Assembly: GCF_009911265.1 (NCBI RefSeq)
Contig: NZ_QXXA01000001.1
Coordinates: 186,001-250,000 of the forward strand
DNA length: 64,000 nucleotides
Direction of reading: 5' to 3'
Source: Senegalia massiliensis
Lineage (GTDB): Bacteria > Bacillota > Clostridia > Tissierellales > SIT17
The notes beneath the pieces are model-generated. The model saw nothing but the letters and a program-made list of their open reading frames with translations. It had not been told where the DNA came from and ran no database searches. Each line of letters begins with the position of its first letter. The first letter of the stretch is position 1. The translations under genes and the position numbers were made by a program. Shown one piece after another: positions 1-64,000 of this stretch.

Positions 1-63
1 TAATAAATTACTTTTTCTTTTATTGAAAGTATAAGAGAATAGATTAGTTACAAAGAATAATAA

Positions 64-183
64 ACAACTAAGTTTTTAATTAAATATATAGTAGGTAGAT
101 ATAATTTTAATCCTGAAGATGAAGAAATTAATGACATCAAATTTATTAAGAAAGAAAAATTTGTAGAATATAATAAACTATAG
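64..183 (+). pseudogene. C-terminal remnant of an unidentified gene (Nudix-like tail possible)
   Basis: An open frame of 39 residues runs from just after a stop at 61 to a stop at 181-183. It has no start codon or ribosome binding site. The acidic stretch NPEDEEIND followed by KFIKKEKFVEYNKL resembles the last helix and strand of Nudix or similar small enzymes, but this is only an impression. I see it as the orphan 3' end of a gene whose front half is lost or lies outside the window. Confidence 0.3.
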
Positions 184-226
184 TGATGTTATACTAAATT
201 TTAAGAATAAAAAGGAGAAAGCAAAT

Positions 227-1300
227 ATGTTTAAAGAAGAACTTGTTAGATTACTTAATGAAAAAAGTAATAATAATGAATTTAGTGGAGTTGTTTTAAT
301 AAAAAAATCAGATAAAGAAATATTTTCTGGATCATATGGATATGCAAATAGAAGCTGGGGTATTAAAAATTCAATAGAAACAAGGTTTAGAGTAGGTTCT
401 ATATCAAAGATGTTTACAGCAGTAGCAATTATACAACTAATAGAAAATGAAAAACTTAATTTTGATACAAGTGTTGTTAAATATTTGGAATTAGATGATA
501 CAAAAATACCTGAAGGAGTAACTATACATAATTTATTAACACATACATCGGGTATAGCTGACTACTTCGATGAAAATGGAAGTGATTATGAATGGGAGAA
601 ACTTTGGTCTGAAAAACCTATTTATAGTTTTAAAAAGTTATCTGATTATATTCAATTATTTGCTTATGATGAACCTATATATAACGTTGGAGAAAAGTTT
701 CAATATAATGGAGCAGGATATATTTTGTTAGGGCTTATTATAGAAAAAGCATCAGGAGTATCATATTTTGATTATGTAAGAAAGAATATATTTTCTAAAT
801 TAAATATGAATGATACAGATTTTATAAGCTTAGATGAAGTATATGATAATGTGGCAGAAGGTTATGAGCCTATAGAAATTGAAGAAGATAACATGGTTCT
901 TTGGAAGAAAAATATTTACACAGCTACTCCTGTGCCAGCTTCTGATGGTGGTGCAACATCAACTGCATATGACCTTATAAATTTTGTACAATCTCTAAGA
1001 ACTACAAAAATACTAGGAGAAGATATGACTAATAAGATTCTTATGCCACATGTATTAGATGAAGGTTCAAATGGATTTAGAGATTATGTATGGAAATATG
1101 GATATGGAAATTGGTTTATTTTGGATAAAGACAACAATGTAATTCGTGGTGGACATACTGGAGAAGAGTATGGAGTTAGTTGTAGATTATATTATTATCC
1201 ATTCTTTAATATTGATGTTGTCATACTAGGAAATCAAGGGTGGTGTGCAGGGTCTCTTGGATGGGATATTCATGACATGATTATAAAAAGTAAACTATAG
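227..1300 (+). CDS. Serine hydrolase, class C beta-lactamase / penicillin-binding-protein fold
   Basis: 357 residues, preceded by a good ribosome binding site (AAAGGAGA). The SxxK catalytic motif is seen as S58-I-S-K61, followed by the usual hydrophobic helix. The second motif, normally YxN, reads Y160-N-G162, so the asparagine seems replaced by glycine. A third motif, H310-T-G312, fits the KTG/HTG box. There is no signal peptide, so the protein is probably cytoplasmic. Members of this family (Pfam Beta-lactamase, PF00144) include esterases, D-aminopeptidases and resistance enzymes; the substrate cannot be read from sequence. It stands alone, with no operon partner. Family assignment is firm, reaction is not. 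Confidence 0.85.
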   Translation: MFKEELVRLLNEKSNNNEFSGVVLIKKSDKEIFSGSYGYANRSWGIKNSIETRFRVGSISKMFTAVAIIQLIENEKLNFDTSVVKYLELDDTKIPEGVTIHNLLTHTSGIADYFDENGSDYEWEKLWSEKPIYSFKKLSDYIQLFAYDEPIYNVGEKFQYNGAGYILLGLIIEKASGVSYFDYVRKNIFSKLNMNDTDFISLDEVYDNVAEGYEPIEIEEDNMVLWKKNIYTATPVPASDGGATSTAYDLINFVQSLRTTKILGEDMTNKILMPHVLDEGSNGFRDYVWKYGYGNWFILDKDNNVIRGGHTGEEYGVSCRLYYYPFFNIDVVILGNQGWCAGSLGWDIHDMIIKSKL

Positions 1301-1571
1301 ATCAATTATCATTTCATGTCAATAACATTATCGTTGTATTGCAAAGATACATGCTGTATGTTAAAATTTAAATAATCATTGTGAAAATGAGTGAAATTAT
1401 TACATAAATAGTAAACTTTCAATTATTAAATAGATAAATCTTGAAAATATAAACAAAGTTAGATACAATTCTAGTTATAAGAAGAATTTAAGTACTATTA
1501 CTAAATCTTCTAACCCTAGAGCTAATTTTAATGGTAGGGTTTGTATATTAAATTGTAAAGGAGAAAATATT

Positions 1572-2285
1572 ATGATACCAACACCACATATTGAAGCAAA
1601 AAATAAGAATGAAATTGCAAAAACTGTTTTGATGCCAGGGGATCCCTTGAGAGCAAAGTTTATAGCAGATACATTTTTAGAAGATGTAAAGCAGTTTAAT
1701 GGAGTACGAAATGTTTTGGGATATACTGGTACTTACAAAGGAAGAAGAATTTCCGTTATGGCAAGTGGCATGGGGATGCCTAGTATAGGGATTTACTCCT
1801 ATGAGCTTTATAAATTTTATGATGTAGAAAATATTATTCGAATTGGATCTTGTGGAGGTTATACTCCAGATGTAAAATTATATGATGTAATATTAGCAAA
1901 GGATGCTTGGAGTGAATCTAGTTATGCTAAAGTACAAGGTGGTTATGAAAGTGACACTATTGAAGGTACTCCAGAATTAAACCAGCGTCTTGTAAAGTAT
2001 GCAAATGAATTAGGAATTCCAATGCATATAGAAAGAATTCATTCTTCTGATGTTTTTTATAGACAAAATTTTGAAGAATATAAAGAGATTTATAATAAGT
2101 ATGGCTGTGTAGCTGTAGAGATGGAAGCTTTTTCTCTTTTCCATAATGCAAAAGTACTTGGAAAAAAAGCAGCATGTTTACTTACTGTATCTGACAATTT
2201 AGAAACTAAAGAAGAAACAACTTCTGAAGAAAGGCAAAATGCATTCACTAATATGATGAAAATTGCTCTAGAAATGGCAGAATAG
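1572..2285 (+). CDS. deoD: Purine nucleoside phosphorylase, DeoD type
   Basis: 237 residues, the standard length for the hexameric DeoD family. It catalyses reversible phosphorolysis of (deoxy)purine nucleosides to the base and (deoxy)ribose 1-phosphate in purine salvage. Visible motifs are the phosphate-binding GDPLR (23-27), the GSCGG loop (92-96), VEMEA of the ribose site (182-186) and the catalytic Asp in SDN (207-209). A ribosome binding site AAAGGAGA precedes the ATG and a strong terminator follows, so it is a single-gene unit. The upstream 270 bases contain only a weak AACCCT/AGGGTT inverted repeat. Confidence 0.95.
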   Translation: MIPTPHIEAKNKNEIAKTVLMPGDPLRAKFIADTFLEDVKQFNGVRNVLGYTGTYKGRRISVMASGMGMPSIGIYSYELYKFYDVENIIRIGSCGGYTPDVKLYDVILAKDAWSESSYAKVQGGYESDTIEGTPELNQRLVKYANELGIPMHIERIHSSDVFYRQNFEEYKEIYNKYGCVAVEMEAFSLFHNAKVLGKKAACLLTVSDNLETKEETTSEERQNAFTNMMKIALEMAE

Positions 2286-2295
2286 AAAAAACATG

Positions 2296-2330
2296 GGAGA
2301 AGAAGTTTATCAATTAACTTCTTCTCCTTT
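2296..2330 (+). terminator. Rho-independent terminator of deoD
   Basis: A perfect 12-bp stem GGAGAAGAAGTT / AACTTCTTCTCC with a short AT loop is followed by TTT. It begins about 10 bases after the deoD stop codon. Confidence 0.85.
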
Positions 2331-2415
2331 TAAATTTATTTAAGGGGGTGATGAAGAAGTAATAAGATGCTTATATAAAATAAATTAATATGTATATGGG
2401 GGAGTGTATCAAAAG

Positions 2416-4425
2416 ATGAAGAAATTAAATTTAAAACTAAAGAGCAGATTAGTAATTATGTTAGTATTAGTAGCTCTTATACCTACTTTAGTTTTAACGG
2501 GGATTAATTACTATGAGCAAAGAAATATGATTAATGGAAACATTACAGAAAACAGTAAAAATGTGAATGAAAATCTAAAAGAAAGAATAGATTATTTTTT
2601 AAACGAAAATACAAAACTTTTAGAATACTTAGCTAGTGATGAACGGGTTCATGAAATGGATCCTTTAGAACTTAAAAAAATTTTTGGCGAATTTCAGAAG
2701 AATTATCCATCTTATGAATTTATATATGTAACAGATGCAGATGGTATGTTAAAAGCAAGTACTAGTGATGTATCTGTAGAAGATTATAGTGAGTATGACT
2801 ATAGCGATGGAGAATGGTACATAGATGCAAAAAATGGAGAAAATCATATTTCAGAATCTACATACATATCTAGTTTAACTAATAATCCTTGCATAACGGT
2901 TGCAGTACCTATTATAAGAAATGGTGAAACTATAGGTGTACTTGGAGGAGATATCAATCTAAATGGATTACAAGAAATTGTATCAAGTATTAAAATTGGA
3001 AATGAAGGATATGGATATCTAGTGGATGCATCAGGAACATATATTGCACATCCTGATTTTGAAGAAAAAGTTTTAAATGGGGAAAGTGGAGCAGAAAATC
3101 CAGCAGTTAAGGATGCATTAAAGGGCATTAACGATACAAAAGTATACACTAATGAAAGTAATGTGGATATGTTTAGTTCAACAAATTTTATAGAAAAAAC
3201 TTCATGGGGAGTTGTTACAGAACAACCACATCAACAAGCTTTTTCTGAACTGAATAGTTTATTATTAAATAGTCTTATATTAATTTCAATAGTAACTGGT
3301 ATTGTTATTTTAATCGCACTATTAGTAGCAAAAAATATTGCAAATCCAATTACAAAGTTATCAGAAATGATTGAAAGATTATCTAAATATGATTTAACAT
3401 TTGTTAAAGATAGCAAAACTGAGAAATATTTAAATAGAAAAGATGAGATAGGTACAATATCTAAAGCTCTTGGAACAATGCAGAGAAATTTTATTACTTT
3501 AATTAGAAATATATCTGATATGTCTCAGCAAGTTGCATCATCATCTGAAGAATTAACAGCAACAAGTCAGCAATCATCAGTAGCAGCTGAAGAAGTGGCG
3601 AAAACTATAGAAGAAATAGCTAATGGAGCTAATGAACAAGCAAAAAATACAGATAATGGAGCAGGAAATATTAATAAATTAGGACACTTGATAGAACAGA
3701 ATCAGGTATATATAAGTGATTTAAATGATTCTACTAAGGAAGTACATACATTAAAAAATGAAGGAATTGAAAGTCTAAAGGATCTTACGAAGAGGACAGA
3801 ACAAAGTAACTTATTATCTAAAGAAGTAAATCAAGTTATTGTAAAAACTAATGAAAGTGCAGGTAAAATAGAAAGTGCTAGCCAAATGATTAAAAATATA
3901 GCTGACCAGACTAATCTTTTAGCCCTTAATGCAGCAATAGAAGCAGCTAGAGCAGGGGAAGCAGGGAGAGGCTTTGCAGTGGTAGCAGATGAAATAAGAA
4001 AGTTAGCAGAGGAATCAACTGTATTTACAGAAGAAATCACTAGTATCATTGAGGAATTAATTGGAAAAACATCAGATGCAGTCGGTAAAATGAAGGAATC
4101 TGGAGAAATAATGAATGCTCAATCAGAAAGTGTAAAAATTACTAATTTAAAATTTGAAGGAATTAATGAGGCAATTGAAAGAATGGAATATGTAATAAAA
4201 AATATTAATTATTCAGGAAGAGAAATGGAAGAAAAGAAAGTAGAGATTATAGGAATGATAGAGAATTTATCAGCTATATCACAGGAAAATGCAGCAGGTA
4301 CTGAAGAGGCTTCTGCATCAATAGAAGAGCAAACAGCATCTATAGAGGAAATAGCAACAGCTAGTCAGTCTTTAGCAAAATTAGCAACAGAAATGCAAGA
4401 AAATATTTTAAAGTTTAAAATATAG
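2416..4425 (+). CDS. Methyl-accepting chemotaxis protein with dCache-type sensor
   Basis: 669 residues from ATG 2416. A GTG at 2404 is in frame but abuts the GGGGGAG ribosome binding site (2397-2403), so the ATG 12 bases downstream is preferred. Layout: transmembrane helix at about 10-30, an extracytoplasmic double-Cache-like domain at about 35-275, a second helix at about 284-304, a HAMP segment, and a long cytoplasmic coiled coil with the conserved hairpin tip ([19 protein letters not shown], near 497-515). It senses a small ligand outside and controls CheA. The cache pocket keeps a WY pair (residues 134-135) but lacks the arginine of the amino-acid-binding motif, so the ligand is unknown. 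No other chemotaxis gene is nearby. Confidence 0.93.
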
Positions 4426-4440
4426 AATAAATAAAATTTT

Positions 4441-4475
4441 AAAGAGGATATCCTAGTATTAGGGTATCCTCTTTA
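4441..4475 (+). terminator. Terminator of the chemoreceptor gene
   Basis: The stem AAAGAGGATA / TATCCTCTTT encloses a nested CCT..AGG pair and lies immediately after the stop codon at 4423-4425. Confidence 0.8.
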
Positions 4476-4613
4476 AAATATCTAAAAGAAGGAATTTAGA
4501 TAAATTTGTAGAAATATAATATAGAGTATTTTTCTGAAAATAATGAAATATAGAAAATAAATTTTTTTGAAATTATATTATATAAAAATTAAAAGGAAGA
4601 AGGAATAATTAAA

Positions 4614-5084
4614 GTGTTAAAGGTAAACTTTTATGAATTAAATACAGTTGAAGATAGCAAACTTAAATTTGCAGTTATTATGTCAAGATATAAAGATAAA
4701 TGGATATTTGTAAGACATAAGGAAAGATTAAGTTGGGAAATTCCAGGTGGTCATAGAGAAGAAAATGAAAATATCAATTACACAGCTTCAAGAGAATTGA
4801 TTGAAGAAACAGGAGCAAAAGATTTTAATCTTATTCCAGTTTGTATATATTCAGTATCTAGAAAGGAAGTTGAATCTTTTGGGCAATTATTTTACTCAAA
4901 TGTAGAATCTCTTGGTAAATTACCAAATTCTGAAATTGGAGAAGTCAAACCTTTTGATACTATACCCAAAACATTAACTTATCCATTAATTCAGCCTTAT
5001 TTATATCAAAAAATTAATGAATTTTTTATATCAAGGGAGGAGTATAATGTCTCAAACTATGGATGGCAAAAAGATAAATTTTAA
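4614..5084 (+). CDS. Nudix hydrolase
   Basis: 156 residues, starting at GTG 4614 behind AAGGAAGAAGGAA. The Nudix box GX5EX7REUXEEXGU is complete (G46 to A68: GGHREEN-E, then R60-E-L-I-E-E-T-G). Such enzymes cleave nucleoside diphosphates linked to another group, often damaged nucleotides or sugar nucleotides; the substrate is unknown. The 3' end overlaps the next gene by 38 bases, so the two are translated as a unit. A weak sigma-H-like promoter (AAGGAATT then TAGAAATA with an 11-base gap, 4488-4516) lies about 100 bases upstream. Confidence 0.9.
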   Translation: MLKVNFYELNTVEDSKLKFAVIMSRYKDKWIFVRHKERLSWEIPGGHREENENINYTASRELIEETGAKDFNLIPVCIYSVSRKEVESFGQLFYSNVESLGKLPNSEIGEVKPFDTIPKTLTYPLIQPYLYQKINEFFISREEYNVSNYGWQKDKF

Positions 5085-5814
5085 AAACTCTAGAGGATTG
5101 AAAATTGTTGCAAATTTATATAGAGCTGATTCAAATATTATAATCATAATGGCTCATGGATTTACTAATGATAAATCATCAAATGGTAGATTTGATGATT
5201 TGGCAGAAGCTTTAAACAAAGTTGGGTATGATGTTTTAGCAATAGATTTTAGTGGATGTGGAGAAAGTGACGACAATTCTATAACTTTAACAAATCAAGT
5301 GGATGACTTAAATTCTGCTATTCAATTTGCTTTAGGGAAAGGATATAAAAAAATAGGATTGTTTGGAAATAGCTTTGGAACTTTGGCATGTTTAAAAAAC
5401 TATAGAAAAGAAGTAATAACAATGGTTTTAGTTGGAGCATTAACAGATAGTATGCAATATGATTGGAATGATTATTTTTCCAAAAAACAGTTAGATAATT
5501 TACATAAACAAGGTTTCTTTTATTTTTGCACAAATAGAAAACATAAAATTACTAATCAGACTTTGATGGATTTTGAGCAAATCAATCAAAAGGATTTATT
5601 TAGAAATGTTGACTGTCCTATATTAATTATTCATGGAGACAATATCAAGGATCAAGAAGAGTTACAGTTGTTAGAAAGGTCACAAAAAGCAATAAATACA
5701 ATAATAGATAACTCAAAACTTGAAATTGTTAAGGGATCAAAACATGGTATGAGAAAAGATTGGGATAAAGTTATTGATATTACTTGTAAGTGGTATAGTA
5801 AATATATATATTAA
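5047..5814 (+). CDS. Alpha/beta hydrolase
   Basis: 255 residues from ATG 5047, chosen because GGGAGGAG sits just upstream, inside the end of the Nudix gene; an ATG at 5017 has no such site. The oxyanion motif HGFT (37-40), nucleophile elbow G-N-S109-F-G, acid in HGD198 and histidine H233 (KGSKHG) form a complete Ser-Asp-His triad. It is most like cytoplasmic serine aminopeptidase/esterase-type hydrolases. The 38-base overlap with the Nudix gene suggests translational coupling. Substrate unknown. Confidence 0.9.
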   Translation: MSQTMDGKKINFKNSRGLKIVANLYRADSNIIIIMAHGFTNDKSSNGRFDDLAEALNKVGYDVLAIDFSGCGESDDNSITLTNQVDDLNSAIQFALGKGYKKIGLFGNSFGTLACLKNYRKEVITMVLVGALTDSMQYDWNDYFSKKQLDNLHKQGFFYFCTNRKHKITNQTLMDFEQINQKDLFRNVDCPILIIHGDNIKDQEELQLLERSQKAINTIIDNSKLEIVKGSKHGMRKDWDKVIDITCKWYSKYIY

Positions 5815-5943
5815 GATTTATTGATTTAAAGAGTAAAGTTGGAATAATTAGAGGAAGATTTATATGTACATAGTGTTAATTTACTAGAAATTTGATTTAG
5901 TATTCTTAGTAATTTTTTCAAAAGGGTCAAGGGAGTGATTATA

Positions 5944-6699
5944 ATGAACTATAACAATTTGAAAGAAGAATGGAAAAAAGAAGAACAATATACATTTAAG
6001 GGCTGGGACTTTTCCCATATTGATGCAAGATATGAAGAAGAGAAACTTCCTTGGAATTATAAAGAAATTATATTAAAGTATGTTAATCCTTCTCATAGAT
6101 TATTAGATATGGGTACTGGTGGTGGAGAATTTTTATTAACTTTAAATCACCCTTATGAATTAACAAGTGTTACAGAAGCATATCCACCAAATGTAGAATT
6201 ATGTAAAAAGAAATTATCTTCATTAGGAATAGAAGTAAAACAGATAATAGAAGATAGTAATATTCCTTATGTGGATAATAATTTTGATATTGTTATTAAT
6301 AAACATGAGGCTTTTGATATGAATGAAGTAAAAAGAATATTAAAAAAAGATGGTTTTTTTATAACACAGCAGGTTGGAGGGAAAAATAATAATGATTTAT
6401 CATATAAATTAATTGATGGTTTAGAGCATCAATACTTAAATCATGACTTAGAAAATAATATTAAAATATTAAAAGATGCTGGTTTTGAAATATTATTCTC
6501 TCATGAATATTTTCCAAAAAGTAAGTTCTATGATATAGGAGCACTAGTTTATTTTGCTAAGATTATTGAGTGGGAGTTTCCTAATTTTTCAGTTGATTCT
6601 TGCTTTCAGAACTTATGTAAACTAAAAAAAGAGTTAGATGAAAAAGGTTATATTGTTGGAACAGAACATAGGTTTATGATAGTTGCAAAAAAACAATAA
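5944..6699 (+). CDS. Class I SAM-dependent methyltransferase
   Basis: 251 residues from ATG 5944; an in-frame GTG at 5935 overlaps the AGGGAG ribosome binding site and is less likely. Motif I of the Rossmann fold reads LLDMGTGGGEF, with an acidic residue at the end of the second strand (VTEAYPPN). The NKHEAFDMNEV stretch corresponds to the post-fourth-strand region, and a C-terminal half of about 110 residues probably shapes the substrate site. Substrate unknown. A perfect terminator follows, so it is monocistronic. Confidence 0.85.
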   Translation: MNYNNLKEEWKKEEQYTFKGWDFSHIDARYEEEKLPWNYKEIILKYVNPSHRLLDMGTGGGEFLLTLNHPYELTSVTEAYPPNVELCKKKLSSLGIEVKQIIEDSNIPYVDNNFDIVINKHEAFDMNEVKRILKKDGFFITQQVGGKNNNDLSYKLIDGLEHQYLNHDLENNIKILKDAGFEILFSHEYFPKSKFYDIGALVYFAKIIEWEFPNFSVDSCFQNLCKLKKELDEKGYIVGTEHRFMIVAKKQ

Positions 6700-6732
6700 A
6701 AATATAGTAATAGTAACTTATATTGTTACATA

Positions 6733-6765
6733 AAATCTCTTAAATAATTATTTAAGAGATTTTTT
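6733..6765 (+). terminator. Terminator after the methyltransferase gene
   Basis: Perfect 13-bp stem AAATCTCTTAAAT / ATTTAAGAGATTT with a 4-base AT loop and a T run into 6765. Confidence 0.88.
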
Positions 6766-6797
6766 ATATATAGTATATACCTAATTGATTAAATATG

Positions 6798-6806
6798 TGC
6801 TATACT
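6798..6806 (+). promoter_or_regulatory. Extended -10 promoter for the DegV gene
   Basis: TGCTATACT has the TGn extension joined to a good -10 hexamer, 68 bases before the DegV start codon. No clear -35 is present, as is usual for extended -10 promoters. Confidence 0.4.
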
Positions 6807-6823
6807 AGTAAAAACAAATATAT

Positions 6824-6840
6824 TGTAGAAATTTGACGAA
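6824..6840 (+). promoter_or_regulatory. Possible tandem Spo0A boxes
   Basis: TGTAGAA (6824-6830) and TGACGAA (6834-6840) lie 10 bases apart start to start, just downstream of the -10. The second fits the Spo0A box core TGNCGAA exactly, the first with one change. If they are real, their position past the start of transcription suggests repression. This is inference from motif only. Confidence 0.25.
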
Positions 6841-6873
6841 TGATAAAATATTAAAATATAAGGTGGGATAAAT

Positions 6874-7803
6874 ATGATTAAGATTATGGCAGATTCCACA
6901 TGTGATCTATCTAAAGAGATAATTGATAATTATAATATAGGAGTTGCGCCTCTTAATATTATTATTAAAGGAAAGAGTTATAAAGATAAGATAGATATTC
7001 AGCCAGATGAATTTTATAAAGTACAAAGATCTCTAGATAAAAATCCAACTACATCAATGCCTAGCCCAGAAGAATATTTAAAAATTATAGATAGAGCAGT
7101 TAAAGATGGATATACTGAAATATTATGTATTTGTATGTCTAGTGGAACAAGTGGCTCATATCAGTCTGCTGTTATAGCAAAAGATTATTATTATGAAAAT
7201 AATAAAGATTCTAATATTAAAATACACGTAGTAGACTCTTTATCTATGAGTCATGGAAGTGGTTGGTTAATAGTAAAATCTGATGAATTACTTGAAGAAG
7301 GTTATAGTTTTGACCAAATAATAGAGTTCAATGAAAATCATAAAACCCGAGTTAAGCACTTTCTTTGTGTAGATGACTTAGATAATTTAATAAAAAGTGG
7401 TAGATTAACTAATGTCAGTGCATTAATTGGTAAAGTCTTAAGAGTTAAACCTATAATGTCCATGAAAAATGGTAAAGGAGCAATAGTATCTAAAGTAAGA
7501 GGAAAAAATAAAGCATTAAATTATTATATAGATGAGTTTACAAGAAGAGTAGATAAAGATATTACAGATTTCATTATTATTGGTTATACTACAGATATAA
7601 ATATAGCTAGTAATTTACAAGAAAAAATTAAGAAGGAAACAGATTTTGATGGAGAAATTTATATAATGCAAATGGGGGCAGCGGTAGGAACTCATGTAGG
7701 ATCTGGAGGATTATCTATGTTTTTTGTAGAAAAAGAAAAAATGAAAGATGGATTGCTAAAAAATAAAATAAGAACTATAAAAGAAAAAAGATTGCAAAAA
7801 TAA
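6874..7803 (+). CDS. DegV family fatty-acid-binding protein (FakB-like)
   Basis: 309 residues with ribosome binding site AAGGTGGGA. The N-terminus MIKIMADSTCDLS is the DegV signature, TTSMPSPEEY matches the conserved TSQPS-type segment, and SSGTSGSYQSA is the fatty-acid head-group loop. The family binds one fatty acid and, in Firmicutes, presents it to the FakA kinase for phosphorylation in phospholipid synthesis. No fakA lies in this window, so the partner must be elsewhere. It is slightly longer than the usual 280 residues. It has its own terminator. Confidence 0.93.
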   Translation: MIKIMADSTCDLSKEIIDNYNIGVAPLNIIIKGKSYKDKIDIQPDEFYKVQRSLDKNPTTSMPSPEEYLKIIDRAVKDGYTEILCICMSSGTSGSYQSAVIAKDYYYENNKDSNIKIHVVDSLSMSHGSGWLIVKSDELLEEGYSFDQIIEFNENHKTRVKHFLCVDDLDNLIKSGRLTNVSALIGKVLRVKPIMSMKNGKGAIVSKVRGKNKALNYYIDEFTRRVDKDITDFIIIGYTTDINIASNLQEKIKKETDFDGEIYIMQMGAAVGTHVGSGGLSMFFVEKEKMKDGLLKNKIRTIKEKRLQK

Positions 7804-7846
7804 GTTTATATAAAAATAGAAAATAGATTAGTAAAGATATATGTGT

Positions 7847-7892
7847 AAAGGACCAGAGATATTATAAATAATAAACTATCTCTGGTCCTTTT
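7847..7892 (+). terminator. Terminator after the DegV gene
   Basis: Stem AAAGGACCAGAGATA / TATCTCTGGTCCTTT (15 bp) with an AT loop and trailing T bases. Confidence 0.88.
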
Positions 7893-7900
7893 GTAATAAA

Positions 7901-7929
7901 AAAGGATTTTGTAAAGATATATAGAATAA
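7901..7929 (+). promoter_or_regulatory. Sigma-H-type promoter of the LD-carboxypeptidase gene
   Basis: AAAGGATTT (-35) and ATAGAATAA (-10), 11 bases apart, match the Bacillus sigma-H consensus RnAGGAWWW-N11/12-RnnGAATWW at every defined position. It lies between the DegV terminator and the gene at 8012, leaving an 82-base leader. A near-identical element is at 11054-11082. Confidence 0.65.
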
Positions 7930-8011
7930 ATTATGATAAAGGTTAATTGAATATTTAATAGTAAAATAAAGTTTTTATACAAATAGATATTAAGTAACGG
8001 GGGTAAAATAA

Positions 8012-9004
8012 ATGATAAAAAAACTAAAAAGAGGAGATACAATTGGATTTTTCTCACCATCAACACCTATTACTGCATTGTGCCCTAATAGATTTAACAG
8101 AAGTAAAAAATTTCTTGAAAATAAAGGATTTAAATTAAAAGCTGGAAATTTAACAGATAAAAAAGACTTTTATAGGTCTGGTAGTATAAAAGATAGAGCA
8201 GAAGAATTAAATCAGTTAATAAGAGACCCAGAAGTAAGATGCATTATTTCTACAATAGGTGGAATGAATTCAAATTCAATAGTACCATATATAGACTATG
8301 AATCTTTAAAAAAAGATCCTAAAATAATTATAGGATATTCTGATATGACAGCAATATTATTTGCTATTTATGCTAAAACTGGAATAACTACTTTTTATGG
8401 GCCAGCATTAGTAGCTTCATTTGGAGAAATAGAACCTTTTAATGAACTGAATTTTAAATATTTTGAAGATATTTTAGTTAAAGAAATTAATATACCTTAT
8501 AATTATAAAGTGCCAAAAATGTGGACTGAGGAATATATAGATTGGGAAAGTCAAAATAGAAGCAAAAAATCAAATAAAAATGAGTGGATAACTATAAATA
8601 AAGGAAAGATTAAAGGTAGATTAATAATAGGGAACTTGAATACAATGGCAGGTATATGGGGAAGTGAATACATGCCTGAAATTAAAAAAGGAGACATATT
8701 GTTTATAGAAGATTCTTTAAAAGATGCTGAAACTATAGAGCGTTCATTTGCTATGCTAAAAGCCAATAATATATTTGATAAGATAGGTGGATTGATACTA
8801 GGAAAGCATGAACTTTTTGAAGATAGAGGAAGTAAAAGGAAGCCATATGAAATATTAGAAGAAGTAATAGGCAGATATAACTTTCCTTTTTTAGCTGAAG
8901 TAGATTGTAGTCATACACATCCAATGTTTACAATGCCAATAGGATCAATAATTGAATTAGATGCTACAGGTAAGTCAATTAATTTAATTAGTGAATATTT
9001 GTAG
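8012..9004 (+). CDS. LD-carboxypeptidase / MccF-like S66 peptidase
   Basis: 330 residues, standard for peptidase family S66. The catalytic triad is visible: Ser110 in GYSDMT, Glu233 in LFIEDS and His301 in DCSHTHPM. The N-terminus (GDTIGFFSPSTPI) is typical. Enzymes of the family either trim tetrapeptide stems during murein recycling (LdcA) or cleave microcin-C-like toxic adenylates (MccF); the long insert with WTEEYIDWE before the Glu is more common in the MccF branch. No signal peptide. The sigma-H-type promoter upstream suggests expression at the onset of stationary phase or sporulation. Confidence 0.9.
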   Translation: MIKKLKRGDTIGFFSPSTPITALCPNRFNRSKKFLENKGFKLKAGNLTDKKDFYRSGSIKDRAEELNQLIRDPEVRCIISTIGGMNSNSIVPYIDYESLKKDPKIIIGYSDMTAILFAIYAKTGITTFYGPALVASFGEIEPFNELNFKYFEDILVKEINIPYNYKVPKMWTEEYIDWESQNRSKKSNKNEWITINKGKIKGRLIIGNLNTMAGIWGSEYMPEIKKGDILFIEDSLKDAETIERSFAMLKANNIFDKIGGLILGKHELFEDRGSKRKPYEILEEVIGRYNFPFLAEVDCSHTHPMFTMPIGSIIELDATGKSINLISEYL

Positions 9005-9064
9005 AATAAATTTAGTTTAGATATGAGATTAATTAATTTTTAAAATAATAAAGAGGAGAAAACT

Positions 9065-9238
9065 ATGGATTTTCAAGTAATTGGACGTTTATTAGCCTTA
9101 TTATTTATATGGATAGTAATTACAAAGATATTTATAAAAATTTCAGGATATATTGGAGAGATATTAGGCATAGGAAAATTTTTTGTAAATCTATTTAAGA
9201 AAATAGAAAATAAACTTCCTAATAAAAGAAAAATATGA
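9065..9238 (+). CDS. Small single-span membrane protein
   Basis: 57 residues (MDFQVIGRLL start) with an excellent ribosome binding site AAAGAGGAGAAA. Residues about 5-25 form one hydrophobic helix and the C-terminal half is basic (KKIENKLPNKRK), which predicts the tail in the cytoplasm. Codon use is like that of its neighbours. It lies 60 bases after the LD-carboxypeptidase with no terminator between, so it is probably co-transcribed. No family recognised. Confidence 0.6.
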   Translation: MDFQVIGRLLALLFIWIVITKIFIKISGYIGEILGIGKFFVNLFKKIENKLPNKRKI

Positions 9239-9459
9239 TGAAAATAATAAAATTACTAAATTTGAAAATAATCACTTGATATATAACTATAAAGTTATTG
9301 ATGAAACTATAAATTTTATATTGCTTAATGAAATATATGAATAAAATTTTAATTATATGTATGATGTAATGAGCATGAAAACTAATTTAATAATATTTAG
9401 ATAAAATAAGTTTTAGAGATAGATAGTATATAAGTTAAATTAAGTTTTGGGGGGATGGA

Positions 9460-10455
9460 ATGAAAGTAAGTATTAATTTTAAAACGGATGGTGTTATTGA
9501 TTTCTATAATATATTTAATACAAAGAATATTTTAAAAAAGAAAGATATTGTAAATCTCTTTGATAAGTATTCATATGAAAAGTTATTAGAACTATTTGGT
9601 AAAAATGTTGACCTTATAGAAAAAGATCAATGGATAAATTTATTTCATAAAGCATATATACTTTATTTAAATAATAGTAAGGAGAATGTTGAGGAAAACC
9701 CAGTAAAAAGCAGCATTATTCAATCTGTGTTATGGACTCTAAATAATATTGAAAATCTAAATAAAAATGTAGATAGAATAGAAAAAATAATAAATAGACA
9801 AGCTTTTATAAAAGAGACATTAAAATATTTACCTAATATTAATTCTGATATTGAAATAAACATAGAATTATATGTTTTTATGTACAATGCATGTGTAGAA
9901 AAAAGTGTAGTATTATTGGATGTTTCATTTGCAACTTTATTGACTGAAGATCAGCTAAATGCACTATTATCACATGAATTACATCATTATTTAAAAGAAA
10001 ATTGTCAAAAACCAAAGAAAGGATATAATGAAGTAGGGAAAGCTCTATTTGCTCTAGAAAATGAAGGAATAGCTGATATGTGTAGCTTTAAAGATATATG
10101 CTTCATATATGAATATTTTGGATTTATGGAAAAAGGAATCCTTAAAGATTGTTTGGAAAATCCAGATAGGTATATGAGAGAATTTATCAAATTGTTACGA
10201 GATAAATTGATTTTAAATAAAGATATTAAATTAAATAATTTTCTTATGACAAATCAAATTGTTCATCCTTTAGGTTATTCAATAGCAAAATATATTGAGA
10301 ACACATTTGGAATAGATGAGCTTAGAAATTGTGCAGGAAAACCATTAAATTTTCTATTAAAATACAATGATGCTGTAAAGAAAAATCTACATAAAGAATT
10401 ACTTGATCAAGAAACCATACAAAAGTTAAAGGAAATTTATGATGAGAATATATAA
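9460..10455 (+). CDS. Putative zinc-dependent peptidase with HExxH (DUF5700-like)
   Basis: 331 residues behind a GGGGGG ribosome binding site. The helix ALLSHELHHYLK carries H172-E-L-H-H176, an HExxH zinc site, and ENEGIAD (201-207) 25 residues later supplies a glutamate that could be the third ligand of a gluzincin. This spacing, and the phrase NEGIAD, recall the DUF5700 putative zinc peptidases. The N-terminal half is helical and lysine-rich. No signal peptide or membrane helix, so any action is cytoplasmic. Only 28 bases separate it from the P-loop gene. Confidence 0.65.
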   Translation: MKVSINFKTDGVIDFYNIFNTKNILKKKDIVNLFDKYSYEKLLELFGKNVDLIEKDQWINLFHKAYILYLNNSKENVEENPVKSSIIQSVLWTLNNIENLNKNVDRIEKIINRQAFIKETLKYLPNINSDIEINIELYVFMYNACVEKSVVLLDVSFATLLTEDQLNALLSHELHHYLKENCQKPKKGYNEVGKALFALENEGIADMCSFKDICFIYEYFGFMEKGILKDCLENPDRYMREFIKLLRDKLILNKDIKLNNFLMTNQIVHPLGYSIAKYIENTFGIDELRNCAGKPLNFLLKYNDAVKKNLHKELLDQETIQKLKEIYDENI

Positions 10456-10483
10456 AATTATTATATAGTATAGGGGATATATT

Positions 10484-10990
10484 GTGAAAACACATATTAT
10501 AGGTGGTAGCGGAACGGGAAAATCTTATATAGCGAAACAAATATCAAAGAAGTATAATATCCAACACTTTGATCTAGACAATATTTTTTGGGATAACACA
10601 GTAAAAACTTATGGAATAAAAATGCCTGTAGAAAAGAGAACAGAAGAGCTAAGTAATATATTATCAAAAGAAGATTGGATAATTGAAGGAGTATATTATA
10701 GTTGGTTATTAGATAGTTTTAAACTTTCAGATAAAATATTTGTTCTTAATATATCACCATTGATATTTAATTTTAGAATTATCAAAAGGTTTATTAAAAG
10801 AAAATTTGGACTTGAAGAAGGCAAAAAAGAAAATATAAAATCATTAAAAGATTTAATTATATGGACAAATAACTATCAAAAGTTTAAAATACCTAAAATA
10901 CTTGAAGTTTTAGAGCCCTATAGAGATAAAGTTATAGTTATTCACAATACAAAAGAATTGTATAAATATTTTATGAAAATTGATAAATAA
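10484..10990 (+). CDS. P-loop kinase-like ATPase (topology-modulation / FlaR type)
   Basis: 168 residues from GTG 10484 behind AGGGGATA. The Walker A motif GGSGTGKS (7-14) is followed by HFDLDNIFW, typical of the adenylate-kinase-like proteins annotated as topology modulation proteins. The segment DWIIEGVYYSWLL and the basic KRFIKRKFG are also family features. Probably phosphorylates a small molecule; the substrate is unknown. Second gene of a likely two-gene unit with the putative peptidase. Confidence 0.8.
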   Translation: MKTHIIGGSGTGKSYIAKQISKKYNIQHFDLDNIFWDNTVKTYGIKMPVEKRTEELSNILSKEDWIIEGVYYSWLLDSFKLSDKIFVLNISPLIFNFRIIKRFIKRKFGLEEGKKENIKSLKDLIIWTNNYQKFKIPKILEVLEPYRDKVIVIHNTKELYKYFMKIDK

Positions 10991-11011
10991 ATAGTAATAT
11001 TATATAAAACA

Positions 11012-11045
11012 GAGACATTTCAAAATAGAAATTGTTTCTTTTTTT
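11012..11045 (+). terminator. Terminator after the P-loop gene
   Basis: Stem GAGACATTTC / GAAATTGTTTC, with one bulged T and one G-T pair, is followed by a run of seven or more T. Confidence 0.75.
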
Positions 11046-11053
11046 ATAATGAA

Positions 11054-11082
11054 AAAGGATTATGGAAAGATATGTAGAATAA
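11054..11082 (+). promoter_or_regulatory. Sigma-H-type promoter of the hydrolase gene
   Basis: AAAGGATTA and GTAGAATAA separated by 11 bases fit the sigma-H consensus at all defined positions. The spacer (TGGAAAGATAT) closely resembles the one at 7910-7920 (TGTAAAGATAT). It is followed by the gene at 11107. Confidence 0.65.
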
Positions 11083-11106
11083 ACATAGTGAGAAAGGAGA
11101 TTTTAA

Positions 11107-12018
11107 ATGAATGAAACACAACTACTTAATAGAACACTTGAATTAATAAATGAAGCTGGAACACTAGATGCATATAATTTCTTAGTAACAAATATATATA
11201 CATTGAATTCCATGTCAAGTCAAGTTTATAATTTTTTATACTGCTTAGCTGCTACATCGGACAAAAAAGAGGAAGCTCTAAGGTGGTTAGAAGAGGCAAT
11301 TATTTTAAAGGAATTATGGTATAGGCCAGAAGTTTTTGAAGATGAAGATTTAAATAGTCTACAAGATGATATAAGATTTAAAACTTGTTCCAAAATTTCA
11401 GAAGAAAGATACCTTAAAGCTCATAAAATATCAAAGACTCAGTGTACTTGGATAAATAAAAGTAGTAATGGATTGATACTTGTTTTACATGGTAATCAGC
11501 AGAACAATGATATTAGTAAGGTGACTTGGCAATTTCTTTATGGTGAGAAATATCAAGTTGAATATTTACAATCAGAGGAAATAGATTCATATAATTTATT
11601 TAGATGGGAAGATGATGGAACTGGACCAATTCAACTTAAAGAAACTATTGATTCGATTGAATGGAATAGTTATGAGCATAAGATTTTGTGTGGATTTTCA
11701 GCAGGGTGTAATGTGATTTTAAGAGGAATTAGAGATAAAGATATTAGATGTAATAAGATAATACTGCAATCTCCTTGGATTCCTATTGTTAAAAATAACG
11801 TAAATAGTTTGATTCAAGCATTAAAAAAGAATGATATTGAAGTACTTATAATATGTGGAAATGACGATGAAGACTGTTTGAAACAATGTAAAATATTCGA
11901 ATTAAAGTTAATTGAAGAAGAGTTAGATGTTAATACATTATACATTGAAGGCCTTGGACATGATTATCCAGAGAACTTCAATGAAATAGTTTTAGATTTT
12001 ATTAATAAAGATAATTAA
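11107..12018 (+). CDS. Alpha/beta hydrolase with helical N-terminal region
   Basis: 303 residues. Residues 1-110 are helical and resemble a short TPR-like segment (EEALRWLEEAIILKE). From 123 on an alpha/beta hydrolase core follows: LVLHGNQ as oxyanion loop, GFSAGC as nucleophile elbow, CGNDDED as acid turn and GLGHDYP as the catalytic histidine. This resembles phospholipase/carboxylesterase-type serine hydrolases. Ribosome binding site GAAAGGAG. The sigma-H-type promoter directly upstream suggests stationary-phase expression. Substrate unknown. Confidence 0.8.
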   Translation: MNETQLLNRTLELINEAGTLDAYNFLVTNIYTLNSMSSQVYNFLYCLAATSDKKEEALRWLEEAIILKELWYRPEVFEDEDLNSLQDDIRFKTCSKISEERYLKAHKISKTQCTWINKSSNGLILVLHGNQQNNDISKVTWQFLYGEKYQVEYLQSEEIDSYNLFRWEDDGTGPIQLKETIDSIEWNSYEHKILCGFSAGCNVILRGIRDKDIRCNKIILQSPWIPIVKNNVNSLIQALKKNDIEVLIICGNDDEDCLKQCKIFELKLIEEELDVNTLYIEGLGHDYPENFNEIVLDFINKDN

Positions 12019-12110
12019 AGTCATTATTAAAGTTGTTATTTCAAATATTGGCTGATGGACTTAACATAGCATAATATTTGCAGTAAAAAAAGGAATAAGG
12101 GTGTGTTAAT

Positions 12111-12170
12111 ATGGTACAATCTCCAACTAAGAGAGCATTATATGAAATTCACATTTTAAATTATATGTAA
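12111..12170 (+). CDS. Micro-ORF upstream of a GNAT gene (leader peptide or truncated gene)
   Basis: A 19-codon frame (MVQSPTKRALYEIHILNYM) follows GGGTG with 7-base spacing and ends 16 bases before the GNAT start codon. It could be a leader peptide or the surviving 5' end of a lost gene. I do not recognise it and coding cannot be shown from the sequence alone. Confidence 0.25.
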   Translation: MVQSPTKRALYEIHILNYM

Positions 12171-12186
12171 AATGAATGGAGGAAAT

Positions 12187-12804
12187 ATGTTAGATAAATC
12201 AGTAAAGCATTTAGGGGTAGTAATGATTAGAAATAATAACCTAGGATATCCTAAATATCAATTGCCTGAAGGATTTAATTTTGTGAAATTTCAAGAAGGT
12301 GATGAGTTAGAGTGGGCTAAGATAGAAACATCAGTTGAAGAATTTACAGGTATAGATAAGGCTTTAGTGCATTTCAAAAAAGAGTTTGGTAATCAATATG
12401 AAAAGGTAAAAGAAAGATGTATTTTTATTAAAGATAAACATGGTCAAAAAGTTGCAACGGCTATGGCTTGGGAAGGACAATTACAAGGTCTCGAACTACC
12501 AAGAGTACATTGGGTAGGAGTAAAAAAAGATTATCAAAGTATAGGATTGAGTAAAGCGTTAATAACAAAAATTCTAGACATATATAAGGAGTTAGGAGAA
12601 AAAAGAAATATATATTTGACTACACAAACGTGGAGTTATAAAGCTATTAATATCTATAAAAAATTTGGATTTAAACCATTTAATGATATGAAAAGAGGGA
12701 AACAAGAAGGTGTTTGTAGTGATTTTGAATGTGACTTTAATATTGCATGGAATATTATAAATGAAAAAATTGAATCATACGAAGAAAGTAAAAATGTTGG
12801 TTAG
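12187..12804 (+). CDS. GNAT family N-acetyltransferase
   Basis: 205 residues from ATG 12187, chosen over ATG 12172 because TGGAGG lies between them. The acetyl-CoA motif is seen as VHWVGVKKDYQSIGLSKAL (the basic and glycine turn partly replaced by YQSIGLS), and the C-terminal IYKKFGFKP is the usual GNAT strand. Its end overlaps the next small ORF by 11 bases. Acceptor substrate unknown. Confidence 0.8.
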   Translation: MLDKSVKHLGVVMIRNNNLGYPKYQLPEGFNFVKFQEGDELEWAKIETSVEEFTGIDKALVHFKKEFGNQYEKVKERCIFIKDKHGQKVATAMAWEGQLQGLELPRVHWVGVKKDYQSIGLSKALITKILDIYKELGEKRNIYLTTQTWSYKAINIYKKFGFKPFNDMKRGKQEGVCSDFECDFNIAWNIINEKIESYEESKNVG

Positions 12805-12991
12805 AAAAATAGAATTATTCTATTTTTGGGATTGTGGTCAATTTGATGAATTAAACCCATTTTATATATTTGGTAAAGAAAACATACCAGAAATACTATT
12901 TTTAATTGCTAATACAGATCCTTTTAAATTTGAAATCCTAAAAAAACTTTATTGTAGTATAGAGCAATGTATTGAATGGAGGTTTTGTTAA
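12794..12991 (+). CDS. Hypothetical 65-residue protein coupled to a methyltransferase gene
   Basis: Starts at ATG 12794 inside the end of the GNAT gene and its stop codon TAA overlaps the ATG of the next gene (TAATG at 12989-12993). This tight packing supports real translation, although its own ribosome binding site (GAAAGTAAA) is weak. The protein is rich in aromatic residues (IELFYFWDCGQFDELNPFY) with no membrane helix. It may be the surviving fragment of a longer protein. No family recognised. Confidence 0.45.
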   Translation: MLVRKIELFYFWDCGQFDELNPFYIFGKENIPEILFLIANTDPFKFEILKKLYCSIEQCIEWRFC

Positions 12992-13731
12992 TGGATATAT
13001 TTTATGAAATACATAAGGATATACCGAGAGAAGGACCAGGAGATAATGATTCAACAAAACAAGCAATAACTATGCTAAAAGATATACCTGAAAATTCTAC
13101 TATACTTGATATAGGTTGTGGTCCAGGTATGCAAACAATTGAATTAGCTAAAAATATCAATGGTAAAGTATTTGCAATTGATATAAATAAAACATTTCTA
13201 GATAGACTAGTAGAGACTTCTTTTAATAATAACTTATCTCGCAAAATAGAAGCAAAACAAATGTCTATGTTCTCATTAGAATTTAAACAAGATAACTTTG
13301 ATGTAATTTGGTGTGAAGGAGCTATTTTTATTATAGGTTTTGAAAGAGGTATACAAGAATGGAGAAATTATATAAAAATAGGTGGATATTTAGTTGTTTC
13401 AGAGATTTCTTGGTTGCGGAAAGATATACCTGAAGAACCAAAGAGTTTTTGGGAATCTGATTATCCTGAGATTAAAGGAATAGCAGATAATATAAAAATA
13501 ATAGAAACGTCAGGTTATTCACCAGTTGGTCATTTTGTCATCCCTGAAAGTGGATGGTGGAAAGATTATTATAATCCATTAATAGATAGGATAAATAAAT
13601 TAAGAAAAAAATATATAAATAACAAAGAAGCTAATAATAGATTAGATAATACACAAAGAGAAATTGAAATGTATGAGAAATATTCAGATTATTATGGCTA
13701 TGTATTCTATATAATGAAAAGAATAGATTAA
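12991..13731 (+). CDS. Class I SAM-dependent methyltransferase
   Basis: 246 residues from ATG 12991; GGAGG at 12977-12981 decides this start over an in-frame ATG at 12976. Motif I reads ILDIGCGPGMQTIELA, motif II ends in the acidic D of FAIDINK, and FDVIWCEGAIFIIGF is the fourth-strand motif. The C-terminal part (ESGWWKDYYNPL) resembles small-molecule methyltransferases of the UbiE/COQ5-like group. Translation is probably coupled to the preceding small ORF. Substrate unknown. Confidence 0.87.
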   Translation: MDIFYEIHKDIPREGPGDNDSTKQAITMLKDIPENSTILDIGCGPGMQTIELAKNINGKVFAIDINKTFLDRLVETSFNNNLSRKIEAKQMSMFSLEFKQDNFDVIWCEGAIFIIGFERGIQEWRNYIKIGGYLVVSEISWLRKDIPEEPKSFWESDYPEIKGIADNIKIIETSGYSPVGHFVIPESGWWKDYYNPLIDRINKLRKKYINNKEANNRLDNTQREIEMYEKYSDYYGYVFYIMKRID

Positions 13732-13850
13732 TATTCTAAATTTGTTGGTTTAACTTAGGATTTAAGATTATTTATAATTAGAGGTACTGAAAAATTTATT
13801 TAAAAAGTAGTTAAATTCATTATAATGATATTTAAAACAAGGAGGTAATT

Positions 13851-14498
13851 ATGGATATAAAGTCTAAATCATGGAACTGGGATGAAGTAAAGGAGAAATT
13901 TTGGGGAGAACCAGCAGAAGAAGTTTATTATTTAGGTAATAGATGGAAGAAAGAAAATAATATGAAAGTTTTAGATTTAGGCTGTGGTATTGGTAGACAT
14001 TCTATTTTTTTATCTCAAAATGATTTTGATGTTTATGCACATGACTTATCTGAAAGTGGATTAAGGAAACTAGATGAAGTATCTAGTAAAGAAGGCTTAA
14101 ATATTAAAATTAATTTAGGTGATATGGTATCATTACCTTATGAATCTAATTTTTTTAATTGCATATTAGCTTATAATGCTATATACCATACAGATAGAGT
14201 TGGTATAGAGAAGGTTATTTCTGAAATAAAGAGAACTTTAAAAGATAATGGTGAAATTTACCTTACTTTTAATTCGAAAAATAATCCTTCATTTAATAAT
14301 CCTAGTAATGAAAAGATAGGAGAAAATACAATAATCAAAACTGAAGGAAAAGAAAAAGGAATTCCCCATTATTATGTAGATGAAAAAGAGGTTAGAAGAT
14401 TAATGAAAGATTTTAAAATTATTAGTTTAAGACATGTAGAAGAAATAGGGGATGACTGGAGAAGTTGGCATTACTACGTATTAGCTAAATTTATATAA
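13851..14498 (+). CDS. Class I SAM-dependent methyltransferase (TehB-like)
   Basis: 215 residues with a perfect AAGGAGGT ribosome binding site. Motif I is VLDLGCGIGRHSIFL and the next acidic turn is AHDLSESGL; the fourth-strand motif is FNCILAYNAIYH. The N-terminal WNWDEVKEKFWGEPAEEVY and the YYVDEKEVRRLMKDF segment are typical of this Firmicutes subfamily, whose members are often annotated as tellurite-resistance-like methyltransferases. Substrate unproven. No terminator before the next GNAT gene. Confidence 0.87.
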   Translation: MDIKSKSWNWDEVKEKFWGEPAEEVYYLGNRWKKENNMKVLDLGCGIGRHSIFLSQNDFDVYAHDLSESGLRKLDEVSSKEGLNIKINLGDMVSLPYESNFFNCILAYNAIYHTDRVGIEKVISEIKRTLKDNGEIYLTFNSKNNPSFNNPSNEKIGENTIIKTEGKEKGIPHYYVDEKEVRRLMKDFKIISLRHVEEIGDDWRSWHYYVLAKFI

Positions 14499-14574
14499 CT
14501 AAGGAGAGAATATAATAATCGTAAAAATCTAATAAAGAACAATCTGACAAAATATAAAGAGGAGATTGAAGATA

Positions 14575-15081
14575 ATGAAAATGAAATTAAGAGTTTGTGA
14601 TGATAATGATAAAAATATTGTAGCACCTATGATTGTAGAATTAATGAATTATCATCGTAGATTAACTAAATCACCACAGGAATACTGGTGTACAATTGAG
14701 GAGGGAGAGAAATCATTTGATTCATGGTTAAAAGAAGGTAGAATTTATTTAATAGTTAATAATGGAGATTATATTGGATTCTTTTATTTAGAGTTTGGTG
14801 GAAATAACGCTGCATGGCTTGAAGATTTATTTATTCTTGAGAAATATAGAAGAAAAGGGTTAGGAAGAAAAGCTATGAATATTCTTGATGATATAATGAT
14901 TAAGGAGAATATTACTGCTCTGTTTGTGGATGTAATTCCACGGAATATTGATGGGATAGAGTTTTATAGAGAAATGGGATTTGATCATTTGAATATGATT
15001 GAATTAAGAAAGAATTATGATTTAAGATTGAATAAAGAAGAAGAGGTTGAAATATTAGGTTATGATTTTAAGAAGTATTGA
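14575..15081 (+). CDS. GNAT family N-acetyltransferase
   Basis: 168 residues from ATG 14575 with GAGGAG 10 bases upstream; a TTG at 14566 lies too close to that site. The acetyl-CoA loop RRKGLGRKAM follows the strand AWLEDLFILEKY, a typical GNAT core. VDVIPRNIDGIEFYREMGF is the usual C-terminal signature. The substrate is unknown; the family includes drug, polyamine and protein acetyltransferases. Confidence 0.87.
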   Translation: MKMKLRVCDDNDKNIVAPMIVELMNYHRRLTKSPQEYWCTIEEGEKSFDSWLKEGRIYLIVNNGDYIGFFYLEFGGNNAAWLEDLFILEKYRRKGLGRKAMNILDDIMIKENITALFVDVIPRNIDGIEFYREMGFDHLNMIELRKNYDLRLNKEEEVEILGYDFKKY

Positions 15082-15157
15082 GAAAGCAAATATTTATATA
15101 GTATGCATTATTTAATAGTTAGTCTTCATTTTTTAAAATCTTTGGTTATTAGCTTAG

Positions 15158-15414
15158 AGATATCTAGTTTTTTTAATTAGGGTAGTAGGGATGGTCAAAC
15201 AATAATATACATACAAGATATTTTAGTTTTAGATGAATACAAAAGGAATGGAATAGGTACGAATTTATTGAATCAAATATTAGATAAGTATAAACATGTA
15301 CGACAAAAAGTTTTATTAACAAATGATAGTGAAGAAACTAGAGGTTTTTATATAGCAAATAAATTCATAGCATGTGATAAAGATGATTTAGTTGCTTTTG
15401 CAAAATTTAATTAG
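15158..15414 (+). pseudogene. Decayed GNAT acetyltransferase
   Basis: A 77-residue frame (15181-15414) has the second half of a GNAT fold: QDILVLDEYKRNGIGTNLLN, then ETRGFYIANKFIA. It lacks a start codon. In the neighbouring frame, 15158-15190 encodes YLVFLIRVVG, which is what should precede DGQTIIYIQ in an intact protein, so a one-base frameshift near 15188 joins the two. The expected N-terminal 60 or so residues are not found. This is a broken gene. Confidence 0.7.
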
Positions 15415-15459
15415 AATATACTAAATAAGTACCATGAATTTTAAAAAGAGGGGAATATA

Positions 15460-15708
15460 ATGAAGGCAATGATAATGGATGAATATGAAGAGGGAGCTTC
15501 TATAATTGATGGTCCTGAAGAGGTTATTAAAGAACTTAAAGAGTATTTGATACAATTCGATAAGTATGAGCATTCAGCCTGTTGGGGAGTGGAAGAATTT
15601 ATAAGCTATTTAAATGATGTTGTTCTAATAGATAATGATGAAAAAATAATTATTCTTAAACTGTGGACTTATGATTATGATAAAAACCTACCAACATTAA
15701 AAATTTAG
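15460..15708 (+). CDS. Hypothetical 82-residue protein
   Basis: Good ribosome binding site (AAGAGGGGA). The protein is acidic (MKAMIMDEYEEGASIIDGPEE), with one predicted helix in the first half (PEEVIKELKEYL) and strands in the second. No cysteine cluster, signal peptide or membrane helix is visible. I do not recognise a family. It lies between a decayed GNAT and a 200-base stretch holding only a 16-codon fragment (15808-15858). Confidence 0.55.
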   Translation: MKAMIMDEYEEGASIIDGPEEVIKELKEYLIQFDKYEHSACWGVEEFISYLNDVVLIDNDEKIIILKLWTYDYDKNLPTLKI

Positions 15709-15907
15709 ATAATCACTATTATTCCTATGTGTATTCAGTTAAGATACATTATATTTTTTATGAAGAGAGAATTAGTTAAAATGAATTAACAAAGTAGAAG
15801 TATTTCAATGAAACGTTTTGAACTTTTTATGGGAAAATGGAAAGCTGATGACATTTGAAACTAAGAAATCAAAAGGTTAAATAAGAATTTTAAAAGGGGT
15901 AGATTTA

Positions 15908-16435
15908 ATGGATTATGGAGTTATTTTATATCTTGATACAAAAAGTAATAATTATATAAATGATTTAAGATATAAAATATGTAATAATGGTGTTAATAAA
16001 CATACAATAGATTCAGGGATTAAACCTCATATAACTTTAGCATCATTTGAATCTAAAGATATATTTAATTTTATTGAAAAGCTGAAAATTTTTCTAAAAT
16101 ATGAAAAAGCATTTGAGGTTGAGTTTAATAGTATAGGGATTTTTCCATTTAAAGAAAATGTGGTATATTTATCTCCTGTTATGAATATGGAATTATACGG
16201 CATTCATAATAGATTCTATAGTTTCTTTAAAAATCATAATTTAAAATATGGAGATTATTATTTACCAGAAAAGTGGGTTCCTCATTGTACAGTAGCATCA
16301 AGGTTAGATATAAATGAAGTTATTAGTTCAATAACTACTATTAAAGAAGAATTTAAAGTATTCAGTTCTTTAGTTAAATATGTAGGTGTTATACAAGGAG
16401 AACCACCAAAAGAAATAGCATGTATAAAACTCTAG
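15908..16435 (+). CDS. 2H phosphoesterase (2'-5' RNA ligase family)
   Basis: 175 residues with AAAGGGG ribosome binding site. Both catalytic HxT motifs are present: H41-I-T43 in KPHITLA and H126-C-T128 in VPHCTVA, separated by the usual 85 residues. Family members hydrolyse cyclic phosphodiesters or 2'-5' linkages in RNA or nucleotides; the cellular substrate of stand-alone Firmicutes copies is unclear. Single gene, cytoplasmic. Confidence 0.88.
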   Translation: MDYGVILYLDTKSNNYINDLRYKICNNGVNKHTIDSGIKPHITLASFESKDIFNFIEKLKIFLKYEKAFEVEFNSIGIFPFKENVVYLSPVMNMELYGIHNRFYSFFKNHNLKYGDYYLPEKWVPHCTVASRLDINEVISSITTIKEEFKVFSSLVKYVGVIQGEPPKEIACIKL

Positions 16436-16544
16436 AGAAAGTACTTAGTATACTTAGCTTTAGTTTATTAGTAAAATGTATTTTTATCGAATAGTATTTT
16501 CTTAATTTACTAAAACTCAAAAAATAAGAAGGGAGTTAATAATT

Positions 16545-16985
16545 ATGAAATATCCAGAAATAACAGTAGGTGCAGTTATATTTAATCCTGATAATAAAAT
16601 ACTTCTTTGCAAATCTCATAAATGGAATAATAAATATATAATTCCTGGTGGTCATATTGAGTTAGGGGAAAAAATGGAGGAAGCATTGAAAAGAGAAATA
16701 TTAGAAGAGACTGGATTGGAAATATATGACATTAAATTGATTAGCATAAAAGAAAGTGTTTATAATGAAGTGTTTCATGAAGATAAACATTTTATATTTA
16801 TTGATTATATATGTAAAACAGATTCATATAATGTAGTTTTAAATGAAGAAGCAGAAGAATACGAATGGGTAGATTTAAATGAAATTGATAATTATGAATT
16901 AGGTGGATTTGTTAAATCCTTATTAGAAGAAATTAAAAAGAAAGAAAAGTCAAAATATAAAACTGAGGTTTTTTATGGTTACTAA
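16545..16985 (+). CDS. Nudix hydrolase
   Basis: 146 residues with ribosome binding site GAAGGGAG. The Nudix box is complete: GGHIELGE (35-42) followed by R50-E-I-L-E-E-T-G-L58. The N-terminus TVGAVIFNPDNKILLCKSHKW is typical of MutT-like pyrophosphohydrolases. Substrate unknown. Second Nudix gene in this block and distinct from the one at 4614. Confidence 0.92.
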   Translation: MKYPEITVGAVIFNPDNKILLCKSHKWNNKYIIPGGHIELGEKMEEALKREILEETGLEIYDIKLISIKESVYNEVFHEDKHFIFIDYICKTDSYNVVLNEEAEEYEWVDLNEIDNYELGGFVKSLLEEIKKKEKSKYKTEVFYGY

Positions 16986-17090
16986 TCTAAAAATACTATC
17001 ATTAAAAATATCTATATTGTTATTAATTTTGGGTATTTTATCTATGGTGTAGAAATATAGATTAACTTAGGATGAAAATGAGGTAATACA

Positions 17091-17534
17091 ATGAGCAATA
17101 TAAACTTTAGAAATATTGATAAAAGCAATGAAGAAGCAGTTAGAAAAATAGAATTAAAAGGTACACAAGAAAATTTTATTGAAACTGTAGATGAATGTTT
17201 AAAAGAAGCTAGTATGTATAGTGAGTGGAATCCAGTAGCTATATATAAGAATGATATAATTATTGGATTTGCTATGTATGGTTCTTTTGGTCCTAATAAA
17301 GATACGTGGATTGATAGAATATTAATAGATAAAAAGTATCAAGGTAAGGGTTATGGAAGAATTGCAATGAATAAACTTATAGACATAGTTTTAGAAAAAT
17401 ACAAAGTAAATACTATATATTTAAGTATTGTTCCTGGAAATGAAGCAGCGTATAATTTATATAAGAGTATTGGCTTTAAATATATGAACGAAAAAGATGA
17501 GAATGGCGAGCTTTTATTTAAATATGAAATTTAA
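17091..17534 (+). CDS. GNAT N-acetyltransferase, polyamine/diamine-acetyltransferase-like
   Basis: 147 residues. The acetyl-CoA loop YQGKGYGRIAM and the C-terminal NEAAYNLYKSIGFKYMN are strong GNAT signatures. The WNPVAIYKNDIIIGFAMYGSF segment is like BltD/SpeG-type spermidine and diamine acetyltransferases, a suggestion only. Ends against a perfect bidirectional terminator. Confidence 0.87.
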   Translation: MSNINFRNIDKSNEEAVRKIELKGTQENFIETVDECLKEASMYSEWNPVAIYKNDIIIGFAMYGSFGPNKDTWIDRILIDKKYQGKGYGRIAMNKLIDIVLEKYKVNTIYLSIVPGNEAAYNLYKSIGFKYMNEKDENGELLFKYEI

Positions 17535-17550
17535 TATTATTTAATCTACA

Positions 17551-17583
17551 AAATAGAAGTAGGGTTAACCCTACTTCTATTTT
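17551..17583. terminator. Bidirectional terminator between convergent genes
   Basis: A perfect 32-base palindrome (AAATAGAAGTAGGGTT and its complement) with T runs on both strands. It serves the + strand GNAT gene and the - strand binding-protein gene, whose stop codon at 17577-17579 lies within the hairpin. Confidence 0.9.
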
Positions 17584-18575
17584 TCCATAGCTTTTTTAGC
17601 AAATTCAGTATTTACTATTTGCTCATAAGGAGCTCTATTATCGAGTACTCCAGCTAGTTCCATTATGTCCATCATATGCTCTAAACCTTCTTCAGTTAAA
17701 ACTAAATCAGGTTTCCAAGTATCTTGATTTTTATATCTTTCTACAAGAGATATTAATATATCTTTATCTGTATCAGGAAATTGTCCTTTTAAAGCTTCAG
17801 CAATATCTTCAGAAGAATTTTCATTGACCCAGACCATACCACGATAAACAGCATTTGTAAATTTTTGAATTATTTCAGGATTTTCTTTTATATATTCTTT
17901 GGTTGCACTATAGCATGTATAAGGAACATATCCTGCTTCTTCCCCAATGGATGCTACAATATGTCCTTTACCTCCTTTTTCTAATTCTGAAGCCACAGGC
18001 TCAAATAGGGTTACATAATCTCCTTCTCTACCTAAAAATGCTCCAGCCATTGCAGCAAATTGTATATCAGTTCTAACTTCTACATCTTTACCAGGTGTGA
18101 TATCTTTAGATTTTAATACATATTCTAAAGTCATTTCTGGCATACCACCTTTTCTTCCTCCTATAATTGTTTTACCTTTTAATTTATCAAATGTAAAATT
18201 ATCATCTTTTTCTCTTCCAACTAAGAAAGAACCATCTTTTTGAGTTAGTTGTGCAAAGTTAATAGCATAGTTATCTTTATCACTATTATATACATACACA
18301 CTTGCCTCAGGTCCCATAAATCCTATATCAGCTTCTCCTGATAGTAAAGCTGTCATTGATTTATCTGCACCTTTACCATTTGTAAGCTCTATATCAAGGC
18401 CTTCTTCTTCAAAAAATCCTTTTTCTAATGCTACATATTGTGGAGCATAGAAAACAGAGTGGGTAACTTCTATAAGTCTTACTTTTTCTAACTTTGCTTC
18501 ATCTTTACAACCTGATAAAATTGGCAAGATAAATAAAGAAATTACTAATATTACTGCTAATAATTTAGATTTCAT
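17577..18575 (-). CDS. ABC transporter substrate-binding lipoprotein (NMT1/SsuA-like)
   Basis: 332 residues from the ATG at 18575, chosen for the GGAGGTG site just upstream; an in-frame ATG at 18599 is not needed. A lipoprotein signal peptide ends in L-S-G-C23. The body begins VTHSVFYAPQYVALEKGFFEEEGLDIE, the hallmark of the NMT1/THI5/SsuA binding proteins for thiamine precursors, sulfonates, nitrate or riboflavin-like ligands. GGRKGGMPEMTLEYVLK is the ligand-loop region. No permease or ATPase gene is adjacent, so it must borrow a transporter encoded elsewhere, or the operon was split. Ligand unknown. Confidence 0.9.
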   Translation of the reverse strand: MKSKLLAVILVISLFILPILSGCKDEAKLEKVRLIEVTHSVFYAPQYVALEKGFFEEEGLDIELTNGKGADKSMTALLSGEADIGFMGPEASVYVYNSDKDNYAINFAQLTQKDGSFLVGREKDDNFTFDKLKGKTIIGGRKGGMPEMTLEYVLKSKDITPGKDVEVRTDIQFAAMAGAFLGREGDYVTLFEPVASELEKGGKGHIVASIGEEAGYVPYTCYSATKEYIKENPEIIQKFTNAVYRGMVWVNENSSEDIAEALKGQFPDTDKDILISLVERYKNQDTWKPDLVLTEEGLEHMMDIMELAGVLDNRAPYEQIVNTEFAKKAMEK

Positions 18576-18660
18576 GATACACCTCCAAAATTTATTCACT
18601 ATACTTTATTATATTTTGAAGGAATATATATGTTACTATTAGTTTAATTATGCATTAATG

Positions 18661-18690
18661 TTGACAATAATAGTATAATAAATATATAAT
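18661..18690 (+). promoter_or_regulatory. Sigma-A promoter of the valS operon
   Basis: TTGACA (18661-18666) and TATAAT (18685-18690) are both perfect, with an 18-base spacer. Transcription would begin near 18697, just ahead of the T-box. Confidence 0.7.
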
Positions 18691-18699
18691 TATATATAA

Positions 18700-18940
18700 T
18701 ATAAAAATTAGAGGCAATGAGAAAGAGGAGTAGACAAGAGAACTTTTAGAGAATGAATCCCTTGGCTGAAAGGATTCAGAAGTAAACTTTTGTTGAAGGT
18801 AGCTTTTGAGCTTTCAGATTGAACTAGTAGTAAATCTGAACGGACAATGTTCGTTAAAACTAAGAGAGTCAATTTCAGAATTGAAATTAAGGTGGTACCG
18901 CGATTACCTTCGTCCTTATATAAGGATGGAGGTATTTTTT
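18700..18940 (+). promoter_or_regulatory. T-box leader (tRNA-Val) controlling valS-folC
   Basis: The T-box core AAGGTGGTACCGCGA lies at 18889-18903 and is followed by a terminator hairpin (ACCTTCGTCCTTA / TAAGGATGGAGGT, 18905-18940) with a T run. Upstream, stem I carries the specifier in the context GAA-GTA-AAC; GTA (18782-18784) is a valine codon and agrees with valS. Uncharged tRNA-Val is expected to stabilise the antiterminator and allow read-through. Confidence 0.93.
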
Positions 18941-18960
18941 AGTTTATAAGGGGTGGTCTT

Positions 18961-19131
18961 ATTTTTAAATTAGGTATAGTAATATTTTTAATTAGTAGTG
19001 TAATAGTTTTAGGTGCTGATAGACAGTATAATAAAGGGAAGATAAAAGATTTGAAATCCTTACTTAAAATAAAAGTATCAGGTCTTTTACTTACTATTAT
19101 TTCAGTTATATTAATGATTTATGGAAAATAA
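18961..19131 (+). CDS. Small two-span membrane protein, apparent ATT start
   Basis: A 56-codon frame fills the gap between the T-box terminator and valS. No ATG, GTG or TTG can start it in full, but AAGGGGTG ends 5 bases before an ATT at 18961, the same arrangement as infC at 43398. The product would be two hydrophobic helices (about 4-19 and 39-54) joined by a basic loop (RQYNKGKIKDLK). Its stop is 15 bases before valS. Either a real ATT-started protein or the remnant of a longer gene; the intact frame and clear membrane pattern favour the former. Confidence 0.5.
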   Translation: MFKLGIVIFLISSVIVLGADRQYNKGKIKDLKSLLKIKVSGLLLTIISVILMIYGK

Positions 19132-19146
19132 AGAGGAGTGAATTAA

Positions 19147-21798
19147 ATGGAGAATTTAGCAAAAACGTATAATCCTAAAGAGTTTGAAGATAGGCTATAT
19201 AATGATTGGAATAATAAAGGTTATTTCAAAGCAGATGTAAATGAAAATAAAGAACCATTTACTATTATGATGCCACCTCCTAATGTAACAGGAAATCTTC
19301 ACATGGGTCATGCATTAAATAGTACTATTCAAGATATTTTAACAAGATGGAAGAGAATGGACGGTTATGAAGCATTATGGCTTCCTGGAACTGATCACGC
19401 TAGTATTTCTACTGAATCAAAAGTAGTTACCCGTATAAAAGAACAAGGTCACAGTAAAGAAGACTTAGGAAGAGAAGGATTTTTAGAAAAGGCTTGGGAA
19501 TGGACAGAAGAATATGGTGGAAATATAAAAAATCAATTAAGAAAACTAGGTGTTTCTTGTGATTGGTCAAAAGAAAGATTTACTCTGGATGAAGGTTTAA
19601 GTGATGCAGTAGAAGAAGTTTTTATTAGATTATATGAAAAAGGTTTAATATATAGAGGAGATAGAATAATAAATTGGTGCCCTAGTTGTGCTACAGCTAT
19701 TTCAGATGCAGAAGTTGAACATCAAGAATCACAAGGTAAATTGTGGCATGTAAAATATCCTGTAAAAGGAGAAGATAAATTTATAGAAATAGCAACTACA
19801 AGACCTGAAACAATGCTAGGTGATGTAGCAGTTGCAGTAAATCCAAATGATGAAAGGTATGAAGATTTAGTAGGTAAAACTCTTATTTTACCACTAGTAG
19901 GAAGAGAAATACCAATAATTAAAGATGAATACGTTGAAATGGAGTTTGGAACTGGTGCAGTTAAAATAACTCCAGCACATGATCCTAATGATTTTGAAAT
20001 AGGACTAAGACATAACTTGGAAAATCTTAAAATATTAGATGATAATGCTAAAATAAATAGTAATGGTGGAAAGTACGAAGGTCTTGAAAGATATGAAGCT
20101 AGAAAACAAATTGTATCTGATTTAGAAGATAAAGATTATTTAGTAAAAATAAAAGATCATGATCATAATGTAGGTCATTGTGAAAGATGTGATACTATAG
20201 TTGAACCTATTATATCAAAACAATGGTTTGTAGAAATGAAGCCTCTAGCAGAACCTGCAATAGAAGCTTTAAAAAATGGTAAATTTAAATTTATACCAGA
20301 AAGGTTTGAAAAGATTTATTTAAATTGGTTAGAAAATATTAGAGATTGGTGCATATCAAGACAGTTATGGTGGGGACATAGACTTCCAGTATATTATTGT
20401 AAAGATTGTGGTGAAGTAATTGTATCTAAAAAAAGACCAGAAAAATGTACGAAATGCAACTCAGAAAATTTAATTCAAGATGAAGATACACTTGATACTT
20501 GGTTTTCATCAGCACTTTGGCCTTTTTCAACATTAGGTTGGCCACAAAACACTAAAGAATTAGAATATTTTTACCCTACAGATGTACTTGTAACTGGATA
20601 TGACATTATATTCTTCTGGATTGTAAGAATGGTATTTTCAGGTGTTGAACAAATGGGAGAAGTTCCTTTTGAAAATGTATTTATTACAGGACTTGTTCGC
20701 GACTCTGAAGGTAGAAAAATGAGTAAATCTCTAGGAAATGGAATTGATCCATTAGAAATAATAGACGAATATGGTGCAGATGCTTTAAGATTTTCTCTTA
20801 TAACGGGAAATACTCCAGGTAATGATATGAGATTCTATGTTGAAAGAGTAGAATCAAGCAGAAATTTTGCTAATAAATTATGGAATGCTTCTAGATTTGT
20901 AATAATGAATTTAGGGGAAGAATTTCATTTTACAGGGATAGATAATGAAAATCTAAAGGTAGAAGATAAGTGGATAATTTCTAGATTAAATAGTGCTATA
21001 AAGGAAATTGATGATAATCTAAATAAGTTTGAATTAGGACTTGCAGCACAAAAGATATATGATTTTACATGGAATGAATATTGTGATTGGTATATAGAAA
21101 TGGTTAAACCTAGATTATATGGAGAAGACGAAGCTGATAAAATTACAGTTAAAAATGTTCTTATACATGTATTAGGGGATATAAATAAATTACTTCATCC
21201 TTTTATGCCTTTTGTAACAGAAGAAATATATAGTTATATAAATGAGAGTAATGAAAGTATAATGGTATCTAATTGGCCGGAAAATGATGATAAATATAAT
21301 TTTGTTGAAGCAGAAGAACAAATTGATTTTATTATGGATGCAATAAAAAGCATAAGAAATATAAGAGCTGAAATGAATGTTATTCCTTCTAAAAAAGCAA
21401 AGGCTATATTTGTAACACAAAATTATAATAAAAGAAAAATATTAGAAAATAATGAATTATTCTTTACTACACTTGCTTCAGCATCTAGTGTAGAAATAAA
21501 GGAAAATAAAGATGGAATATCAGATGATGCAATGAGTGCTGTTGTAGAAGGTGCTGAAATATTTTTACCTCTTGAAGAGCTTGTAGATTTTGATAAAGAG
21601 ATAGAAAGATTAGAAAAAGAAAAATCAAGGTTAGAAAATGAAATTAAAAGAGTAAATGGAAAGTTATCAAATAAAGGATTCGTAGAAAAAGCTCCAGAGT
21701 CTATAGTAAATCAGGAGAGAGAGAAGAAACAAAAATACGAAGGGATGCTAGATAAAGTTGTAGAGCGATTAAACAACATTATAGATAAAAAAGATTAA
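19147..21798 (+). CDS. valS: Valyl-tRNA synthetase
   Basis: 883 residues, the usual length. Class I motifs are present: HMGH (52-55) in [16 protein letters not shown] and KMSKS (524-528). The editing domain carries [10 protein letters not shown]. Zinc-finger-like CxxC pairs are seen at CKDCGE and CTKCNS. The last 70 residues form the lysine/glutamate-rich coiled coil that contacts the tRNA. It charges tRNA-Val with valine. Ribosome binding site AGAGGAG. Regulated by the T-box and co-transcribed with folC, 15 bases downstream. Confidence 0.98.
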
Positions 21799-21813
21799 TA
21801 AAGAGGTGGAAAT

Positions 21814-23109
21814 ATGAATTATAATGGAGCTTTAGAATTTATACATGGTACTAGAAAATTTGGAAGTAAATTGGGATTAGATAATATAAAAAAATTATTA
21901 GAGTTATTAGGAAATCCACACGATAAATTAAAATTTATTCATATAGCAGGTACTAATGGTAAAGGTTCAACCACTTCTTTTATTTCTAGTATATTGTTTG
22001 AATCTGGATACAAGGTAGGGTCATTTACGTCGCCCTATCTAGAGGTTTTTAATGAAAGAATCAGAGTAAATAACCAAAATATAAGTGATAAGAGATTAAG
22101 TGAAGTTACTTTAAAGGTAAAAGGAAAAGTAGAACAAATGTTAAAAGAAGGATACAATCATCCTACTGAATTTGAAATAGTTACAGCAATAGCATTTGTA
22201 TATTTTCTTGAAGAAAAAACTGATATTGTAGTATTAGAAGTAGGACTTGGAGGAAGATATGATTCTACAAATATTATAGGGAAACCTTTAATATCTGTAA
22301 TTACTCCTATATCTTTAGATCATATGGATATATTAGGTGATACTATAGAAAAAATAGCATATGAAAAAGCTGGAATTATAAAAGAAAACTCTACAGTAAT
22401 CTCTTATCCTCAACAAAATGAAGCTCGTAATGTTCTTTTAAATGTTAGCAAAGAAAAAAGATCTGAAATTATGTTTTTAGATTTTAATGATATTAGCATA
22501 GATAGATGTAATGATAAAGGTTCAGTATTTAATATTTCACATAAAGATAAAATATATAGAAATTTTAAAATAAACTTAATAGGAAAATATCAAGTATATA
22601 ATGCAAGTTTAGCAGTTAAGACGTTACTAATATTAAATGATAATAATGAAATAAATATTAGTGAAGAAGATATTAGAAAAGGACTTGAAAGTACTATATG
22701 GATGGGAAGGTTAGAAATAATAAATAATAATCCTAAAGTTATTATAGATGGTGCTCATAATGAGGCTGGAGCAAAGTCCTTAGTAGAAAACATAGAGAAT
22801 TTATTTGAATTTAATAAGTTGATTTTACTTATAGGTATGTTAGAAGATAAAGAAGTATATAAGATATTATCTATAATAATACCACATGCTGACAATATAA
22901 TAGTTACTAAACCGAGAGTTCCTAGGGCGATGAGTTCTAAAGACTTAGCAAAAAAAATTAATAAAATTAATCAAAAAGTTGTTTCAGAAGAAAATATTGA
23001 GCAAGCTATTAATTTATCCTTTGAGGAATATAATGAAGGCGATTTGATTGTTGCGTCAGGTTCTTTATATTTAATTGGTGAAGTTAGAAAGTTAATAAAA
23101 GAAAGATAA
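21814..23109 (+). CDS. folC: Folylpolyglutamate synthase / dihydrofolate synthase
   Basis: 431 residues. The ATP-binding loop GTNGKGST (46-53) and the Mur-ligase-like central domain with LEVGLGGRYDSTN are diagnostic, as is DGAHNEAGAKSL at the start of the C-terminal domain. It adds glutamates to folates and, in many bacteria, also makes dihydrofolate from dihydropteroate. Translated behind AGAGGTGG and placed with valS, a common Clostridia/Bacillus arrangement, so it responds to valine-tRNA charging through the shared leader. Confidence 0.96.
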   Translation: MNYNGALEFIHGTRKFGSKLGLDNIKKLLELLGNPHDKLKFIHIAGTNGKGSTTSFISSILFESGYKVGSFTSPYLEVFNERIRVNNQNISDKRLSEVTLKVKGKVEQMLKEGYNHPTEFEIVTAIAFVYFLEEKTDIVVLEVGLGGRYDSTNIIGKPLISVITPISLDHMDILGDTIEKIAYEKAGIIKENSTVISYPQQNEARNVLLNVSKEKRSEIMFLDFNDISIDRCNDKGSVFNISHKDKIYRNFKINLIGKYQVYNASLAVKTLLILNDNNEINISEEDIRKGLESTIWMGRLEIINNNPKVIIDGAHNEAGAKSLVENIENLFEFNKLILLIGMLEDKEVYKILSIIIPHADNIIVTKPRVPRAMSSKDLAKKINKINQKVVSEENIEQAINLSFEEYNEGDLIVASGSLYLIGEVRKLIKER

Positions 23110-23113
23110 ATTT

Positions 23114-23144
23114 ATACCTCTTATTATTTTAATAATAAGGGGTA
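23114..23144 (+). terminator. Probable terminator of the valS-folC operon
   Basis: Stem TACCTCTTATTATT / AATAATAAGGGGTA with one T-G pair, 4 bases after the folC stop. The T run downstream is poor, so efficiency is doubtful. Confidence 0.5.
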
Positions 23145-23201
23145 TTCACCTAATTTTATCTATTAGCATAAAGTGTTATATAGAATAAAAGAGGTGAAAA
23201 G

Positions 23202-24137
23202 ATGAATCGGTTTGAGAACAGAAAAATTATAGTTTCTAGTTCAGGGGAGAACTCTCTAAATATAATAGAACCAAATAAAGATTTTAAAATCTCTAAAATA
23301 AATTATACTGATATGTGTTTTGATAAGATAAAATATAAGATAGATGATAAAGTATTCAATTATAGAACCCATTCTATCTTTAAAAATTCAAAACCTAATA
23401 TAATTTATTTAGTAAATTATTATGGGAACAATATACTAAAAATTGATATTTCTAAAAGAGAAATTATTGATTTAGTATATGTTGGTTGTTGTCCTAGCCA
23501 CATAGCAATTTCTGATGAATATATATATATTACAAACAGTGATTCTAATTCTATATCTATAGTAGATATAGAAGAGTTTAATTTGATTAAAAATATATCT
23601 GTTGGTGAAAAACCTCATGATATAAAAATTGATAAACAGAATAATAAATTATATATAGCTAACAGTAATGAATATACTATAAGTGTAATTGATTTAAATC
23701 AAGATAAAGATGAAAAGATCTATATAGATATATTACCGTTACATTTTCATATATTGGATGAGAATATGTTGATATTGTCATGTGAGTGCGAAAACATGAA
23801 GAGTTCAATTTCTTTTTTAAATTTGAAAAATCAAAAAGTATCAAAGAGGATATTTATAGAAGAAACATTATTAGATATGGTTATATTAAAAGATAAGAAT
23901 ATAATTTTTTCTACTAATGGTGGTGATGGATTTTTATATAAGATAAATTATATTACAGATAGTATAGATAAGATATATCTTGGAGGAATGCCTAATGATA
24001 TATTATGGGATGGTGACAATATATTATATATAACTGATTTAGTTAAAAATTCACTTTTAGTTTTTGATATAAATAAAAATTCTATAGTTAATCAAATATA
24101 TGTAGGTAAAGAACCTAATGGATTAATCTTTTTATAA
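23202..24137 (+). CDS. YncE-like beta-propeller protein (YVTN repeats)
   Basis: 311 residues made of repeats of about 40: NIIYLVNYYGNNILKIDI, YIYITNSDSNSISIVDI, KLYIANSNEYTISVIDL, NILYITDLVKNSLLVFDI, each followed by a VGxxPxxI turn. This is the YVTN/YncE beta-propeller pattern. No signal peptide, so it is probably cytoplasmic or, in a spore former, possibly on the forespore or coat; that is speculation. Binding partner unknown. Ribosome binding site AGAGGTG. Confidence 0.82.
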   Translation: MNRFENRKIIVSSSGENSLNIIEPNKDFKISKINYTDMCFDKIKYKIDDKVFNYRTHSIFKNSKPNIIYLVNYYGNNILKIDISKREIIDLVYVGCCPSHIAISDEYIYITNSDSNSISIVDIEEFNLIKNISVGEKPHDIKIDKQNNKLYIANSNEYTISVIDLNQDKDEKIYIDILPLHFHILDENMLILSCECENMKSSISFLNLKNQKVSKRIFIEETLLDMVILKDKNIIFSTNGGDGFLYKINYITDSIDKIYLGGMPNDILWDGDNILYITDLVKNSLLVFDINKNSIVNQIYVGKEPNGLIFL

Positions 24138-24160
24138 AGATAAAAAGATTAATCCATTTT
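24120..24160. terminator. Bidirectional terminator built from two convergent coding ends
   Basis: The stem GGATTAATCTTTTT / AAAAAGATTAATCC is perfect. It includes the last codons of the beta-propeller gene and the stop codon of the opposite DUF4364 gene (24149-24151), with T runs on both strands. Confidence 0.85.
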
Positions 24161-24685
24161 TGTTGCAAGAATATCTATAAATTTTTTATATATAACTTGA
24201 GGATTTTGTTTCCAATTTTTACATATCATCTTTGCTTGTTCATTAGAAACTACATTTAATGAAAGTGTAAATAAAGTATTGTCATTTTCAACTACTTTTA
24301 AATTAACAATATATTCAGTATCATTTTTTTTATAATAATTGCCTATAATTTGCTTTTCTTTAACTTTTTCTTCATTTTTTATAGAACACTTTCTATCTAC
24401 TAAATCTTTTGTTTCAGTAGCTATTCTTTCGTAAAATAACTCTAGAACTTTTTTTCCTTCTTCTGTTATATTGTAATATTCATTACCATCTTTAGTTTTT
24501 ATGGTTATAAAATTTGATGCTACTAATTCGCTTAAATATTGTTGTACTAAAAAATAATTCATTTGATTATTTTCTAAAACAAATTGAGTAATTTCAGAAT
24601 TTGTAGTAGGATAATCTATTTTGTTAAAAATGTACAATAATATTAACTTATTTTGTGCTAATTCATCACTATTTTCAATAAACAT
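24149..24685 (-). CDS. DUF4364 family winged-helix protein
   Basis: 178 residues from the ATG at 24685, selected by AAGGGTGATATA upstream (another ATG at 24712 has no such site). The N-terminal NKLILLYIFNKIDYPTTNSEITQFVLENN and the LVQQYLSELVASNFI helix form the winged helix typical of the DUF4364 family, followed by YYNITEEGKKVLE. The C-terminal half is mixed alpha/beta. It is probably a transcription regulator in the cytoplasm with unknown target. Confidence 0.88.
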   Translation of the reverse strand: MFIENSDELAQNKLILLYIFNKIDYPTTNSEITQFVLENNQMNYFLVQQYLSELVASNFITIKTKDGNEYYNITEEGKKVLELFYERIATETKDLVDRKCSIKNEEKVKEKQIIGNYYKKNDTEYIVNLKVVENDNTLFTLSLNVVSNEQAKMICKNWKQNPQVIYKKFIDILATKMD

Positions 24686-24726
24686 TATATCACCCTTAAT
24701 ACTATTAATCATATAAATTATAACAT

Positions 24727-24763
24727 AAAAAAGAGAAATAAGTTTAAACTTATTTCTCTTTTT
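24727..24763 (-). terminator. Terminator of the spore protein gene
   Basis: A perfect palindrome AAAAAGAGAAATAAGTTT and its complement with flanking A/T runs, placed 10 bases after the stop of the - strand spore protein gene and before DUF4364. Confidence 0.88.
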
Positions 24764-24772
24764 AAAAATTAC

Positions 24773-24979
24773 TTATTTACCTGACATTTGTCTTTGTGCA
24801 GATTCAACTAATTTTTTAGTCATGTATCCACCAACATAACCATTTTGTCTAGATGTTAAAGTTCCTTTATCTATATTATCATAATTTGTAAGACCTAATT
24901 CATTTGCTATTTCAGTTTTCATTTGATTTAAAGCTTTTCTAGCTTCTGGAACTACTATTCTATTTGTATTATTAGCCAC
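24773..24979 (-). CDS. Alpha/beta-type small acid-soluble spore protein
   Basis: 68 residues starting at GTG 24979 behind AGGAGGT. It has the family pattern in full: VPEARKALNQMK, the germination-protease site KTE23-IANELG, and the second conserved block GYVGGYMTKKLVESA. It coats and protects DNA in the dormant spore and is degraded on germination. A single-gene unit with its own terminator and a sigma-G-like promoter. Confidence 0.97.
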   Translation of the reverse strand: MANNTNRIVVPEARKALNQMKTEIANELGLTNYDNIDKGTLTSRQNGYVGGYMTKKLVESAQRQMSGK

Positions 24980-25028
24980 TTTAAAGACCTCCTAAAATTT
25001 TTATATACAACTTTTTCTGTTGTAATAT

Positions 25029-25058
25029 TAATATAACCTGAATCTCAAAAAAAGATAC
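25029..25058 (-). promoter_or_regulatory. Possible sigma-G promoter of the spore protein gene
   Basis: On the - strand GTATC and TATATTA are separated by 18 bases, an imperfect match to the sigma-G pattern (GHATR-N18-CATnHTA), about 50 bases before the GTG start. Confidence 0.35.
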
Positions 25059-25150
25059 TGGAAGTTAATGATTAAAAATATAAAAAATAGATATATTACA
25101 TATTATTAAATTTGTAATAAAGATATATATTTTAATAGTATATGGATATT

Positions 25151-25159
25151 TGATATAAT
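25151..25159 (+). promoter_or_regulatory. Extended -10 promoter of the deacetylase lipoprotein gene
   Basis: TGATATAAT joins a TGn element to a perfect -10, 38 bases before the start codon at 25197. Confidence 0.5.
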
Positions 25160-25196
25160 AAATTATATAATAAAAACATAAGAAAAGAGGGAAAAT

Positions 25197-26303
25197 ATGA
25201 AAAAAATTTTAAGTGTTTTTTTGATATTACTTATTTTATTAACTTTAAGCAGTTGCAAATCAGAGTCTAAAGAAACTACTCCAGACAATGATGGTATAAA
25301 TCAAGATAAACAAGAAAATAATGATAATACAAAAGTGGATGAAGAAGAGAATAATAAAGAAAAAGAAGAAAAAATAACTAAAGAAGATATTGATTTATCT
25401 TTAAAGCCTAATGAAAATGGAGAAATAATGGTACTTATGTATCATGGAATAACTGATAAAGAAGATGTATGGGATAGAACACATGAAAATTTTAGAAGAG
25501 ATTTACAGACACTTTATGATAAAGGATACAGACCTATTAGTTTAAAAGATTTAGTAAATAATAATATAACAACAGAAGCAGGCTATACTCCGGTAGTTTT
25601 AACTTTTGATGATGGAAGACAAAACAATTTTGATATAATAGAGAAGAATGGAGAAAAACAAATAAATCCAAATAGTGCTGTAGGAATATTAGAAGAGTTT
25701 CATGAAAAACATCCAGATTTTCCACTTGAAGCAACATTTTTTATAAATGGAACAAATCCTTTTAGACAACCAGAATTAATTGAATATAAGTTGAATTATA
25801 TAATAGATAAAGGAATGGATATAGGAAACCATACTATAGATCATAATGATATGACAAATGTAAGTTCAGAAGAGAAGGTACAAGAATATATTGCAAAACA
25901 AGTAGAGTTTATAAATTCTATAGTACCAGATTATGAAGTTAATACTTATGCACTTGCTAATGGTGGAAGACCAAGGGGGTCATTAGAAAAATATTTAGAA
26001 GAAGGTAGCTTTGATAGTACTAGTTATAAAAATATTGCTATTTTAAATGTAGGATGGAAACCAAGTGTGTCTCCTATAAATAAAGAGTTTGATCCTTTAA
26101 GTATTCAAAGAGTACGAGCTAGTGAAACACAAGTAGATGGAGTAGGTATGTATGATTGGATGAAAGGATTTGAAAATAATCCATCTAGAAAATTTATTAG
26201 TGATGGTTCTCCTAATATAGTAACTGTTCCTAAAGATGAAGAACAAAACATTGATAAATCAAAGATAAAAGATAAAGAATTATATATTTATGAAAAAAAT
26301 TAG
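25197..26303 (+). CDS. Polysaccharide deacetylase family lipoprotein
   Basis: 368 residues. A lipoprotein signal peptide ends L-S-S-C20, followed by an acidic and asparagine-rich linker (21-65). The NodB homology domain shows MYHGI (81-85), the metal-binding Asp pair in TFDDG (136-140) and H212/H216 in GNHTIDH. It should remove acetyl groups from a cell-wall or surface polysaccharide outside the membrane. The substrate is unknown. It ends at a bidirectional terminator shared with the opposite transporter gene. Confidence 0.92.
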   Translation: MKKILSVFLILLILLTLSSCKSESKETTPDNDGINQDKQENNDNTKVDEEENNKEKEEKITKEDIDLSLKPNENGEIMVLMYHGITDKEDVWDRTHENFRRDLQTLYDKGYRPISLKDLVNNNITTEAGYTPVVLTFDDGRQNNFDIIEKNGEKQINPNSAVGILEEFHEKHPDFPLEATFFINGTNPFRQPELIEYKLNYIIDKGMDIGNHTIDHNDMTNVSSEEKVQEYIAKQVEFINSIVPDYEVNTYALANGGRPRGSLEKYLEEGSFDSTSYKNIAILNVGWKPSVSPINKEFDPLSIQRVRASETQVDGVGMYDWMKGFENNPSRKFISDGSPNIVTVPKDEEQNIDKSKIKDKELYIYEKN

Positions 26304-26327
26304 GTAGTTAACTACCTAATTTTTTTG
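26294..26327. terminator. Bidirectional terminator between convergent genes
   Basis: Palindrome AATTAGGTAGTT / AACTACCTAATT flanked by A and T runs, spanning the stop of the deacetylase gene and the stop of the - strand transporter gene. Confidence 0.9.
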
Positions 26328-27261
26328 GATTAAGAATATCAGAAATATAATCAATAAATGGAAATATTAACATAACTATAGTTATGTTGAAAATAGTATG
26401 TGCATTTGCTATTTGTCTTGAAATATTATAAGGGGATAAAATCATTACTAAGCTTTTTAATAGATCACCTAAATAAAAAAATATTATGACACCAAGTATA
26501 TTAAATAAGAGATGAAATAAAGCTATTCTTCTACCATAATTATTAGTACTTATGCCTGCTATTATTGCATCAATAGATGTACCTATGTTTAATCCAAATA
26601 ATATATATATAGAAGATAATAGTGGAATTATTTCTTTTTCACTTATTAATTGTAGAAGTACAATAGATGTTGAGCTACTATGAATCAAAGAACTAAAAAA
26701 AGAGCCAAATAATATAGAGTTAATTTTACTATCATATACATATCCTATATTTTTTAAGATATAATTAGAGCTTGTAACTTTATATAATGATGAACCCATA
26801 AGTTCTATTCCTATGAAAATCAAAGATATACATAATATAAAACTACCTGCTAATCTATATTTATTATCCATGCTATATAGATATAATATTAAACCTGAGA
26901 GTATTATTATAGGTAAAATATTTTTAACATTAAAGGCTGTAATTTGTCCTGTAAATGTTGTACCAATATTTGAACCTAATACAATTGGTAATGCTCTTTT
27001 TATATCTAATACATTACTATGAGCTAATATAATTACAAGTACAATAACTAAACTACTACTTTGTACTATTACTGTTATTATAATACCTATAATTAATCCA
27101 TTAAATTTTTTATATGTAAAATCAGTTAAAATATTTTTGATTTTATTATTTAAATTATTTTCCATGTAGGAAGATAAGAGTCTTATAGATAATATGAAAA
27201 TTGTTAATCCAAATATGAATTCTATAATAGATTTCATATTTGTTTCATGTAATATATTCAT
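26308..27261 (-). CDS. Na/Pi cotransporter family membrane protein
   Basis: 317 residues behind AAGGGGTGA. About eight hydrophobic helices in two inverted halves, each with the NptA-type signature: VQSSS with GSNIGTTFTG in the first, and HSSSTS with GLNIGTSIDA in the second. The family moves phosphate with sodium. The C-terminal PhoU-like domain present in many homologues is missing, so this is the transport core only. No phosphate genes are adjacent. Confidence 0.88.
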   Translation of the reverse strand: MNILHETNMKSIIEFIFGLTIFILSIRLLSSYMENNLNNKIKNILTDFTYKKFNGLIIGIIITVIVQSSSLVIVLVIILAHSNVLDIKRALPIVLGSNIGTTFTGQITAFNVKNILPIIILSGLILYLYSMDNKYRLAGSFILCISLIFIGIELMGSSLYKVTSSNYILKNIGYVYDSKINSILFGSFFSSLIHSSSTSIVLLQLISEKEIIPLLSSIYILFGLNIGTSIDAIIAGISTNNYGRRIALFHLLFNILGVIIFFYLGDLLKSLVMILSPYNISRQIANAHTIFNITIVMLIFPFIDYISDILNPKKLGS

Positions 27262-27408
27262 TTATTTCACCCCTTATACAATAAATATATTCATGTATTA
27301 ATACTAATTATTCTAGTAATTTAAATTTGATATTTATTGACTAATGAATGAATCAATGATTTAATGGTTAAGTATATTATTATTCTTTTAAAAGGAGAGA
27401 AGAATACT

Positions 27409-28548
27409 ATGGATAAAAAAATATTTGTATTTATAATTTTAATTACACTAATATTTGTCAATGTTAATGCTACATTTGCAGATCAAAATGTAGAAGAAAA
27501 ACCAGAACCCGTAAGAGCAAAAGTGCTTGAAATATTATCTGAAGATGAGCAAGAAACATCTTATGCAGAAGGTGAAACAACAACAATACAAACCATTGAG
27601 TTGGAGATTACAAGCGGTGAAAATAAAGGTGAAAAAATAATAGTTGAAAATCATGTTGATAGTATGTTTGCTTATAATATAGTTGTAGAACAAAATGATG
27701 ATGTATTAGTATATTTAGAAAAAGATGAAAGTGGAGAAATAATTGAAGGGTACATATCAGAAATTGCACGTGATAAATATCTTTTATATTTAGGAATTGT
27801 ATTCTTTCTATTACTGTTGATTATTGGAGGATTAAAAGGACTAAAAGCTATAATAACATTATTAATAACTGCTTTTGCAGTGCTTAAAATAATGTTACCT
27901 CTTATATTAAAAGGATATAATCCAATTTATTTATCTATAATAATTTCTATTTGTATAATTGCTGTTACTCTTGTAATAATTTCAGGCTTCAATAGAAAAG
28001 CTTTAGCTGCAATAATTGGAACAACTGGTGGCGTATTAGTTGCAGGACTTATTACACTTATTATTGGTGAATTAGCAAGTCTTACTGGACTTGGAACAGA
28101 AGAAGCCCAAATGTTAAGTTTAGTTGAACAAGGAGATTCATTTAATTTTAAAGGTATATTATTTGCTGGAATAATATTAGGAGCTTTGGGAGCTGTAATG
28201 GATGTTAGTATGTCGATAGCTTCATCAATAAATGAAATTAAAACAGCTAATCCTGAAATGACAACAAAACAATTAATAAAATCAGGAATGAATGTAGGTA
28301 AAGATATAATGGGTACTATGTCTAATACATTGATATTAGCTTATTCTGGCGGTTCTATACATTTGATGCTTTTGTTTATGGCACATGATTTTAATATAAT
28401 TGATATTATAAATAGAGATATGATAGCATCTGAAATATTAAGAGCTCTAGCAGGAAGTATAGGACTTATATTTACAGTACCTATAACAGCCATAGTAGCA
28501 TCTAATCTTTATAACAGAATTGATAAGAAGACAAGTAGTAAGCATTAA
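27409..28548 (+). CDS. YibE/F-like membrane protein
   Basis: 379 residues from ATG 27409 (AAAAGGAGAG upstream decides against a more distal ATG at 27364). A signal peptide (about 1-25) leads to an extracytoplasmic region of some 100 residues, then about seven transmembrane helices. DVSMSIASSINEI and MSNTLILAYSGGS match the YibE/F family signature. Homologues are widespread in Firmicutes and their function is unknown; a transport role has been suggested. It lies upstream of the PdaB-like gene without a terminator. Confidence 0.86.
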   Translation: MDKKIFVFIILITLIFVNVNATFADQNVEEKPEPVRAKVLEILSEDEQETSYAEGETTTIQTIELEITSGENKGEKIIVENHVDSMFAYNIVVEQNDDVLVYLEKDESGEIIEGYISEIARDKYLLYLGIVFFLLLLIIGGLKGLKAIITLLITAFAVLKIMLPLILKGYNPIYLSIIISICIIAVTLVIISGFNRKALAAIIGTTGGVLVAGLITLIIGELASLTGLGTEEAQMLSLVEQGDSFNFKGILFAGIILGALGAVMDVSMSIASSINEIKTANPEMTTKQLIKSGMNVGKDIMGTMSNTLILAYSGGSIHLMLLFMAHDFNIIDIINRDMIASEILRALAGSIGLIFTVPITAIVASNLYNRIDKKTSSKH

Positions 28549-28619
28549 AATTTTTTATATTACTAATTTAGCATATCACCTAATATAATATAGTAATTAT
28601 AATATATGGGGTGATATAT

Positions 28620-29381
28620 GTGAAAAAATATTTATTTAAAAAGATTAATATTATAATTTTATTTTCAATAATTTTATTAGTATTGAGTATAATATTTATT
28701 AAAAGTTCAGATCCAAATATAGCAGAAGTATTTTCTCCTGATAAAAAGCTACCAATATATGGAGTAGATAGAGATGATAAAAAAGTTGCCATAAGTTTTG
28801 ATGCAGCTTGGGGTGATGAATTTACTAAAGACATTTTAGATATTTTAGATGAAAATAAAATTAAAACTACATTTTTTTTAGTAGAGTTTTGGGTAGATAA
28901 ATATCCTGAATTAGTCAAAGAGATTGATAAAAGAGGGCATGAGATTGGGAATCATTCTTCAAGTCATCCATATATGTCTGAGCTAAGTGAAAAACAGATA
29001 GTAGAAGAATTAAAAAAAACAGAAAAAAAAATACACAAATTAACAGGGAAAACTACTGTATTATTTAGACCACCTTATGGAGATTATAATAATAGGTTGA
29101 TTGAAGTCTCTAATAAAAATAATTATCATGTAATACAATGGAGCATAGATTCTTTGGATTGGAAGGAAAAGGGAGTTCAACCTGTAGTAGATAGAGTTGT
29201 AAAAGATATAAACTCAGGATCAATTATTTTATTTCATAATAATGCAAAATATGTAACAGGATATTTACCTATTATATTAAAAGAGTTAAAAGAAAAAGGG
29301 TATGAAATAGTGCCTATTTCTGAAGTTATATATAAAAAAGATTATTATATAGACCATAGAGGAATACAATATAAAAAGTAA
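28620..29381 (+). CDS. Polysaccharide deacetylase, PdaB-like sporulation type
   Basis: 253 residues from GTG 28620, placed 5 bases after GGGGTGAT. One N-terminal membrane anchor (about 9-27), then a NodB domain with the PdaB-specific SFDAAWGDE (59-67), H112/H116 in GNHSSSH, RPPYG (150-154), WSIDSLDW and the LFHNN final motif. In Bacillus subtilis PdaB is needed for stable spores; a role in spore cortex or wall modification is inferred here. The next gene, a Mur-ligase paralogue, is 69 bases away. Confidence 0.87.
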   Translation: MKKYLFKKINIIILFSIILLVLSIIFIKSSDPNIAEVFSPDKKLPIYGVDRDDKKVAISFDAAWGDEFTKDILDILDENKIKTTFFLVEFWVDKYPELVKEIDKRGHEIGNHSSSHPYMSELSEKQIVEELKKTEKKIHKLTGKTTVLFRPPYGDYNNRLIEVSNKNNYHVIQWSIDSLDWKEKGVQPVVDRVVKDINSGSIILFHNNAKYVTGYLPIILKELKEKGYEIVPISEVIYKKDYYIDHRGIQYKK

Positions 29382-29450
29382 TGTTTGGTGCATAATAATT
29401 GTGAAAACTAAAGATAATAATTGCAATTTAATTTATAGAGGAGATTTAAA

Positions 29451-30884
29451 ATGTATATAATGAATATGGAGATATTTGGAATAACATGCAACTCAAAAAA
29501 AGTAAAAAAAGGTTTTATATTTGTAGCTATATGTGGTCAGAAATTTGATGGAAATGATTATATAGATGAAGCTATAAACAATGGTGCAGTTATAATATAT
29601 ACTGAAAAAGATATTAAAAATAAAGAAATCCCTGTAATAAAAGTTGAAAATTCACGAATTAAATTGGCAGAACTTTTAAATAAGTTTTATGATTATCCTA
29701 CAGATGATATGACTATTATAGGAGTGACTGGAACAAATGGAAAAACAACAACAACTCATTTAATAGATGATATTTTTAAAAAAGCTAACAAAAAAACTGC
29801 ACTTATAGGTTCATTAGGATTAAAAATAAATGATGAATATACTGATATTAATATGACTACACCTGATTCTGAAAACTTATATGAGATATTATTTAGACTA
29901 AGAAAGCAAAATATAGAAGTTGTTATAATGGAGGTTTCATCACATGCATTGAAGCTTTATAGAACACACGGAATAAATTTTGATGTTGCTATTCTAACAA
30001 ATATAGATATAGATCATATGGATTTTCATAATTCATTTCAAGATTATTTAAATAGTAAAAAAAGATTATTTAATTCATTAGATAAAAACAAATTAGCAAT
30101 AATTAATATAGATGATAATAATTCAAAGAAAATTTTGGAAGGAAACAATCATGTTTTAACCATAGCTTATGGACTTAATTCAAAGTCAAGTATAACCGCA
30201 TCAAGCATACAAATGGATGAAAATTTGAGTTTTACTGTGTGTATTCAACGAAGTATAATTTCAGATAAAGGAAATGAATATGAGCCACAAGAATTTAATG
30301 TGTTTATGAATATATCTGGGATTTATAATGTTTATAATAGCTTAGCAGCAATATCTTGTGCTTTATATTATGATATTGATATTAATATTATAAGAAAATC
30401 ACTTTCAAATATAAAAAATATTTCAAGAAGATTTGAGAAGATACATGATAGTAACTTTATTGTGATAGATGACTTTTGCCATAATCCAGCAAGCTATCAA
30501 GCTGTCTTAGATAGAGTAAGAAGTTTGAAATATAATAAAATAATAATAGTAAATGCTATTAGAGGTAGTAGAGGAATAAAAATAAATAAAGAAAATGCTT
30601 ATGTTTTAGCTTCCTGGTATGAATTATTTAATAATCCTAAAATAATTGTTACTTTAAGTGATGATGTAGTGGATATTAATGATAAGGTTAATGAGGATGA
30701 AATTAATCAATATAAATATATATTTAGGGATTATGAAGTTGAACATGAACTCTATGATAGTCTTTATTTCTCAATTAAAAAGGCAATAAATTATGCAGAT
30801 GAAGATGATATAATTCTTTTATTAGGGTCACAAGGAATGAATAAAGGAAAAGAAATATTTAAACAAATAGTAGAAATTTCTTAG
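29451..30884 (+). CDS. MurE-like Mur ligase paralogue of unclear substrate
   Basis: 477 residues. The N-terminal half follows MurE: SKKVKKGFIFVAICGQKFDG, the ATP loop GVTGTNGKTT (91-100), MEVSSHAL and TNIDIDHMDFH. The C-terminal domain begins FVIDDFCHNPAS. However, where MurE has the diaminopimelate-recognition motif DNPR (or DDPN for lysine), this protein has LSDDVVD, and the nucleotide region reads NAIRGSRG instead of the usual GCGGDRD. It is therefore not a standard MurE. It adds an amino acid or peptide to an unknown acceptor. It follows the PdaB-like gene, which suggests a wall- or spore-related role. Confidence 0.82.
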   Translation: MYIMNMEIFGITCNSKKVKKGFIFVAICGQKFDGNDYIDEAINNGAVIIYTEKDIKNKEIPVIKVENSRIKLAELLNKFYDYPTDDMTIIGVTGTNGKTTTTHLIDDIFKKANKKTALIGSLGLKINDEYTDINMTTPDSENLYEILFRLRKQNIEVVIMEVSSHALKLYRTHGINFDVAILTNIDIDHMDFHNSFQDYLNSKKRLFNSLDKNKLAIINIDDNNSKKILEGNNHVLTIAYGLNSKSSITASSIQMDENLSFTVCIQRSIISDKGNEYEPQEFNVFMNISGIYNVYNSLAAISCALYYDIDINIIRKSLSNIKNISRRFEKIHDSNFIVIDDFCHNPASYQAVLDRVRSLKYNKIIIVNAIRGSRGIKINKENAYVLASWYELFNNPKIIVTLSDDVVDINDKVNEDEINQYKYIFRDYEVEHELYDSLYFSIKKAINYADEDDIILLLGSQGMNKGKEIFKQIVEIS

Positions 30885-30902
30885 AAATTTCTACTATTTT
30901 TA
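30865..30902 (+). terminator. Terminator of the Mur ligase paralogue gene
   Basis: A 15-bp perfect stem AAATAGTAGAAATTT / AAATTTCTACTATTT includes the last codons and the stop of the gene and is followed by T residues. Confidence 0.88.
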
Positions 30903-31079
30903 TTTATATAAAAAAAGGAATTTCACAACTTATGTCTAATATTAAATTTAGGGGATTAATATTCATTACTAATGATAAGGATAAAAATTAAAATAATTAT
31001 TCATAATTATAACATTAAATGAATAATATTATTTTAGGATCCAAAATCACATAAGAATAGGAAAGGAAGTGGGGCATTT

Positions 31080-31784
31080 ATGGAGAATGTTGCAAATAGC
31101 AACTCAGTAACTATTGTAGGAAAGGTGGTTGAAGACAAAGTATTCAGTCATGAAATGTATGGGGAATCTTTTTATATTTATAATATTGAAATCCCTCGTT
31201 TAAGTGAACATACTGATATATTGCCTGTAACTGTATCAGAAAGATTGTTAATAGACTTGGATATTGAGGTAGGGAAAACTATTATAGTTGAAGGACAATT
31301 AAGGTCCTATAATAGGTATAATAATGGTCATAATAAATTAATATTAACTATTTTTGCTAGAGATTTATACATACCTTGTGAAGAAGAATATCAAGAAAAA
31401 ATTAAAAGGCCAAATGAAATTTATTTGGATGGATTTATATGTAAAAAACCAATTTACAGAACAACTCCTTTTGGAAGAGAGATAACTGATATTTTAATCG
31501 CAGTTAATAGAGCTTATAATAAATCAGATTATATTCCTTGTATTGCATGGGGAAGAAATGCAAGATTTTGTGAAAATTTAGAAATTGGTGATCATATAAA
31601 AATCTGGGGGAGAATACAAAGTCGTGAATATCAAAAAAGACTTTCAGACGGAAGTGTAGTAAATAAAATGGCATTTGAAGTATCTATTTCAAAACTAGAA
31701 TACATAAAAGATGATAATAATAGAGAAAACAAAGAAGATGAAGATGAAACATATAAATCAAATTTAAAATCAGAAGCATATTAA
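31080..31784 (+). CDS. Single-stranded DNA-binding protein paralogue with two OB folds
   Basis: 234 residues. Two OB-fold SSB-like segments can be traced: residues 5-100 (NSVTIVGKVVEDK, VEGQLRSY) and 108-215 (NEIYLDGFICKKPIYRTTPFGREITDILIAVNR, PCIAWGRNARF, IWGRIQSREYQKR). The second is the better SSB match. The acidic C-terminus (NREN KEDEDET) lacks the classical DDDIPF tip. Known as a second SSB-type protein in Clostridia; a DNA-binding role is inferred. It has its own terminator. Confidence 0.85.
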   Translation: MENVANSNSVTIVGKVVEDKVFSHEMYGESFYIYNIEIPRLSEHTDILPVTVSERLLIDLDIEVGKTIIVEGQLRSYNRYNNGHNKLILTIFARDLYIPCEEEYQEKIKRPNEIYLDGFICKKPIYRTTPFGREITDILIAVNRAYNKSDYIPCIAWGRNARFCENLEIGDHIKIWGRIQSREYQKRLSDGSVVNKMAFEVSISKLEYIKDDNNRENKEDEDETYKSNLKSEAY

Positions 31785-31786
31785 AT

Positions 31787-31812
31787 AAAACAGCCATTAA
31801 TGGCTGTTTTTG
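31787..31812 (+). terminator. Terminator after the SSB-like gene
   Basis: Perfect stem AAAACAGCCATT / AATGGCTGTTTT followed by TG; three bases after the stop codon. Confidence 0.88.
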
Positions 31813-31839
31813 TTATAATATATATAAGGAGGTGTAAGA

Positions 31840-31980
31840 ATGGATTTTAACATAGAATTTAAATTAATATTTGGACTGATAATTCTTATAATAGGAGCTT
31901 CCATTCAATATACATTGAATAAAATATTATTTGAGTTAAAAAGAATAAGAAATTATTTAAGTGGAATCAATGACGATTAA
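31840..31980 (+). CDS. Small single-span membrane protein
   Basis: 46 residues (MDFNIEFKLIFGLIILIIGA start) behind a perfect AAGGAGGTG. One hydrophobic helix at about 9-24, then an amphipathic, basic tail (NKILFELKRIRNYL). Unrecognised. It sits between the terminator of the SSB-like gene and the hpt promoter, so it appears to be a unit of its own. Confidence 0.6.
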   Translation: MDFNIEFKLIFGLIILIIGASIQYTLNKILFELKRIRNYLSGINDD

Positions 31981-31989
31981 TTAACAGTA

Positions 31990-32018
31990 TTGACATGATA
32001 AATGAATTGAAATAAAAT
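31990..32018 (+). promoter_or_regulatory. hpt: Sigma-A promoter of hpt
   Basis: TTGACA (31990-31995) and TAAAAT (32013-32018) with a 17-base spacer, 55 bases before the hpt start codon. Confidence 0.55.
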
Positions 32019-32072
32019 AGTCATTAAATGATTAAAGATTAGGTTAATAGAAGAATACTAGGAGTTGATTTT

Positions 32073-32597
32073 ATGGATGAAAAATGTAAAGTAGTTATTT
32101 CTAAAGAAGAGATAGCTGATAAAGTAAAAGAGTTAGGACAAATAATTACAAATGATTATAAGGACAAAAATCTCTTGGTAGTTTCTTTATTGAAAGGTAG
32201 TTTTATTTTTACAGCAGATTTAGTTAGAAAAATAAATTTAAGAGTAAGAGTGGAATTTATGACAACATCTAGCTATGGGAGCCAAGAGTATTCTTCGGGA
32301 AAAGTTAGAGTAGTCAATGATCTCCATGCAAATATAGAAGATTATGATATATTAATAGTAGATGATATTGTAGATTCTGGTAATACAATGAAATTTATTA
32401 TGGAATATTTAAGAAAAAGAAATCCAAAATCTGTAAAGTCATGTGTTCTTTTAGATAAACCTGAAAGAAGAGAAGTAGAAATTGAACCTGATTATTATGG
32501 TTTTAGGATACCTGATTTATTTATAGCTGGATATGGTTTAAATTATGGAGATTATTATAGAAATGTAGAAGATATATTTGTTTTTGAAGATAAATAA
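32073..32597 (+). CDS. hpt: Hypoxanthine(-guanine) phosphoribosyltransferase
   Basis: 174 residues, the normal length. The PRPP-binding loop VDDIVDSGNT (96-105) and the SLLKGSFIF and MTTSSYGS segments identify the family, and the C-terminal PDLFIAGYGLNYG carries the purine-binding Asp. It converts hypoxanthine and guanine to IMP and GMP in purine salvage, complementing deoD at 1572. Cytoplasmic; transcribed from its own promoter. Confidence 0.97.
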   Translation: MDEKCKVVISKEEIADKVKELGQIITNDYKDKNLLVVSLLKGSFIFTADLVRKINLRVRVEFMTTSSYGSQEYSSGKVRVVNDLHANIEDYDILIVDDIVDSGNTMKFIMEYLRKRNPKSVKSCVLLDKPERREVEIEPDYYGFRIPDLFIAGYGLNYGDYYRNVEDIFVFEDK

Positions 32598-32620
32598 GCA
32601 TTAATATTAATGCTTATTTA
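32594..32620 (+). terminator. Weak terminator after hpt
   Basis: Palindrome ATAAGCATTAATATTAATGCTTAT, overlapping the hpt stop codon, with only a short T run. Read-through into the protease gene at 32645 is possible. Confidence 0.5.
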
Positions 32621-32644
32621 TAATACTTATTTTAAGGAGATAAT

Positions 32645-33565
32645 ATGGAAAAAATAAATAGACCTAAAATATTAGAAACTAATATTTTTTATTTAATTAT
32701 TGCTATTTTATTGCTTACTATTGGTGGTATGGCACAATCTTATGAATTATTTTCAGGACTTATTATAACAGAGTATATATTGATATTATTACCTGTGATT
32801 ATATATTTAAAAATTAAAAAGTATAATATAAAAGAAGTTTTAAGATTAAACAAAATAAAATTAAAAGATGGATTGTTAATAGTATTAATAACTATATTAA
32901 TATATCCATTAGGAACATTTTTGAACTCTATAATGCTAATAATTATAAGTTTATTTAGTGAATTAAAACCAAATCCTATACCCACACCAACTTCTAGTAG
33001 TTTTTATTTATTAGGATTATTTATAATAGCTGTAACTCCAGGAATTTGTGAAGAGTTTATGTTTAGAGGATTCATAATGAAGTCTTATGAAGGAAAAGGA
33101 TATAAAAAAGCTATATTTATATCTGCTTTACTTTTTGGAGTTTTTCATTTTAATATTCAAAATTTATTGGGACCTATGTTTTTAGGAGTAGTATTTGGAT
33201 TTATAGTATATAGAACAAATTCATTAGTATCTGGTATTATAGCTCATACAACTAATAATGCAGTTGCATGGAGCCTAACATATCTTTTAGGTAATATAGA
33301 TGCAGTTACTGAATCAGCTGGTGGAGTTAGTCCTAATGTTTCAGAAACAACAGCTCTTCTAGCATCATCATTTTTGTTATTAGGTATTTCATTTTTTACA
33401 GGTGCAATAGCTTTATTTCTTTATAAGAAATTATCCATAAATAAAAAAGTTGAAATTGAAAATTTTGAAGAAAATAATTTAGAGAAAAAAGGATTTTTTC
33501 AGTATATACCGATTATAATAACATTTGTAGGATTTATAATATTAAATATATTAGCATATAAATAA
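32645..33565 (+). CDS. CPBP family intramembrane metalloprotease
   Basis: 306 residues with about eight transmembrane helices. The CPBP motifs are complete: E136-E137-F-M-F-R141, FHFN with H168, and HTTNN (H201, N205). These residues form the glutamate-protease site of Rce1-like enzymes. Substrates in bacteria are mostly unknown; some members give bacteriocin self-protection. Ribosome binding site AAGGAGA. Confidence 0.92.
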   Translation: MEKINRPKILETNIFYLIIAILLLTIGGMAQSYELFSGLIITEYILILLPVIIYLKIKKYNIKEVLRLNKIKLKDGLLIVLITILIYPLGTFLNSIMLIIISLFSELKPNPIPTPTSSSFYLLGLFIIAVTPGICEEFMFRGFIMKSYEGKGYKKAIFISALLFGVFHFNIQNLLGPMFLGVVFGFIVYRTNSLVSGIIAHTTNNAVAWSLTYLLGNIDAVTESAGGVSPNVSETTALLASSFLLLGISFFTGAIALFLYKKLSINKKVEIENFEENNLEKKGFFQYIPIIITFVGFIILNILAYK

Positions 33566-33569
33566 AAAA

Positions 33570-33591
33570 GGCCAACTTGGGGGAGTTGGCC
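33570..33591 (+). terminator. GC-rich hairpin after the CPBP gene
   Basis: GGCCAACT / AGTTGGCC with a 6-base G-rich loop stands out in this AT-rich DNA, four bases after the stop codon. A second small hairpin (AATAGC / GCTATT, 33601-33617) follows. Neither has a T run, so termination is likely but not certain. Confidence 0.5.
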
Positions 33592-33688
33592 ATAATATAT
33601 AATAGCTTTACGCTATTAAAGGGGAGTGGGAAAAGTAGTAATTTTCCAACAAGTAATAGTTTATCATTTATTTAAACTAAAATCAAGA

Positions 33689-33718
33689 GTATATTTTGAT
33701 TTATATTTTCTCATAATA
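33689..33718 (+). promoter_or_regulatory. Sigma-G promoter of the divergent spore protein gene
   Basis: GTATA (33689-33693) and CATAATA (33712-33718), 18 bases apart, fit the sigma-G pattern GHATR-N18-CATnHTA. The start codon is 19 bases past the -10, leaving just room for GAGGAGG. Confidence 0.55.
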
Positions 33719-33736
33719 ATGATGAGGAGGTATAAA

Positions 33737-33940
33737 ATGGCTAAGAAAAAGAAAAGGGAAACTCTTGAAGATAAGATGAAGTATGAAATTGCTGAGGAGT
33801 TAGGGTTGACAGATAAAGTTAAGAAATTTGGATGGGGTGGATTAACTGCAAAAGAAACTGGCAAAATTGGCGGATTAATAAATGTTAGAAAAAAGAAAAA
33901 TAAAGATAAAAAACAAGAATCAAATAAAAAAGAAGCATAA
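33737..33940 (+). CDS. Divergent alpha/beta-type small acid-soluble spore protein
   Basis: 67 residues from ATG 33737 behind GAGGAGGTA; longer frames further upstream lack a ribosome binding site. It contains the germination-protease site KYE17-IAEELG and a second block GGLTAKETGKIGGLINV that parallels the conserved SASP C-terminal helix. It differs from the canonical family in its strongly basic ends (MAKKKKRE and a lysine-rich tail). A spore DNA-binding role is inferred and is supported by the sigma-G-like promoter. Confidence 0.82.
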   Translation: MAKKKKRETLEDKMKYEIAEELGLTDKVKKFGWGGLTAKETGKIGGLINVRKKKNKDKKQESNKKEA

Positions 33941-33973
33941 CTAAAGACTAGTTTTAAATAAGGGGGATATTTA

Positions 33974-34705
33974 ATGGCATATAATGAGTTTTCATTGATT
34001 TATGACAAATTAATGATGAAAGATATTAATTATATGAATTGGTATAATTACATAAAAGATATATTTAATAAATTTGGTAAAAAACCAAACAATATATTAG
34101 AAATGGCTTGCGGTACAGGAAACTTAACAGAGATTTTAGCAAAAGAAAGATATAACATTGAATGCTTTGATCTATCTGAAGAAATGTTATCAATAGCATA
34201 TGAAAAGCTTAGAAAATATAAAAACGTATCAATAAGAAATATGAATATGTTAAATTTTAATTTTAATAAAAAATTTGATTCAATAATAAGCATATGTGAT
34301 AGTATAAATTATATAATAAATATAGAAGATTTAAAAAAAACATTTTTAAATGTTTATAATCATTTAGACAATGAAGGAATATTTATATTTGATATTAATT
34401 CATATTATAAATTGTCTGAAGTAATAGGAGACAACACATTTGTACATGATGAAGATGATGTTTTTTATACATGGGAGAATGAATTCAAAGATAATATAAG
34501 TAACTTCTATCTTACATTTTTTATAAAAGAAAATGATGTTTATCATAGATTTAATGAATTTCATAGAGAAAGGGCTTTTCATATAGAAGAAATTGTGTTA
34601 TTATTAAAGAAAGTTGGATTTGAAAAAATATCAACTTTTGATGGTTTATCATTTGAAAGACCCAAAGAATATAGTACAAGAATTAATTTTGTAGCAATTA
34701 AATAA
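33974..34705 (+). CDS. Class I SAM-dependent methyltransferase
   Basis: 243 residues behind AAGGGGGA. N-terminal MAYNEFSLIYDKLM is typical of the YqeM-like group. Motif I is ILEMACGTGNLTEIL, followed by FDLSEEML, and SIISICDSINYI is the fourth-strand motif. The substrate is not known. It follows the spore protein gene by 33 bases without a terminator, so the two may share transcripts. Confidence 0.87.
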   Translation: MAYNEFSLIYDKLMMKDINYMNWYNYIKDIFNKFGKKPNNILEMACGTGNLTEILAKERYNIECFDLSEEMLSIAYEKLRKYKNVSIRNMNMLNFNFNKKFDSIISICDSINYIINIEDLKKTFLNVYNHLDNEGIFIFDINSYYKLSEVIGDNTFVHDEDDVFYTWENEFKDNISNFYLTFFIKENDVYHRFNEFHRERAFHIEEIVLLLKKVGFEKISTFDGLSFERPKEYSTRINFVAIK

Positions 34706-34719
34706 AATTAAAATTTTGT

Positions 34720-34748
34720 TTGACATAAAAAAAATACTATGATAGACT
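34720..34748 (+). promoter_or_regulatory. Promoter of the cold-shock gene
   Basis: TTGACA (34720-34725) with TAGACT (34743-34748) at 17 bases. Transcripts would carry about 60 bases of 5' leader, shorter than the typical cspA cold-responsive leader. Confidence 0.5.
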
Positions 34749-34813
34749 ATAGAAGTAGTAGATAGTATATAGTACATATCTACAGGTAATAGATTTTAGG
34801 AGGAATGTTTTTA

Positions 34814-35014
34814 ATGGAAAAGGGAACAGTTAAATGGTTCAATGCAACTAAAGGTTATGGATTTATAACAAGAGAAAATGGTGAAGATGTATTTGCACAT
34901 TATTCAGCAATTCAAGGTGACGGATTCAAAACTTTAGAAGAAGGTCAAGAAGTTGAATTCGAAATAGTTGAAGGCGAAAAAGGCCCACAAGCTACTAATA
35001 TCACTAAACTATAA
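34814..35014 (+). CDS. Cold-shock protein
   Basis: 66 residues from ATG 34814; AGGAGGA at 34798-34804 gives correct spacing, while an ATG at 34805 abuts it. RNA-binding motifs RNP1 (KGYGFIT) and RNP2 (DVFAHYS) are intact. It is a single OB-fold RNA chaperone that melts secondary structure in mRNA. Its own promoter and terminator make it monocistronic. Confidence 0.96.
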
Positions 35015-35051
35015 GAAAATATAATAATATTTAATATATAGTTAATGTAGC

Positions 35052-35085
35052 AATTAAGACTCCAATGAGGGGTCTTAATTTTTTT
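35052..35085 (+). terminator. Terminator of the cold-shock gene
   Basis: Stem AATTAAGACTCC / GGGGTCTTAATT with one T-G pair, four-base loop and seven T. Confidence 0.9.
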
Positions 35086-35148
35086 ATGTAAAACTATTAT
35101 TTTGTGGGTATAATAAGTATCAAATGATTAAAATTAGGAGGATTTATT

Positions 35149-36027
35149 ATGAAAGATTATATAATAAGAGCTAGTGATGAAAATGCTTCTTTTAGAGTAT
35201 TTATTATTAGTTCTACTAATATGGTAGAAAAGGCTAGAAGTATTCATCATACATCTCCAGTAGCAACAGCTGCATTAGGAAGAACTTTAACAGGAGCAAC
35301 AATGATGGGTTCTATGTTAAAAGGTGATAAAGATAAATTAACTCTCCAATTTAGGGGAGATGGGCCTATTAATAATATTCTTGCAGTATCAAATAGTAAA
35401 GGTCAAGTAAAAGGTTATATTTCTAATCCTCGAGTAGAGGTTGAAGATAGAAAAGATGGTAAATTAAATGTAGGTAAAGCTGTAGGAAAAAATGGTAAAT
35501 TAATAGTAATTAAAGATTTAGGACTTAAAAAACCATATGTAGGACAATCTAATATTGTTAGTGGAGAAATTGCTGAAGATATAGCAAATTATTTCACAGC
35601 TTCAGAACAGCAACCTTCTGCAGTTGCATTAGGAGTATTAATAGATAAAGATAGAAGTGTAAAAGCAGCAGGTGGAGTTATTGTTCAAGTTCTTCCAAAT
35701 ATAGAAGAAGAAGTTTTATCTAAATTAGAAAAAAACATAACCATATTATCATTTATTTCATCTTTGATAGATGAAGGATCAAAACCAGAAGATATTCTTG
35801 AACAAGTTTTTGGTGAGTTTTCAATGAAAGTAACAGAGAAAAAAGAAGTTGAATTTATATGTGATTGTAATAAAGATCGTATGGAGAGAGCACTTATCAG
35901 TTTAGGGAAAGATGAACTTGAAAGTATAATAAATGAAGATGAAAATGCGGAGTTAGTTTGTCATTTTTGTAATCAAAAATATAATTTTGAGAAAAAAGAA
36001 CTTCAAGATTTAATAGACAGAATTTAA
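35149..36027 (+). CDS. hslO: Redox-regulated chaperone Hsp33
   Basis: 292 residues. The four zinc-binding cysteines of the redox switch are present as C238-x-C240 and C271-x-x-C274. The N-terminal body shows TAALGRTL and LQFRGDGPI, typical of Hsp33. It protects proteins from aggregation under oxidative stress in the cytoplasm. Ribosome binding site AGGAGG; a possible -10 (TATAAT, 35109-35114) lies 40 bases upstream. Single gene. Confidence 0.95.
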   Translation: MKDYIIRASDENASFRVFIISSTNMVEKARSIHHTSPVATAALGRTLTGATMMGSMLKGDKDKLTLQFRGDGPINNILAVSNSKGQVKGYISNPRVEVEDRKDGKLNVGKAVGKNGKLIVIKDLGLKKPYVGQSNIVSGEIAEDIANYFTASEQQPSAVALGVLIDKDRSVKAAGGVIVQVLPNIEEEVLSKLEKNITILSFISSLIDEGSKPEDILEQVFGEFSMKVTEKKEVEFICDCNKDRMERALISLGKDELESIINEDENAELVCHFCNQKYNFEKKELQDLIDRI

Positions 36028-36101
36028 AAGCATAAGTCCTATTTGTTAATATTAAATATTTAAGGGTATATTTAAATTAATGAATATAAGGAGGTTTTTA
36101 A

Positions 36102-36620
36102 ATGGATATTTATGAGATAGCTATGAAAATGGAAAAAGAAGGAGAACAGTATTATAAAGAACAAATGAAGAAAACTGAAAGTAAAGGTATAAAGAATATC
36201 TTTAAAATGATGGCGGAAGATGAAAAAAAGCATTATGAAATAATAAAAAATATAAAAGAAAATTTTTTTGACTGTAATAGTGAGATTAATATGGAAGATG
36301 TAGATACAATTTTTAGTAAAAGGTTAGACAGGAATACTTCCTATGAAAATGAAACTAATGAAGATTTTCTTTATGCTAAAATAAATATTTCTGAGACAAT
36401 AAAAGCTTATAAACATGCTTTAGAGTTAGAGAAAGAGACAATAGATTTCTATCAAAAACAAGTAGATAATGCAAAAAATGAATGTGATAAGAAAATTTTT
36501 GAAAGATTAATAATTGAAGAAAAGAAACATTATCAAGCTATAGATAATATGATAGATCATGTAACAAAATCAGAAAGATGGTTAGAAGATGCTAGATTTA
36601 ATCATTTAGAAGATTTTTAA
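36102..36620 (+). CDS. Ferritin-like / rubrerythrin-family protein
   Basis: 172 residues behind a perfect AAGGAGG. Two pairs of helices carry the di-iron ligands: MEKEGEQYY with EDEKKHYEII in the first half, and ALELEKETIDFY with IEEKKHYQAI in the second, a clear internal repeat of Glu...ExxH. No rubredoxin domain (no CxxC pair) is attached. Probably an iron or oxidative-stress protein. Confidence 0.85.
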   Translation: MDIYEIAMKMEKEGEQYYKEQMKKTESKGIKNIFKMMAEDEKKHYEIIKNIKENFFDCNSEINMEDVDTIFSKRLDRNTSYENETNEDFLYAKINISETIKAYKHALELEKETIDFYQKQVDNAKNECDKKIFERLIIEEKKHYQAIDNMIDHVTKSERWLEDARFNHLEDF

Positions 36621-36650
36621 AAGACAAATCATTATGATTTGTCTTTTATT
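36619..36650. terminator. Bidirectional terminator between convergent genes
   Basis: Stem AAAAGACAAATC / GATTTGTCTTTT, perfect, with T run on the + strand. It overlaps the stop codons of the ferritin-like gene and of the small - strand gene. Confidence 0.87.
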
Positions 36651-36813
36651 TTTCTACATTATCTACCCATTCTTTGGCTTTCATTACTTGATCTAAACTA
36701 GGAATAGGAACTTTAGCTTCTCCTTCTTCGTGATGTATATCTGAAATTGCTTGTTTTGAACTAGGTTTTTCAAAACAAAATTTTTCTTTTTTACTTGAAA
36801 TTTGTTTTTTCAT
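36646..36813 (-). CDS. Small DUF3787-like protein
   Basis: 55 residues from an ATG at 36813 behind GAGGTGA. The N-terminus is basic (MKKQISSKKEKF) and the C-terminus VPIPSLDQVMKAKEWVDNVEK matches the end of the DUF3787 family found in Clostridia. Function unknown. It is too short for length-limited annotation, but the ribosome binding site, convergent terminator and family match make it a real gene. Confidence 0.75.
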   Translation of the reverse strand: MKKQISSKKEKFCFEKPSSKQAISDIHHEEGEAKVPIPSLDQVMKAKEWVDNVEK

Positions 36814-36848
36814 AATACTTCACCTCAATTATATTATTTCCCTATATG

Positions 36849-36857
36849 TGATATAAT
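36849..36857 (+). promoter_or_regulatory. Extended -10 promoter
   Basis: TGATATAAT, 28 bases before the start codon at 36885. Same extended -10 as at 25151, 37396, 38629 and 44592. Confidence 0.45.
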
Positions 36858-36884
36858 ATTTTATATATATTATGGAGGTATAGT

Positions 36885-37367
36885 ATGAAATTTAAAATAG
36901 AAAAAAATATTCCTAATAAATCTACTCATATAACTATTAAGAATTCAGAACAAGAACTATTATATGATATAGTAAAAGCTAATTATTTTAATAACAATAT
37001 TTTCACTTTTTTTGATCCAAAAGAAAAAGAAATTTTGACTATTAATATTCAGGATAATGTAAATAATCAAAAATTTAATATTTATAAAAAAGAAAATTTA
37101 ATAGGTAATATATTATATGACAGAATGTTATTTAGTCATAATTTTATAATCAATAAAGATAATAAAAGATATACATTAGAAGGTGACCCTTCTTCTATGG
37201 AATTTGAAATTTGGAATAATGATAAAAAAATAGCTAATATAAGTAAAAGAGCTATACTTTTATCTGAAGCATATGAAGTTGATACTATTTTATTAAATGA
37301 TGAATTGTTATTTATTTTTTCAGTAATTGTAACTATTGATTTTATTTTATTTGATATAGGAAATTAA
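36885..37367 (+). CDS. LURP-one-related (Tubby-like fold) protein
   Basis: 160 residues with ATGGAGGT ribosome binding site. Alternating short strands (KFKIEKN, LLYDIVKANY, FNIYKKENLIGNI, FIINKDNKRYTLEGDPSSMEFEIWN, KKIANISKR) with a final hydrophobic helix fit the LURP-one-related / phospholipid-scramblase-like fold, in which a C-terminal helix is buried in a beta barrel. Function unknown; cytoplasmic. Confidence 0.7.
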   Translation: MKFKIEKNIPNKSTHITIKNSEQELLYDIVKANYFNNNIFTFFDPKEKEILTINIQDNVNNQKFNIYKKENLIGNILYDRMLFSHNFIINKDNKRYTLEGDPSSMEFEIWNNDKKIANISKRAILLSEAYEVDTILLNDELLFIFSVIVTIDFILFDIGN

Positions 37368-37375
37368 AATCAATA

Positions 37376-37404
37376 TTGATTTTAGTTTTTAAATATGATA
37401 TAAT
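37376..37404 (+). promoter_or_regulatory. Strong promoter of the tRNA-Cys gene
   Basis: TTGATT (-35) and TATAAT (-10) with a 17-base spacer, and a TG one base ahead of the -10. About 25 bases separate the predicted start from the tRNA. Confidence 0.75.
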
Positions 37405-37434
37405 TTAACTTGTTGGACAATTAATATTATATAT

Positions 37435-37508
37435 GGCGGCATGGCCAAGTGGTAAGGCAGAGGACTGCAAATCCTTTATCCCCAGTTCAAATCTGGGTGC
37501 CGCCTCCA
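37435..37508 (+). tRNA. tRNA-Cys (GCA)
   Basis: Acceptor stem GGCGGCA (37435-37441) pairs with TGCCGCC (37498-37504), followed by discriminator T and encoded CCA (37506-37508). The anticodon stem GAGGA/TCCTT holds the loop CTGCAAA with anticodon GCA. T arm CCCAG-TTCAAAT-CTGGG. A complete, isolated tRNA gene with its own promoter and terminator. Confidence 0.96.
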
Positions 37509-37522
37509 TTTTAACTATTTTA

Positions 37523-37571
37523 AACTCTTGATAGCATTATTGCATATAATGCTATCAAGAGTTATTTTTAT
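37523..37571 (+). terminator. Terminator of tRNA-Cys
   Basis: Perfect 18-bp stem AACTCTTGATAGCATTAT and complement, five-base loop, then ATTTTTATTT. Confidence 0.92.
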
Positions 37572-37628
37572 TTGAAAATTTATTACAGTAATAATTCCTT
37601 GTAATTGAATATAATGTATATTAATAAT

Positions 37629-37658
37629 TGAATAACAGTAATCATTAAACATATACTA
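37629..37658 (+). promoter_or_regulatory. Possible sigma-F/sigma-G promoter of ytxC
   Basis: TGAATA (37629-37634) and TATACTA (37652-37658) with 17 bases between resemble the forespore-type promoter (TGHATA-N17/18-CATACTA), with one change in the -10. The start codon is 27 bases downstream. Confidence 0.4.
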
Positions 37659-37684
37659 CTATTACAGTAGAAAGGAGTGAGAAG

Positions 37685-38581
37685 ATGTACTGTTTAACTA
37701 TTGAGTATAACAGTGGAATTTGTGATATTTTTAATATTTTAAACAATAAAGTTAAAATGATAGATAGTATAACTGATGTTAAAAAAATATATAATAAAAT
37801 AGGTGAATTATCAAAAATCAGTTATTTTATAGATGAAAAAGAAAATGAAGAATATATAAAAAAAATTATAAATGATAATATAGCTAGTGAATTATCAGAT
37901 TTAATTTTAAAAAATTATCAATTTCATATGATTAAAAAAGAATTAGCAAATAAAGATATTTACTTTAAAGATGCTGATATAGATAATATATGTAATAAAA
38001 GCTTATATTATATAGAAAAAGAATATAAAGATTATAATTTAATAAAACCTAGATTAAGCAAAAGGTCAAAAATTAATAAATTATTATTGGATTATTTAAG
38101 TCAAAATAATTGTATTAATATTGAAGGTTTTATAAATTTTAGATTAAAATTTTTAAGACGTTTTATAAAAAATACAGTTGATGATATAATACAAGAGTTT
38201 ATATTAGAAAAAGAATTTGAAGATTTTATAAATATGTTAAAATATTTTATGGAAATTCAAACTCCTAAATTTGAAATAGTGAATATATTTTTTGTGAAAA
38301 ATGGATATTTATTATATGATAATAATATGAAAATCATTGATAATAATTACCTTAAGCAAATTGCTGATGAGATGGAATATAATGAAATGGGATATGATGA
38401 TCTTCTAATAAGTTCACTTATAACAATTGCTCCTAAGAAGGTGATTGTACATTTAGGGAATCGAAAAGAAGATGATGTAATACAAATAATAAAAAGTTTA
38501 TTTGATGATAATGTACTAATATGTGAAGGTTGTAATTTATGTAGAATAGATCAAAAAATTGATATTCATAAGCAACATTAA
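37685..38581 (+). CDS. ytxC: YtxC-family sporulation protein
   Basis: 298 residues behind AAAGGAGTG. The segment INIEGFINFRLKFLRRFIKNTVDDIIQEFILEKEFEDFINMLKYFMEIQTPK, abbreviated here to its key parts IEGFINFRLK and FINMLKYFMEIQ, and the final LITIAPKKVIVH strand are typical of the YtxC family. Cys residues near the end (CEGCNLC) are shared with many members. It is found in spore formers, next to thrS as in Bacillus subtilis; the molecular function is unknown. Confidence 0.85.
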   Translation: MYCLTIEYNSGICDIFNILNNKVKMIDSITDVKKIYNKIGELSKISYFIDEKENEEYIKKIINDNIASELSDLILKNYQFHMIKKELANKDIYFKDADIDNICNKSLYYIEKEYKDYNLIKPRLSKRSKINKLLLDYLSQNNCINIEGFINFRLKFLRRFIKNTVDDIIQEFILEKEFEDFINMLKYFMEIQTPKFEIVNIFFVKNGYLLYDNNMKIIDNNYLKQIADEMEYNEMGYDDLLISSLITIAPKKVIVHLGNRKEDDVIQIIKSLFDDNVLICEGCNLCRIDQKIDIHKQH

Positions 38582-38615
38582 AAAAACTTCTAAAGTATAC
38601 TTTAGAAGTTTTTTT
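38580..38615 (+). terminator. Terminator of ytxC
   Basis: Perfect stem AAAAAACTTCTAAAGTA / TACTTTAGAAGTTTTTT with T run, starting at the stop codon. Confidence 0.9.
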
Positions 38616-38628
38616 AATTAGATAAATA

Positions 38629-38637
38629 TGATATAAT
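38629..38637 (+). promoter_or_regulatory. Extended -10 promoter of the DUF445 gene
   Basis: TGATATAAT, 34 bases before the start codon at 38671; no convincing -35. Confidence 0.45.
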
Positions 38638-38670
38638 AGCATGGTTAACATAAAGATGAGGTGAATTTAA

Positions 38671-39276
38671 ATGGCAATATTAGAGATATTAACAATGATG
38701 ATAATAGGAGGGACTATAGGTTGGCTTACCAATATAGTAGCAATTAAATTACTTTTTAGACCTTTGTATCCTATAAATATTCCTATAATTAACTTTAAAA
38801 TACAAGGTCTAATACCAAAAAGAAAAGATGAAGTAGCTAAGAGTATTGGTTTAGTAGTTGAAGAGGAACTTTTATCTATTCATGAAATAATTGATAGAGT
38901 AATAGAAGAAGATGATATATACAAAATAAAAATTAAAATTATGCAAAAAGTGAATGAAATAGTAGATAAAAAAATGCCTTCTATTATCCCTTCTACGGTA
39001 AAGAAGATGATATTAAGTTATGTAAATGATTTTATCGCAAAAGAAGGAGATAAAACAATAAAGGAATTAATTGATGAAATGATTGATAAAACAATTGAAA
39101 AAGTAAAAATATCAGAAATTGTAGAAGATAAAATAAATAATTATGAAATACAAAAGGTTGAAGAAATAATTATATCAATTGCAAAAAAAGAATTGAAGCA
39201 TATAGAAATATTAGGAGGGATATTAGGATTATTGATAGGAGCTATACAAGGAATATTAGTATTTTTTGTATTTTAA
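38671..39276 (+). CDS. DUF445 family membrane protein (YheB-like)
   Basis: 201 residues. The N-terminal helix with GGTIGWLTNIVAIKLLFRP is the diagnostic DUF445 signature, followed by the QGLIPKRKDEVAKSIG motif. A long, helical, charged middle ends in a second membrane helix (GGILGLLIGAIQGILVFFVF). Homologues are shorter or longer versions of YheB, a spore-associated protein in Bacillus; the role is unknown. Placed just ahead of the thrS promoter. Confidence 0.9.
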   Translation: MAILEILTMMIIGGTIGWLTNIVAIKLLFRPLYPINIPIINFKIQGLIPKRKDEVAKSIGLVVEEELLSIHEIIDRVIEEDDIYKIKIKIMQKVNEIVDKKMPSIIPSTVKKMILSYVNDFIAKEGDKTIKELIDEMIDKTIEKVKISEIVEDKINNYEIQKVEEIIISIAKKELKHIEILGGILGLLIGAIQGILVFFVF

Positions 39277-39286
39277 ATAAAAAACA

Positions 39287-39315
39287 TTGACAATTAACAT
39301 AGGATGTTGTATAAT
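39287..39315 (+). promoter_or_regulatory. Consensus sigma-A promoter of thrS
   Basis: TTGACA (39287-39292) and TATAAT (39310-39315) with an exact 17-base spacer; a perfect consensus promoter. Confidence 0.85.
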
Positions 39316-39329
39316 GTTATAAATATATT

Positions 39330-39556
39330 TATAATAACTTTGAAAGGTCGAGTAAATTGAAAACAGTTTAAAGAGAGGAAATACAATAGCTGTAAGTGTT
39401 TCTAAATATGTTCAATTGAAAACTAACCTGGAGTTGAATCTGAACCATTAGGCTAAAGATTTCCGCTAATCACGTTAAGATTTTAAAGTAAAAACAAGGG
39501 TGGAACCGCGAATATACCTCGCCCCTAGAGTATTCTAGGAGTGAGGTTTTTTATTT
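39330..39556 (+). promoter_or_regulatory. T-box leader (tRNA-Thr) controlling thrS
   Basis: Core AAGGGTGGAACCGCG at 39496-39510, then a terminator stem (CCTCGCCCCTAGA / TCTAGGAGTGAGG, one mismatch) with T run to 39556. The specifier context is GAAA-ACT-AACCTGGAG; ACT (39422-39424) codes for threonine, in agreement with the downstream gene. Confidence 0.93.
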
Positions 39557-39586
39557 TTTAAAACAAAATTATAAGGAGGAATAGAT

Positions 39587-41494
39587 ATGGCAAATATAAA
39601 AATTAGTTTACCGGATAATTCTATAAAAGAATATGAAGAAAAAGTAACTCCTTTACAAGTTGCAAAAGGTATTAGTGAAGGACTTGCAAGAGTTGTAACT
39701 GGTGCAAAGGTTAATGACAAATTAGTTGGTCTTAATGAAGAAATAACTAGAGATGCTGATTTAGTATTATTAAAATTTAATGATGAGGGTGGAGATGAAG
39801 TATTTAGACATACTAGTGCTCATATATTAGCAAATGCAGTTAAAAAATTATACCCTGACACTAAGCTAGCAATTGGACCTGCAATAAAAGATGGATTTTA
39901 TTATGATTTTGATACTGATCATAAATTCACTCCAGAAGATTTAGAAAAAATAGAAAAAGAAATGAAAAAAATAGTAAAACAAGATTTACCTATGGAAAAG
40001 TTTGTTTTACCAAGAGAAGAAGCTATTGAATTTCTAAGAGAACAAGGTGAAGATTATAAGATAGAGTTAGTTGAAGATTTACCAGAAGATGAAGAAATAT
40101 CTTTTTATAAACAAGGAGACTTTGTAGATTTATGTAGAGGTCCACATTTACCAAGCACAAAAAAAGTTAAAGCTTTTAAATTACTAAATATAGCAGGTGC
40201 ATATTGGAGAGGCGATGAAAAGAATAAAATGCTTCAAAGAATATATGGGACTTCTTTTGAAAAGAAAAAAGATTTAGATGCATATATTGAACGTATGGAA
40301 GAAGCTAAGAAAAGAGACCATAGAAAATTAGGAAAAGAATTGGGTCTATTTACTATATTAGAAGAAGGTCCTGGATTTCCATTCTTCTTACCAAAAGGAA
40401 CAGAACTTAAAAATACCCTTTTAGATTATTGGAGAGATCTTCATAAGAGAAAAGACTATGTTGAAATAGAAACTCCTCTTATTCTAAATAGGAAACTATG
40501 GGAGACTTCTGGTCATTGGAATCATTATAGAGAAAATATGTATACAGTTAAAATTGATGAGGAAGACTATGCTATAAAGCCTATGAACTGTCCAGGTGGA
40601 ATGCTTGTCTATAAAAATGATCTTCATTCTTATAGAGATTTTCCAATGAGAGTAGCTGAAATTGGTAGAGTTCATAGACATGAACTATCAGGTGTTTTAC
40701 ATGGACTTATGAGAGTTCGTGCCTTTACTCAAGATGATGCTCATATATTTATGTTACCATCACAAATAAAAGAGGAAATAAAAAATGTAGTTAGAAAAAT
40801 TGATGAAATATATACTACTTTTGATTTTAAATATAATATTGAATTATCTACTAGACCTGAAAATTCAATGGGAACTGAAGAAGATTGGAATATGGCTGAG
40901 ACTGCTTTAAGAGATGCATTAGAAGAACTTGAAGTAGATTATATTTTAAATGAAGGTGATGGAGCTTTTTATGGACCTAAAATAGATTTTCATTTAGAAG
41001 ATGCCATAGGAAGAACATGGCAATGTGGTACTATTCAATTAGATTTCCAACTTCCTCAAAGATTTGATTTAACATATATAGGTGATGATGGAGATAAGCA
41101 TAGACCAATAGTGATTCATACTGCTGCTTTTGGTAGCATTGAGAGATTTATCGGAATACTAATAGAACATTTTGCTGGTAAATTCCCTACTTGGTTAGCT
41201 CCAGTTCAAGCAACTATACTTCCTATATCTGATAAATTTAATGATTATGGTAATAAGATAATGAAAGAACTTAGAAGAAAAGGTATAAAGGTAGAATTAG
41301 ATGATAGATCAGAAAAGATAGGATATAAGATAAGAGAATCACAGTTACAACAAATTCCTTATATGCTTGTTATAGGTGAAAAGGAAGAAAATGAAGGTAA
41401 AGTTTCAGTTCGTTCAAGAGAAAAAGGAGATACTGGAGCTATAAAAGTGGAAGAGTTTATAGATATGATTACAAAAGAAGTAGAAGAAAAATAA
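39587..41494 (+). CDS. thrS: Threonyl-tRNA synthetase
   Basis: 635 residues. An N-terminal TGS domain (about 1-62), the editing domain with HTSAHILANAVKKL (HxxxH), and a class II catalytic core with MNCPGGML, the RVHRHELSG motif 2 and a final anticodon-binding domain (LDDRSEKIGYKIRESQ). It charges tRNA-Thr. Ribosome binding site AAGGAGGA. It is a single-gene operon under the T-box and ends at a bidirectional terminator. Confidence 0.98.
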   Translation: MANIKISLPDNSIKEYEEKVTPLQVAKGISEGLARVVTGAKVNDKLVGLNEEITRDADLVLLKFNDEGGDEVFRHTSAHILANAVKKLYPDTKLAIGPAIKDGFYYDFDTDHKFTPEDLEKIEKEMKKIVKQDLPMEKFVLPREEAIEFLREQGEDYKIELVEDLPEDEEISFYKQGDFVDLCRGPHLPSTKKVKAFKLLNIAGAYWRGDEKNKMLQRIYGTSFEKKKDLDAYIERMEEAKKRDHRKLGKELGLFTILEEGPGFPFFLPKGTELKNTLLDYWRDLHKRKDYVEIETPLILNRKLWETSGHWNHYRENMYTVKIDEEDYAIKPMNCPGGMLVYKNDLHSYRDFPMRVAEIGRVHRHELSGVLHGLMRVRAFTQDDAHIFMLPSQIKEEIKNVVRKIDEIYTTFDFKYNIELSTRPENSMGTEEDWNMAETALRDALEELEVDYILNEGDGAFYGPKIDFHLEDAIGRTWQCGTIQLDFQLPQRFDLTYIGDDGDKHRPIVIHTAAFGSIERFIGILIEHFAGKFPTWLAPVQATILPISDKFNDYGNKIMKELRRKGIKVELDDRSEKIGYKIRESQLQQIPYMLVIGEKEENEGKVSVRSREKGDTGAIKVEEFIDMITKEVEEK

Positions 41495-41532
41495 AGCTAA
41501 TTAAAGGCACCTTGGGGTGTCTTTAGTTAGCT
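41495..41532. terminator. Bidirectional terminator between thrS and the FtsH-like gene
   Basis: Seventeen-base arms, AGCTAATTAAAGGCACC and GGTGTCTTTAGTTAGCT, pair throughout with two G-T pairs. It contains the - strand stop codon at 41523-41525. Confidence 0.88.
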
Positions 41533-43079
41533 GTTTTACTTAAATTATCTTTTTTATTTAAAAGTATATCTAATTGTTCTTTATCCATAGTTTCTTTTTC
41601 TAAAAGATAATTTGCAACTTCTTTTAAAATATGTTCATTGTTTCTTATTATATCTAGTGCTTTAGAATAACAATCTTCCATTATTGTTTTAACCTCAGTA
41701 TTAATCGTATCAATAGAGTATCTTATGTGAGTTTCATCAATTGATATATTACCTAAGGAACTCATTCCATAATTACATACCATATTATTAGCTAATTTAG
41801 TAGCCTTTTTTAAGTCATTTTGAGCACCTGTGGTTACTTCATCGAAACAAATTTTTTCTGCGGCTCTTCCTGCTAATAATACTATTATTTTATTATATAA
41901 CTCTTGTTGAGTAAGTAAATATCTTTCTTCATCTGGGAAATTTAAAACATAACCTAGGGCTTCACCTCGAGGAACTATAGAAATTTTTTGTATCATATCT
42001 GAATTTAATAGTTTTCCTACAATTGCATGGCCAGCTTCATGATGTGCTACTATATTTCTTTCCTTTTTTAAAACAGTAGGATGTTTTACTTCCAGTCCAG
42101 CTACTACTCTTTCTATTGCTGCATTAAAATCGATATTATCTATTTTTTTCTTTTTGTTTCTCACTGCAATTATAGCGGCTTCATTAGCAATACTCGCAAG
42201 TTGAGCACCTGTAAATCCATGAGTTTTTCTTGATAAATCACCAATATTTACAGACTTATCAATTGGTTTATTTTTAATATGAACATTAAAAATATCTTCT
42301 CTTGCCTTCAAATTTGGATTTCCTATATATATATGTCTATCAAATCTACCAGGTCTAAGTAGTGCTTCATCTAATAAATCTAATCTATTTGTTGCTCCTA
42401 TTATTATGACTGTAGATTTATCACTAAATCCGTCCATTTCCACTAACAACTGGTTTAGGGTTTGGTCTTTTTCATTATTACTATCCATATTCCTTTTACA
42501 CCCTATAGCATCAATTTCATCTATGAATATTATTGTAGGAGAATCTTTTCTAGCTTTTTCAAAAAGTCCCCTTATTCTTTTTGCTCCTACCCCTACGTAC
42601 TTTTCAACAAATTCTGAACCACTTGAGTATAAAAAAGTTGAATTTGTTTCACCGGCAACTGCCTTAGCAAGAAGAGTTTTTCCAGTTCCTGGAGGTCCGT
42701 GGAACAAGATTCCATTTGGGATTTTAGCTCCCATTTTATGAAACTTTTCCGAATCATTTATAAAATCAATAATCTCTTGCATTTCTTCTTTTACTTCTTC
42801 TAAACCTGCAACATCTTTAAAAGAAACATTTGGTCTATTTTTCTTAGAAAAATTATCATCTGATTTTTTATCAGAGTTTATAGAAGCCATAACTAATTGT
42901 CTATCCCCATTTGATTTTTTGTAATAGAAAAACATAGAACCAGTTACGAGCCATATGAAAATTCTTTCACCTATTTTGAGGTTTGAAATATTTATTGATC
43001 TAAAAAGTGTATCATATAATAAGATGAAAGAAATTATTGTTAAAGAGACTAAGCATATTTTAAATAATTTATTTTTCAA
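41523..43079 (-). CDS. Short FtsH-type membrane AAA protease
   Basis: 518 residues. Walker A GPPGTGKT (128-135), Walker B IIFIDEIDAIG, the SRH ATNRLDLLDEALLRPGRFDR (key part LLRPGRFDR) and the zinc motif H347-E-A-G-H351 are all intact, so it should be an active ATP-dependent metalloprotease. Two membrane helices (about 5-22 and 38-53) are separated by only about 15 residues, where normal FtsH has a large extracytoplasmic domain. It is therefore a paralogue of compact form. Probably degrades membrane proteins; targets unknown. Confidence 0.92.
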   Translation of the reverse strand: MKNKLFKICLVSLTIISFILLYDTLFRSINISNLKIGERIFIWLVTGSMFFYYKKSNGDRQLVMASINSDKKSDDNFSKKNRPNVSFKDVAGLEEVKEEMQEIIDFINDSEKFHKMGAKIPNGILFHGPPGTGKTLLAKAVAGETNSTFLYSSGSEFVEKYVGVGAKRIRGLFEKARKDSPTIIFIDEIDAIGCKRNMDSNNEKDQTLNQLLVEMDGFSDKSTVIIIGATNRLDLLDEALLRPGRFDRHIYIGNPNLKAREDIFNVHIKNKPIDKSVNIGDLSRKTHGFTGAQLASIANEAAIIAVRNKKKKIDNIDFNAAIERVVAGLEVKHPTVLKKERNIVAHHEAGHAIVGKLLNSDMIQKISIVPRGEALGYVLNFPDEERYLLTQQELYNKIIVLLAGRAAEKICFDEVTTGAQNDLKKATKLANNMVCNYGMSSLGNISIDETHIRYSIDTINTEVKTIMEDCYSKALDIIRNNEHILKEVANYLLEKETMDKEQLDILLNKKDNLSKTAN

Positions 43080-43195
43080 GTTATCTCCGCCTTTATATAA
43101 TTTTGTAATAATAGTTTAACCAATTAGTATTGTAATATTAGAAATAATTAACTATAGATAATGGTATTATATAGAAGTATATTTTTATAAATCTC

Positions 43196-43224
43196 TTGAC
43201 ATTTCGAAATTAATCACATATAAT
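43196..43224 (+). promoter_or_regulatory. Consensus sigma-A promoter of infC-rpmI-rplT
   Basis: TTGACA (43196-43201) and TATAAT (43219-43224), spacer 17; perfect consensus. Confidence 0.85.
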
Positions 43225-43230
43225 GTAATA

Positions 43231-43366
43231 GAAAACAAAGTAGAAGTTTCCGCTTCTCACCTTATGGCTTTAAGCTTATTAGGTTAATAGAACAAAAAAC
43301 ATTTAGGGATATTTATGTTTTTTTCTATTTATGAGAAAGCGGAGTTCAAAGAACTCGCTTTTTTTA
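43231..43366 (+). promoter_or_regulatory. L20-type autoregulatory leader of infC-rpmI-rplT
   Basis: A 135-base leader ends in a terminator (AAAGCGGAGTTC / GAACTCGCTTT with a bulged G, then T run, about 43336-43366). The early segment CCGCTTCTCA (43250-43259) is complementary to TGAGAAAGCGG (43332-43342), which is the 5' arm of that terminator, so the two structures are exclusive. This is the plan of the known L20 leader, in which ribosomal protein L20 favours termination. Confidence 0.75.
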
Positions 43367-43397
43367 TGTGTTTAAATTAAATAGGAGGTGCCTTGAT

Positions 43398-43907
43398 ATT
43401 AAAGAACTTCAAATTAACGAGCAAATTAGAGACAGAGAAGTAAGACTTATTGATTCCAATGGTGATCAAGTAGGAGTTGTTCCTGTTAAAAAAGCTCAAG
43501 CTATTGCTTATGACAGGAAGCTAGATCTTGTAAAAGTAGCTCCAAATGCTAAACCACCAGTTTGCAGAGTAATGGACTACGGTAAGTACAAATATGAACA
43601 AGCTAAAAAAGAAAAAGAAGCTAAGAAAAATCAAAAAACTATTAACATAAAAGAAATAAGACTTACACCAAGAATAGAAGAACATGACCTTAATGTTAAA
43701 AGTAGTAAAGCAATCAAATTTCTTGAAAACGGAGATAAAGTAAAAGTTACAGTTAGGTTTAGAGGAAGAGAGCTTGGACATACAGAAGTTGGAAAAGAAG
43801 TACTTGGACAATTTGCTGAATTGACTTCTGAAGTAGGAGTTATAGATAAAAAAGCTAAAATGGAAGGTAGAAACATGGTAATGTTTTTATCTCCAAAAGA
43901 GTTATAA
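43398..43907 (+). CDS. infC: Translation initiation factor IF-3, ATT start
   Basis: 169 residues. Start is placed at ATT 43398, 7 bases after AGGAGGTG. An in-frame GTG at 43368 would put the ribosome binding site inside the gene. An ATT start is well known for infC, since IF-3 itself rejects such codons and so limits its own synthesis. The protein (INEQIRDREVRLIDSNGDQVG, here abbreviated INEQIR, then VCRVMDYGKYKYEQ and KVTVRFRGRE) is a clear IF-3. First gene of the infC-rpmI-rplT operon. Confidence 0.97.
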   Translation: MKELQINEQIRDREVRLIDSNGDQVGVVPVKKAQAIAYDRKLDLVKVAPNAKPPVCRVMDYGKYKYEQAKKEKEAKKNQKTINIKEIRLTPRIEEHDLNVKSSKAIKFLENGDKVKVTVRFRGRELGHTEVGKEVLGQFAELTSEVGVIDKKAKMEGRNMVMFLSPKEL

Positions 43908-43925
43908 TCGAGAGGAGGAAATAGC

Positions 43926-44123
43926 ATGCCAAAAATGAAAACTCATAGAGGAGCAGCTAAAAGATTTAAGAAAACAGGTAAAGGTAAGATAAAAAGATGG
44001 AGTAACTATACAAGTCATATCTTAGGTAAAAAATCTTCAAAAAGAAAAAGACAATTAAGAAAAGAAAAGATAATGGACAATAGTGATCAAAAGAGAATAG
44101 AAAAGTTATTACCATACAAATAG
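43926..44123 (+). CDS. rpmI: 50S ribosomal protein L35
   Basis: 65 residues, highly basic, with the family N-terminus [21 protein letters not shown]. Assembles early into the 50S subunit. GAGAGGAGG ribosome binding site 18 bases after infC. Confidence 0.98.
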
Positions 44124-44152
44124 AAGAGGATAGTTAAAAGGAGGTTTTTAGA

Positions 44153-44506
44153 ATGGCAAGAGTTAAAAAAGCAATGAATGCTAAAAAGAAACATAAAAAA
44201 GTATTAAAACTTGCGAAAGGATATTATGGGGCAAAAAGTAGATTGTTCAAACCTGCAAATCAAGCAGTTATGAGAGCCCTTAGATCAGCATATATTGGAC
44301 GTAAATTAAGAAAAAGAGATTTTAGAAAACTTTGGATTACAAGAATAAATGCTGCTGCAAGAATGAATGGTTTATCTTATAGTAAATTTATAAATGGATT
44401 AAAGAAGTCTAATATAGATATAAATAGAAAAATGCTTTCTGAAATGGCAATTTATGATCCAGAAGGATTTAAATCATTAGTAGAAACAGCAAAAGAAAAT
44501 ATATAA
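44153..44506 (+). CDS. rplT: 50S ribosomal protein L20
   Basis: 117 residues, with [21 protein letters not shown] (key part YYGAKSRLF) and [16 protein letters not shown], the L20 signatures. Needed for early 50S assembly and, in Firmicutes, the repressor of this operon through the infC leader. AAGGAGG ribosome binding site. Confidence 0.98.
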
Positions 44507-44509
44507 GAT

Positions 44510-44540
44510 AAAAGTTCCGATTACCGGAGCTTTTATTTTT
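44510..44540 (+). terminator. Terminator of the infC operon
   Basis: Stem AAAAGTTCCG / CGGAGCTTTT with one T-G pair, then ATTTTTG; three bases after the rplT stop. Confidence 0.85.
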
Positions 44541-44591
44541 GATTTTTTTAGGCTATAATACATTTTGTTACTTTTACTCTTAAACTTAAAA

Positions 44592-44600
44592 TGATATAAT
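44592..44600 (+). promoter_or_regulatory. Extended -10 promoter of the Ktr potassium uptake genes
   Basis: TGATATAAT, 33 bases before the ktrB start. Confidence 0.5.
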
Positions 44601-44632
44601 GGAAATTAATTGTTAATAGATGATTTTAGGGG

Positions 44633-46000
44633 ATGATTAAAATAGAACTTAAAAATAGAGTTAATGAATTAAAATCTAATCCTGCACAAGTATTAGTTCT
44701 AGGATTTGCTGCCTTAATATTTATAGGGGCAACATTACTTAATTTACCTATGGCTTCTGCTAGTGGCAAAAGTATTGGGTTTATAGATGCATTTTTTACT
44801 GCTGCTTCAGCAGTATGTGTTACTGGGCTTGTAGTAGTTAATACTGCAGCTCATTGGTCACTATTTGGTAAAGTTGTAATCCTTCTTTTAATACAGATTG
44901 GAGGGTTAGGATTTATGACTATGGCAACTTTAGTACCATTAGTTATAGGAAAAAAGATAACACTTAAAGATAGACTTATAATGCAAGAAGAGCTTAATCA
45001 ATTTTCACTTTCGGGAGTTGTTAAGCTTACACGTTATATTATAATATCTACTTTTGTGATAGAAGGTATAGGAACCATATTATTATCTTTTAAATTTATA
45101 CCTGAATATGGAATTGGAACAGGATTATGGTATTCTGTATTTCATGCTATATCAGCTTATTGTAATGCAGGATTCGATATTATAGGTAATAGTTTAGAAT
45201 CTTATGTTACTAGTCCTATTATAAATGGAACTATAAGTTTACTTGTTATATTAGGAGGTATAGGATATTCAGTCTATCTTGATATGTCTTCTACAAGACA
45301 ATTTAGAAAATTATTGTTACATACAAAAGTAGTTTTAGTTATGACTTTGGTTCTTTTAGTAATAGGGTTTGTAATATTCTTAGCTGTAGAATATAATAAT
45401 CCTGAAACTATTGGAAATTTATCATTTGGTTCAAAAGTAATGGCTTCATTCTTCCACTCAGTGCTTCCTAGAACAGCAGGGTTTAATAGTGTAAGTATGG
45501 CGGGGGTTACAAATGCTACTGCTTTTATGATAATAATTCTTATGTTTATAGGAGGATCGCCAGGGTCTACTGCAGGTGGTATAAAAACTACAACAATAGG
45601 AGTTGTAATACTAGCGATTATTTCAGTTGTTAGAGGGGATAGTGATGTTAAAATTTTTGCAAGAAGAATTCCTGTAGAGATTATATTTAGAGCGCTTGCA
45701 GTTCTTGGAATAGGACTACTTATAGTAATAGTAGTTACAATGATATTGTCCTTAACAGAAACTAATTTAGAAAGATATAGTTTTTTAGATATTACTTTTG
45801 AAACTGTATCAGCATTTGGTACAGTAGGTCTCTCTAGAGGGCTTACTCCTCACTTGTCAGATATTGGAAGAGTAATAATTGCAATAACAATGTTTATTGG
45901 AAGGCTTGGACCACTTACAATGGCATTTGCATTTGCTAAGAGAAGAAAAGAGAAAAAAGGATTATATAGATATCCAAAAGAAAGAATTACTGTAGGCTAG
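44633..46000 (+). CDS. ktrB: Potassium uptake channel subunit KtrB (TrkH family)
   Basis: 455 residues with eight membrane helices plus four pore loops. Each loop keeps its selectivity-filter glycine: AVCVTGLV, YCNAGFDI, RTAGFNSV and AFGTVGLS. KtrB conducts K+ (with Na+ dependence in many species) across the membrane under control of KtrA. The start is uncertain: AGGGG (44628-44632) directly abuts the only nearby ATG. The next gene, ktrA, follows in 11 bases. Confidence 0.93.
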   Translation: MIKIELKNRVNELKSNPAQVLVLGFAALIFIGATLLNLPMASASGKSIGFIDAFFTAASAVCVTGLVVVNTAAHWSLFGKVVILLLIQIGGLGFMTMATLVPLVIGKKITLKDRLIMQEELNQFSLSGVVKLTRYIIISTFVIEGIGTILLSFKFIPEYGIGTGLWYSVFHAISAYCNAGFDIIGNSLESYVTSPIINGTISLLVILGGIGYSVYLDMSSTRQFRKLLLHTKVVLVMTLVLLVIGFVIFLAVEYNNPETIGNLSFGSKVMASFFHSVLPRTAGFNSVSMAGVTNATAFMIIILMFIGGSPGSTAGGIKTTTIGVVILAIISVVRGDSDVKIFARRIPVEIIFRALAVLGIGLLIVIVVTMILSLTETNLERYSFLDITFETVSAFGTVGLSRGLTPHLSDIGRVIIAITMFIGRLGPLTMAFAFAKRRKEKKGLYRYPKERITVG

Positions 46001-46011
46001 GAGGTTTTTAT

Positions 46012-46656
46012 ATGAAACAATTTGTGGTAATAGGTTGTGGAAGTTTTGGTACAAGTGTTGCTGTTACACTTTATAATTTAGGTTATGATGTATTAGCTAT
46101 AGATAAAAATGAAGAAAAAGTACAGGAAATATCAGATAAAGTAACTTATGCAGTTCAAGCAGACGCTATAGATGAAAACTCACTTAAGTCATTAGGAGTG
46201 AGAAACTTTGATGTTGCAGTAGTTACTATAGGTTCGGATTTACAGGCATCTATAATGGCAACATTAATGGCAAAAGAATTAGGAATAAAATTTGTAATAG
46301 CTAAAGCACAGAATGCACTTCATGCAAAAGTACTAGAAAAGACAGGGGCAGATAAAGTGGTATTCCCTGAAAGAGATATGGGAAGTAGAGTTGCTAGAAG
46401 TTTAGTATCTTCTAATATATTAGATCATATTGAATTTGCACCTGATTATAGTATTGTTGAGGTAACTGCTCTAAAAGATTGGGAAGAAAAAACATTGAAT
46501 CAATTAAAGTTACCAAGTAAATATGGAATAAACGTTATTGCAATTAGACATGGTGAAGAGATAAATATTACACCTTATGCTGATGATAAAATTGAAAAAG
46601 GTGATGTTTTAATTGTAATTGGACATAACAAAGATTTGAAAACATTGGAAAAATAG
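46012..46656 (+). CDS. ktrA: Potassium uptake regulator KtrA (RCK domains)
   Basis: 214 residues behind TAGGAGGT. The N-terminal Rossmann RCK domain has VVIGCGSFGTSVA and the acidic residue of AIDKNEEKV for nucleotide binding; an RCK_C domain covers about 137-214. It forms the cytoplasmic ring that gates KtrB in response to ATP/ADP. Same operon as ktrB. Confidence 0.95.
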   Translation: MKQFVVIGCGSFGTSVAVTLYNLGYDVLAIDKNEEKVQEISDKVTYAVQADAIDENSLKSLGVRNFDVAVVTIGSDLQASIMATLMAKELGIKFVIAKAQNALHAKVLEKTGADKVVFPERDMGSRVARSLVSSNILDHIEFAPDYSIVEVTALKDWEEKTLNQLKLPSKYGINVIAIRHGEEINITPYADDKIEKGDVLIVIGHNKDLKTLEK

Positions 46657-46664
46657 GTGACAAT

Positions 46665-47459
46665 ATGCAGATAGAAAGTTCATCCAATAAAATTATAAAA
46701 GAAGTTAGGAGCTTAAACAAAAAAAAGAATAGGTTAAAAAGAGAACTTTATTTTATAGAGGGTATCAGAATAGTTGAAGATGCTATAAAATCAGAAGAAG
46801 ATATAAAATATATTTTATACTCGGATAAGTTGTTTGATGTTCAAATGGGTAAGCAATTACTTGATTTTATAGATGAAAAATATAAAACATATAAAGTTAA
46901 TGAATCTTTATTTAATGAGTTATCCGATACAGAGACTCCTCAAGGAATACTAGCAGTTATAAAGATGAAAAATTATAGTATAGAAGATATATTTACAAAA
47001 AGAGATTTTATAATAATATTAGATAGACTACAAGATCCGGGTAATATGGGTACTATAATAAGAAGTGCAGATGCGTTAGGAGCTACAGGTATAATTATAA
47101 GTAAAGGTTCAGTTGATATTTATAATCAAAAGGTCTTGCGTTCTACAATGGGTTCTTTATTTCATATTCCTATAATTCATGTAGAAGATTTAAAAGGAAC
47201 AATTTTAAAGTTAAAAGAAAGAGATATAAAAATTTTTGCTACTACATTAAATAAATCTAAATATTGCTATGATGTTGATTTTAAAAAAAATATAGCAGTT
47301 ATTGTAGGGAATGAAGGAAATGGAGTAGAAAGTGATATATATAATTTAAGTGATGAAAATATAATTATACCTATGCTTGGAAATTCAGAATCATTAAATG
47401 TTGCTATGGCTTCCTCTATAATTATGTATGAAGTACTAAGACAAAGAAAAAATATTTAG
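46665..47459 (+). CDS. TrmH/SpoU-family RNA 2'-O-methyltransferase (YsgA-like)
   Basis: 264 residues. The SPOUT knot motifs are clear: LDRLQDPGNMGTIIRSADALG (key part DPGNMGTIIR), IVGNEGNGV and IPMLGNSESLNVAMA. The N-terminal 100 residues are the substrate-binding domain typical of 23S rRNA enzymes. It modifies a ribose in rRNA or tRNA; the site is not predictable. Eight bases after ktrA, so possibly in the same transcript, and next to pheST as in Bacillus. Confidence 0.92.
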   Translation: MQIESSSNKIIKEVRSLNKKKNRLKRELYFIEGIRIVEDAIKSEEDIKYILYSDKLFDVQMGKQLLDFIDEKYKTYKVNESLFNELSDTETPQGILAVIKMKNYSIEDIFTKRDFIIILDRLQDPGNMGTIIRSADALGATGIIISKGSVDIYNQKVLRSTMGSLFHIPIIHVEDLKGTILKLKERDIKIFATTLNKSKYCYDVDFKKNIAVIVGNEGNGVESDIYNLSDENIIIPMLGNSESLNVAMASSIIMYEVLRQRKNI

Positions 47460-47488
47460 AAAATTTATATTTTATGCTTGTATACTCC

Positions 47489-47517
47489 TTGTATTTATAT
47501 TAATTGAGTGCTATAAT
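47489..47517 (+). promoter_or_regulatory. Promoter upstream of yqzL and pheST
   Basis: TTGTAT (47489-47494), 17-base spacer and TATAAT (47512-47517) with TGC directly ahead, an extended -10. Confidence 0.65.
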
Positions 47518-47549
47518 TTAATTAAATAGCATTAAAGGGGTGTAAGCAA

Positions 47550-47639
47550 ATGGCATATGCTCAATTGTTTTGGCATATTTTTGAACTTACGGGATCTGTA
47601 AATGCATATCTTATGTATAAGAACTTATCGATAAATTAA
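47550..47639 (+). CDS. yqzL: YqzL-like small protein
   Basis: 29 residues behind AAAGGGGTG. The sequence LFWHIFELTGSVNAYLMYKNL matches the YqzL family pattern (FWKVFxxTGxxxxYLLYK), known from spore-forming Firmicutes. Function unknown. It lies between a promoter and the pheS T-box and so is transcribed whether or not tRNA-Phe is charged. Confidence 0.75.
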   Translation: MAYAQLFWHIFELTGSVNAYLMYKNLSIN

Positions 47640-47659
47640 TATTTAAAAGTTATGATGAA

Positions 47660-47870
47660 GAGAGTAAATATTTGACACATATACAGAGAGAGAATATCTT
47701 GGCTGTAAATATTCTTATATGTGATGATATTGAAGTTCACTTCTGAACTGCTAGATTGAAAAAAAGTAGATCTATGCCAGCTTTGCTGTTAAAATTTTGA
47801 GTGGCTATATTTTTATAGCTATAAGAGTGGTACCGCGGATAACCTTCGTCTCTTTGAGATGAAGGTTTTT
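47660..47870 (+). promoter_or_regulatory. T-box leader (tRNA-Phe) controlling pheST
   Basis: Core AAGAGTGGTACCGCGG at 47823-47838. Terminator AACCTTCGTCTC / GAGATGAAGGTT with one G-T pair and T run (47841-47870). Stem I is closed by CACATATA / TATATGTG, and the specifier context is GAAG-TTC-ACTT; TTC (47736-47738) is a phenylalanine codon. Confidence 0.93.
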
Positions 47871-47899
47871 ATTTTATGTAAAAAGAAAGGAGTATTTTT

Positions 47900-48922
47900 A
47901 TGAGAGAAAAAATTAAAGATTTAAGAAGTGTTGCTATAAAAGAATTAAATATGGTTAAAAGTTTATCTGATTTAGATAAATTTAAAGTTAAGTATTTAGG
48001 AAAAAAAGGGGAGCTTACTAAGATATTAAGAGGTATGGGTTCTTTATCTAAAGAAGAAAGACCTATAATTGGTAAGGTTGTTAATGAAGTAAGAGAAGAA
48101 TTAGAAGATAAAATGAAAGATATGAAACTAGCTTTACAAAATGAGAGAAAAAAGGAAAAATTAAAAAAAGAAAAGTTAGATATTACTTTACCAGGTAAAA
48201 AGTTAAATTTAGGACATAGGCATCCTTTAATGCAAACAATAGAAACTTTAGAAAATGTGTTTTTGAATATGGGCTTTGAAATAGTGGAAGGTCCAGAAGT
48301 TGAAACTGTAGGTAATAATTTTGATGCTTTGAATTCTCCTGAAAATCATCCTTCAAGAGATACAACTGATACATTTTATATAACAGATGATATATTACTT
48401 AGAACTCATACTTCTCCAGTTCAAATTAGAGTTATGAAAGAAAAAACGCCACCTTTAAAAATAATTTCAGCAGGTAGGACTTTTAGATTTGATGATGTAG
48501 ATGACACACATTCACCAATGTTTCACCAGTTGGAAGGTTTAGTAATAGACAAAAATATTACAATGGCAAATTTAAAACATACAATAGATATGTTTATAAA
48601 AGAATTATTTGGAGAAGGAATGAAAACTAGATTTAGACCGCATTATTTTCCTTTTACAGAGCCAAGTGCTGAAGTAGATGTTTCTTGTTTAGAATGTATG
48701 GGAGAAGGCTGTAAATCATGTAATGGTACAGGTTGGAGTATGGAATTATTAGGTTGTGGAATGGTTCACCCTCAGGTACTTAAAAATTGTGGATTAGATC
48801 CAGATGAATATAGTGGATTTGCATTTGGACTTGGTGTAGATAGAATTGCAATGGTTAAATATAATATAAATAATATTAGACTATTATTTGAAAATGATAT
48901 GAGATTTTTAAATCAATTTTAA
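47900..48922 (+). CDS. pheS: Phenylalanyl-tRNA synthetase alpha subunit
   Basis: 340 residues, normal length. An N-terminal coiled coil (about 1-85) that grips tRNA is followed by a class II core with GHRHPLMQTIE, LRTHTSPVQIR and FRPHYFPFTEPSAEVDV (key part PHYFPFTEPS). Cysteines CLECMGEGCKSC form a local cluster common in this subunit. Works as a heterotetramer with PheT. AAAGGAG ribosome binding site. Confidence 0.98.
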   Translation: MREKIKDLRSVAIKELNMVKSLSDLDKFKVKYLGKKGELTKILRGMGSLSKEERPIIGKVVNEVREELEDKMKDMKLALQNERKKEKLKKEKLDITLPGKKLNLGHRHPLMQTIETLENVFLNMGFEIVEGPEVETVGNNFDALNSPENHPSRDTTDTFYITDDILLRTHTSPVQIRVMKEKTPPLKIISAGRTFRFDDVDDTHSPMFHQLEGLVIDKNITMANLKHTIDMFIKELFGEGMKTRFRPHYFPFTEPSAEVDVSCLECMGEGCKSCNGTGWSMELLGCGMVHPQVLKNCGLDPDEYSGFAFGLGVDRIAMVKYNINNIRLLFENDMRFLNQF

Positions 48923-48936
48923 TAAGGAGGAAAATT

Positions 48937-51336
48937 ATGTTGATACCAATTAAATGGCTAAGAGAATATGTAGATATAGAAGATATTGAAACAAGAGAAC
49001 TAGCAGAAAAACTTACAATGAGCGGTTCACATGTTGATTCAATTGAACAAGTAGATAAAGGTGTAAAAAAAGTAGTGGTAGGTAAAATTTTAGAAATAAA
49101 TCCTCATCCTAATGCTGATAAACTTGTTATAACTAAGATTGATATAGGAGAAGATATTTTACAAATAGTTACTGGAGCTACTAATATAAGCGAAAATGAT
49201 TATGTTCCAGTAGCGTTGGTTGGAGCACGACTACCAGATGGTACAAAAATTAAAAAAGGTAAATTAAGAGGAGAAATATCAAAAGGAATGCTTTGTTCAG
49301 CTAATGAACTTGGTATAAAAGAAGATTTAATTCCAAAAGAATTAAAAGATGGTATATATATATTAGACGAAGAATTTACATTAGGACAAGATATAAGAAA
49401 GACTTTAGAACTTGAAGGTGAAGTTATAGATTTTGAAATAACTCCTAATAGACCAGATTGTCTAAGTATTATAGGTATGGCACGTGAAACAGCAGCCACT
49501 TTTTCTAGAAAATTAAAATATCCTGAAATTATCATCCAAAATCAGATAGATAACATAAATAATCTAATAAATAATATTGAAATCAAAAATGAGAAATTAT
49601 GTAATAGATATTATGCTAAGGTTGTAAAAAATGTAAAAGTAAAATCTTCACCTATGTGGTTACAAAGGAAATTGGTAGAATCAAATATTAGGCCTATAAA
49701 TAATATAGTAGATATAACAAATTATGTTATGCTTGAATTAGGTCAACCAATACATGCCTTTGATTTAGATAAAATAAAAGGTGATAAAATAATTGTTAGA
49801 AATGCAAATAATGATGAAAAAATAACCACATTAGATTCAGTGGAAAGAAAACTTTCGGAAGATATGTTAGTTATATCAGATGTAGAAAAACCAATTGCAG
49901 TAGCAGGTGTAATGGGTGGAGAAAATACAGAAGTAGATTCTAATACAAAAAATATACTTATAGAATCTGCAAATTTTGATGGTAGAAATATAAGACTTAC
50001 TGCAAAGGGGTTAGGAATAAGAACCGATGCTTCAGCAAAATATGAAAAAGATTTAGACTCAAATATTTCAGATCAAGCAGGTAATAGAGTATGTCAACTA
50101 ATAGAGATGATTGGCGCTGGAGATATTGTAGAGGGTAATATTGATATATATCCAAACAAATCAGATAAAATAAATATTGAACTAAGACCAAATAAAGTAA
50201 ATGATATGCTTGGAATAAATTTAGATACTAATGATATGATTAAGATCTTAAATGATTTAGAGCTTAAATCATTTAAGAAAGATGGCTATATTATTGCAAC
50301 TATACCTACCTTTAGAAGTGACATAACAATGGAAACAGATTTAGTAGAAGAAATAGGAAGAGTATATGGATTTCATAATATTGAATCTAAACCACTCGTA
50401 GGAGTATTAACTAAAGGTGGTAAGAGTCTAAAAAGAGAGATAGAAGATTATATAAAAAAATCACTTACAGGTATGGGTATAAATGAAATAACAACATATT
50501 CATTTATAAGTCCTAAAGTTTATGATAAGATTAATTTGCCAGAAGATAGTTTAAAGAGAAGAAATGTAAAAATTAAAAATCCATTAGGTGATGACTTTAG
50601 TGTTATGAGAACTACGCTTATTCCAAATACATTGCAAGTATTGGCTAGAAACTATAAGTATGGAGTAAATAAAGCTTGGAGTTATGAAATTGGAAATATA
50701 TTCATACCAAAAAGTATTGATTCAAAAAGTCTTCCACAAGAAATAAAGAACTTAACTATAGGAATGTATGGGGAGTCAGATTTCTTTTACTTGAAAGGGA
50801 TATTAAATAATATCTTTTCACTACTTGGAATTGAAGATGTAGAATACTTTGTAGAAGAAAATAATAATACCTTTCATCCTGGTAGATGTGCTAGTATAAT
50901 GAAGGGAAATCATGTTTTAGGAATTATAGGAGAAGTTCATCCAGATGTTATGAATAATTATGGATTAAAACAGAGAACTTATATAACTGAAATTGATTTA
51001 GATATTTTAACTTATTTAACTAAATTAGATAGAGAATATAAGGAGTTACCTAAATATCCATCTATTACTAGAGATATAGCATTAGTAGTTGATGAGGAAG
51101 TTTTAGTAAAACAAATAGAAGATATAGTAAAAGAAAATTCAGGAGATTTAGTTGAAGAAATAAATTTATTTGATATATATAGAGGAGATCAAATACCAGA
51201 AAATAAAAAAAGTGTAGCATACTCTATTGTTTATAGATCTAGGAAAAAAACATTAAAAGATGAAGAAGTTTCAGAAGTTCATCAAAAAATAGTAGAAAAA
51301 TTGATTGATAAACTTGATGCAAGTTTGAGAAAATAA
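48937..51336 (+). CDS. pheT: Phenylalanyl-tRNA synthetase beta subunit
   Basis: 799 residues. It shows an EMAP-type tRNA-binding OB fold (about 40-150, NPHPNADKLVI), the B3/B4 editing domain, B5, the catalytic-like core and a C-terminal anticodon-binding fold (LPKYPSITRDIALVVDE). It is needed for tRNA-Phe recognition and editing. Fourteen bases after pheS, with AAGGAGGA. Confidence 0.98.
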   Translation: MLIPIKWLREYVDIEDIETRELAEKLTMSGSHVDSIEQVDKGVKKVVVGKILEINPHPNADKLVITKIDIGEDILQIVTGATNISENDYVPVALVGARLPDGTKIKKGKLRGEISKGMLCSANELGIKEDLIPKELKDGIYILDEEFTLGQDIRKTLELEGEVIDFEITPNRPDCLSIIGMARETAATFSRKLKYPEIIIQNQIDNINNLINNIEIKNEKLCNRYYAKVVKNVKVKSSPMWLQRKLVESNIRPINNIVDITNYVMLELGQPIHAFDLDKIKGDKIIVRNANNDEKITTLDSVERKLSEDMLVISDVEKPIAVAGVMGGENTEVDSNTKNILIESANFDGRNIRLTAKGLGIRTDASAKYEKDLDSNISDQAGNRVCQLIEMIGAGDIVEGNIDIYPNKSDKINIELRPNKVNDMLGINLDTNDMIKILNDLELKSFKKDGYIIATIPTFRSDITMETDLVEEIGRVYGFHNIESKPLVGVLTKGGKSLKREIEDYIKKSLTGMGINEITTYSFISPKVYDKINLPEDSLKRRNVKIKNPLGDDFSVMRTTLIPNTLQVLARNYKYGVNKAWSYEIGNIFIPKSIDSKSLPQEIKNLTIGMYGESDFFYLKGILNNIFSLLGIEDVEYFVEENNNTFHPGRCASIMKGNHVLGIIGEVHPDVMNNYGLKQRTYITEIDLDILTYLTKLDREYKELPKYPSITRDIALVVDEEVLVKQIEDIVKENSGDLVEEINLFDIYRGDQIPENKKSVAYSIVYRSRKKTLKDEEVSEVHQKIVEKLIDKLDASLRK

Positions 51337-51340
51337 ATAT

Positions 51341-51375
51341 AAAGGGTATGGTTTAAACCATACCCTTTATATTTA
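51341..51375 (+). terminator. Terminator of the pheST operon
   Basis: Perfect 28-base palindrome, arm AAAGGGTATGGTTT, followed by ATATTT. Confidence 0.88.
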
Positions 51376-51427
51376 TTGATATAAGCTATATAATAAATAT
51401 ATAAAGAATGAAAGAGGAGAGGATTTT

Positions 51428-51967
51428 ATGGCTGAAAAAAGAAAAGTCATAGTAAAAATAAATGGACAAGATTATACTGTAATAGGAGAAGAGTCTGAAG
51501 AGTACATTAACCATATTGCCAACTATATAGATTCAAAGATGAAAGAAATTATAAATAAGAATAACAAATTTAGTCAATCAATGGCAGCAATACTTACTGC
51601 ATTTACTATAACTGATGAATATTATAAGGTTAAACTTGATTTAGAGGACTTAAAAGAAGAAATTAAAGAACCGCTTGAAGAGTTAGATAGGGTTAAAAGT
51701 GAAAATTCAGAATTAAATATTGAAGCTAAAAAGTTAAAATCTGAAAGAGATGAAGTTAGAGAAGAACTATATAATGTAAAAAAACAAAATGATAAGAATT
51801 CTACATTGGCTAAAGATCTTAAAGATTCCCTACAATTAAAAGAAAAAGAATTAGAAGAAAGTGAAAAAATGATAAATGGATTGCAAAATAAACTATTTGA
51901 AAATCAAGTAGAATTAATAAAGCTAAAAAAAGAGTTGGAAGAATTAAAAAACGAATATGATAAATAA
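51428..51967 (+). CDS. zapA: Cell division protein ZapA
   Basis: 179 residues behind AGAGGAGAG. The first 95 are a ZapA domain (KVIVKINGQDYTVIGEESEEYI, key part INGQDYTV; then AAILTAFTITDEYYK). The remainder is a long, highly charged coiled coil, much longer than the 85-100 residues of Bacillus ZapA. It promotes bundling of FtsZ at the division site. Placed between pheT and mutS2, as in Bacillus. Confidence 0.9.
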   Translation: MAEKRKVIVKINGQDYTVIGEESEEYINHIANYIDSKMKEIINKNNKFSQSMAAILTAFTITDEYYKVKLDLEDLKEEIKEPLEELDRVKSENSELNIEAKKLKSERDEVREELYNVKKQNDKNSTLAKDLKDSLQLKEKELEESEKMINGLQNKLFENQVELIKLKKELEELKNEYDK

Positions 51968-51981
51968 ATAAAGAATAAATT

Positions 51982-52029
51982 TTATTCCAAAGTTTAGAAT
52001 ATATATTAATATCTAAACTGGAGGAATAA
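51982..52029 (+). promoter_or_regulatory. Hairpin that may hide the ribosome binding site of the YetF-like gene
   Basis: TTATTCC (51982-51988) and AGTTTAGA (51991-51998) are complementary to GGAATAA (52023-52029) and TCTAAACT (52012-52019). The 3' arm contains the GGAGGAA ribosome binding site of the next gene. The structure could limit its translation, or act as a weak terminator for zapA. Confidence 0.4.
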
Positions 52030-52031
52030 AA

Positions 52032-52658
52032 ATGCATAAACATTTAGTAGAAGATCCAATATATTTGGTACGTGCAATAGGTGTTTACTTTTTAGCTTTA
52101 TTAACTGTAAGACTTATGGGAAAAAGATCTATAGGTGAATTAGGCGCTTTTGATTTTGTATTAATGACTGGTATTGGTCATATAATGAGTGCAGTAGCAT
52201 TAGAACGTAAAATACCTTTTCATGATGGTATATTAGTTTTAGTTACAATAGCTGCCCTAGAGGTTGTTTTAGCTGTAGTTGCTTACAAATCTAGAAAGGT
52301 TGCAAAAGTAATTGAAGGTAGACCAAGATATCTTATAAAAGATGGAAAAATATTAAAAGAAAATATGAGAAAAGAAAAATTTAATATATATAATTTAAGA
52401 CAAGAATTAAGAATATTTGGTGTAGATGATGAAAAAGAAGTAGAAAAAGCTACAATAGAAGCTTCTGGAAAATTTAGTGTAATATTAAAGAAGACTGAGG
52501 GGCATGTGAGGAGAAAAGATCTTGGTATATATAAGGAAGATGGAAGACCTCAATATATTGACAAAAAAATTTATGAGATTAAATCAGAAATAGATAGATT
52601 AAATATTACTTTAAATAACCTTATTATAGAAGTAAGGAAGATGAATAGAGACGAATAG
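52032..52658 (+). CDS. DUF421 / YetF-family membrane protein
   Basis: 208 residues. Three N-terminal helices (about 12-85) carry the family motifs LTVRLMGKRSIGELGAFDFVLMTGIG (key part MGKRSIGELGAFD). A cytoplasmic domain follows with KVIEGRPRYLIKDGKI and LRQELRIFGVDD. YetF-type proteins are membrane proteins of spore formers; relatives (SpoVA-linked, GerPF2 2Duf) are tied to spore membrane stability. The role of this copy is unknown. Confidence 0.9.
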   Translation: MHKHLVEDPIYLVRAIGVYFLALLTVRLMGKRSIGELGAFDFVLMTGIGHIMSAVALERKIPFHDGILVLVTIAALEVVLAVVAYKSRKVAKVIEGRPRYLIKDGKILKENMRKEKFNIYNLRQELRIFGVDDEKEVEKATIEASGKFSVILKKTEGHVRRKDLGIYKEDGRPQYIDKKIYEIKSEIDRLNITLNNLIIEVRKMNRDE

Positions 52659-52690
52659 ATTAAAAGTAACGTAGAGAGGTGTACAATAAT

Positions 52691-55078
52691 TTGAATATTA
52701 TAAATGGAAAATCCTTAAATACATTAGAATATTTTAAAATAAAAGATAAACTCAAAAAGAAGGCAGAGTCATTTTTAGGAAAAAAAATAGTAGATGAATT
52801 ATTTCCTATGAAAGATTATATTGAAGTAAAAAACTCACAAGATGAAACAGAAGAAGCTTTAAATATTATGTTAAGGCGAGGAAATCCTCCATTAGGAGGT
52901 ATATATGATATTAAAGATAGTGTAATAAGAGCTGAAAAAGGCGGGGTTCTTTATCCATCTTCGTTACTTCAAGTAGGTGATAGCCTAAGAGCAGCTAGAA
53001 ATTTAAAAACTTTTATTAAAAGCGATAGAGAAGATAATGATTCAAGTTATCCTATACTTGAAAGATATATCTATAATTTAGTAATAAACAAAGATTTGGA
53101 ACAGGAAATTGAAAGAATAATAATAAGTGAAGAAGAAATTTCTGATAATGCAAGTTCAGATTTAAGAAGTATAAGAAGAAGAATAGAGTCTAAAAACTCT
53201 TCTATAAAAAGTAAGTTAAATTCCATAATTAATTCATCAAAAGAGAAAAAGTTATTGCAAGATAATATTATAACTATTAGAAATGAAAGATATGTTGTTC
53301 CAGTAAAGCAAGAAAATAGATCTAATTTTAAAGGATTAGTACATGATCAATCTGCAAGTGGTGCAACTTTATTTATTGAGCCAATGGCTATTGTAAATTT
53401 AAATAATGAATTAAAAGAATTAAAAATTGAAGAAAAACGAGAGATTGAAAGAATATTAAAGAGCTTAAGTGGAGAAGTGGCATCTATAAGTGGAGAATTA
53501 ATCCAAAACCAAAAAGTATTATCAATGATTGATTTTATTTTTGCTAAAGGAAAGTTAGCATTAGAGATGAATGCTATAAAACCACTATTGAATACAAATG
53601 GAGATATATTTTTAAAAAAATCTAGACATCCATTGATATCAAAAGATGAAGTTGTGGCAAATGATATTTATGTTGGCGATGATTTTCATACACTTATAAT
53701 AACTGGTCCCAATACTGGAGGTAAAACAGTAACTTTAAAAACAGTAGGTTTACTTACATTAATGTGTCAATCAGGACTCCATATACCTTGTGATCAAAAT
53801 AGCAAAATGGCAGTATTTAATAATGTGTTTGCGGATATAGGAGATGAACAAAGTATAGAACAAAGTCTAAGCACATTTTCATCTCATATGACTAATATAG
53901 TTAAAATAATAGATGGGGTAGAAGAAAATAGTTTGATTCTTTTTGATGAGTTAGGTGCAGGTACTGACCCTACAGAAGGAGCAGCGCTTGCAATGTCAAT
54001 ATTAGAATATTTAAATACTAAAAATGTGAAAACTATAGCTACAACTCATTATAGTGAATTAAAATTATATGCATTATCAACTGATGGAATAGAAAATGCG
54101 TCTGTTGAATTTGATGTTCAATCCTTAAGACCTACTTATAAACTTCTTATAGGAATACCTGGAAAATCTAATGCATTTGAGATATCTAAAAGACTTGGAT
54201 TAAGTGACGATATAATAGATAAATCTAGAGAAATATTATCAAAAGAAAATATACAATTTGAAGATGTATTATCTCAAATAGAAGTAGATAGGAAAATTAG
54301 TGAGGAAAACAAACAAAAATCAGAGAGACAAAGAAAAGAAATTGAAAGACTTAAAAATGAATTGGAAGAAAAACGATCAAAAATAGAAAAAATTAGAAAA
54401 GAAACTTTAAGAGAAGCAAAAATTGAAGCTAGAGAAATACTTGAAAAGGCTAAAGAAGAATCCAGTAATATAATAAAAGAACTTAGAAATTTATCTACTG
54501 ATATAGAAAAAGAAAAAAACAAAAAAATACAACAAGCCCAAAATAAATTAAAAACTAATTTAGATAATGTAAGTGAAGGACTTACAGAAAATATATTAGG
54601 TAAGTCTACAAATGCACCACCTAAAAATATAAAATCTGGAGACAGTGTAAAGCTATTAAATTTAAATCAAATAGCTACTGTACTTACAGAGCCAGATAAA
54701 GATGGGAATCTTACTGTACAAGCTGGTATCATGAAAATAAATGTAAATTTAAATAATATTGAAAAGACAAAAGATAATGTTGAACAAAAATCAGAAAAAA
54801 ATACTAGAGGAATGATAAAGTCCAAAGCTAAATCTATAAAGACTGAATTAGATTTAAGAGGTAAGAATGTAGAAGAAGGAATGCTTGAAGTTGATAAATA
54901 TTTAGATGATGTATATATGTCTGGTTTAAGTCAAGTTACAATAATTCATGGAAAAGGTACTGGTATATTAAGAGAAGGAATAAAGCAATATTTGAGAAAT
55001 CATAAACTTGTTGATTCATTTAGAATTGGAAAATATGGAGAAGGTGGAACAGGTGTTACAATAGTAAATCTAAAGTGA
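52691..55078 (+). CDS. mutS2: MutS2 family protein (RqcU)
   Basis: 795 residues from TTG 52691, chosen because GAGAGGTG ends 9 bases earlier and overlaps an in-frame GTG at 52679. Walker A is GPNTGGKT (339-346), and DELGAGTDPTEGAAL is the Walker B/D-loop region. A long coiled coil (about 520-630) leads to a C-terminal Smr nuclease domain (LDLRG near 718, IHGKGTG). Bacillus MutS2 splits collided ribosomes as RqcU and has a role in recombination control. Nearly joined to the peptidase gene downstream. Confidence 0.96.
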   Translation: MNIINGKSLNTLEYFKIKDKLKKKAESFLGKKIVDELFPMKDYIEVKNSQDETEEALNIMLRRGNPPLGGIYDIKDSVIRAEKGGVLYPSSLLQVGDSLRAARNLKTFIKSDREDNDSSYPILERYIYNLVINKDLEQEIERIIISEEEISDNASSDLRSIRRRIESKNSSIKSKLNSIINSSKEKKLLQDNIITIRNERYVVPVKQENRSNFKGLVHDQSASGATLFIEPMAIVNLNNELKELKIEEKREIERILKSLSGEVASISGELIQNQKVLSMIDFIFAKGKLALEMNAIKPLLNTNGDIFLKKSRHPLISKDEVVANDIYVGDDFHTLIITGPNTGGKTVTLKTVGLLTLMCQSGLHIPCDQNSKMAVFNNVFADIGDEQSIEQSLSTFSSHMTNIVKIIDGVEENSLILFDELGAGTDPTEGAALAMSILEYLNTKNVKTIATTHYSELKLYALSTDGIENASVEFDVQSLRPTYKLLIGIPGKSNAFEISKRLGLSDDIIDKSREILSKENIQFEDVLSQIEVDRKISEENKQKSERQRKEIERLKNELEEKRSKIEKIRKETLREAKIEAREILEKAKEESSNIIKELRNLSTDIEKEKNKKIQQAQNKLKTNLDNVSEGLTENILGKSTNAPPKNIKSGDSVKLLNLNQIATVLTEPDKDGNLTVQAGIMKINVNLNNIEKTKDNVEQKSEKNTRGMIKSKAKSIKTELDLRGKNVEEGMLEVDKYLDDVYMSGLSQVTIIHGKGTGILREGIKQYLRNHKLVDSFRIGKYGEGGTGVTIVNLK

Positions 55079-55088
55079 GGGTAAATTG

Positions 55089-56045
55089 ATGAAGGAAATA
55101 GGTATAAAAGATATAAATGATATATTTGTAGGGAATGCAGAATATGAAAATGGCCCTACAGGATGTACTGTTATTATTTCAGAAGAAGGATTTGTAGCTG
55201 GAGTAGATGTAAGAGGTGGAGCCCCAGGCACTAGAGAAACTGATGTCTTAAAACCAGAAAACATGATAGAAAAAGTACATTGTGTTTTTTTAAGTGGAGG
55301 AAGTGCATATGGGCTTGATTGTGCTAGTGGTATCATGGAGTTTTTAGAAGAAAAAAATATTGGATTTGATGTAGGAGTAGCAAGAGTTCCTATAGTCTGT
55401 GGTGCTGTTTTATTTGATTTAAATCTAGGAGATCCAAAAGTTAGACCAGATAAGAATCTAGGTTACAATGCTTGTAAGAATGCATATAGTAACAATTTTA
55501 AACAAGGTTCTTTTGGGGCAGGTATAGGAGCAAGTATTGGAAAGTTATATGGGCTAAATAGTGCCATGAAAGGTGGTATAGGTATTTATGGTATTCAAGT
55601 TGGGGATTTAAAAGTTTTATCAATAGTAGCTGTAAATGCTTTAGGAGATATACTTGATAATGGAAAAATAATTGCAGGACTTAGAAATGATGAAAATAAG
55701 TTTTTAGAAACAGAAAAAGAAATGATAAAAAATTACAATAAAACAGAAAATTTATTTGGACAAAATACTACAATAGGAGCAGTAATAACAAACGCTAAAT
55801 TCAATAAAGCACAAATGAATAAAATAGCTTCTATGGCTCATAATGGCTTTGCAAGAGCTATAAGACCATCTCATTCTATTTTTGATGGAGACACTATTTT
55901 TACGCTTTCTACAGGTAAAATAAATGCTGATATAAGTGCTGTTGGTATGCTTGCTAGCATTACTATGGAAAATGCAATTATAAATGGGGTTAAAAAAGCT
56001 GATTCAAAAGAAAATTTAATAACATATAAAGACTTAAAAAAATAG
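55089..56045 (+). CDS. P1 family (DmpA/BapA-type) peptidase
   Basis: 318 residues from ATG 55089, with GAGGG 7 bases upstream. The fold is that of Ntn-type DmpA: DVRGGAPGTRETD near the front, LSGGSAYGLDCASGIM, GFARAIRPSHSIFDGDTIF, and the autoprocessing region GQNTTIGAVITNA, where the Thr after Asn is the likely nucleophile. Enzymes of this family are aminopeptidases or beta-peptidases that cleave themselves to mature. Cytoplasmic. It lies 10 bases after mutS2 and is probably co-transcribed. Confidence 0.9.
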   Translation: MKEIGIKDINDIFVGNAEYENGPTGCTVIISEEGFVAGVDVRGGAPGTRETDVLKPENMIEKVHCVFLSGGSAYGLDCASGIMEFLEEKNIGFDVGVARVPIVCGAVLFDLNLGDPKVRPDKNLGYNACKNAYSNNFKQGSFGAGIGASIGKLYGLNSAMKGGIGIYGIQVGDLKVLSIVAVNALGDILDNGKIIAGLRNDENKFLETEKEMIKNYNKTENLFGQNTTIGAVITNAKFNKAQMNKIASMAHNGFARAIRPSHSIFDGDTIFTLSTGKINADISAVGMLASITMENAIINGVKKADSKENLITYKDLKK

Positions 56046-56228
56046 AGTTAAAGTTAGTATAAAATAAACACAATATATAATGTGAAATGGTATTGTAGAG
56101 TATGTTAAAGGGTATACTTAATAAATAAAGGTAATACTTGAAAAAATATAAAAGGAATTATATAGCACTATATATTCTAAAAAGTATAATTATATAATTT
56201 TTGGTAAGTAAGAATATCTAAATTTTAC

Positions 56229-56257
56229 TTGAATAGTATTTAATATTATGGTATATT
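56229..56257 (+). promoter_or_regulatory. Candidate promoter of argS
   Basis: TTGAAT (56229-56234), 17 bases, TATATT (56252-56257), about 40 bases before the T-box. The DNA from 56046 to this point holds no gene I can see. Confidence 0.45.
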
Positions 56258-56298
56258 AAATAGAAATTAATATTTAAAATTCAATGAAGAGGATAGTA

Positions 56299-56505
56299 AA
56301 ATATAAAAAAGAGTCTTAGAGAGTCGGGAAATGGTGAAATCCTGATACCTTTTAATATTTGAAGAGAGCCTTGGAGAAACCATCTGAAATGAGTAAGATG
56401 TGTCGGTTGAACCGTTATTTTATTATGAGTGGACAATAAATTTTTGTCAATTAGAGTGGTAACACGGGTTTAACTCGTCTCTTATATAAGAGACGAGTTT
56501 TTTTT
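56299..56505 (+). promoter_or_regulatory. T-box leader (tRNA-Arg) controlling argS
   Basis: Core TAGAGTGGTAACACGGG (56452-56468) differs from the other three leaders, which have GGTACCGCG or GGAACCGCG. A perfect terminator (AACTCGTCTCTTA / TAAGAGACGAGTT, 56472-56498) with eight T follows. The specifier context GAAG-AGA-GCCTTGGAG aligns with the thrS context GAAA-ACT-AACCTGGAG, so the specifier is read as AGA (56365-56367), an arginine codon. Stem III (GACAA / TTGTC) is also visible. Confidence 0.88.
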
Positions 56506-56531
56506 GATAGAAAATATTTTTAGGAGGTAGA

Positions 56532-58235
56532 ATGATGATAGATTTTAAAGAGAAAATTGGAGAAATTATAAATCAAAATGTGGAACAAATATCTAAAGAA
56601 GAGGTATTAGAATTATTAGAAATTCCACCAAGTTATGATATGGGAGATTATGCAATGCCGTGTTTTAAGATGGCAAAAATATTTAGAAAATCTCCTAATT
56701 TGATAGCAGAAGATATAGTAAATATGATCGGAGAAAATAAATATTTTGAAAAGATTGAGAATAAAGGTGCATATGTAAACTTTTTTGTAAATAAAGAATT
56801 ATTTTCAGAGACTGTATTAAAGGAAGTATATGAAAAGGAAAATAAATATGGTGCTACAAATGTAGGGAAAAATAGAAATGTAATAGTTGAGTTTTCATCT
56901 CCTAACATTGCTAAGCCTTTTCATATAGGTCATATTAGAAGTACTGTAATTGGACATTCAATTTATAAAATATATGATTTCTTAGGTTTTAATACAATAG
57001 CTATTAATCACTTAGGTGATTATGGTACACAATTTGGTAAATTGATTGTTGCATACAAAGCATGGGGAGATAGAAAAGTTATAGAATCTAATCCAATACC
57101 GGAACTTCTTAAATTATATATTAAATTTCACGAAGAAGTAGAAAAGAAACCTGAATTAGATGATAAAGCCCGTGAATGGTTTTTAAAGCTAGAAGGAGAA
57201 GATCCTGAAGCAAAAGAATTATGGCAGTGGATTAGAGATGTTAGTTTAAAAGAGTTTAATAGAGTTTATGAGATGTTAAATATAAAGTTTGATTCATTAG
57301 CAGGTGAAAGCTTTTATTCTGATAAAATGCCTAGAGTAATAGATATTATGAATGAAAAAGGGATATTAGAAGATTCACAAGGCGCAAGAATAGTAGATTT
57401 AGAATCTTATGGTATGCCACCTGCACTTGTACAAAAAAGAGATGGATCTACATTGTATATTACTAGAGACGTTGCAGCTGCTTTATATAGAAAAGAAACA
57501 TATGATTTTTATAAAAATATTTATGTAGTTGGTTCTCAACAAATTCTGCATTTTCAACAATGGATGAAAATGGTTGAATTAATGGGATTTGATTGGGCAA
57601 AAGATTGTGTGCATGTTCCATTTGGAATGGTATCATTAGAAGAAGGTACAATGTCTACACGTAAAGGTAGAGTAGTATTCTTAGAAGATGTTTTAAATAA
57701 AGCAGTTGATAAAACTAGAGAAATAATAGAACAAAAAAATCCAAACTTAGAAAATAAAGAAGAAGTTGCAAAACAAATAGGAATAGGAGCTATAGTATTC
57801 CAAGAGCTATCAAATAGTAGAATTAAAGATTACACTTTTTCATGGGATAAGACATTAGCATTTGAAGGTGAAACAGGTCCATATGTTCAATATACTCATG
57901 CAAGGGCAAATAGCATACTAAAAAAAGCTAATGTTGACGTTACTGATGATATTGATTATTCATTATTATTAAATGAGGAAGCAGTTAATGTAGTAAGACT
58001 TCTACATGATTTCAAACAAGTTGTAATTGATGCTATGGAAAAATATGAACCTGCAATAATAACACGTCATATAGTTGATATAGCTCAAGCATTTAATAGA
58101 TTCTATCATGATTGTCCAATTTTAGTAGATGATGAAAATGTTAAAAAAGCTAGATTATTATTAGTAAAATCTACAAGAGATGTATTAAAAACAGGTCTTT
58201 CACTTATATCAGTAGAAGCTCCTGAAAAAATGTAA
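56532..58235 (+). CDS. argS: Arginyl-tRNA synthetase
   Basis: 567 residues. Class I motif HIGH appears in KPFHIGHIRST (near 132-137), and MSTRKGR replaces KMSKS as usual for ArgS. The N-terminal ArgS additional domain (about 1-95) and the C-terminal DALR anticodon-binding domain (YTHARANSIL to the end) are complete. It charges tRNA-Arg. Start is ATG 56532 or 56535; AGGAGG upstream fits both. Single gene under T-box control. Confidence 0.98.
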   Translation: MMIDFKEKIGEIINQNVEQISKEEVLELLEIPPSYDMGDYAMPCFKMAKIFRKSPNLIAEDIVNMIGENKYFEKIENKGAYVNFFVNKELFSETVLKEVYEKENKYGATNVGKNRNVIVEFSSPNIAKPFHIGHIRSTVIGHSIYKIYDFLGFNTIAINHLGDYGTQFGKLIVAYKAWGDRKVIESNPIPELLKLYIKFHEEVEKKPELDDKAREWFLKLEGEDPEAKELWQWIRDVSLKEFNRVYEMLNIKFDSLAGESFYSDKMPRVIDIMNEKGILEDSQGARIVDLESYGMPPALVQKRDGSTLYITRDVAAALYRKETYDFYKNIYVVGSQQILHFQQWMKMVELMGFDWAKDCVHVPFGMVSLEEGTMSTRKGRVVFLEDVLNKAVDKTREIIEQKNPNLENKEEVAKQIGIGAIVFQELSNSRIKDYTFSWDKTLAFEGETGPYVQYTHARANSILKKANVDVTDDIDYSLLLNEEAVNVVRLLHDFKQVVIDAMEKYEPAIITRHIVDIAQAFNRFYHDCPILVDDENVKKARLLLVKSTRDVLKTGLSLISVEAPEKM

Positions 58236-58260
58236 TTAATAGTAGATATATTATTTTAAA

Positions 58261-58302
58261 ACATCCTGCAAAATATTAGAAAATATAATTTGTAGGGTGT
58301 TT
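58261..58302 (+). terminator. Terminator of argS
   Basis: Stem ACATCCTGCAAA / TTTGTAGGGTGT, with two G-T pairs, AT-rich loop and TTTTTAT. Confidence 0.8.
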
Positions 58303-58358
58303 TTATGGTCTTTAAAAAATACTTATGTTGGTATTGAATTAATAGAAGGGAGGAACAT

Positions 58359-59333
58359 ATGTCTAAAGATATAATTGAAAAAATAATAAATTCAGCGTCG
58401 ACAATGGATGCACTTAAAAATAATAAAAATGTAATTAGGAATTATCAGTTACAATTGATGTTGAGTACTATTAAATCTTTAATTCCTTCAGAAGATAAAA
58501 AAGGTATAAGAATATATTATCCTCGGTTTATAAAGGAGATGGAACTTTTAAAATATTATATTTATAATACTGATAAAAATAAAACTAATAATTATTATAA
58601 ATATAAAGACTCAAACTTTACAGCTAGAATAATACCTATAGTTATTACTAATTCTGATTTTGATATTGCTAGAGAAGAGATTATAAAGAACATTTTATTT
58701 TTTACTGGGAATATAAAAAGTTTATTAAGTGGTATTTTATTAGGGAAATTATTAGATAGATTAATCAATGGAGAGTATAAAAAAGAAGAAATATTAAAAA
58801 ACTTAAAAAATGAAATAATAAACTTTTCTCAAACTGAATTTTTAAAGAAATATAAAGAATACTATAGAATAGATTTAGAAGAATATGAAGGTAATTATAC
58901 AATAAACTTTGAAAAAGAAAGAATAAATTTGATAAATACATTAAATGATATATCATATAATGATGATATTATTAAAAAAAGCATATTGATAATTGAAAAT
59001 CATTGTGAAGTTGATAGTACTAAAATTAATGACATATTTTTATTATCAGTATTAGGAGTTTATTCTGAAGAAATAAATAAAATAGAATATAATGATAAAA
59101 AGTTTATGACTAAAATATCAGATTATTTAGTTAAACTTAGAAAAGGCAGAATTGATCCTAGTAGTTTAAATATAAACATGAATAATATACCAAATTTATT
59201 CGATTCTAATCAAGGTGATATTATAGATCATCCTTTGTTAAATAGATCAAAAATAATAAAAAAATATTATGAAAATGATACGGTGACTATAGAAGTCATG
59301 ACAAAATCAGGATTATATATATTTCAAAAATAA
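58359..59333 (+). CDS. Hypothetical 324-residue protein
   Basis: Preceded by GAAGGGAGG and followed by a perfect bidirectional terminator, so it is a clear gene. The protein is soluble, helical and rich in lysine, asparagine and isoleucine. Recurrent features are paired helices (EIIKNILFFTGNIKSLLSG, GILLGKLLDRLING) and a short C-terminal beta hairpin (NDTVTIEVMTKSGLYIF). No catalytic motif, signal or membrane helix is seen. I do not recognise a family. Confidence 0.7.
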   Translation: MSKDIIEKIINSASTMDALKNNKNVIRNYQLQLMLSTIKSLIPSEDKKGIRIYYPRFIKEMELLKYYIYNTDKNKTNNYYKYKDSNFTARIIPIVITNSDFDIAREEIIKNILFFTGNIKSLLSGILLGKLLDRLINGEYKKEEILKNLKNEIINFSQTEFLKKYKEYYRIDLEEYEGNYTINFEKERINLINTLNDISYNDDIIKKSILIIENHCEVDSTKINDIFLLSVLGVYSEEINKIEYNDKKFMTKISDYLVKLRKGRIDPSSLNINMNNIPNLFDSNQGDIIDHPLLNRSKIIKKYYENDTVTIEVMTKSGLYIFQK

Positions 59334-59357
59334 AACACCCTAGTACTAGGGTGTTTT
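59332..59357. terminator. Bidirectional terminator
   Basis: Perfect palindrome AAAACACCCTAGT / ACTAGGGTGTTTT between convergent genes, with T runs on both strands. Confidence 0.9.
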
Positions 59358-59359
59358 AT

Positions 59360-59557
59360 TTATTTTTTTAAGTAATCTATAAATTCTTCTTCAGAACTAT
59401 CTGCAAGTTCACTAAGTTCGCTAACAATACTATTTTTCAAAGATAAATATTCCTCTAAATTTTTATTTTCACCTGTATATTGCAATGCTTCTAATATAAG
59501 TAGCATGTCTTTTTTAGGTATTTCAGCTATAGATATTTTTTCAAATTCTTGCATCAT
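59360..59557 (-). CDS. Hypothetical acidic 65-residue protein
   Basis: A - strand gene with AAAGGAGAAAA immediately before tandem ATG codons (59557 and 59554). It is acidic and all helical (FEKISIAEIPKKDMLLILEAL, then LEEYLSLKNSIVSELSELADSSEEEFIDYLKK in part). No cysteine or membrane segment. It may be a small protein-binding regulator, but no family is recognised. It converges on the 324-residue gene through a shared terminator. Confidence 0.65.
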   Translation of the reverse strand: MMQEFEKISIAEIPKKDMLLILEALQYTGENKNLEEYLSLKNSIVSELSELADSSEEEFIDYLKK

Positions 59558-59718
59558 TTTTCTCCTTTCATAATTACTAATAAAATAGTTGTATATAATA
59601 TCTTTCTACAAAAGTGTATATTATTCCTCTTTTTTTTACAAGGAATATAAATAATAATTATTATTTATTTGGAATAAAATTATATTTAAAGAGTATTTTT
59701 TTAATAGGAGGGGTAGTT

Positions 59719-60219
59719 TTGAGTATATTATATAAATATGATAGAGAAAAAGCAAAACAATATGCTAAAAAATGGGCTTTTAAAAGAAATCCTAAATATT
59801 ATAATTTTGAAGATTTAGGAGGGGATTGTACTAATTTTATTTCACAAGTGTTATATGCAGGAGGATGTCCTATGAATTACAATAGATGGACTGGATGGTA
59901 TTATAACAATATAAATGACAGAGCACCTGCATGGACTTCTGTAAATTATTTAAAAAAGTTTTTGGAAAATAATACTGAAAGAGGCCCAATTGTAGAAAAA
60001 AGTAATATTGATAAAGTTGAAATAGGAGATATAGTGCAACTTAATTTTGATTCAGATATAGTATTTGAACATTCTCTAGTTATAGTTGATATTAAAAGTC
60101 CAAGAACTTTAGAAAATATTTATATATCAACCCATACATATGATAGGTATAATTATTCTTTAGCAAATTATTTCGTAAAAGAGATAAACTTTTTTCATGT
60201 TTTAGGATATAAAAAATAG
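59719..60219 (+). CDS. Putative amidase-domain protein (Amidase_6 type)
   Basis: 166 residues from TTG 59719, six bases after GGAGGGG; the longer frame upstream has no ribosome binding site. The motif GGDC37-TNFISQVLYAGG and H118 in FEHSLVIVD are the Cys and His of a papain-like (NlpC/P60-related) amidase domain; WTGWYYN and RAPAWTSV are the typical conserved aromatic segments. In other proteins this domain is secreted; here no signal peptide remains, so it would act inside the cell, perhaps the mother cell or spore. Substrate unknown. Confidence 0.85.
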   Translation: MSILYKYDREKAKQYAKKWAFKRNPKYYNFEDLGGDCTNFISQVLYAGGCPMNYNRWTGWYYNNINDRAPAWTSVNYLKKFLENNTERGPIVEKSNIDKVEIGDIVQLNFDSDIVFEHSLVIVDIKSPRTLENIYISTHTYDRYNYSLANYFVKEINFFHVLGYKK

Positions 60220-60291
60220 AGAATTTGCTGGTATGATAAAAAAGTATTATAATGATATGAAGAAAAGATTACCCAATTAGGAGTGCAAAAG

Positions 60292-62067
60292 ATGAAATTA
60301 TTAATTACAACACTTAATTCAAAATTTGTACATTCATCTCTTTCTATAAGATATTTAAAAGAATATATAAAAGATTTAAATGTTGATATAGACATAGAAG
60401 AATATACAATAAATCAAAATTTAGATTTTATAGTATCAGAAATTTTCAAAAAAAATATACATGTAGTAGCATTTTCTACATATATATGGGGAGTTAAAGA
60501 AACTATTACTATATGTGAAAAATTAAAAATTATAAAACCAGATTTGAAAATTATACTTGGTGGTCCTGAAGTTTCTTTTGATATAAAACAATTAATGAAT
60601 AATAATAAATTTATTGATTTTATAATTTATGGTGAAGGTGAAGAAACCTTTAGAGAGCTTATTATTAACATGATAGGAAATAAAAAGTATGATGATTTAT
60701 TAGGTCTTGCATATAGAGTTGGAGATGATATAAAAATAAACTCTCCTAGACCATTAATAAATAATTTAGATAAAATTCCTTCTCCATTTATGAGTAATAT
60801 GAATTCCTTTAAGAATAAAATAATATATTATGAGACATCAAGAGGTTGTCCATTTAATTGTAAATTTTGCTTATCTTCCACAATAAAAGGAGTAAGATTT
60901 TTTTCAATTGATAGGGTTAAAAAAGATTTAAAATTCCTTATAGATTCTAAAGTGAAACAAGTTAAATTTGTAGATAGAACATTTAATGCAGATAAAAAAT
61001 ATTCAATTGAAATAATGACTTATATAATGAAAAATAATCCTGAAAATATTAATTTTCATTTTGAAGTAACAGCTCACTTATTAGATAGGGAAATGATAGA
61101 GTTTTTAAAAAATGTACCTGAAGGCATGTTTCAATTTGAAATAGGGGTACAGTCTACAAATGAAAAAACTATAGAAGCAATAGGAAGAACTACTGATTTT
61201 GATAAACTTTCATCTGTAGTTAAAGAGATAAATAATTATAAAAACATTCATCAACATCTAGATCTAATAGTAGGTCTTCCATATGAAAATTATAATAGCT
61301 TTAAAAATTCATTTAATGATGTGTATAATTTAGAGCCTGAAAAACTACAATTAGGTTTTTTAAAATTATTAAAAGGATCTGAATTAAGACAAAAAACAAG
61401 AGAATATGGTTTTAAGTTTCATGATTCACCACCTTATGAAATTATGGAAAATAAATTTATAAGTTATAATGAAGTTTTAAAACTTAAGATCATTGAAGAT
61501 TTAGTTGATAAATATGGAAATGAATTAAATTTTAAAAATAGTATAAATTATATAATTAAAAATTATTTTGATAATCCTTTTGATTTTTATGAACATTTTT
61601 CTCGCTACTGGGAAGAACGAAGATATCATACTATATCCCATAGCTTAAAGAGATTATATGAAATATTGTATGAATATTTTATATTTTACTTTAAAAAAGA
61701 TAATGATATATTTAATGATATTTTAAAATATGATTATATCTTTAATAATAATAAATCAATGCCAAATTACATTAAGTTCTATGATGAATATAAAATAAAA
61801 AAACTTCGTCATGATTTTTTAAAGAAAGATGATAATTTAAAAAAATATTTGCCAAGTTATATAGGTTTATCTGCTAAGAAAATAATAAAAGACATTTCAA
61901 TTATAAGTTTTAAATTTGATGTTGAAACCTTTTTAAAAACTTTTGATAAAGAAGATATATCATATGTGAAAAAAATATATCTATTTGAGCATAAGGGAAA
62001 AAATAATGTTTTTACCAAGTCAAAAGTATATGATATTACAAAAGAATTTTTAGAAGAGGAGAGTTAA
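60292..62067 (+). CDS. B12-binding-domain radical SAM protein with DUF4080-type C-terminus
   Basis: 591 residues from ATG 60292, eight bases after AGGAG. Residues 1-130 resemble a cobalamin-binding Rossmann domain (VVAFSTYIWG, IILGGPEVSFD, YGEGEETF). The radical SAM core carries C186-x3-C190-x2-C193 (GCPFNCKFC). The C-terminal 200 residues fit the DUF4080 extension found with these enzymes. It presumably does a radical methylation or rearrangement; the substrate is unknown. One base separates it from the membrane protein gene. Confidence 0.87.
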   Translation: MKLLITTLNSKFVHSSLSIRYLKEYIKDLNVDIDIEEYTINQNLDFIVSEIFKKNIHVVAFSTYIWGVKETITICEKLKIIKPDLKIILGGPEVSFDIKQLMNNNKFIDFIIYGEGEETFRELIINMIGNKKYDDLLGLAYRVGDDIKINSPRPLINNLDKIPSPFMSNMNSFKNKIIYYETSRGCPFNCKFCLSSTIKGVRFFSIDRVKKDLKFLIDSKVKQVKFVDRTFNADKKYSIEIMTYIMKNNPENINFHFEVTAHLLDREMIEFLKNVPEGMFQFEIGVQSTNEKTIEAIGRTTDFDKLSSVVKEINNYKNIHQHLDLIVGLPYENYNSFKNSFNDVYNLEPEKLQLGFLKLLKGSELRQKTREYGFKFHDSPPYEIMENKFISYNEVLKLKIIEDLVDKYGNELNFKNSINYIIKNYFDNPFDFYEHFSRYWEERRYHTISHSLKRLYEILYEYFIFYFKKDNDIFNDILKYDYIFNNNKSMPNYIKFYDEYKIKKLRHDFLKKDDNLKKYLPSYIGLSAKKIIKDISIISFKFDVETFLKTFDKEDISYVKKIYLFEHKGKNNVFTKSKVYDITKEFLEEES

Positions 62068-62068
62068 A

Positions 62069-62830
62069 ATGGTTATATTAAAAGACTTATTATATTTAAA
62101 TAAAGATGCATTTAATAAGACTATTCGTCTGTTGACGAAAAACTGGACATTAATACTTACAGGAATAGCATATTTAGTTATAAATATTGTATTAGGAATA
62201 GTTGTTAACACATTATTTATGGGGGTTTTAAGAATAATAGGGGGGATAGTTTTAACACTTGCAATGGCTTCTATGATTTCTAATTATTTATATCTACTGC
62301 AAAATATAATTAGAGTAGAAAAGTTTGATTTAGAAGATTTTAAAATGGGTTTTACAGCTCTTCTTCGTAAAGTATACAGTGTACTTTTAATTGGATGGCT
62401 TGCAAGTTTATTATATAATATGATTTTATCACCTTTGATTGGAAGTTTAGGAAGTTTTATTACTATGCTTATACCATTAGCTATATTTATATTTTTAAAT
62501 GCACTTCCAGAATCTCTTTATCAAAAGTTTTATGACCCTTGGGAAACTATAGTTTATGCATTTGAGTTTATAAAGGAAAACTGGTTAGAATGGTTTATAC
62601 CTAATATTATATTTATGATTCTATTATATATTTTATCTGGAAGATTGTTATTAAATTTATTCTCTATTAATTTTAGCTTAGGATTAAATTTTTCTACTTC
62701 TTCAATTATAATATATATAATAGGACAAATACTTTTTTCTTTTGTTATGATTTATAGAGGAGTATTATTTGAAAACCTTAGTACAAGTACTAGAAGGAAG
62801 AGAATATATATGAGGGATTTATATAAATAA
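62069..62830 (+). CDS. Hypothetical multi-span membrane protein
   Basis: 253 residues behind AGAGGAGAG that lies inside the end of the radical SAM gene. About six transmembrane helices are seen (near 28-48, 52-75, 103-122, 128-150, 172-192, 212-235), with short loops and a basic C-terminus (TSTRRKRIYMRDLYK). It resembles the general class of YesL/DUF975-like integral proteins but I cannot name a family. Tight coupling to the radical SAM gene suggests co-expression. Confidence 0.7.
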   Translation: MVILKDLLYLNKDAFNKTIRLLTKNWTLILTGIAYLVINIVLGIVVNTLFMGVLRIIGGIVLTLAMASMISNYLYLLQNIIRVEKFDLEDFKMGFTALLRKVYSVLLIGWLASLLYNMILSPLIGSLGSFITMLIPLAIFIFLNALPESLYQKFYDPWETIVYAFEFIKENWLEWFIPNIIFMILLYILSGRLLLNLFSINFSLGLNFSTSSIIIYIIGQILFSFVMIYRGVLFENLSTSTRRKRIYMRDLYK

Positions 62831-62892
62831 AGTAGTATTTTATAATATGAGATTTAGATAATAAGCTATTCTATAAGGTTTGGAGGGGTATT

Positions 62893-63378
62893 ATGAACTT
62901 GCAATTTAGAAGTATGGATAAAAAAGATATTTTAGTTGTATATGAGTTTTTTAATGATTTAAAAGAAGAGAAGGCAGAGGTTACATTTGTAGATATAAAC
63001 TCTAAAGATCAAGTAAAACAAATGTTAGAAGATAAAAATAATTATTTGTATATTTGTGAAGAGGAAGGAGAGTTAATAGCAGTATTTAGGGGGATAAGAG
63101 GAAAAGGTAAAGAAAACCATAGTGCGTTTTTAACTTTAGCAGTAAGAAAAAAATTAAGAGGTAAAAAGATTGCTCAAAGCCTTACTGAATTTGGATTAAA
63201 AGATATGAAAAATAATGGTATAAAAATAGTTCGAGCATATGTTTATAATGATAATTATGCATCACTAAATACTTTATTAAAATTAAGATTTAGCATATCA
63301 GGTTCTGTTCATATGGATCATTATGATGAAACTAAAGGGCATTATGTAGACGATATAATATTTCATAAAATTTTATAG
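62893..63378 (+). CDS. GNAT family N-acetyltransferase
   Basis: 161 residues with ribosome binding site GGAGGGG. The strand AFLTLAVRKKLRGKKIAQSLTEF contains the acetyl-CoA loop (LRGKKIAQ), and YVYNDNYASLNTLLKLRFSISG is the usual final segment. Acceptor unknown. The TPR gene follows by 17 bases. Confidence 0.87.
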   Translation: MNLQFRSMDKKDILVVYEFFNDLKEEKAEVTFVDINSKDQVKQMLEDKNNYLYICEEEGELIAVFRGIRGKGKENHSAFLTLAVRKKLRGKKIAQSLTEFGLKDMKNNGIKIVRAYVYNDNYASLNTLLKLRFSISGSVHMDHYDETKGHYVDDIIFHKIL

Positions 63379-63395
63379 ATACAAAGGAGTTTAAT

Positions 63396-64000
63396 ATGAA
63401 AACTATAGAAGAGTATTTTGAATCAAAAACAGATAATATTTATTTTATTGAATTGAAAAACAAAGAACAATTAGAAGTTAAAGGAATAGAGCTAGATGAA
63501 ACTATACCTTATCCTTTAATTGTAAAAAACTTAGCAAAAGAAATAAAAAGTAATAAAGAAGTAGAAGAACTTAAAGTTAAATATATGGTGGATGGGATTA
63601 TATATTTACTTGGTATAGATCCTAAATTTAAGCATAAAGAAAAATATTTAGAATTTTTGTATTCATATGATTCTAATATTAAAGGATATATATTATCAGA
63701 AGGTATAAAAAAATTAAATGATAATAAAATAGATGAAGCCCTTATATATTTAAGAAGTTTACTAAATATAGATAGAGAAAATGTAAAAGCATTATATAGT
63801 TATGGATTAGCTTTGGAAAATAAATCTATAGAATTCTATAATAAAAATGAAAGTCAATCAGGAAATATATTTTTTAAAAAATCAACTTATATGTTTGAAA
63901 CTATATTAGATATAGATCCAAGCTTTAGTCTTGCTTATTATAAATTAGGATATCACTATAGAAATAGTAAGCAATTTAAGAAGTCAGAAATTATATGGGA
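63396..64000 (+). CDS. TPR-repeat protein, cut by the window end
   Basis: The frame starts at ATG 63396 behind AAAGGAG and stays open to the end of the window (201 codons). From about residue 100 on, TPR-like helix pairs appear: IKKLNDNKIDEALIYLRSLLNID, NVKALYSYGLALENKSIEFY, and STYMFETILDIDPSFSLAYYKLGYHY. The N-terminal 100 residues are unlike TPRs. Probably a scaffold protein; the rest is outside the window. Confidence 0.7.
   Translation, partial: MKTIEEYFESKTDNIYFIELKNKEQLEVKGIELDETIPYPLIVKNLAKEIKSNKEVEELKVKYMVDGIIYLLGIDPKFKHKEKYLEFLYSYDSNIKGYILSEGIKKLNDNKIDEALIYLRSLLNIDRENVKALYSYGLALENKSIEFYNKNESQSGNIFFKKSTYMFETILDIDPSFSLAYYKLGYHYRNSKQFKKSEIIW

Follow-up and report, generated by a model that had tools for sequence, protein, structure and literature searches.

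The stretch of Senegalia massiliensis DNA analysed here (64,000 nucleotides, hereafter the window) carries a T-box leader with its intrinsic terminator ahead of a short open reading frame (ORF), which is in turn followed by valS, the gene for valyl-tRNA synthetase (ValRS) (Table 1). An initial annotation had described a 56-codon frame opening at ATT, with a Shine-Dalgarno (SD) motif 5 nt before it and ending 15 nt short of valS, and the coordinates confirm this layout: AAGGGGTG occupies 18948-18955, 5 nt ahead of ATT 18961, and 15 nt separate the stop from the valS ATG at 19147. The frame is closed upstream by a TAG at 18940-18942, and no in-frame ATG, GTG or TTG lies between this TAG and the conserved N-terminal core of the encoded protein, which bears out the earlier statement that a usable canonical start is missing. 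The proposal that translation begins at ATT is supported by comparison, the aligned codon being ATG in relatives, and ATT 18961 appears to be the only plausible start of the ORF. Two features expected of a near-cognate start are present, a position fixed by homology where no usable ATG, GTG or TTG exists, and an extended SD at proper spacing. Duplex energies for the SD were calculated against what we take to be the typical Bacillota 16S tail, which may not be this genome's own. When the segment 18943-19128 was subjected to mononucleotide shuffling, 53 of 20,000 shuffles were open in some forward frame.

Table 1. Position and supporting evidence of the small ORF, its neighbours and infC in the window
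Feature	Position	Strand	Evidence
Valine T-box leader, presumed specifier GUA	18708..18920	+	Rfam RF00230, 133.2 bits
T-box intrinsic terminator: hairpin 18905-18934 and U tract	18905..18940	+	Fold and sequence
Extended Shine-Dalgarno UAAGGGGUGGU, 3 nt before ATT	18947..18957	+	Duplex -10.9 kcal/mol
Start codon ATT (ATG at the homologous position in relatives)	18961..18963	+	
ORF for small two-helix protein, probably membrane	18961..19131	+	56 sense codons plus TAA at 19129-19131
valS, next cistron	19147..21798	+	NCBIfam NF004349, 1291 bits (cut-off 704); TIGR00422, 1206 bits
infC with ATT start, positive comparison	43398..43907	+	NCBIfam TIGR00168, 227.6 bits (cut-off 60)

The leader ahead of the ORF has the make-up of a valine-type T-box operon, in which a T-box with a Val specifier precedes the gene, and the segment 18870-18945 folds with -23.1 kcal/mol (z -3.87). 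A T-box was also found upstream of the homologous gene in 31 of the 32 order-level loci described below, by Rfam (17 of 17 scanned) or as a T-box motif, the locus in genome G002 being cut by a contig end. At the aligned position that we presume to be the specifier, a GUA triplet occurs in 31 of the 32 homologous loci, the remaining one again being truncated by a contig end; together with the RF00230 match, this agrees with the valine T-box control that had been suggested for the ORF. Three further T-boxes lie in the window (39331-39529, 47643-47856 and 56275-56485), before thrS, pheS and argS, the last of which was scanned as a fragment and scored just below the cut-off. No separate leader ORF of at least 40 codons was listed between any of these three T-boxes and its synthetase gene.

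After a first search of 60 relatives, we searched 249 genomes of the same order with a profile and obtained matches in 39 at E 0.01. Seven weak matches (E 2.3e-4 to 0.0076) were counted as absent, and homologues with an intact frame ahead of valS were found in 32 of the 249 genomes (31 strong and the weaker G008), at estimated distances of 8-363 nt from valS. Selection on the encoded protein was assessed in 12 species pairs, nine of which gave finite dN/dS values of 0.12-0.27, with dS above 1 in four of the nine; one of the remaining pairs was saturated at synonymous sites and two were identical. Third codon positions were the most changed in all six pairs counted, and residues D20, I28 and K38 are invariant across 25 aligned rows. 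The single informative pair in which both members carry ATT, the window's genome (G000) and G002, gave a dN/dS of 0.15, similar to the pairs with ATG, while the ORFs of G000 and G001 are identical and carry no signal of selection between them. The alignment of relatives proposed in the initial annotation thus returned 32 intact frames with a synonymous bias (dN/dS 0.12-0.27), and not the broken or missing frame that it had envisaged as the adverse outcome. Nor do the homologues extend upstream through the T-box terminator, the other outcome that it had named: none of the 32 has a credible start there, the in-frame ATG inside the terminator hairpin of G011, G027 and G044 being devoid of SD pairing (+0.7 kcal/mol). 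On this comparative evidence, the ORF of the window is a real, conserved gene.

We also searched 27 genomes of the order that gave no match, 26 of which yielded valS, with an intact start in 24. In 21 of these 24, a T-box motif and valS are 61-137 nt apart and the interval lacks any frame of 38 codons; the other three showed either a distance of 239 or 382 nt or no such motif. Because the interval between T-box and valS is this short and holds no such frame, absence of the gene is clean in most of the genomes searched.

Seven weak class-level matches of the first profile were also located upstream of valS, and a profile built from them matched 78 of 391 genomes of the class at E 0.01. Seventy of these loci were taken in, one per genome, and eight genomes with partial matches were left out. 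The profile is matched by 69 of the 70, and 59 stand ahead of valS, with an estimated -5 to 156 nt between the two, including L214, whose valS, matched at only 34% identity, could be a different synthetase. The order and class profiles align with a probability of 96.6%. Eight other loci, six of which were read, have no valS within the sequence covered. In two class-level relatives, L158 and L159, the ORF that follows in the sequence covered is not valS but resembles dusB (tRNA-dihydrouridine synthase); the neighbour of L158 scored 143.9 bits with TIGR00737 on a fragment and 139.2 bits with Pfam Dus, and that of L159 was judged by eye. Extending the search to two more families yielded a single additional genome with a match. 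A phylum-wide search with profile A3 gave 0 of 299 at E 1e-4, which shows little, as the same profile fails to recover the genome of the window. As far as these profiles reach, the gene family is old and found across the class.

Near the model start, each of the 59 valS-linked members at class level offers an in-frame codon of canonical type, a statement about its presence that does not imply its use; starts were chosen there from SD energies, with ATG given a bonus, and some are uncertain, e.g., that of L216, which has no SD. Weak starts are therefore not a general property of the family. Within the order, start codons were read by eye together with SD pairing, and the starts of the 32 orthologues, whose positions agree to within one codon, are ATG in 19, TTG in six, GTG in one, ATT in four (G000, G001, G002 and G015) and ATA in two (G011 and G027, identical to each other). 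No canonical in-frame start is available in G000, G001 and G002. In G003, of the same genus, ATG stands exactly at the ATT codon, with the SD 4 nt away as against 3 nt in the window. Two orthologues have a second option, G032 (TTG), which could start at ATT instead, and G059, in which another in-frame ATG with good SD pairing lies 19 codons upstream. As ATG, GTG or TTG is present in the 59 class-level and in 26 of the 32 order-level relatives, the ATT/ATA start is probably derived. A quick tree of valS from 31 genomes, without G208, requires at least three changes between canonical and non-canonical starts, and the ATT/ATA cases fall into two clades, the Anaeromonas clade and one of G015, G011 and G027.

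Three control genes in the same genomes gave a different picture. By eye, rpmI and rplT each start with ATG in 29 of 29 cases, and valS with ATG in 27, TTG in three and GTG in two of 32, so that ATT or ATA was seen in 0 of 90. Relatedness was not corrected for in any of the Fisher tests against these controls, which gave p 0.0002 for all sequences (6/32 versus 0/90), p 0.004 with duplicates removed (4/30 versus 0/84) and p 0.07 when, with duplicates removed, only sequences lacking any canonical start were counted (2/30 versus 0/84).

The gene for initiation factor IF-3, infC, offers a comparison within the same window. Read from ATT 43398, the start given in the initial annotation, the frame matches TIGR00168, which confirms it as infC. 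An L20 leader (Rfam RF00558) is located at 43232-43372, directly 5' of infC. We found infC in 30 of the 32 genomes; at the codon homologous to the ATT of the window, 29 have ATT and G187 has ATC. Some of the other infC loci also have an in-frame ATG or TTG upstream of ATT. In the infC of G187 (L118), an in-frame ATG lies two codons before the ATC, just after the SD, and may be the real start. Like the small ORF, infC combines a near-cognate codon with an extended SD, and in the six genomes with an ATT/ATA start of the ORF the infC start is ATT as well. However, ATT is retained at the infC start in 29 of 30 genomes, whereas the start of the ORF varies; the two start codons therefore do not co-vary. 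A further difference is that no autoregulatory link is known for the ORF. Sensitivity of the ORF to IF-3 is plausible.

Near-cognate starts backed by an extended SD are already known as a kind. In Escherichia coli, pcnB reportedly has an AUU start that limits its translation; it shares this codon with the ORF but is an unrelated protein in an unrelated organism. The portion of the report by Kohl et al. (2026; PMC13009471) that we consulted describes AUU and AUA starts with an extended SD in Staphylococcus aureus, namely those of cvfC1 (AUU), ccpN (AUA) and infC, and gives reporter activities of about 10% of AUG in poor medium, with ccpN reaching up to 30% in rich medium. According to the same portion, IF3 modulates the inefficient decoding of such starts. 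Of these genes, cvfC1 resembles the ORF in encoding a short protein (61 residues) from the first position of an operon with a near-cognate start and an extended SD. In contrast, cvfC1 and ccpN are different proteins, a T-box is not mentioned for them in that portion, and the non-canonical start is reported there as conserved, whereas orthologues of our ORF switch between ATG, TTG, GTG, ATT and ATA. The suggestion that the ORF is a second gene with the start-codon logic of infC may thus hold within the window, but not as a general statement, given cvfC1 and ccpN in S. aureus (PMC13009471) and, reportedly, pcnB in E. coli.

The protein itself was predicted by AlphaFold2 to form a hairpin of two helices (residues 2-24 and 31-54; mean pLDDT 90.8, pTM 0.63), and residues 19-38 carry a net charge of +5. 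Two membrane helices with a basic loop had been noted before; the helices are predicted and the loop is basic as described, while their location in the membrane is probable, judged from hydrophobicity. Positively charged loops face the cytoplasm under the positive-inside rule, and therefore the loop of this protein would do so. Pfam and NCBIfam scans of the window protein and ten relatives (two order-level and eight class-level) gave nothing above cut-off, and a Pfam scan of the 25 alignment rows matched one row to DUF7521 (E 0.0057) and one to EamA (E 0.0079). A PDB sequence search found no match at E 1, and Foldseek against the PDB returned generic helical hairpins only (best E 1.1). In the open full-text literature, outside of which most subscription papers lie, we found no description of this valS-upstream ORF.

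Membership in the CLC_0170 family (NCBIfam NF042414), whose profile has 56 positions, the same length as the ORF, was considered and rejected, both by score (13.6 bits, E 0.048, against a cut-off of 30 bits) and by context, as its members adjoin spore-germination-like ORFs and not valS in the ten loci that we read. The window's genome carries a separate member of that family (L075, G000:C5:216343-216504). For the CLC_0170-family proteins L066-L085, L075 included, the neighbours in the ten loci read resemble GerA, GerB or GerC by eye, and the neighbour of L066 matches Pfam GerA with 128 bits.

Several other explanations of the ORF were weighed. That it is a chance open frame, as its shortness and missing canonical start could suggest, is extremely improbable in view of the homologues that 32 order genomes carry at this position and of the selection seen at the codon level. 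It is also very unlikely that the gene recently lost its start in these lineages and is now decaying behind a dead ATT. The canonical starts of 59 class-level and 26 of 32 order relatives would fit such a loss, but the frames of all six ATT/ATA genomes are intact, the two ATT members G000 and G002 show a dN/dS of 0.15, similar to that of ATG pairs, the ATT/ATA members retain both the extended SD and its distance from the start, and the same kind of start change has arisen in two clades. Alternatively, G015, G011 and G027 could initiate at an in-frame GTG that is present in all three of them, three codons upstream, leaving Anaeromonas and its close relatives (G000-G002) as the only truly non-canonical cases. 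We regard this as unlikely, since the GTG is part of the SD and its own pairing amounts to -0.9 to -1.8 kcal/mol, versus -9.9 to -10.3 kcal/mol for ATT/ATA, and since an identical GTG lies three codons ahead of a good ATG in G003.

A different proposal is that the ORF is mainly a translated leader that tunes valS by coupling, with terminating ribosomes reaching the valS SD and the protein itself mattering little. The stop of the ORF and the valS SD do adjoin (15 nt gap), three class-level homologues overlap valS by their estimated starts (gaps -5, -2 and -1), and the gap to valS is 14-15 nt in the four ATT/ATA sequences as against a median of 34 nt for 19 ATG sequences (p 0.03, a post hoc comparison of related genomes with hand-adjusted gaps). 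However, this difference fades when all 11 distinct non-ATG sequences are included (p 0.09), gaps to valS reach about 360 nt, many genomes of the order have no ORF, and purifying selection acts on the amino acid sequence, in which D20, I28 and K38 do not vary across the 25 rows. A coupling leader of this type is, altogether, quite unlikely. The short ATT/ATA gap would also fit a weak start that limits how far the ORF interferes with valS initiation or feeds it, but this is no proof.

The reading that we favour, with a probability of about 0.78, is that the ORF is a real gene for a 56-residue membrane hairpin, the first in a valine T-box operon with valS, that it initiates at a weak AUU and that the protein itself is under selection. 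The sequence evidence gives good support to a T-box-controlled cistron with weak initiation. From the anatomy of the leader, uncharged tRNA-Val would cause read-through of the T-box terminator, and the cistron would be transcribed mainly in this state; as the T-box is switched on by uncharged tRNA-Val, the membrane protein and ValRS would therefore be made together. The extended SD would place ribosomes for initiation at the near-cognate AUU, and an AUU rescued in this way would give the first cistron a low rate, with the membrane protein well below ValRS. The weak start would probably also make the gene sensitive to initiation stringency, e.g., to IF-3 activity. Selection would keep the protein itself and not the mere act of translating it. 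Low-level co-induction with ValRS is likely to be the underlying logic, and if we had to name a role, it would be that of a low-copy partner or regulator in the membrane, required in valine limitation. It is tempting, if decidedly tentative, to extend this to an undescribed small membrane protein tied to ValRS across the class, whose dosage has been tuned repeatedly by switching the start between ATG, TTG, ATT and ATA, with a tRNA-sensing switch of transcription and an IF-3-sensitive gate of translation acting in series on a single cistron.

Gene finders that accept only ATG, GTG and TTG as starts, as common callers generally do, would probably skip such genes. The small protein family is tied to valS across a bacterial class, and its scanned members are without a Pfam or NCBIfam match. 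Its orthologues, moving between normal and near-cognate starts, would provide a natural series in which explanations for the evolution of weak starts could be tested.
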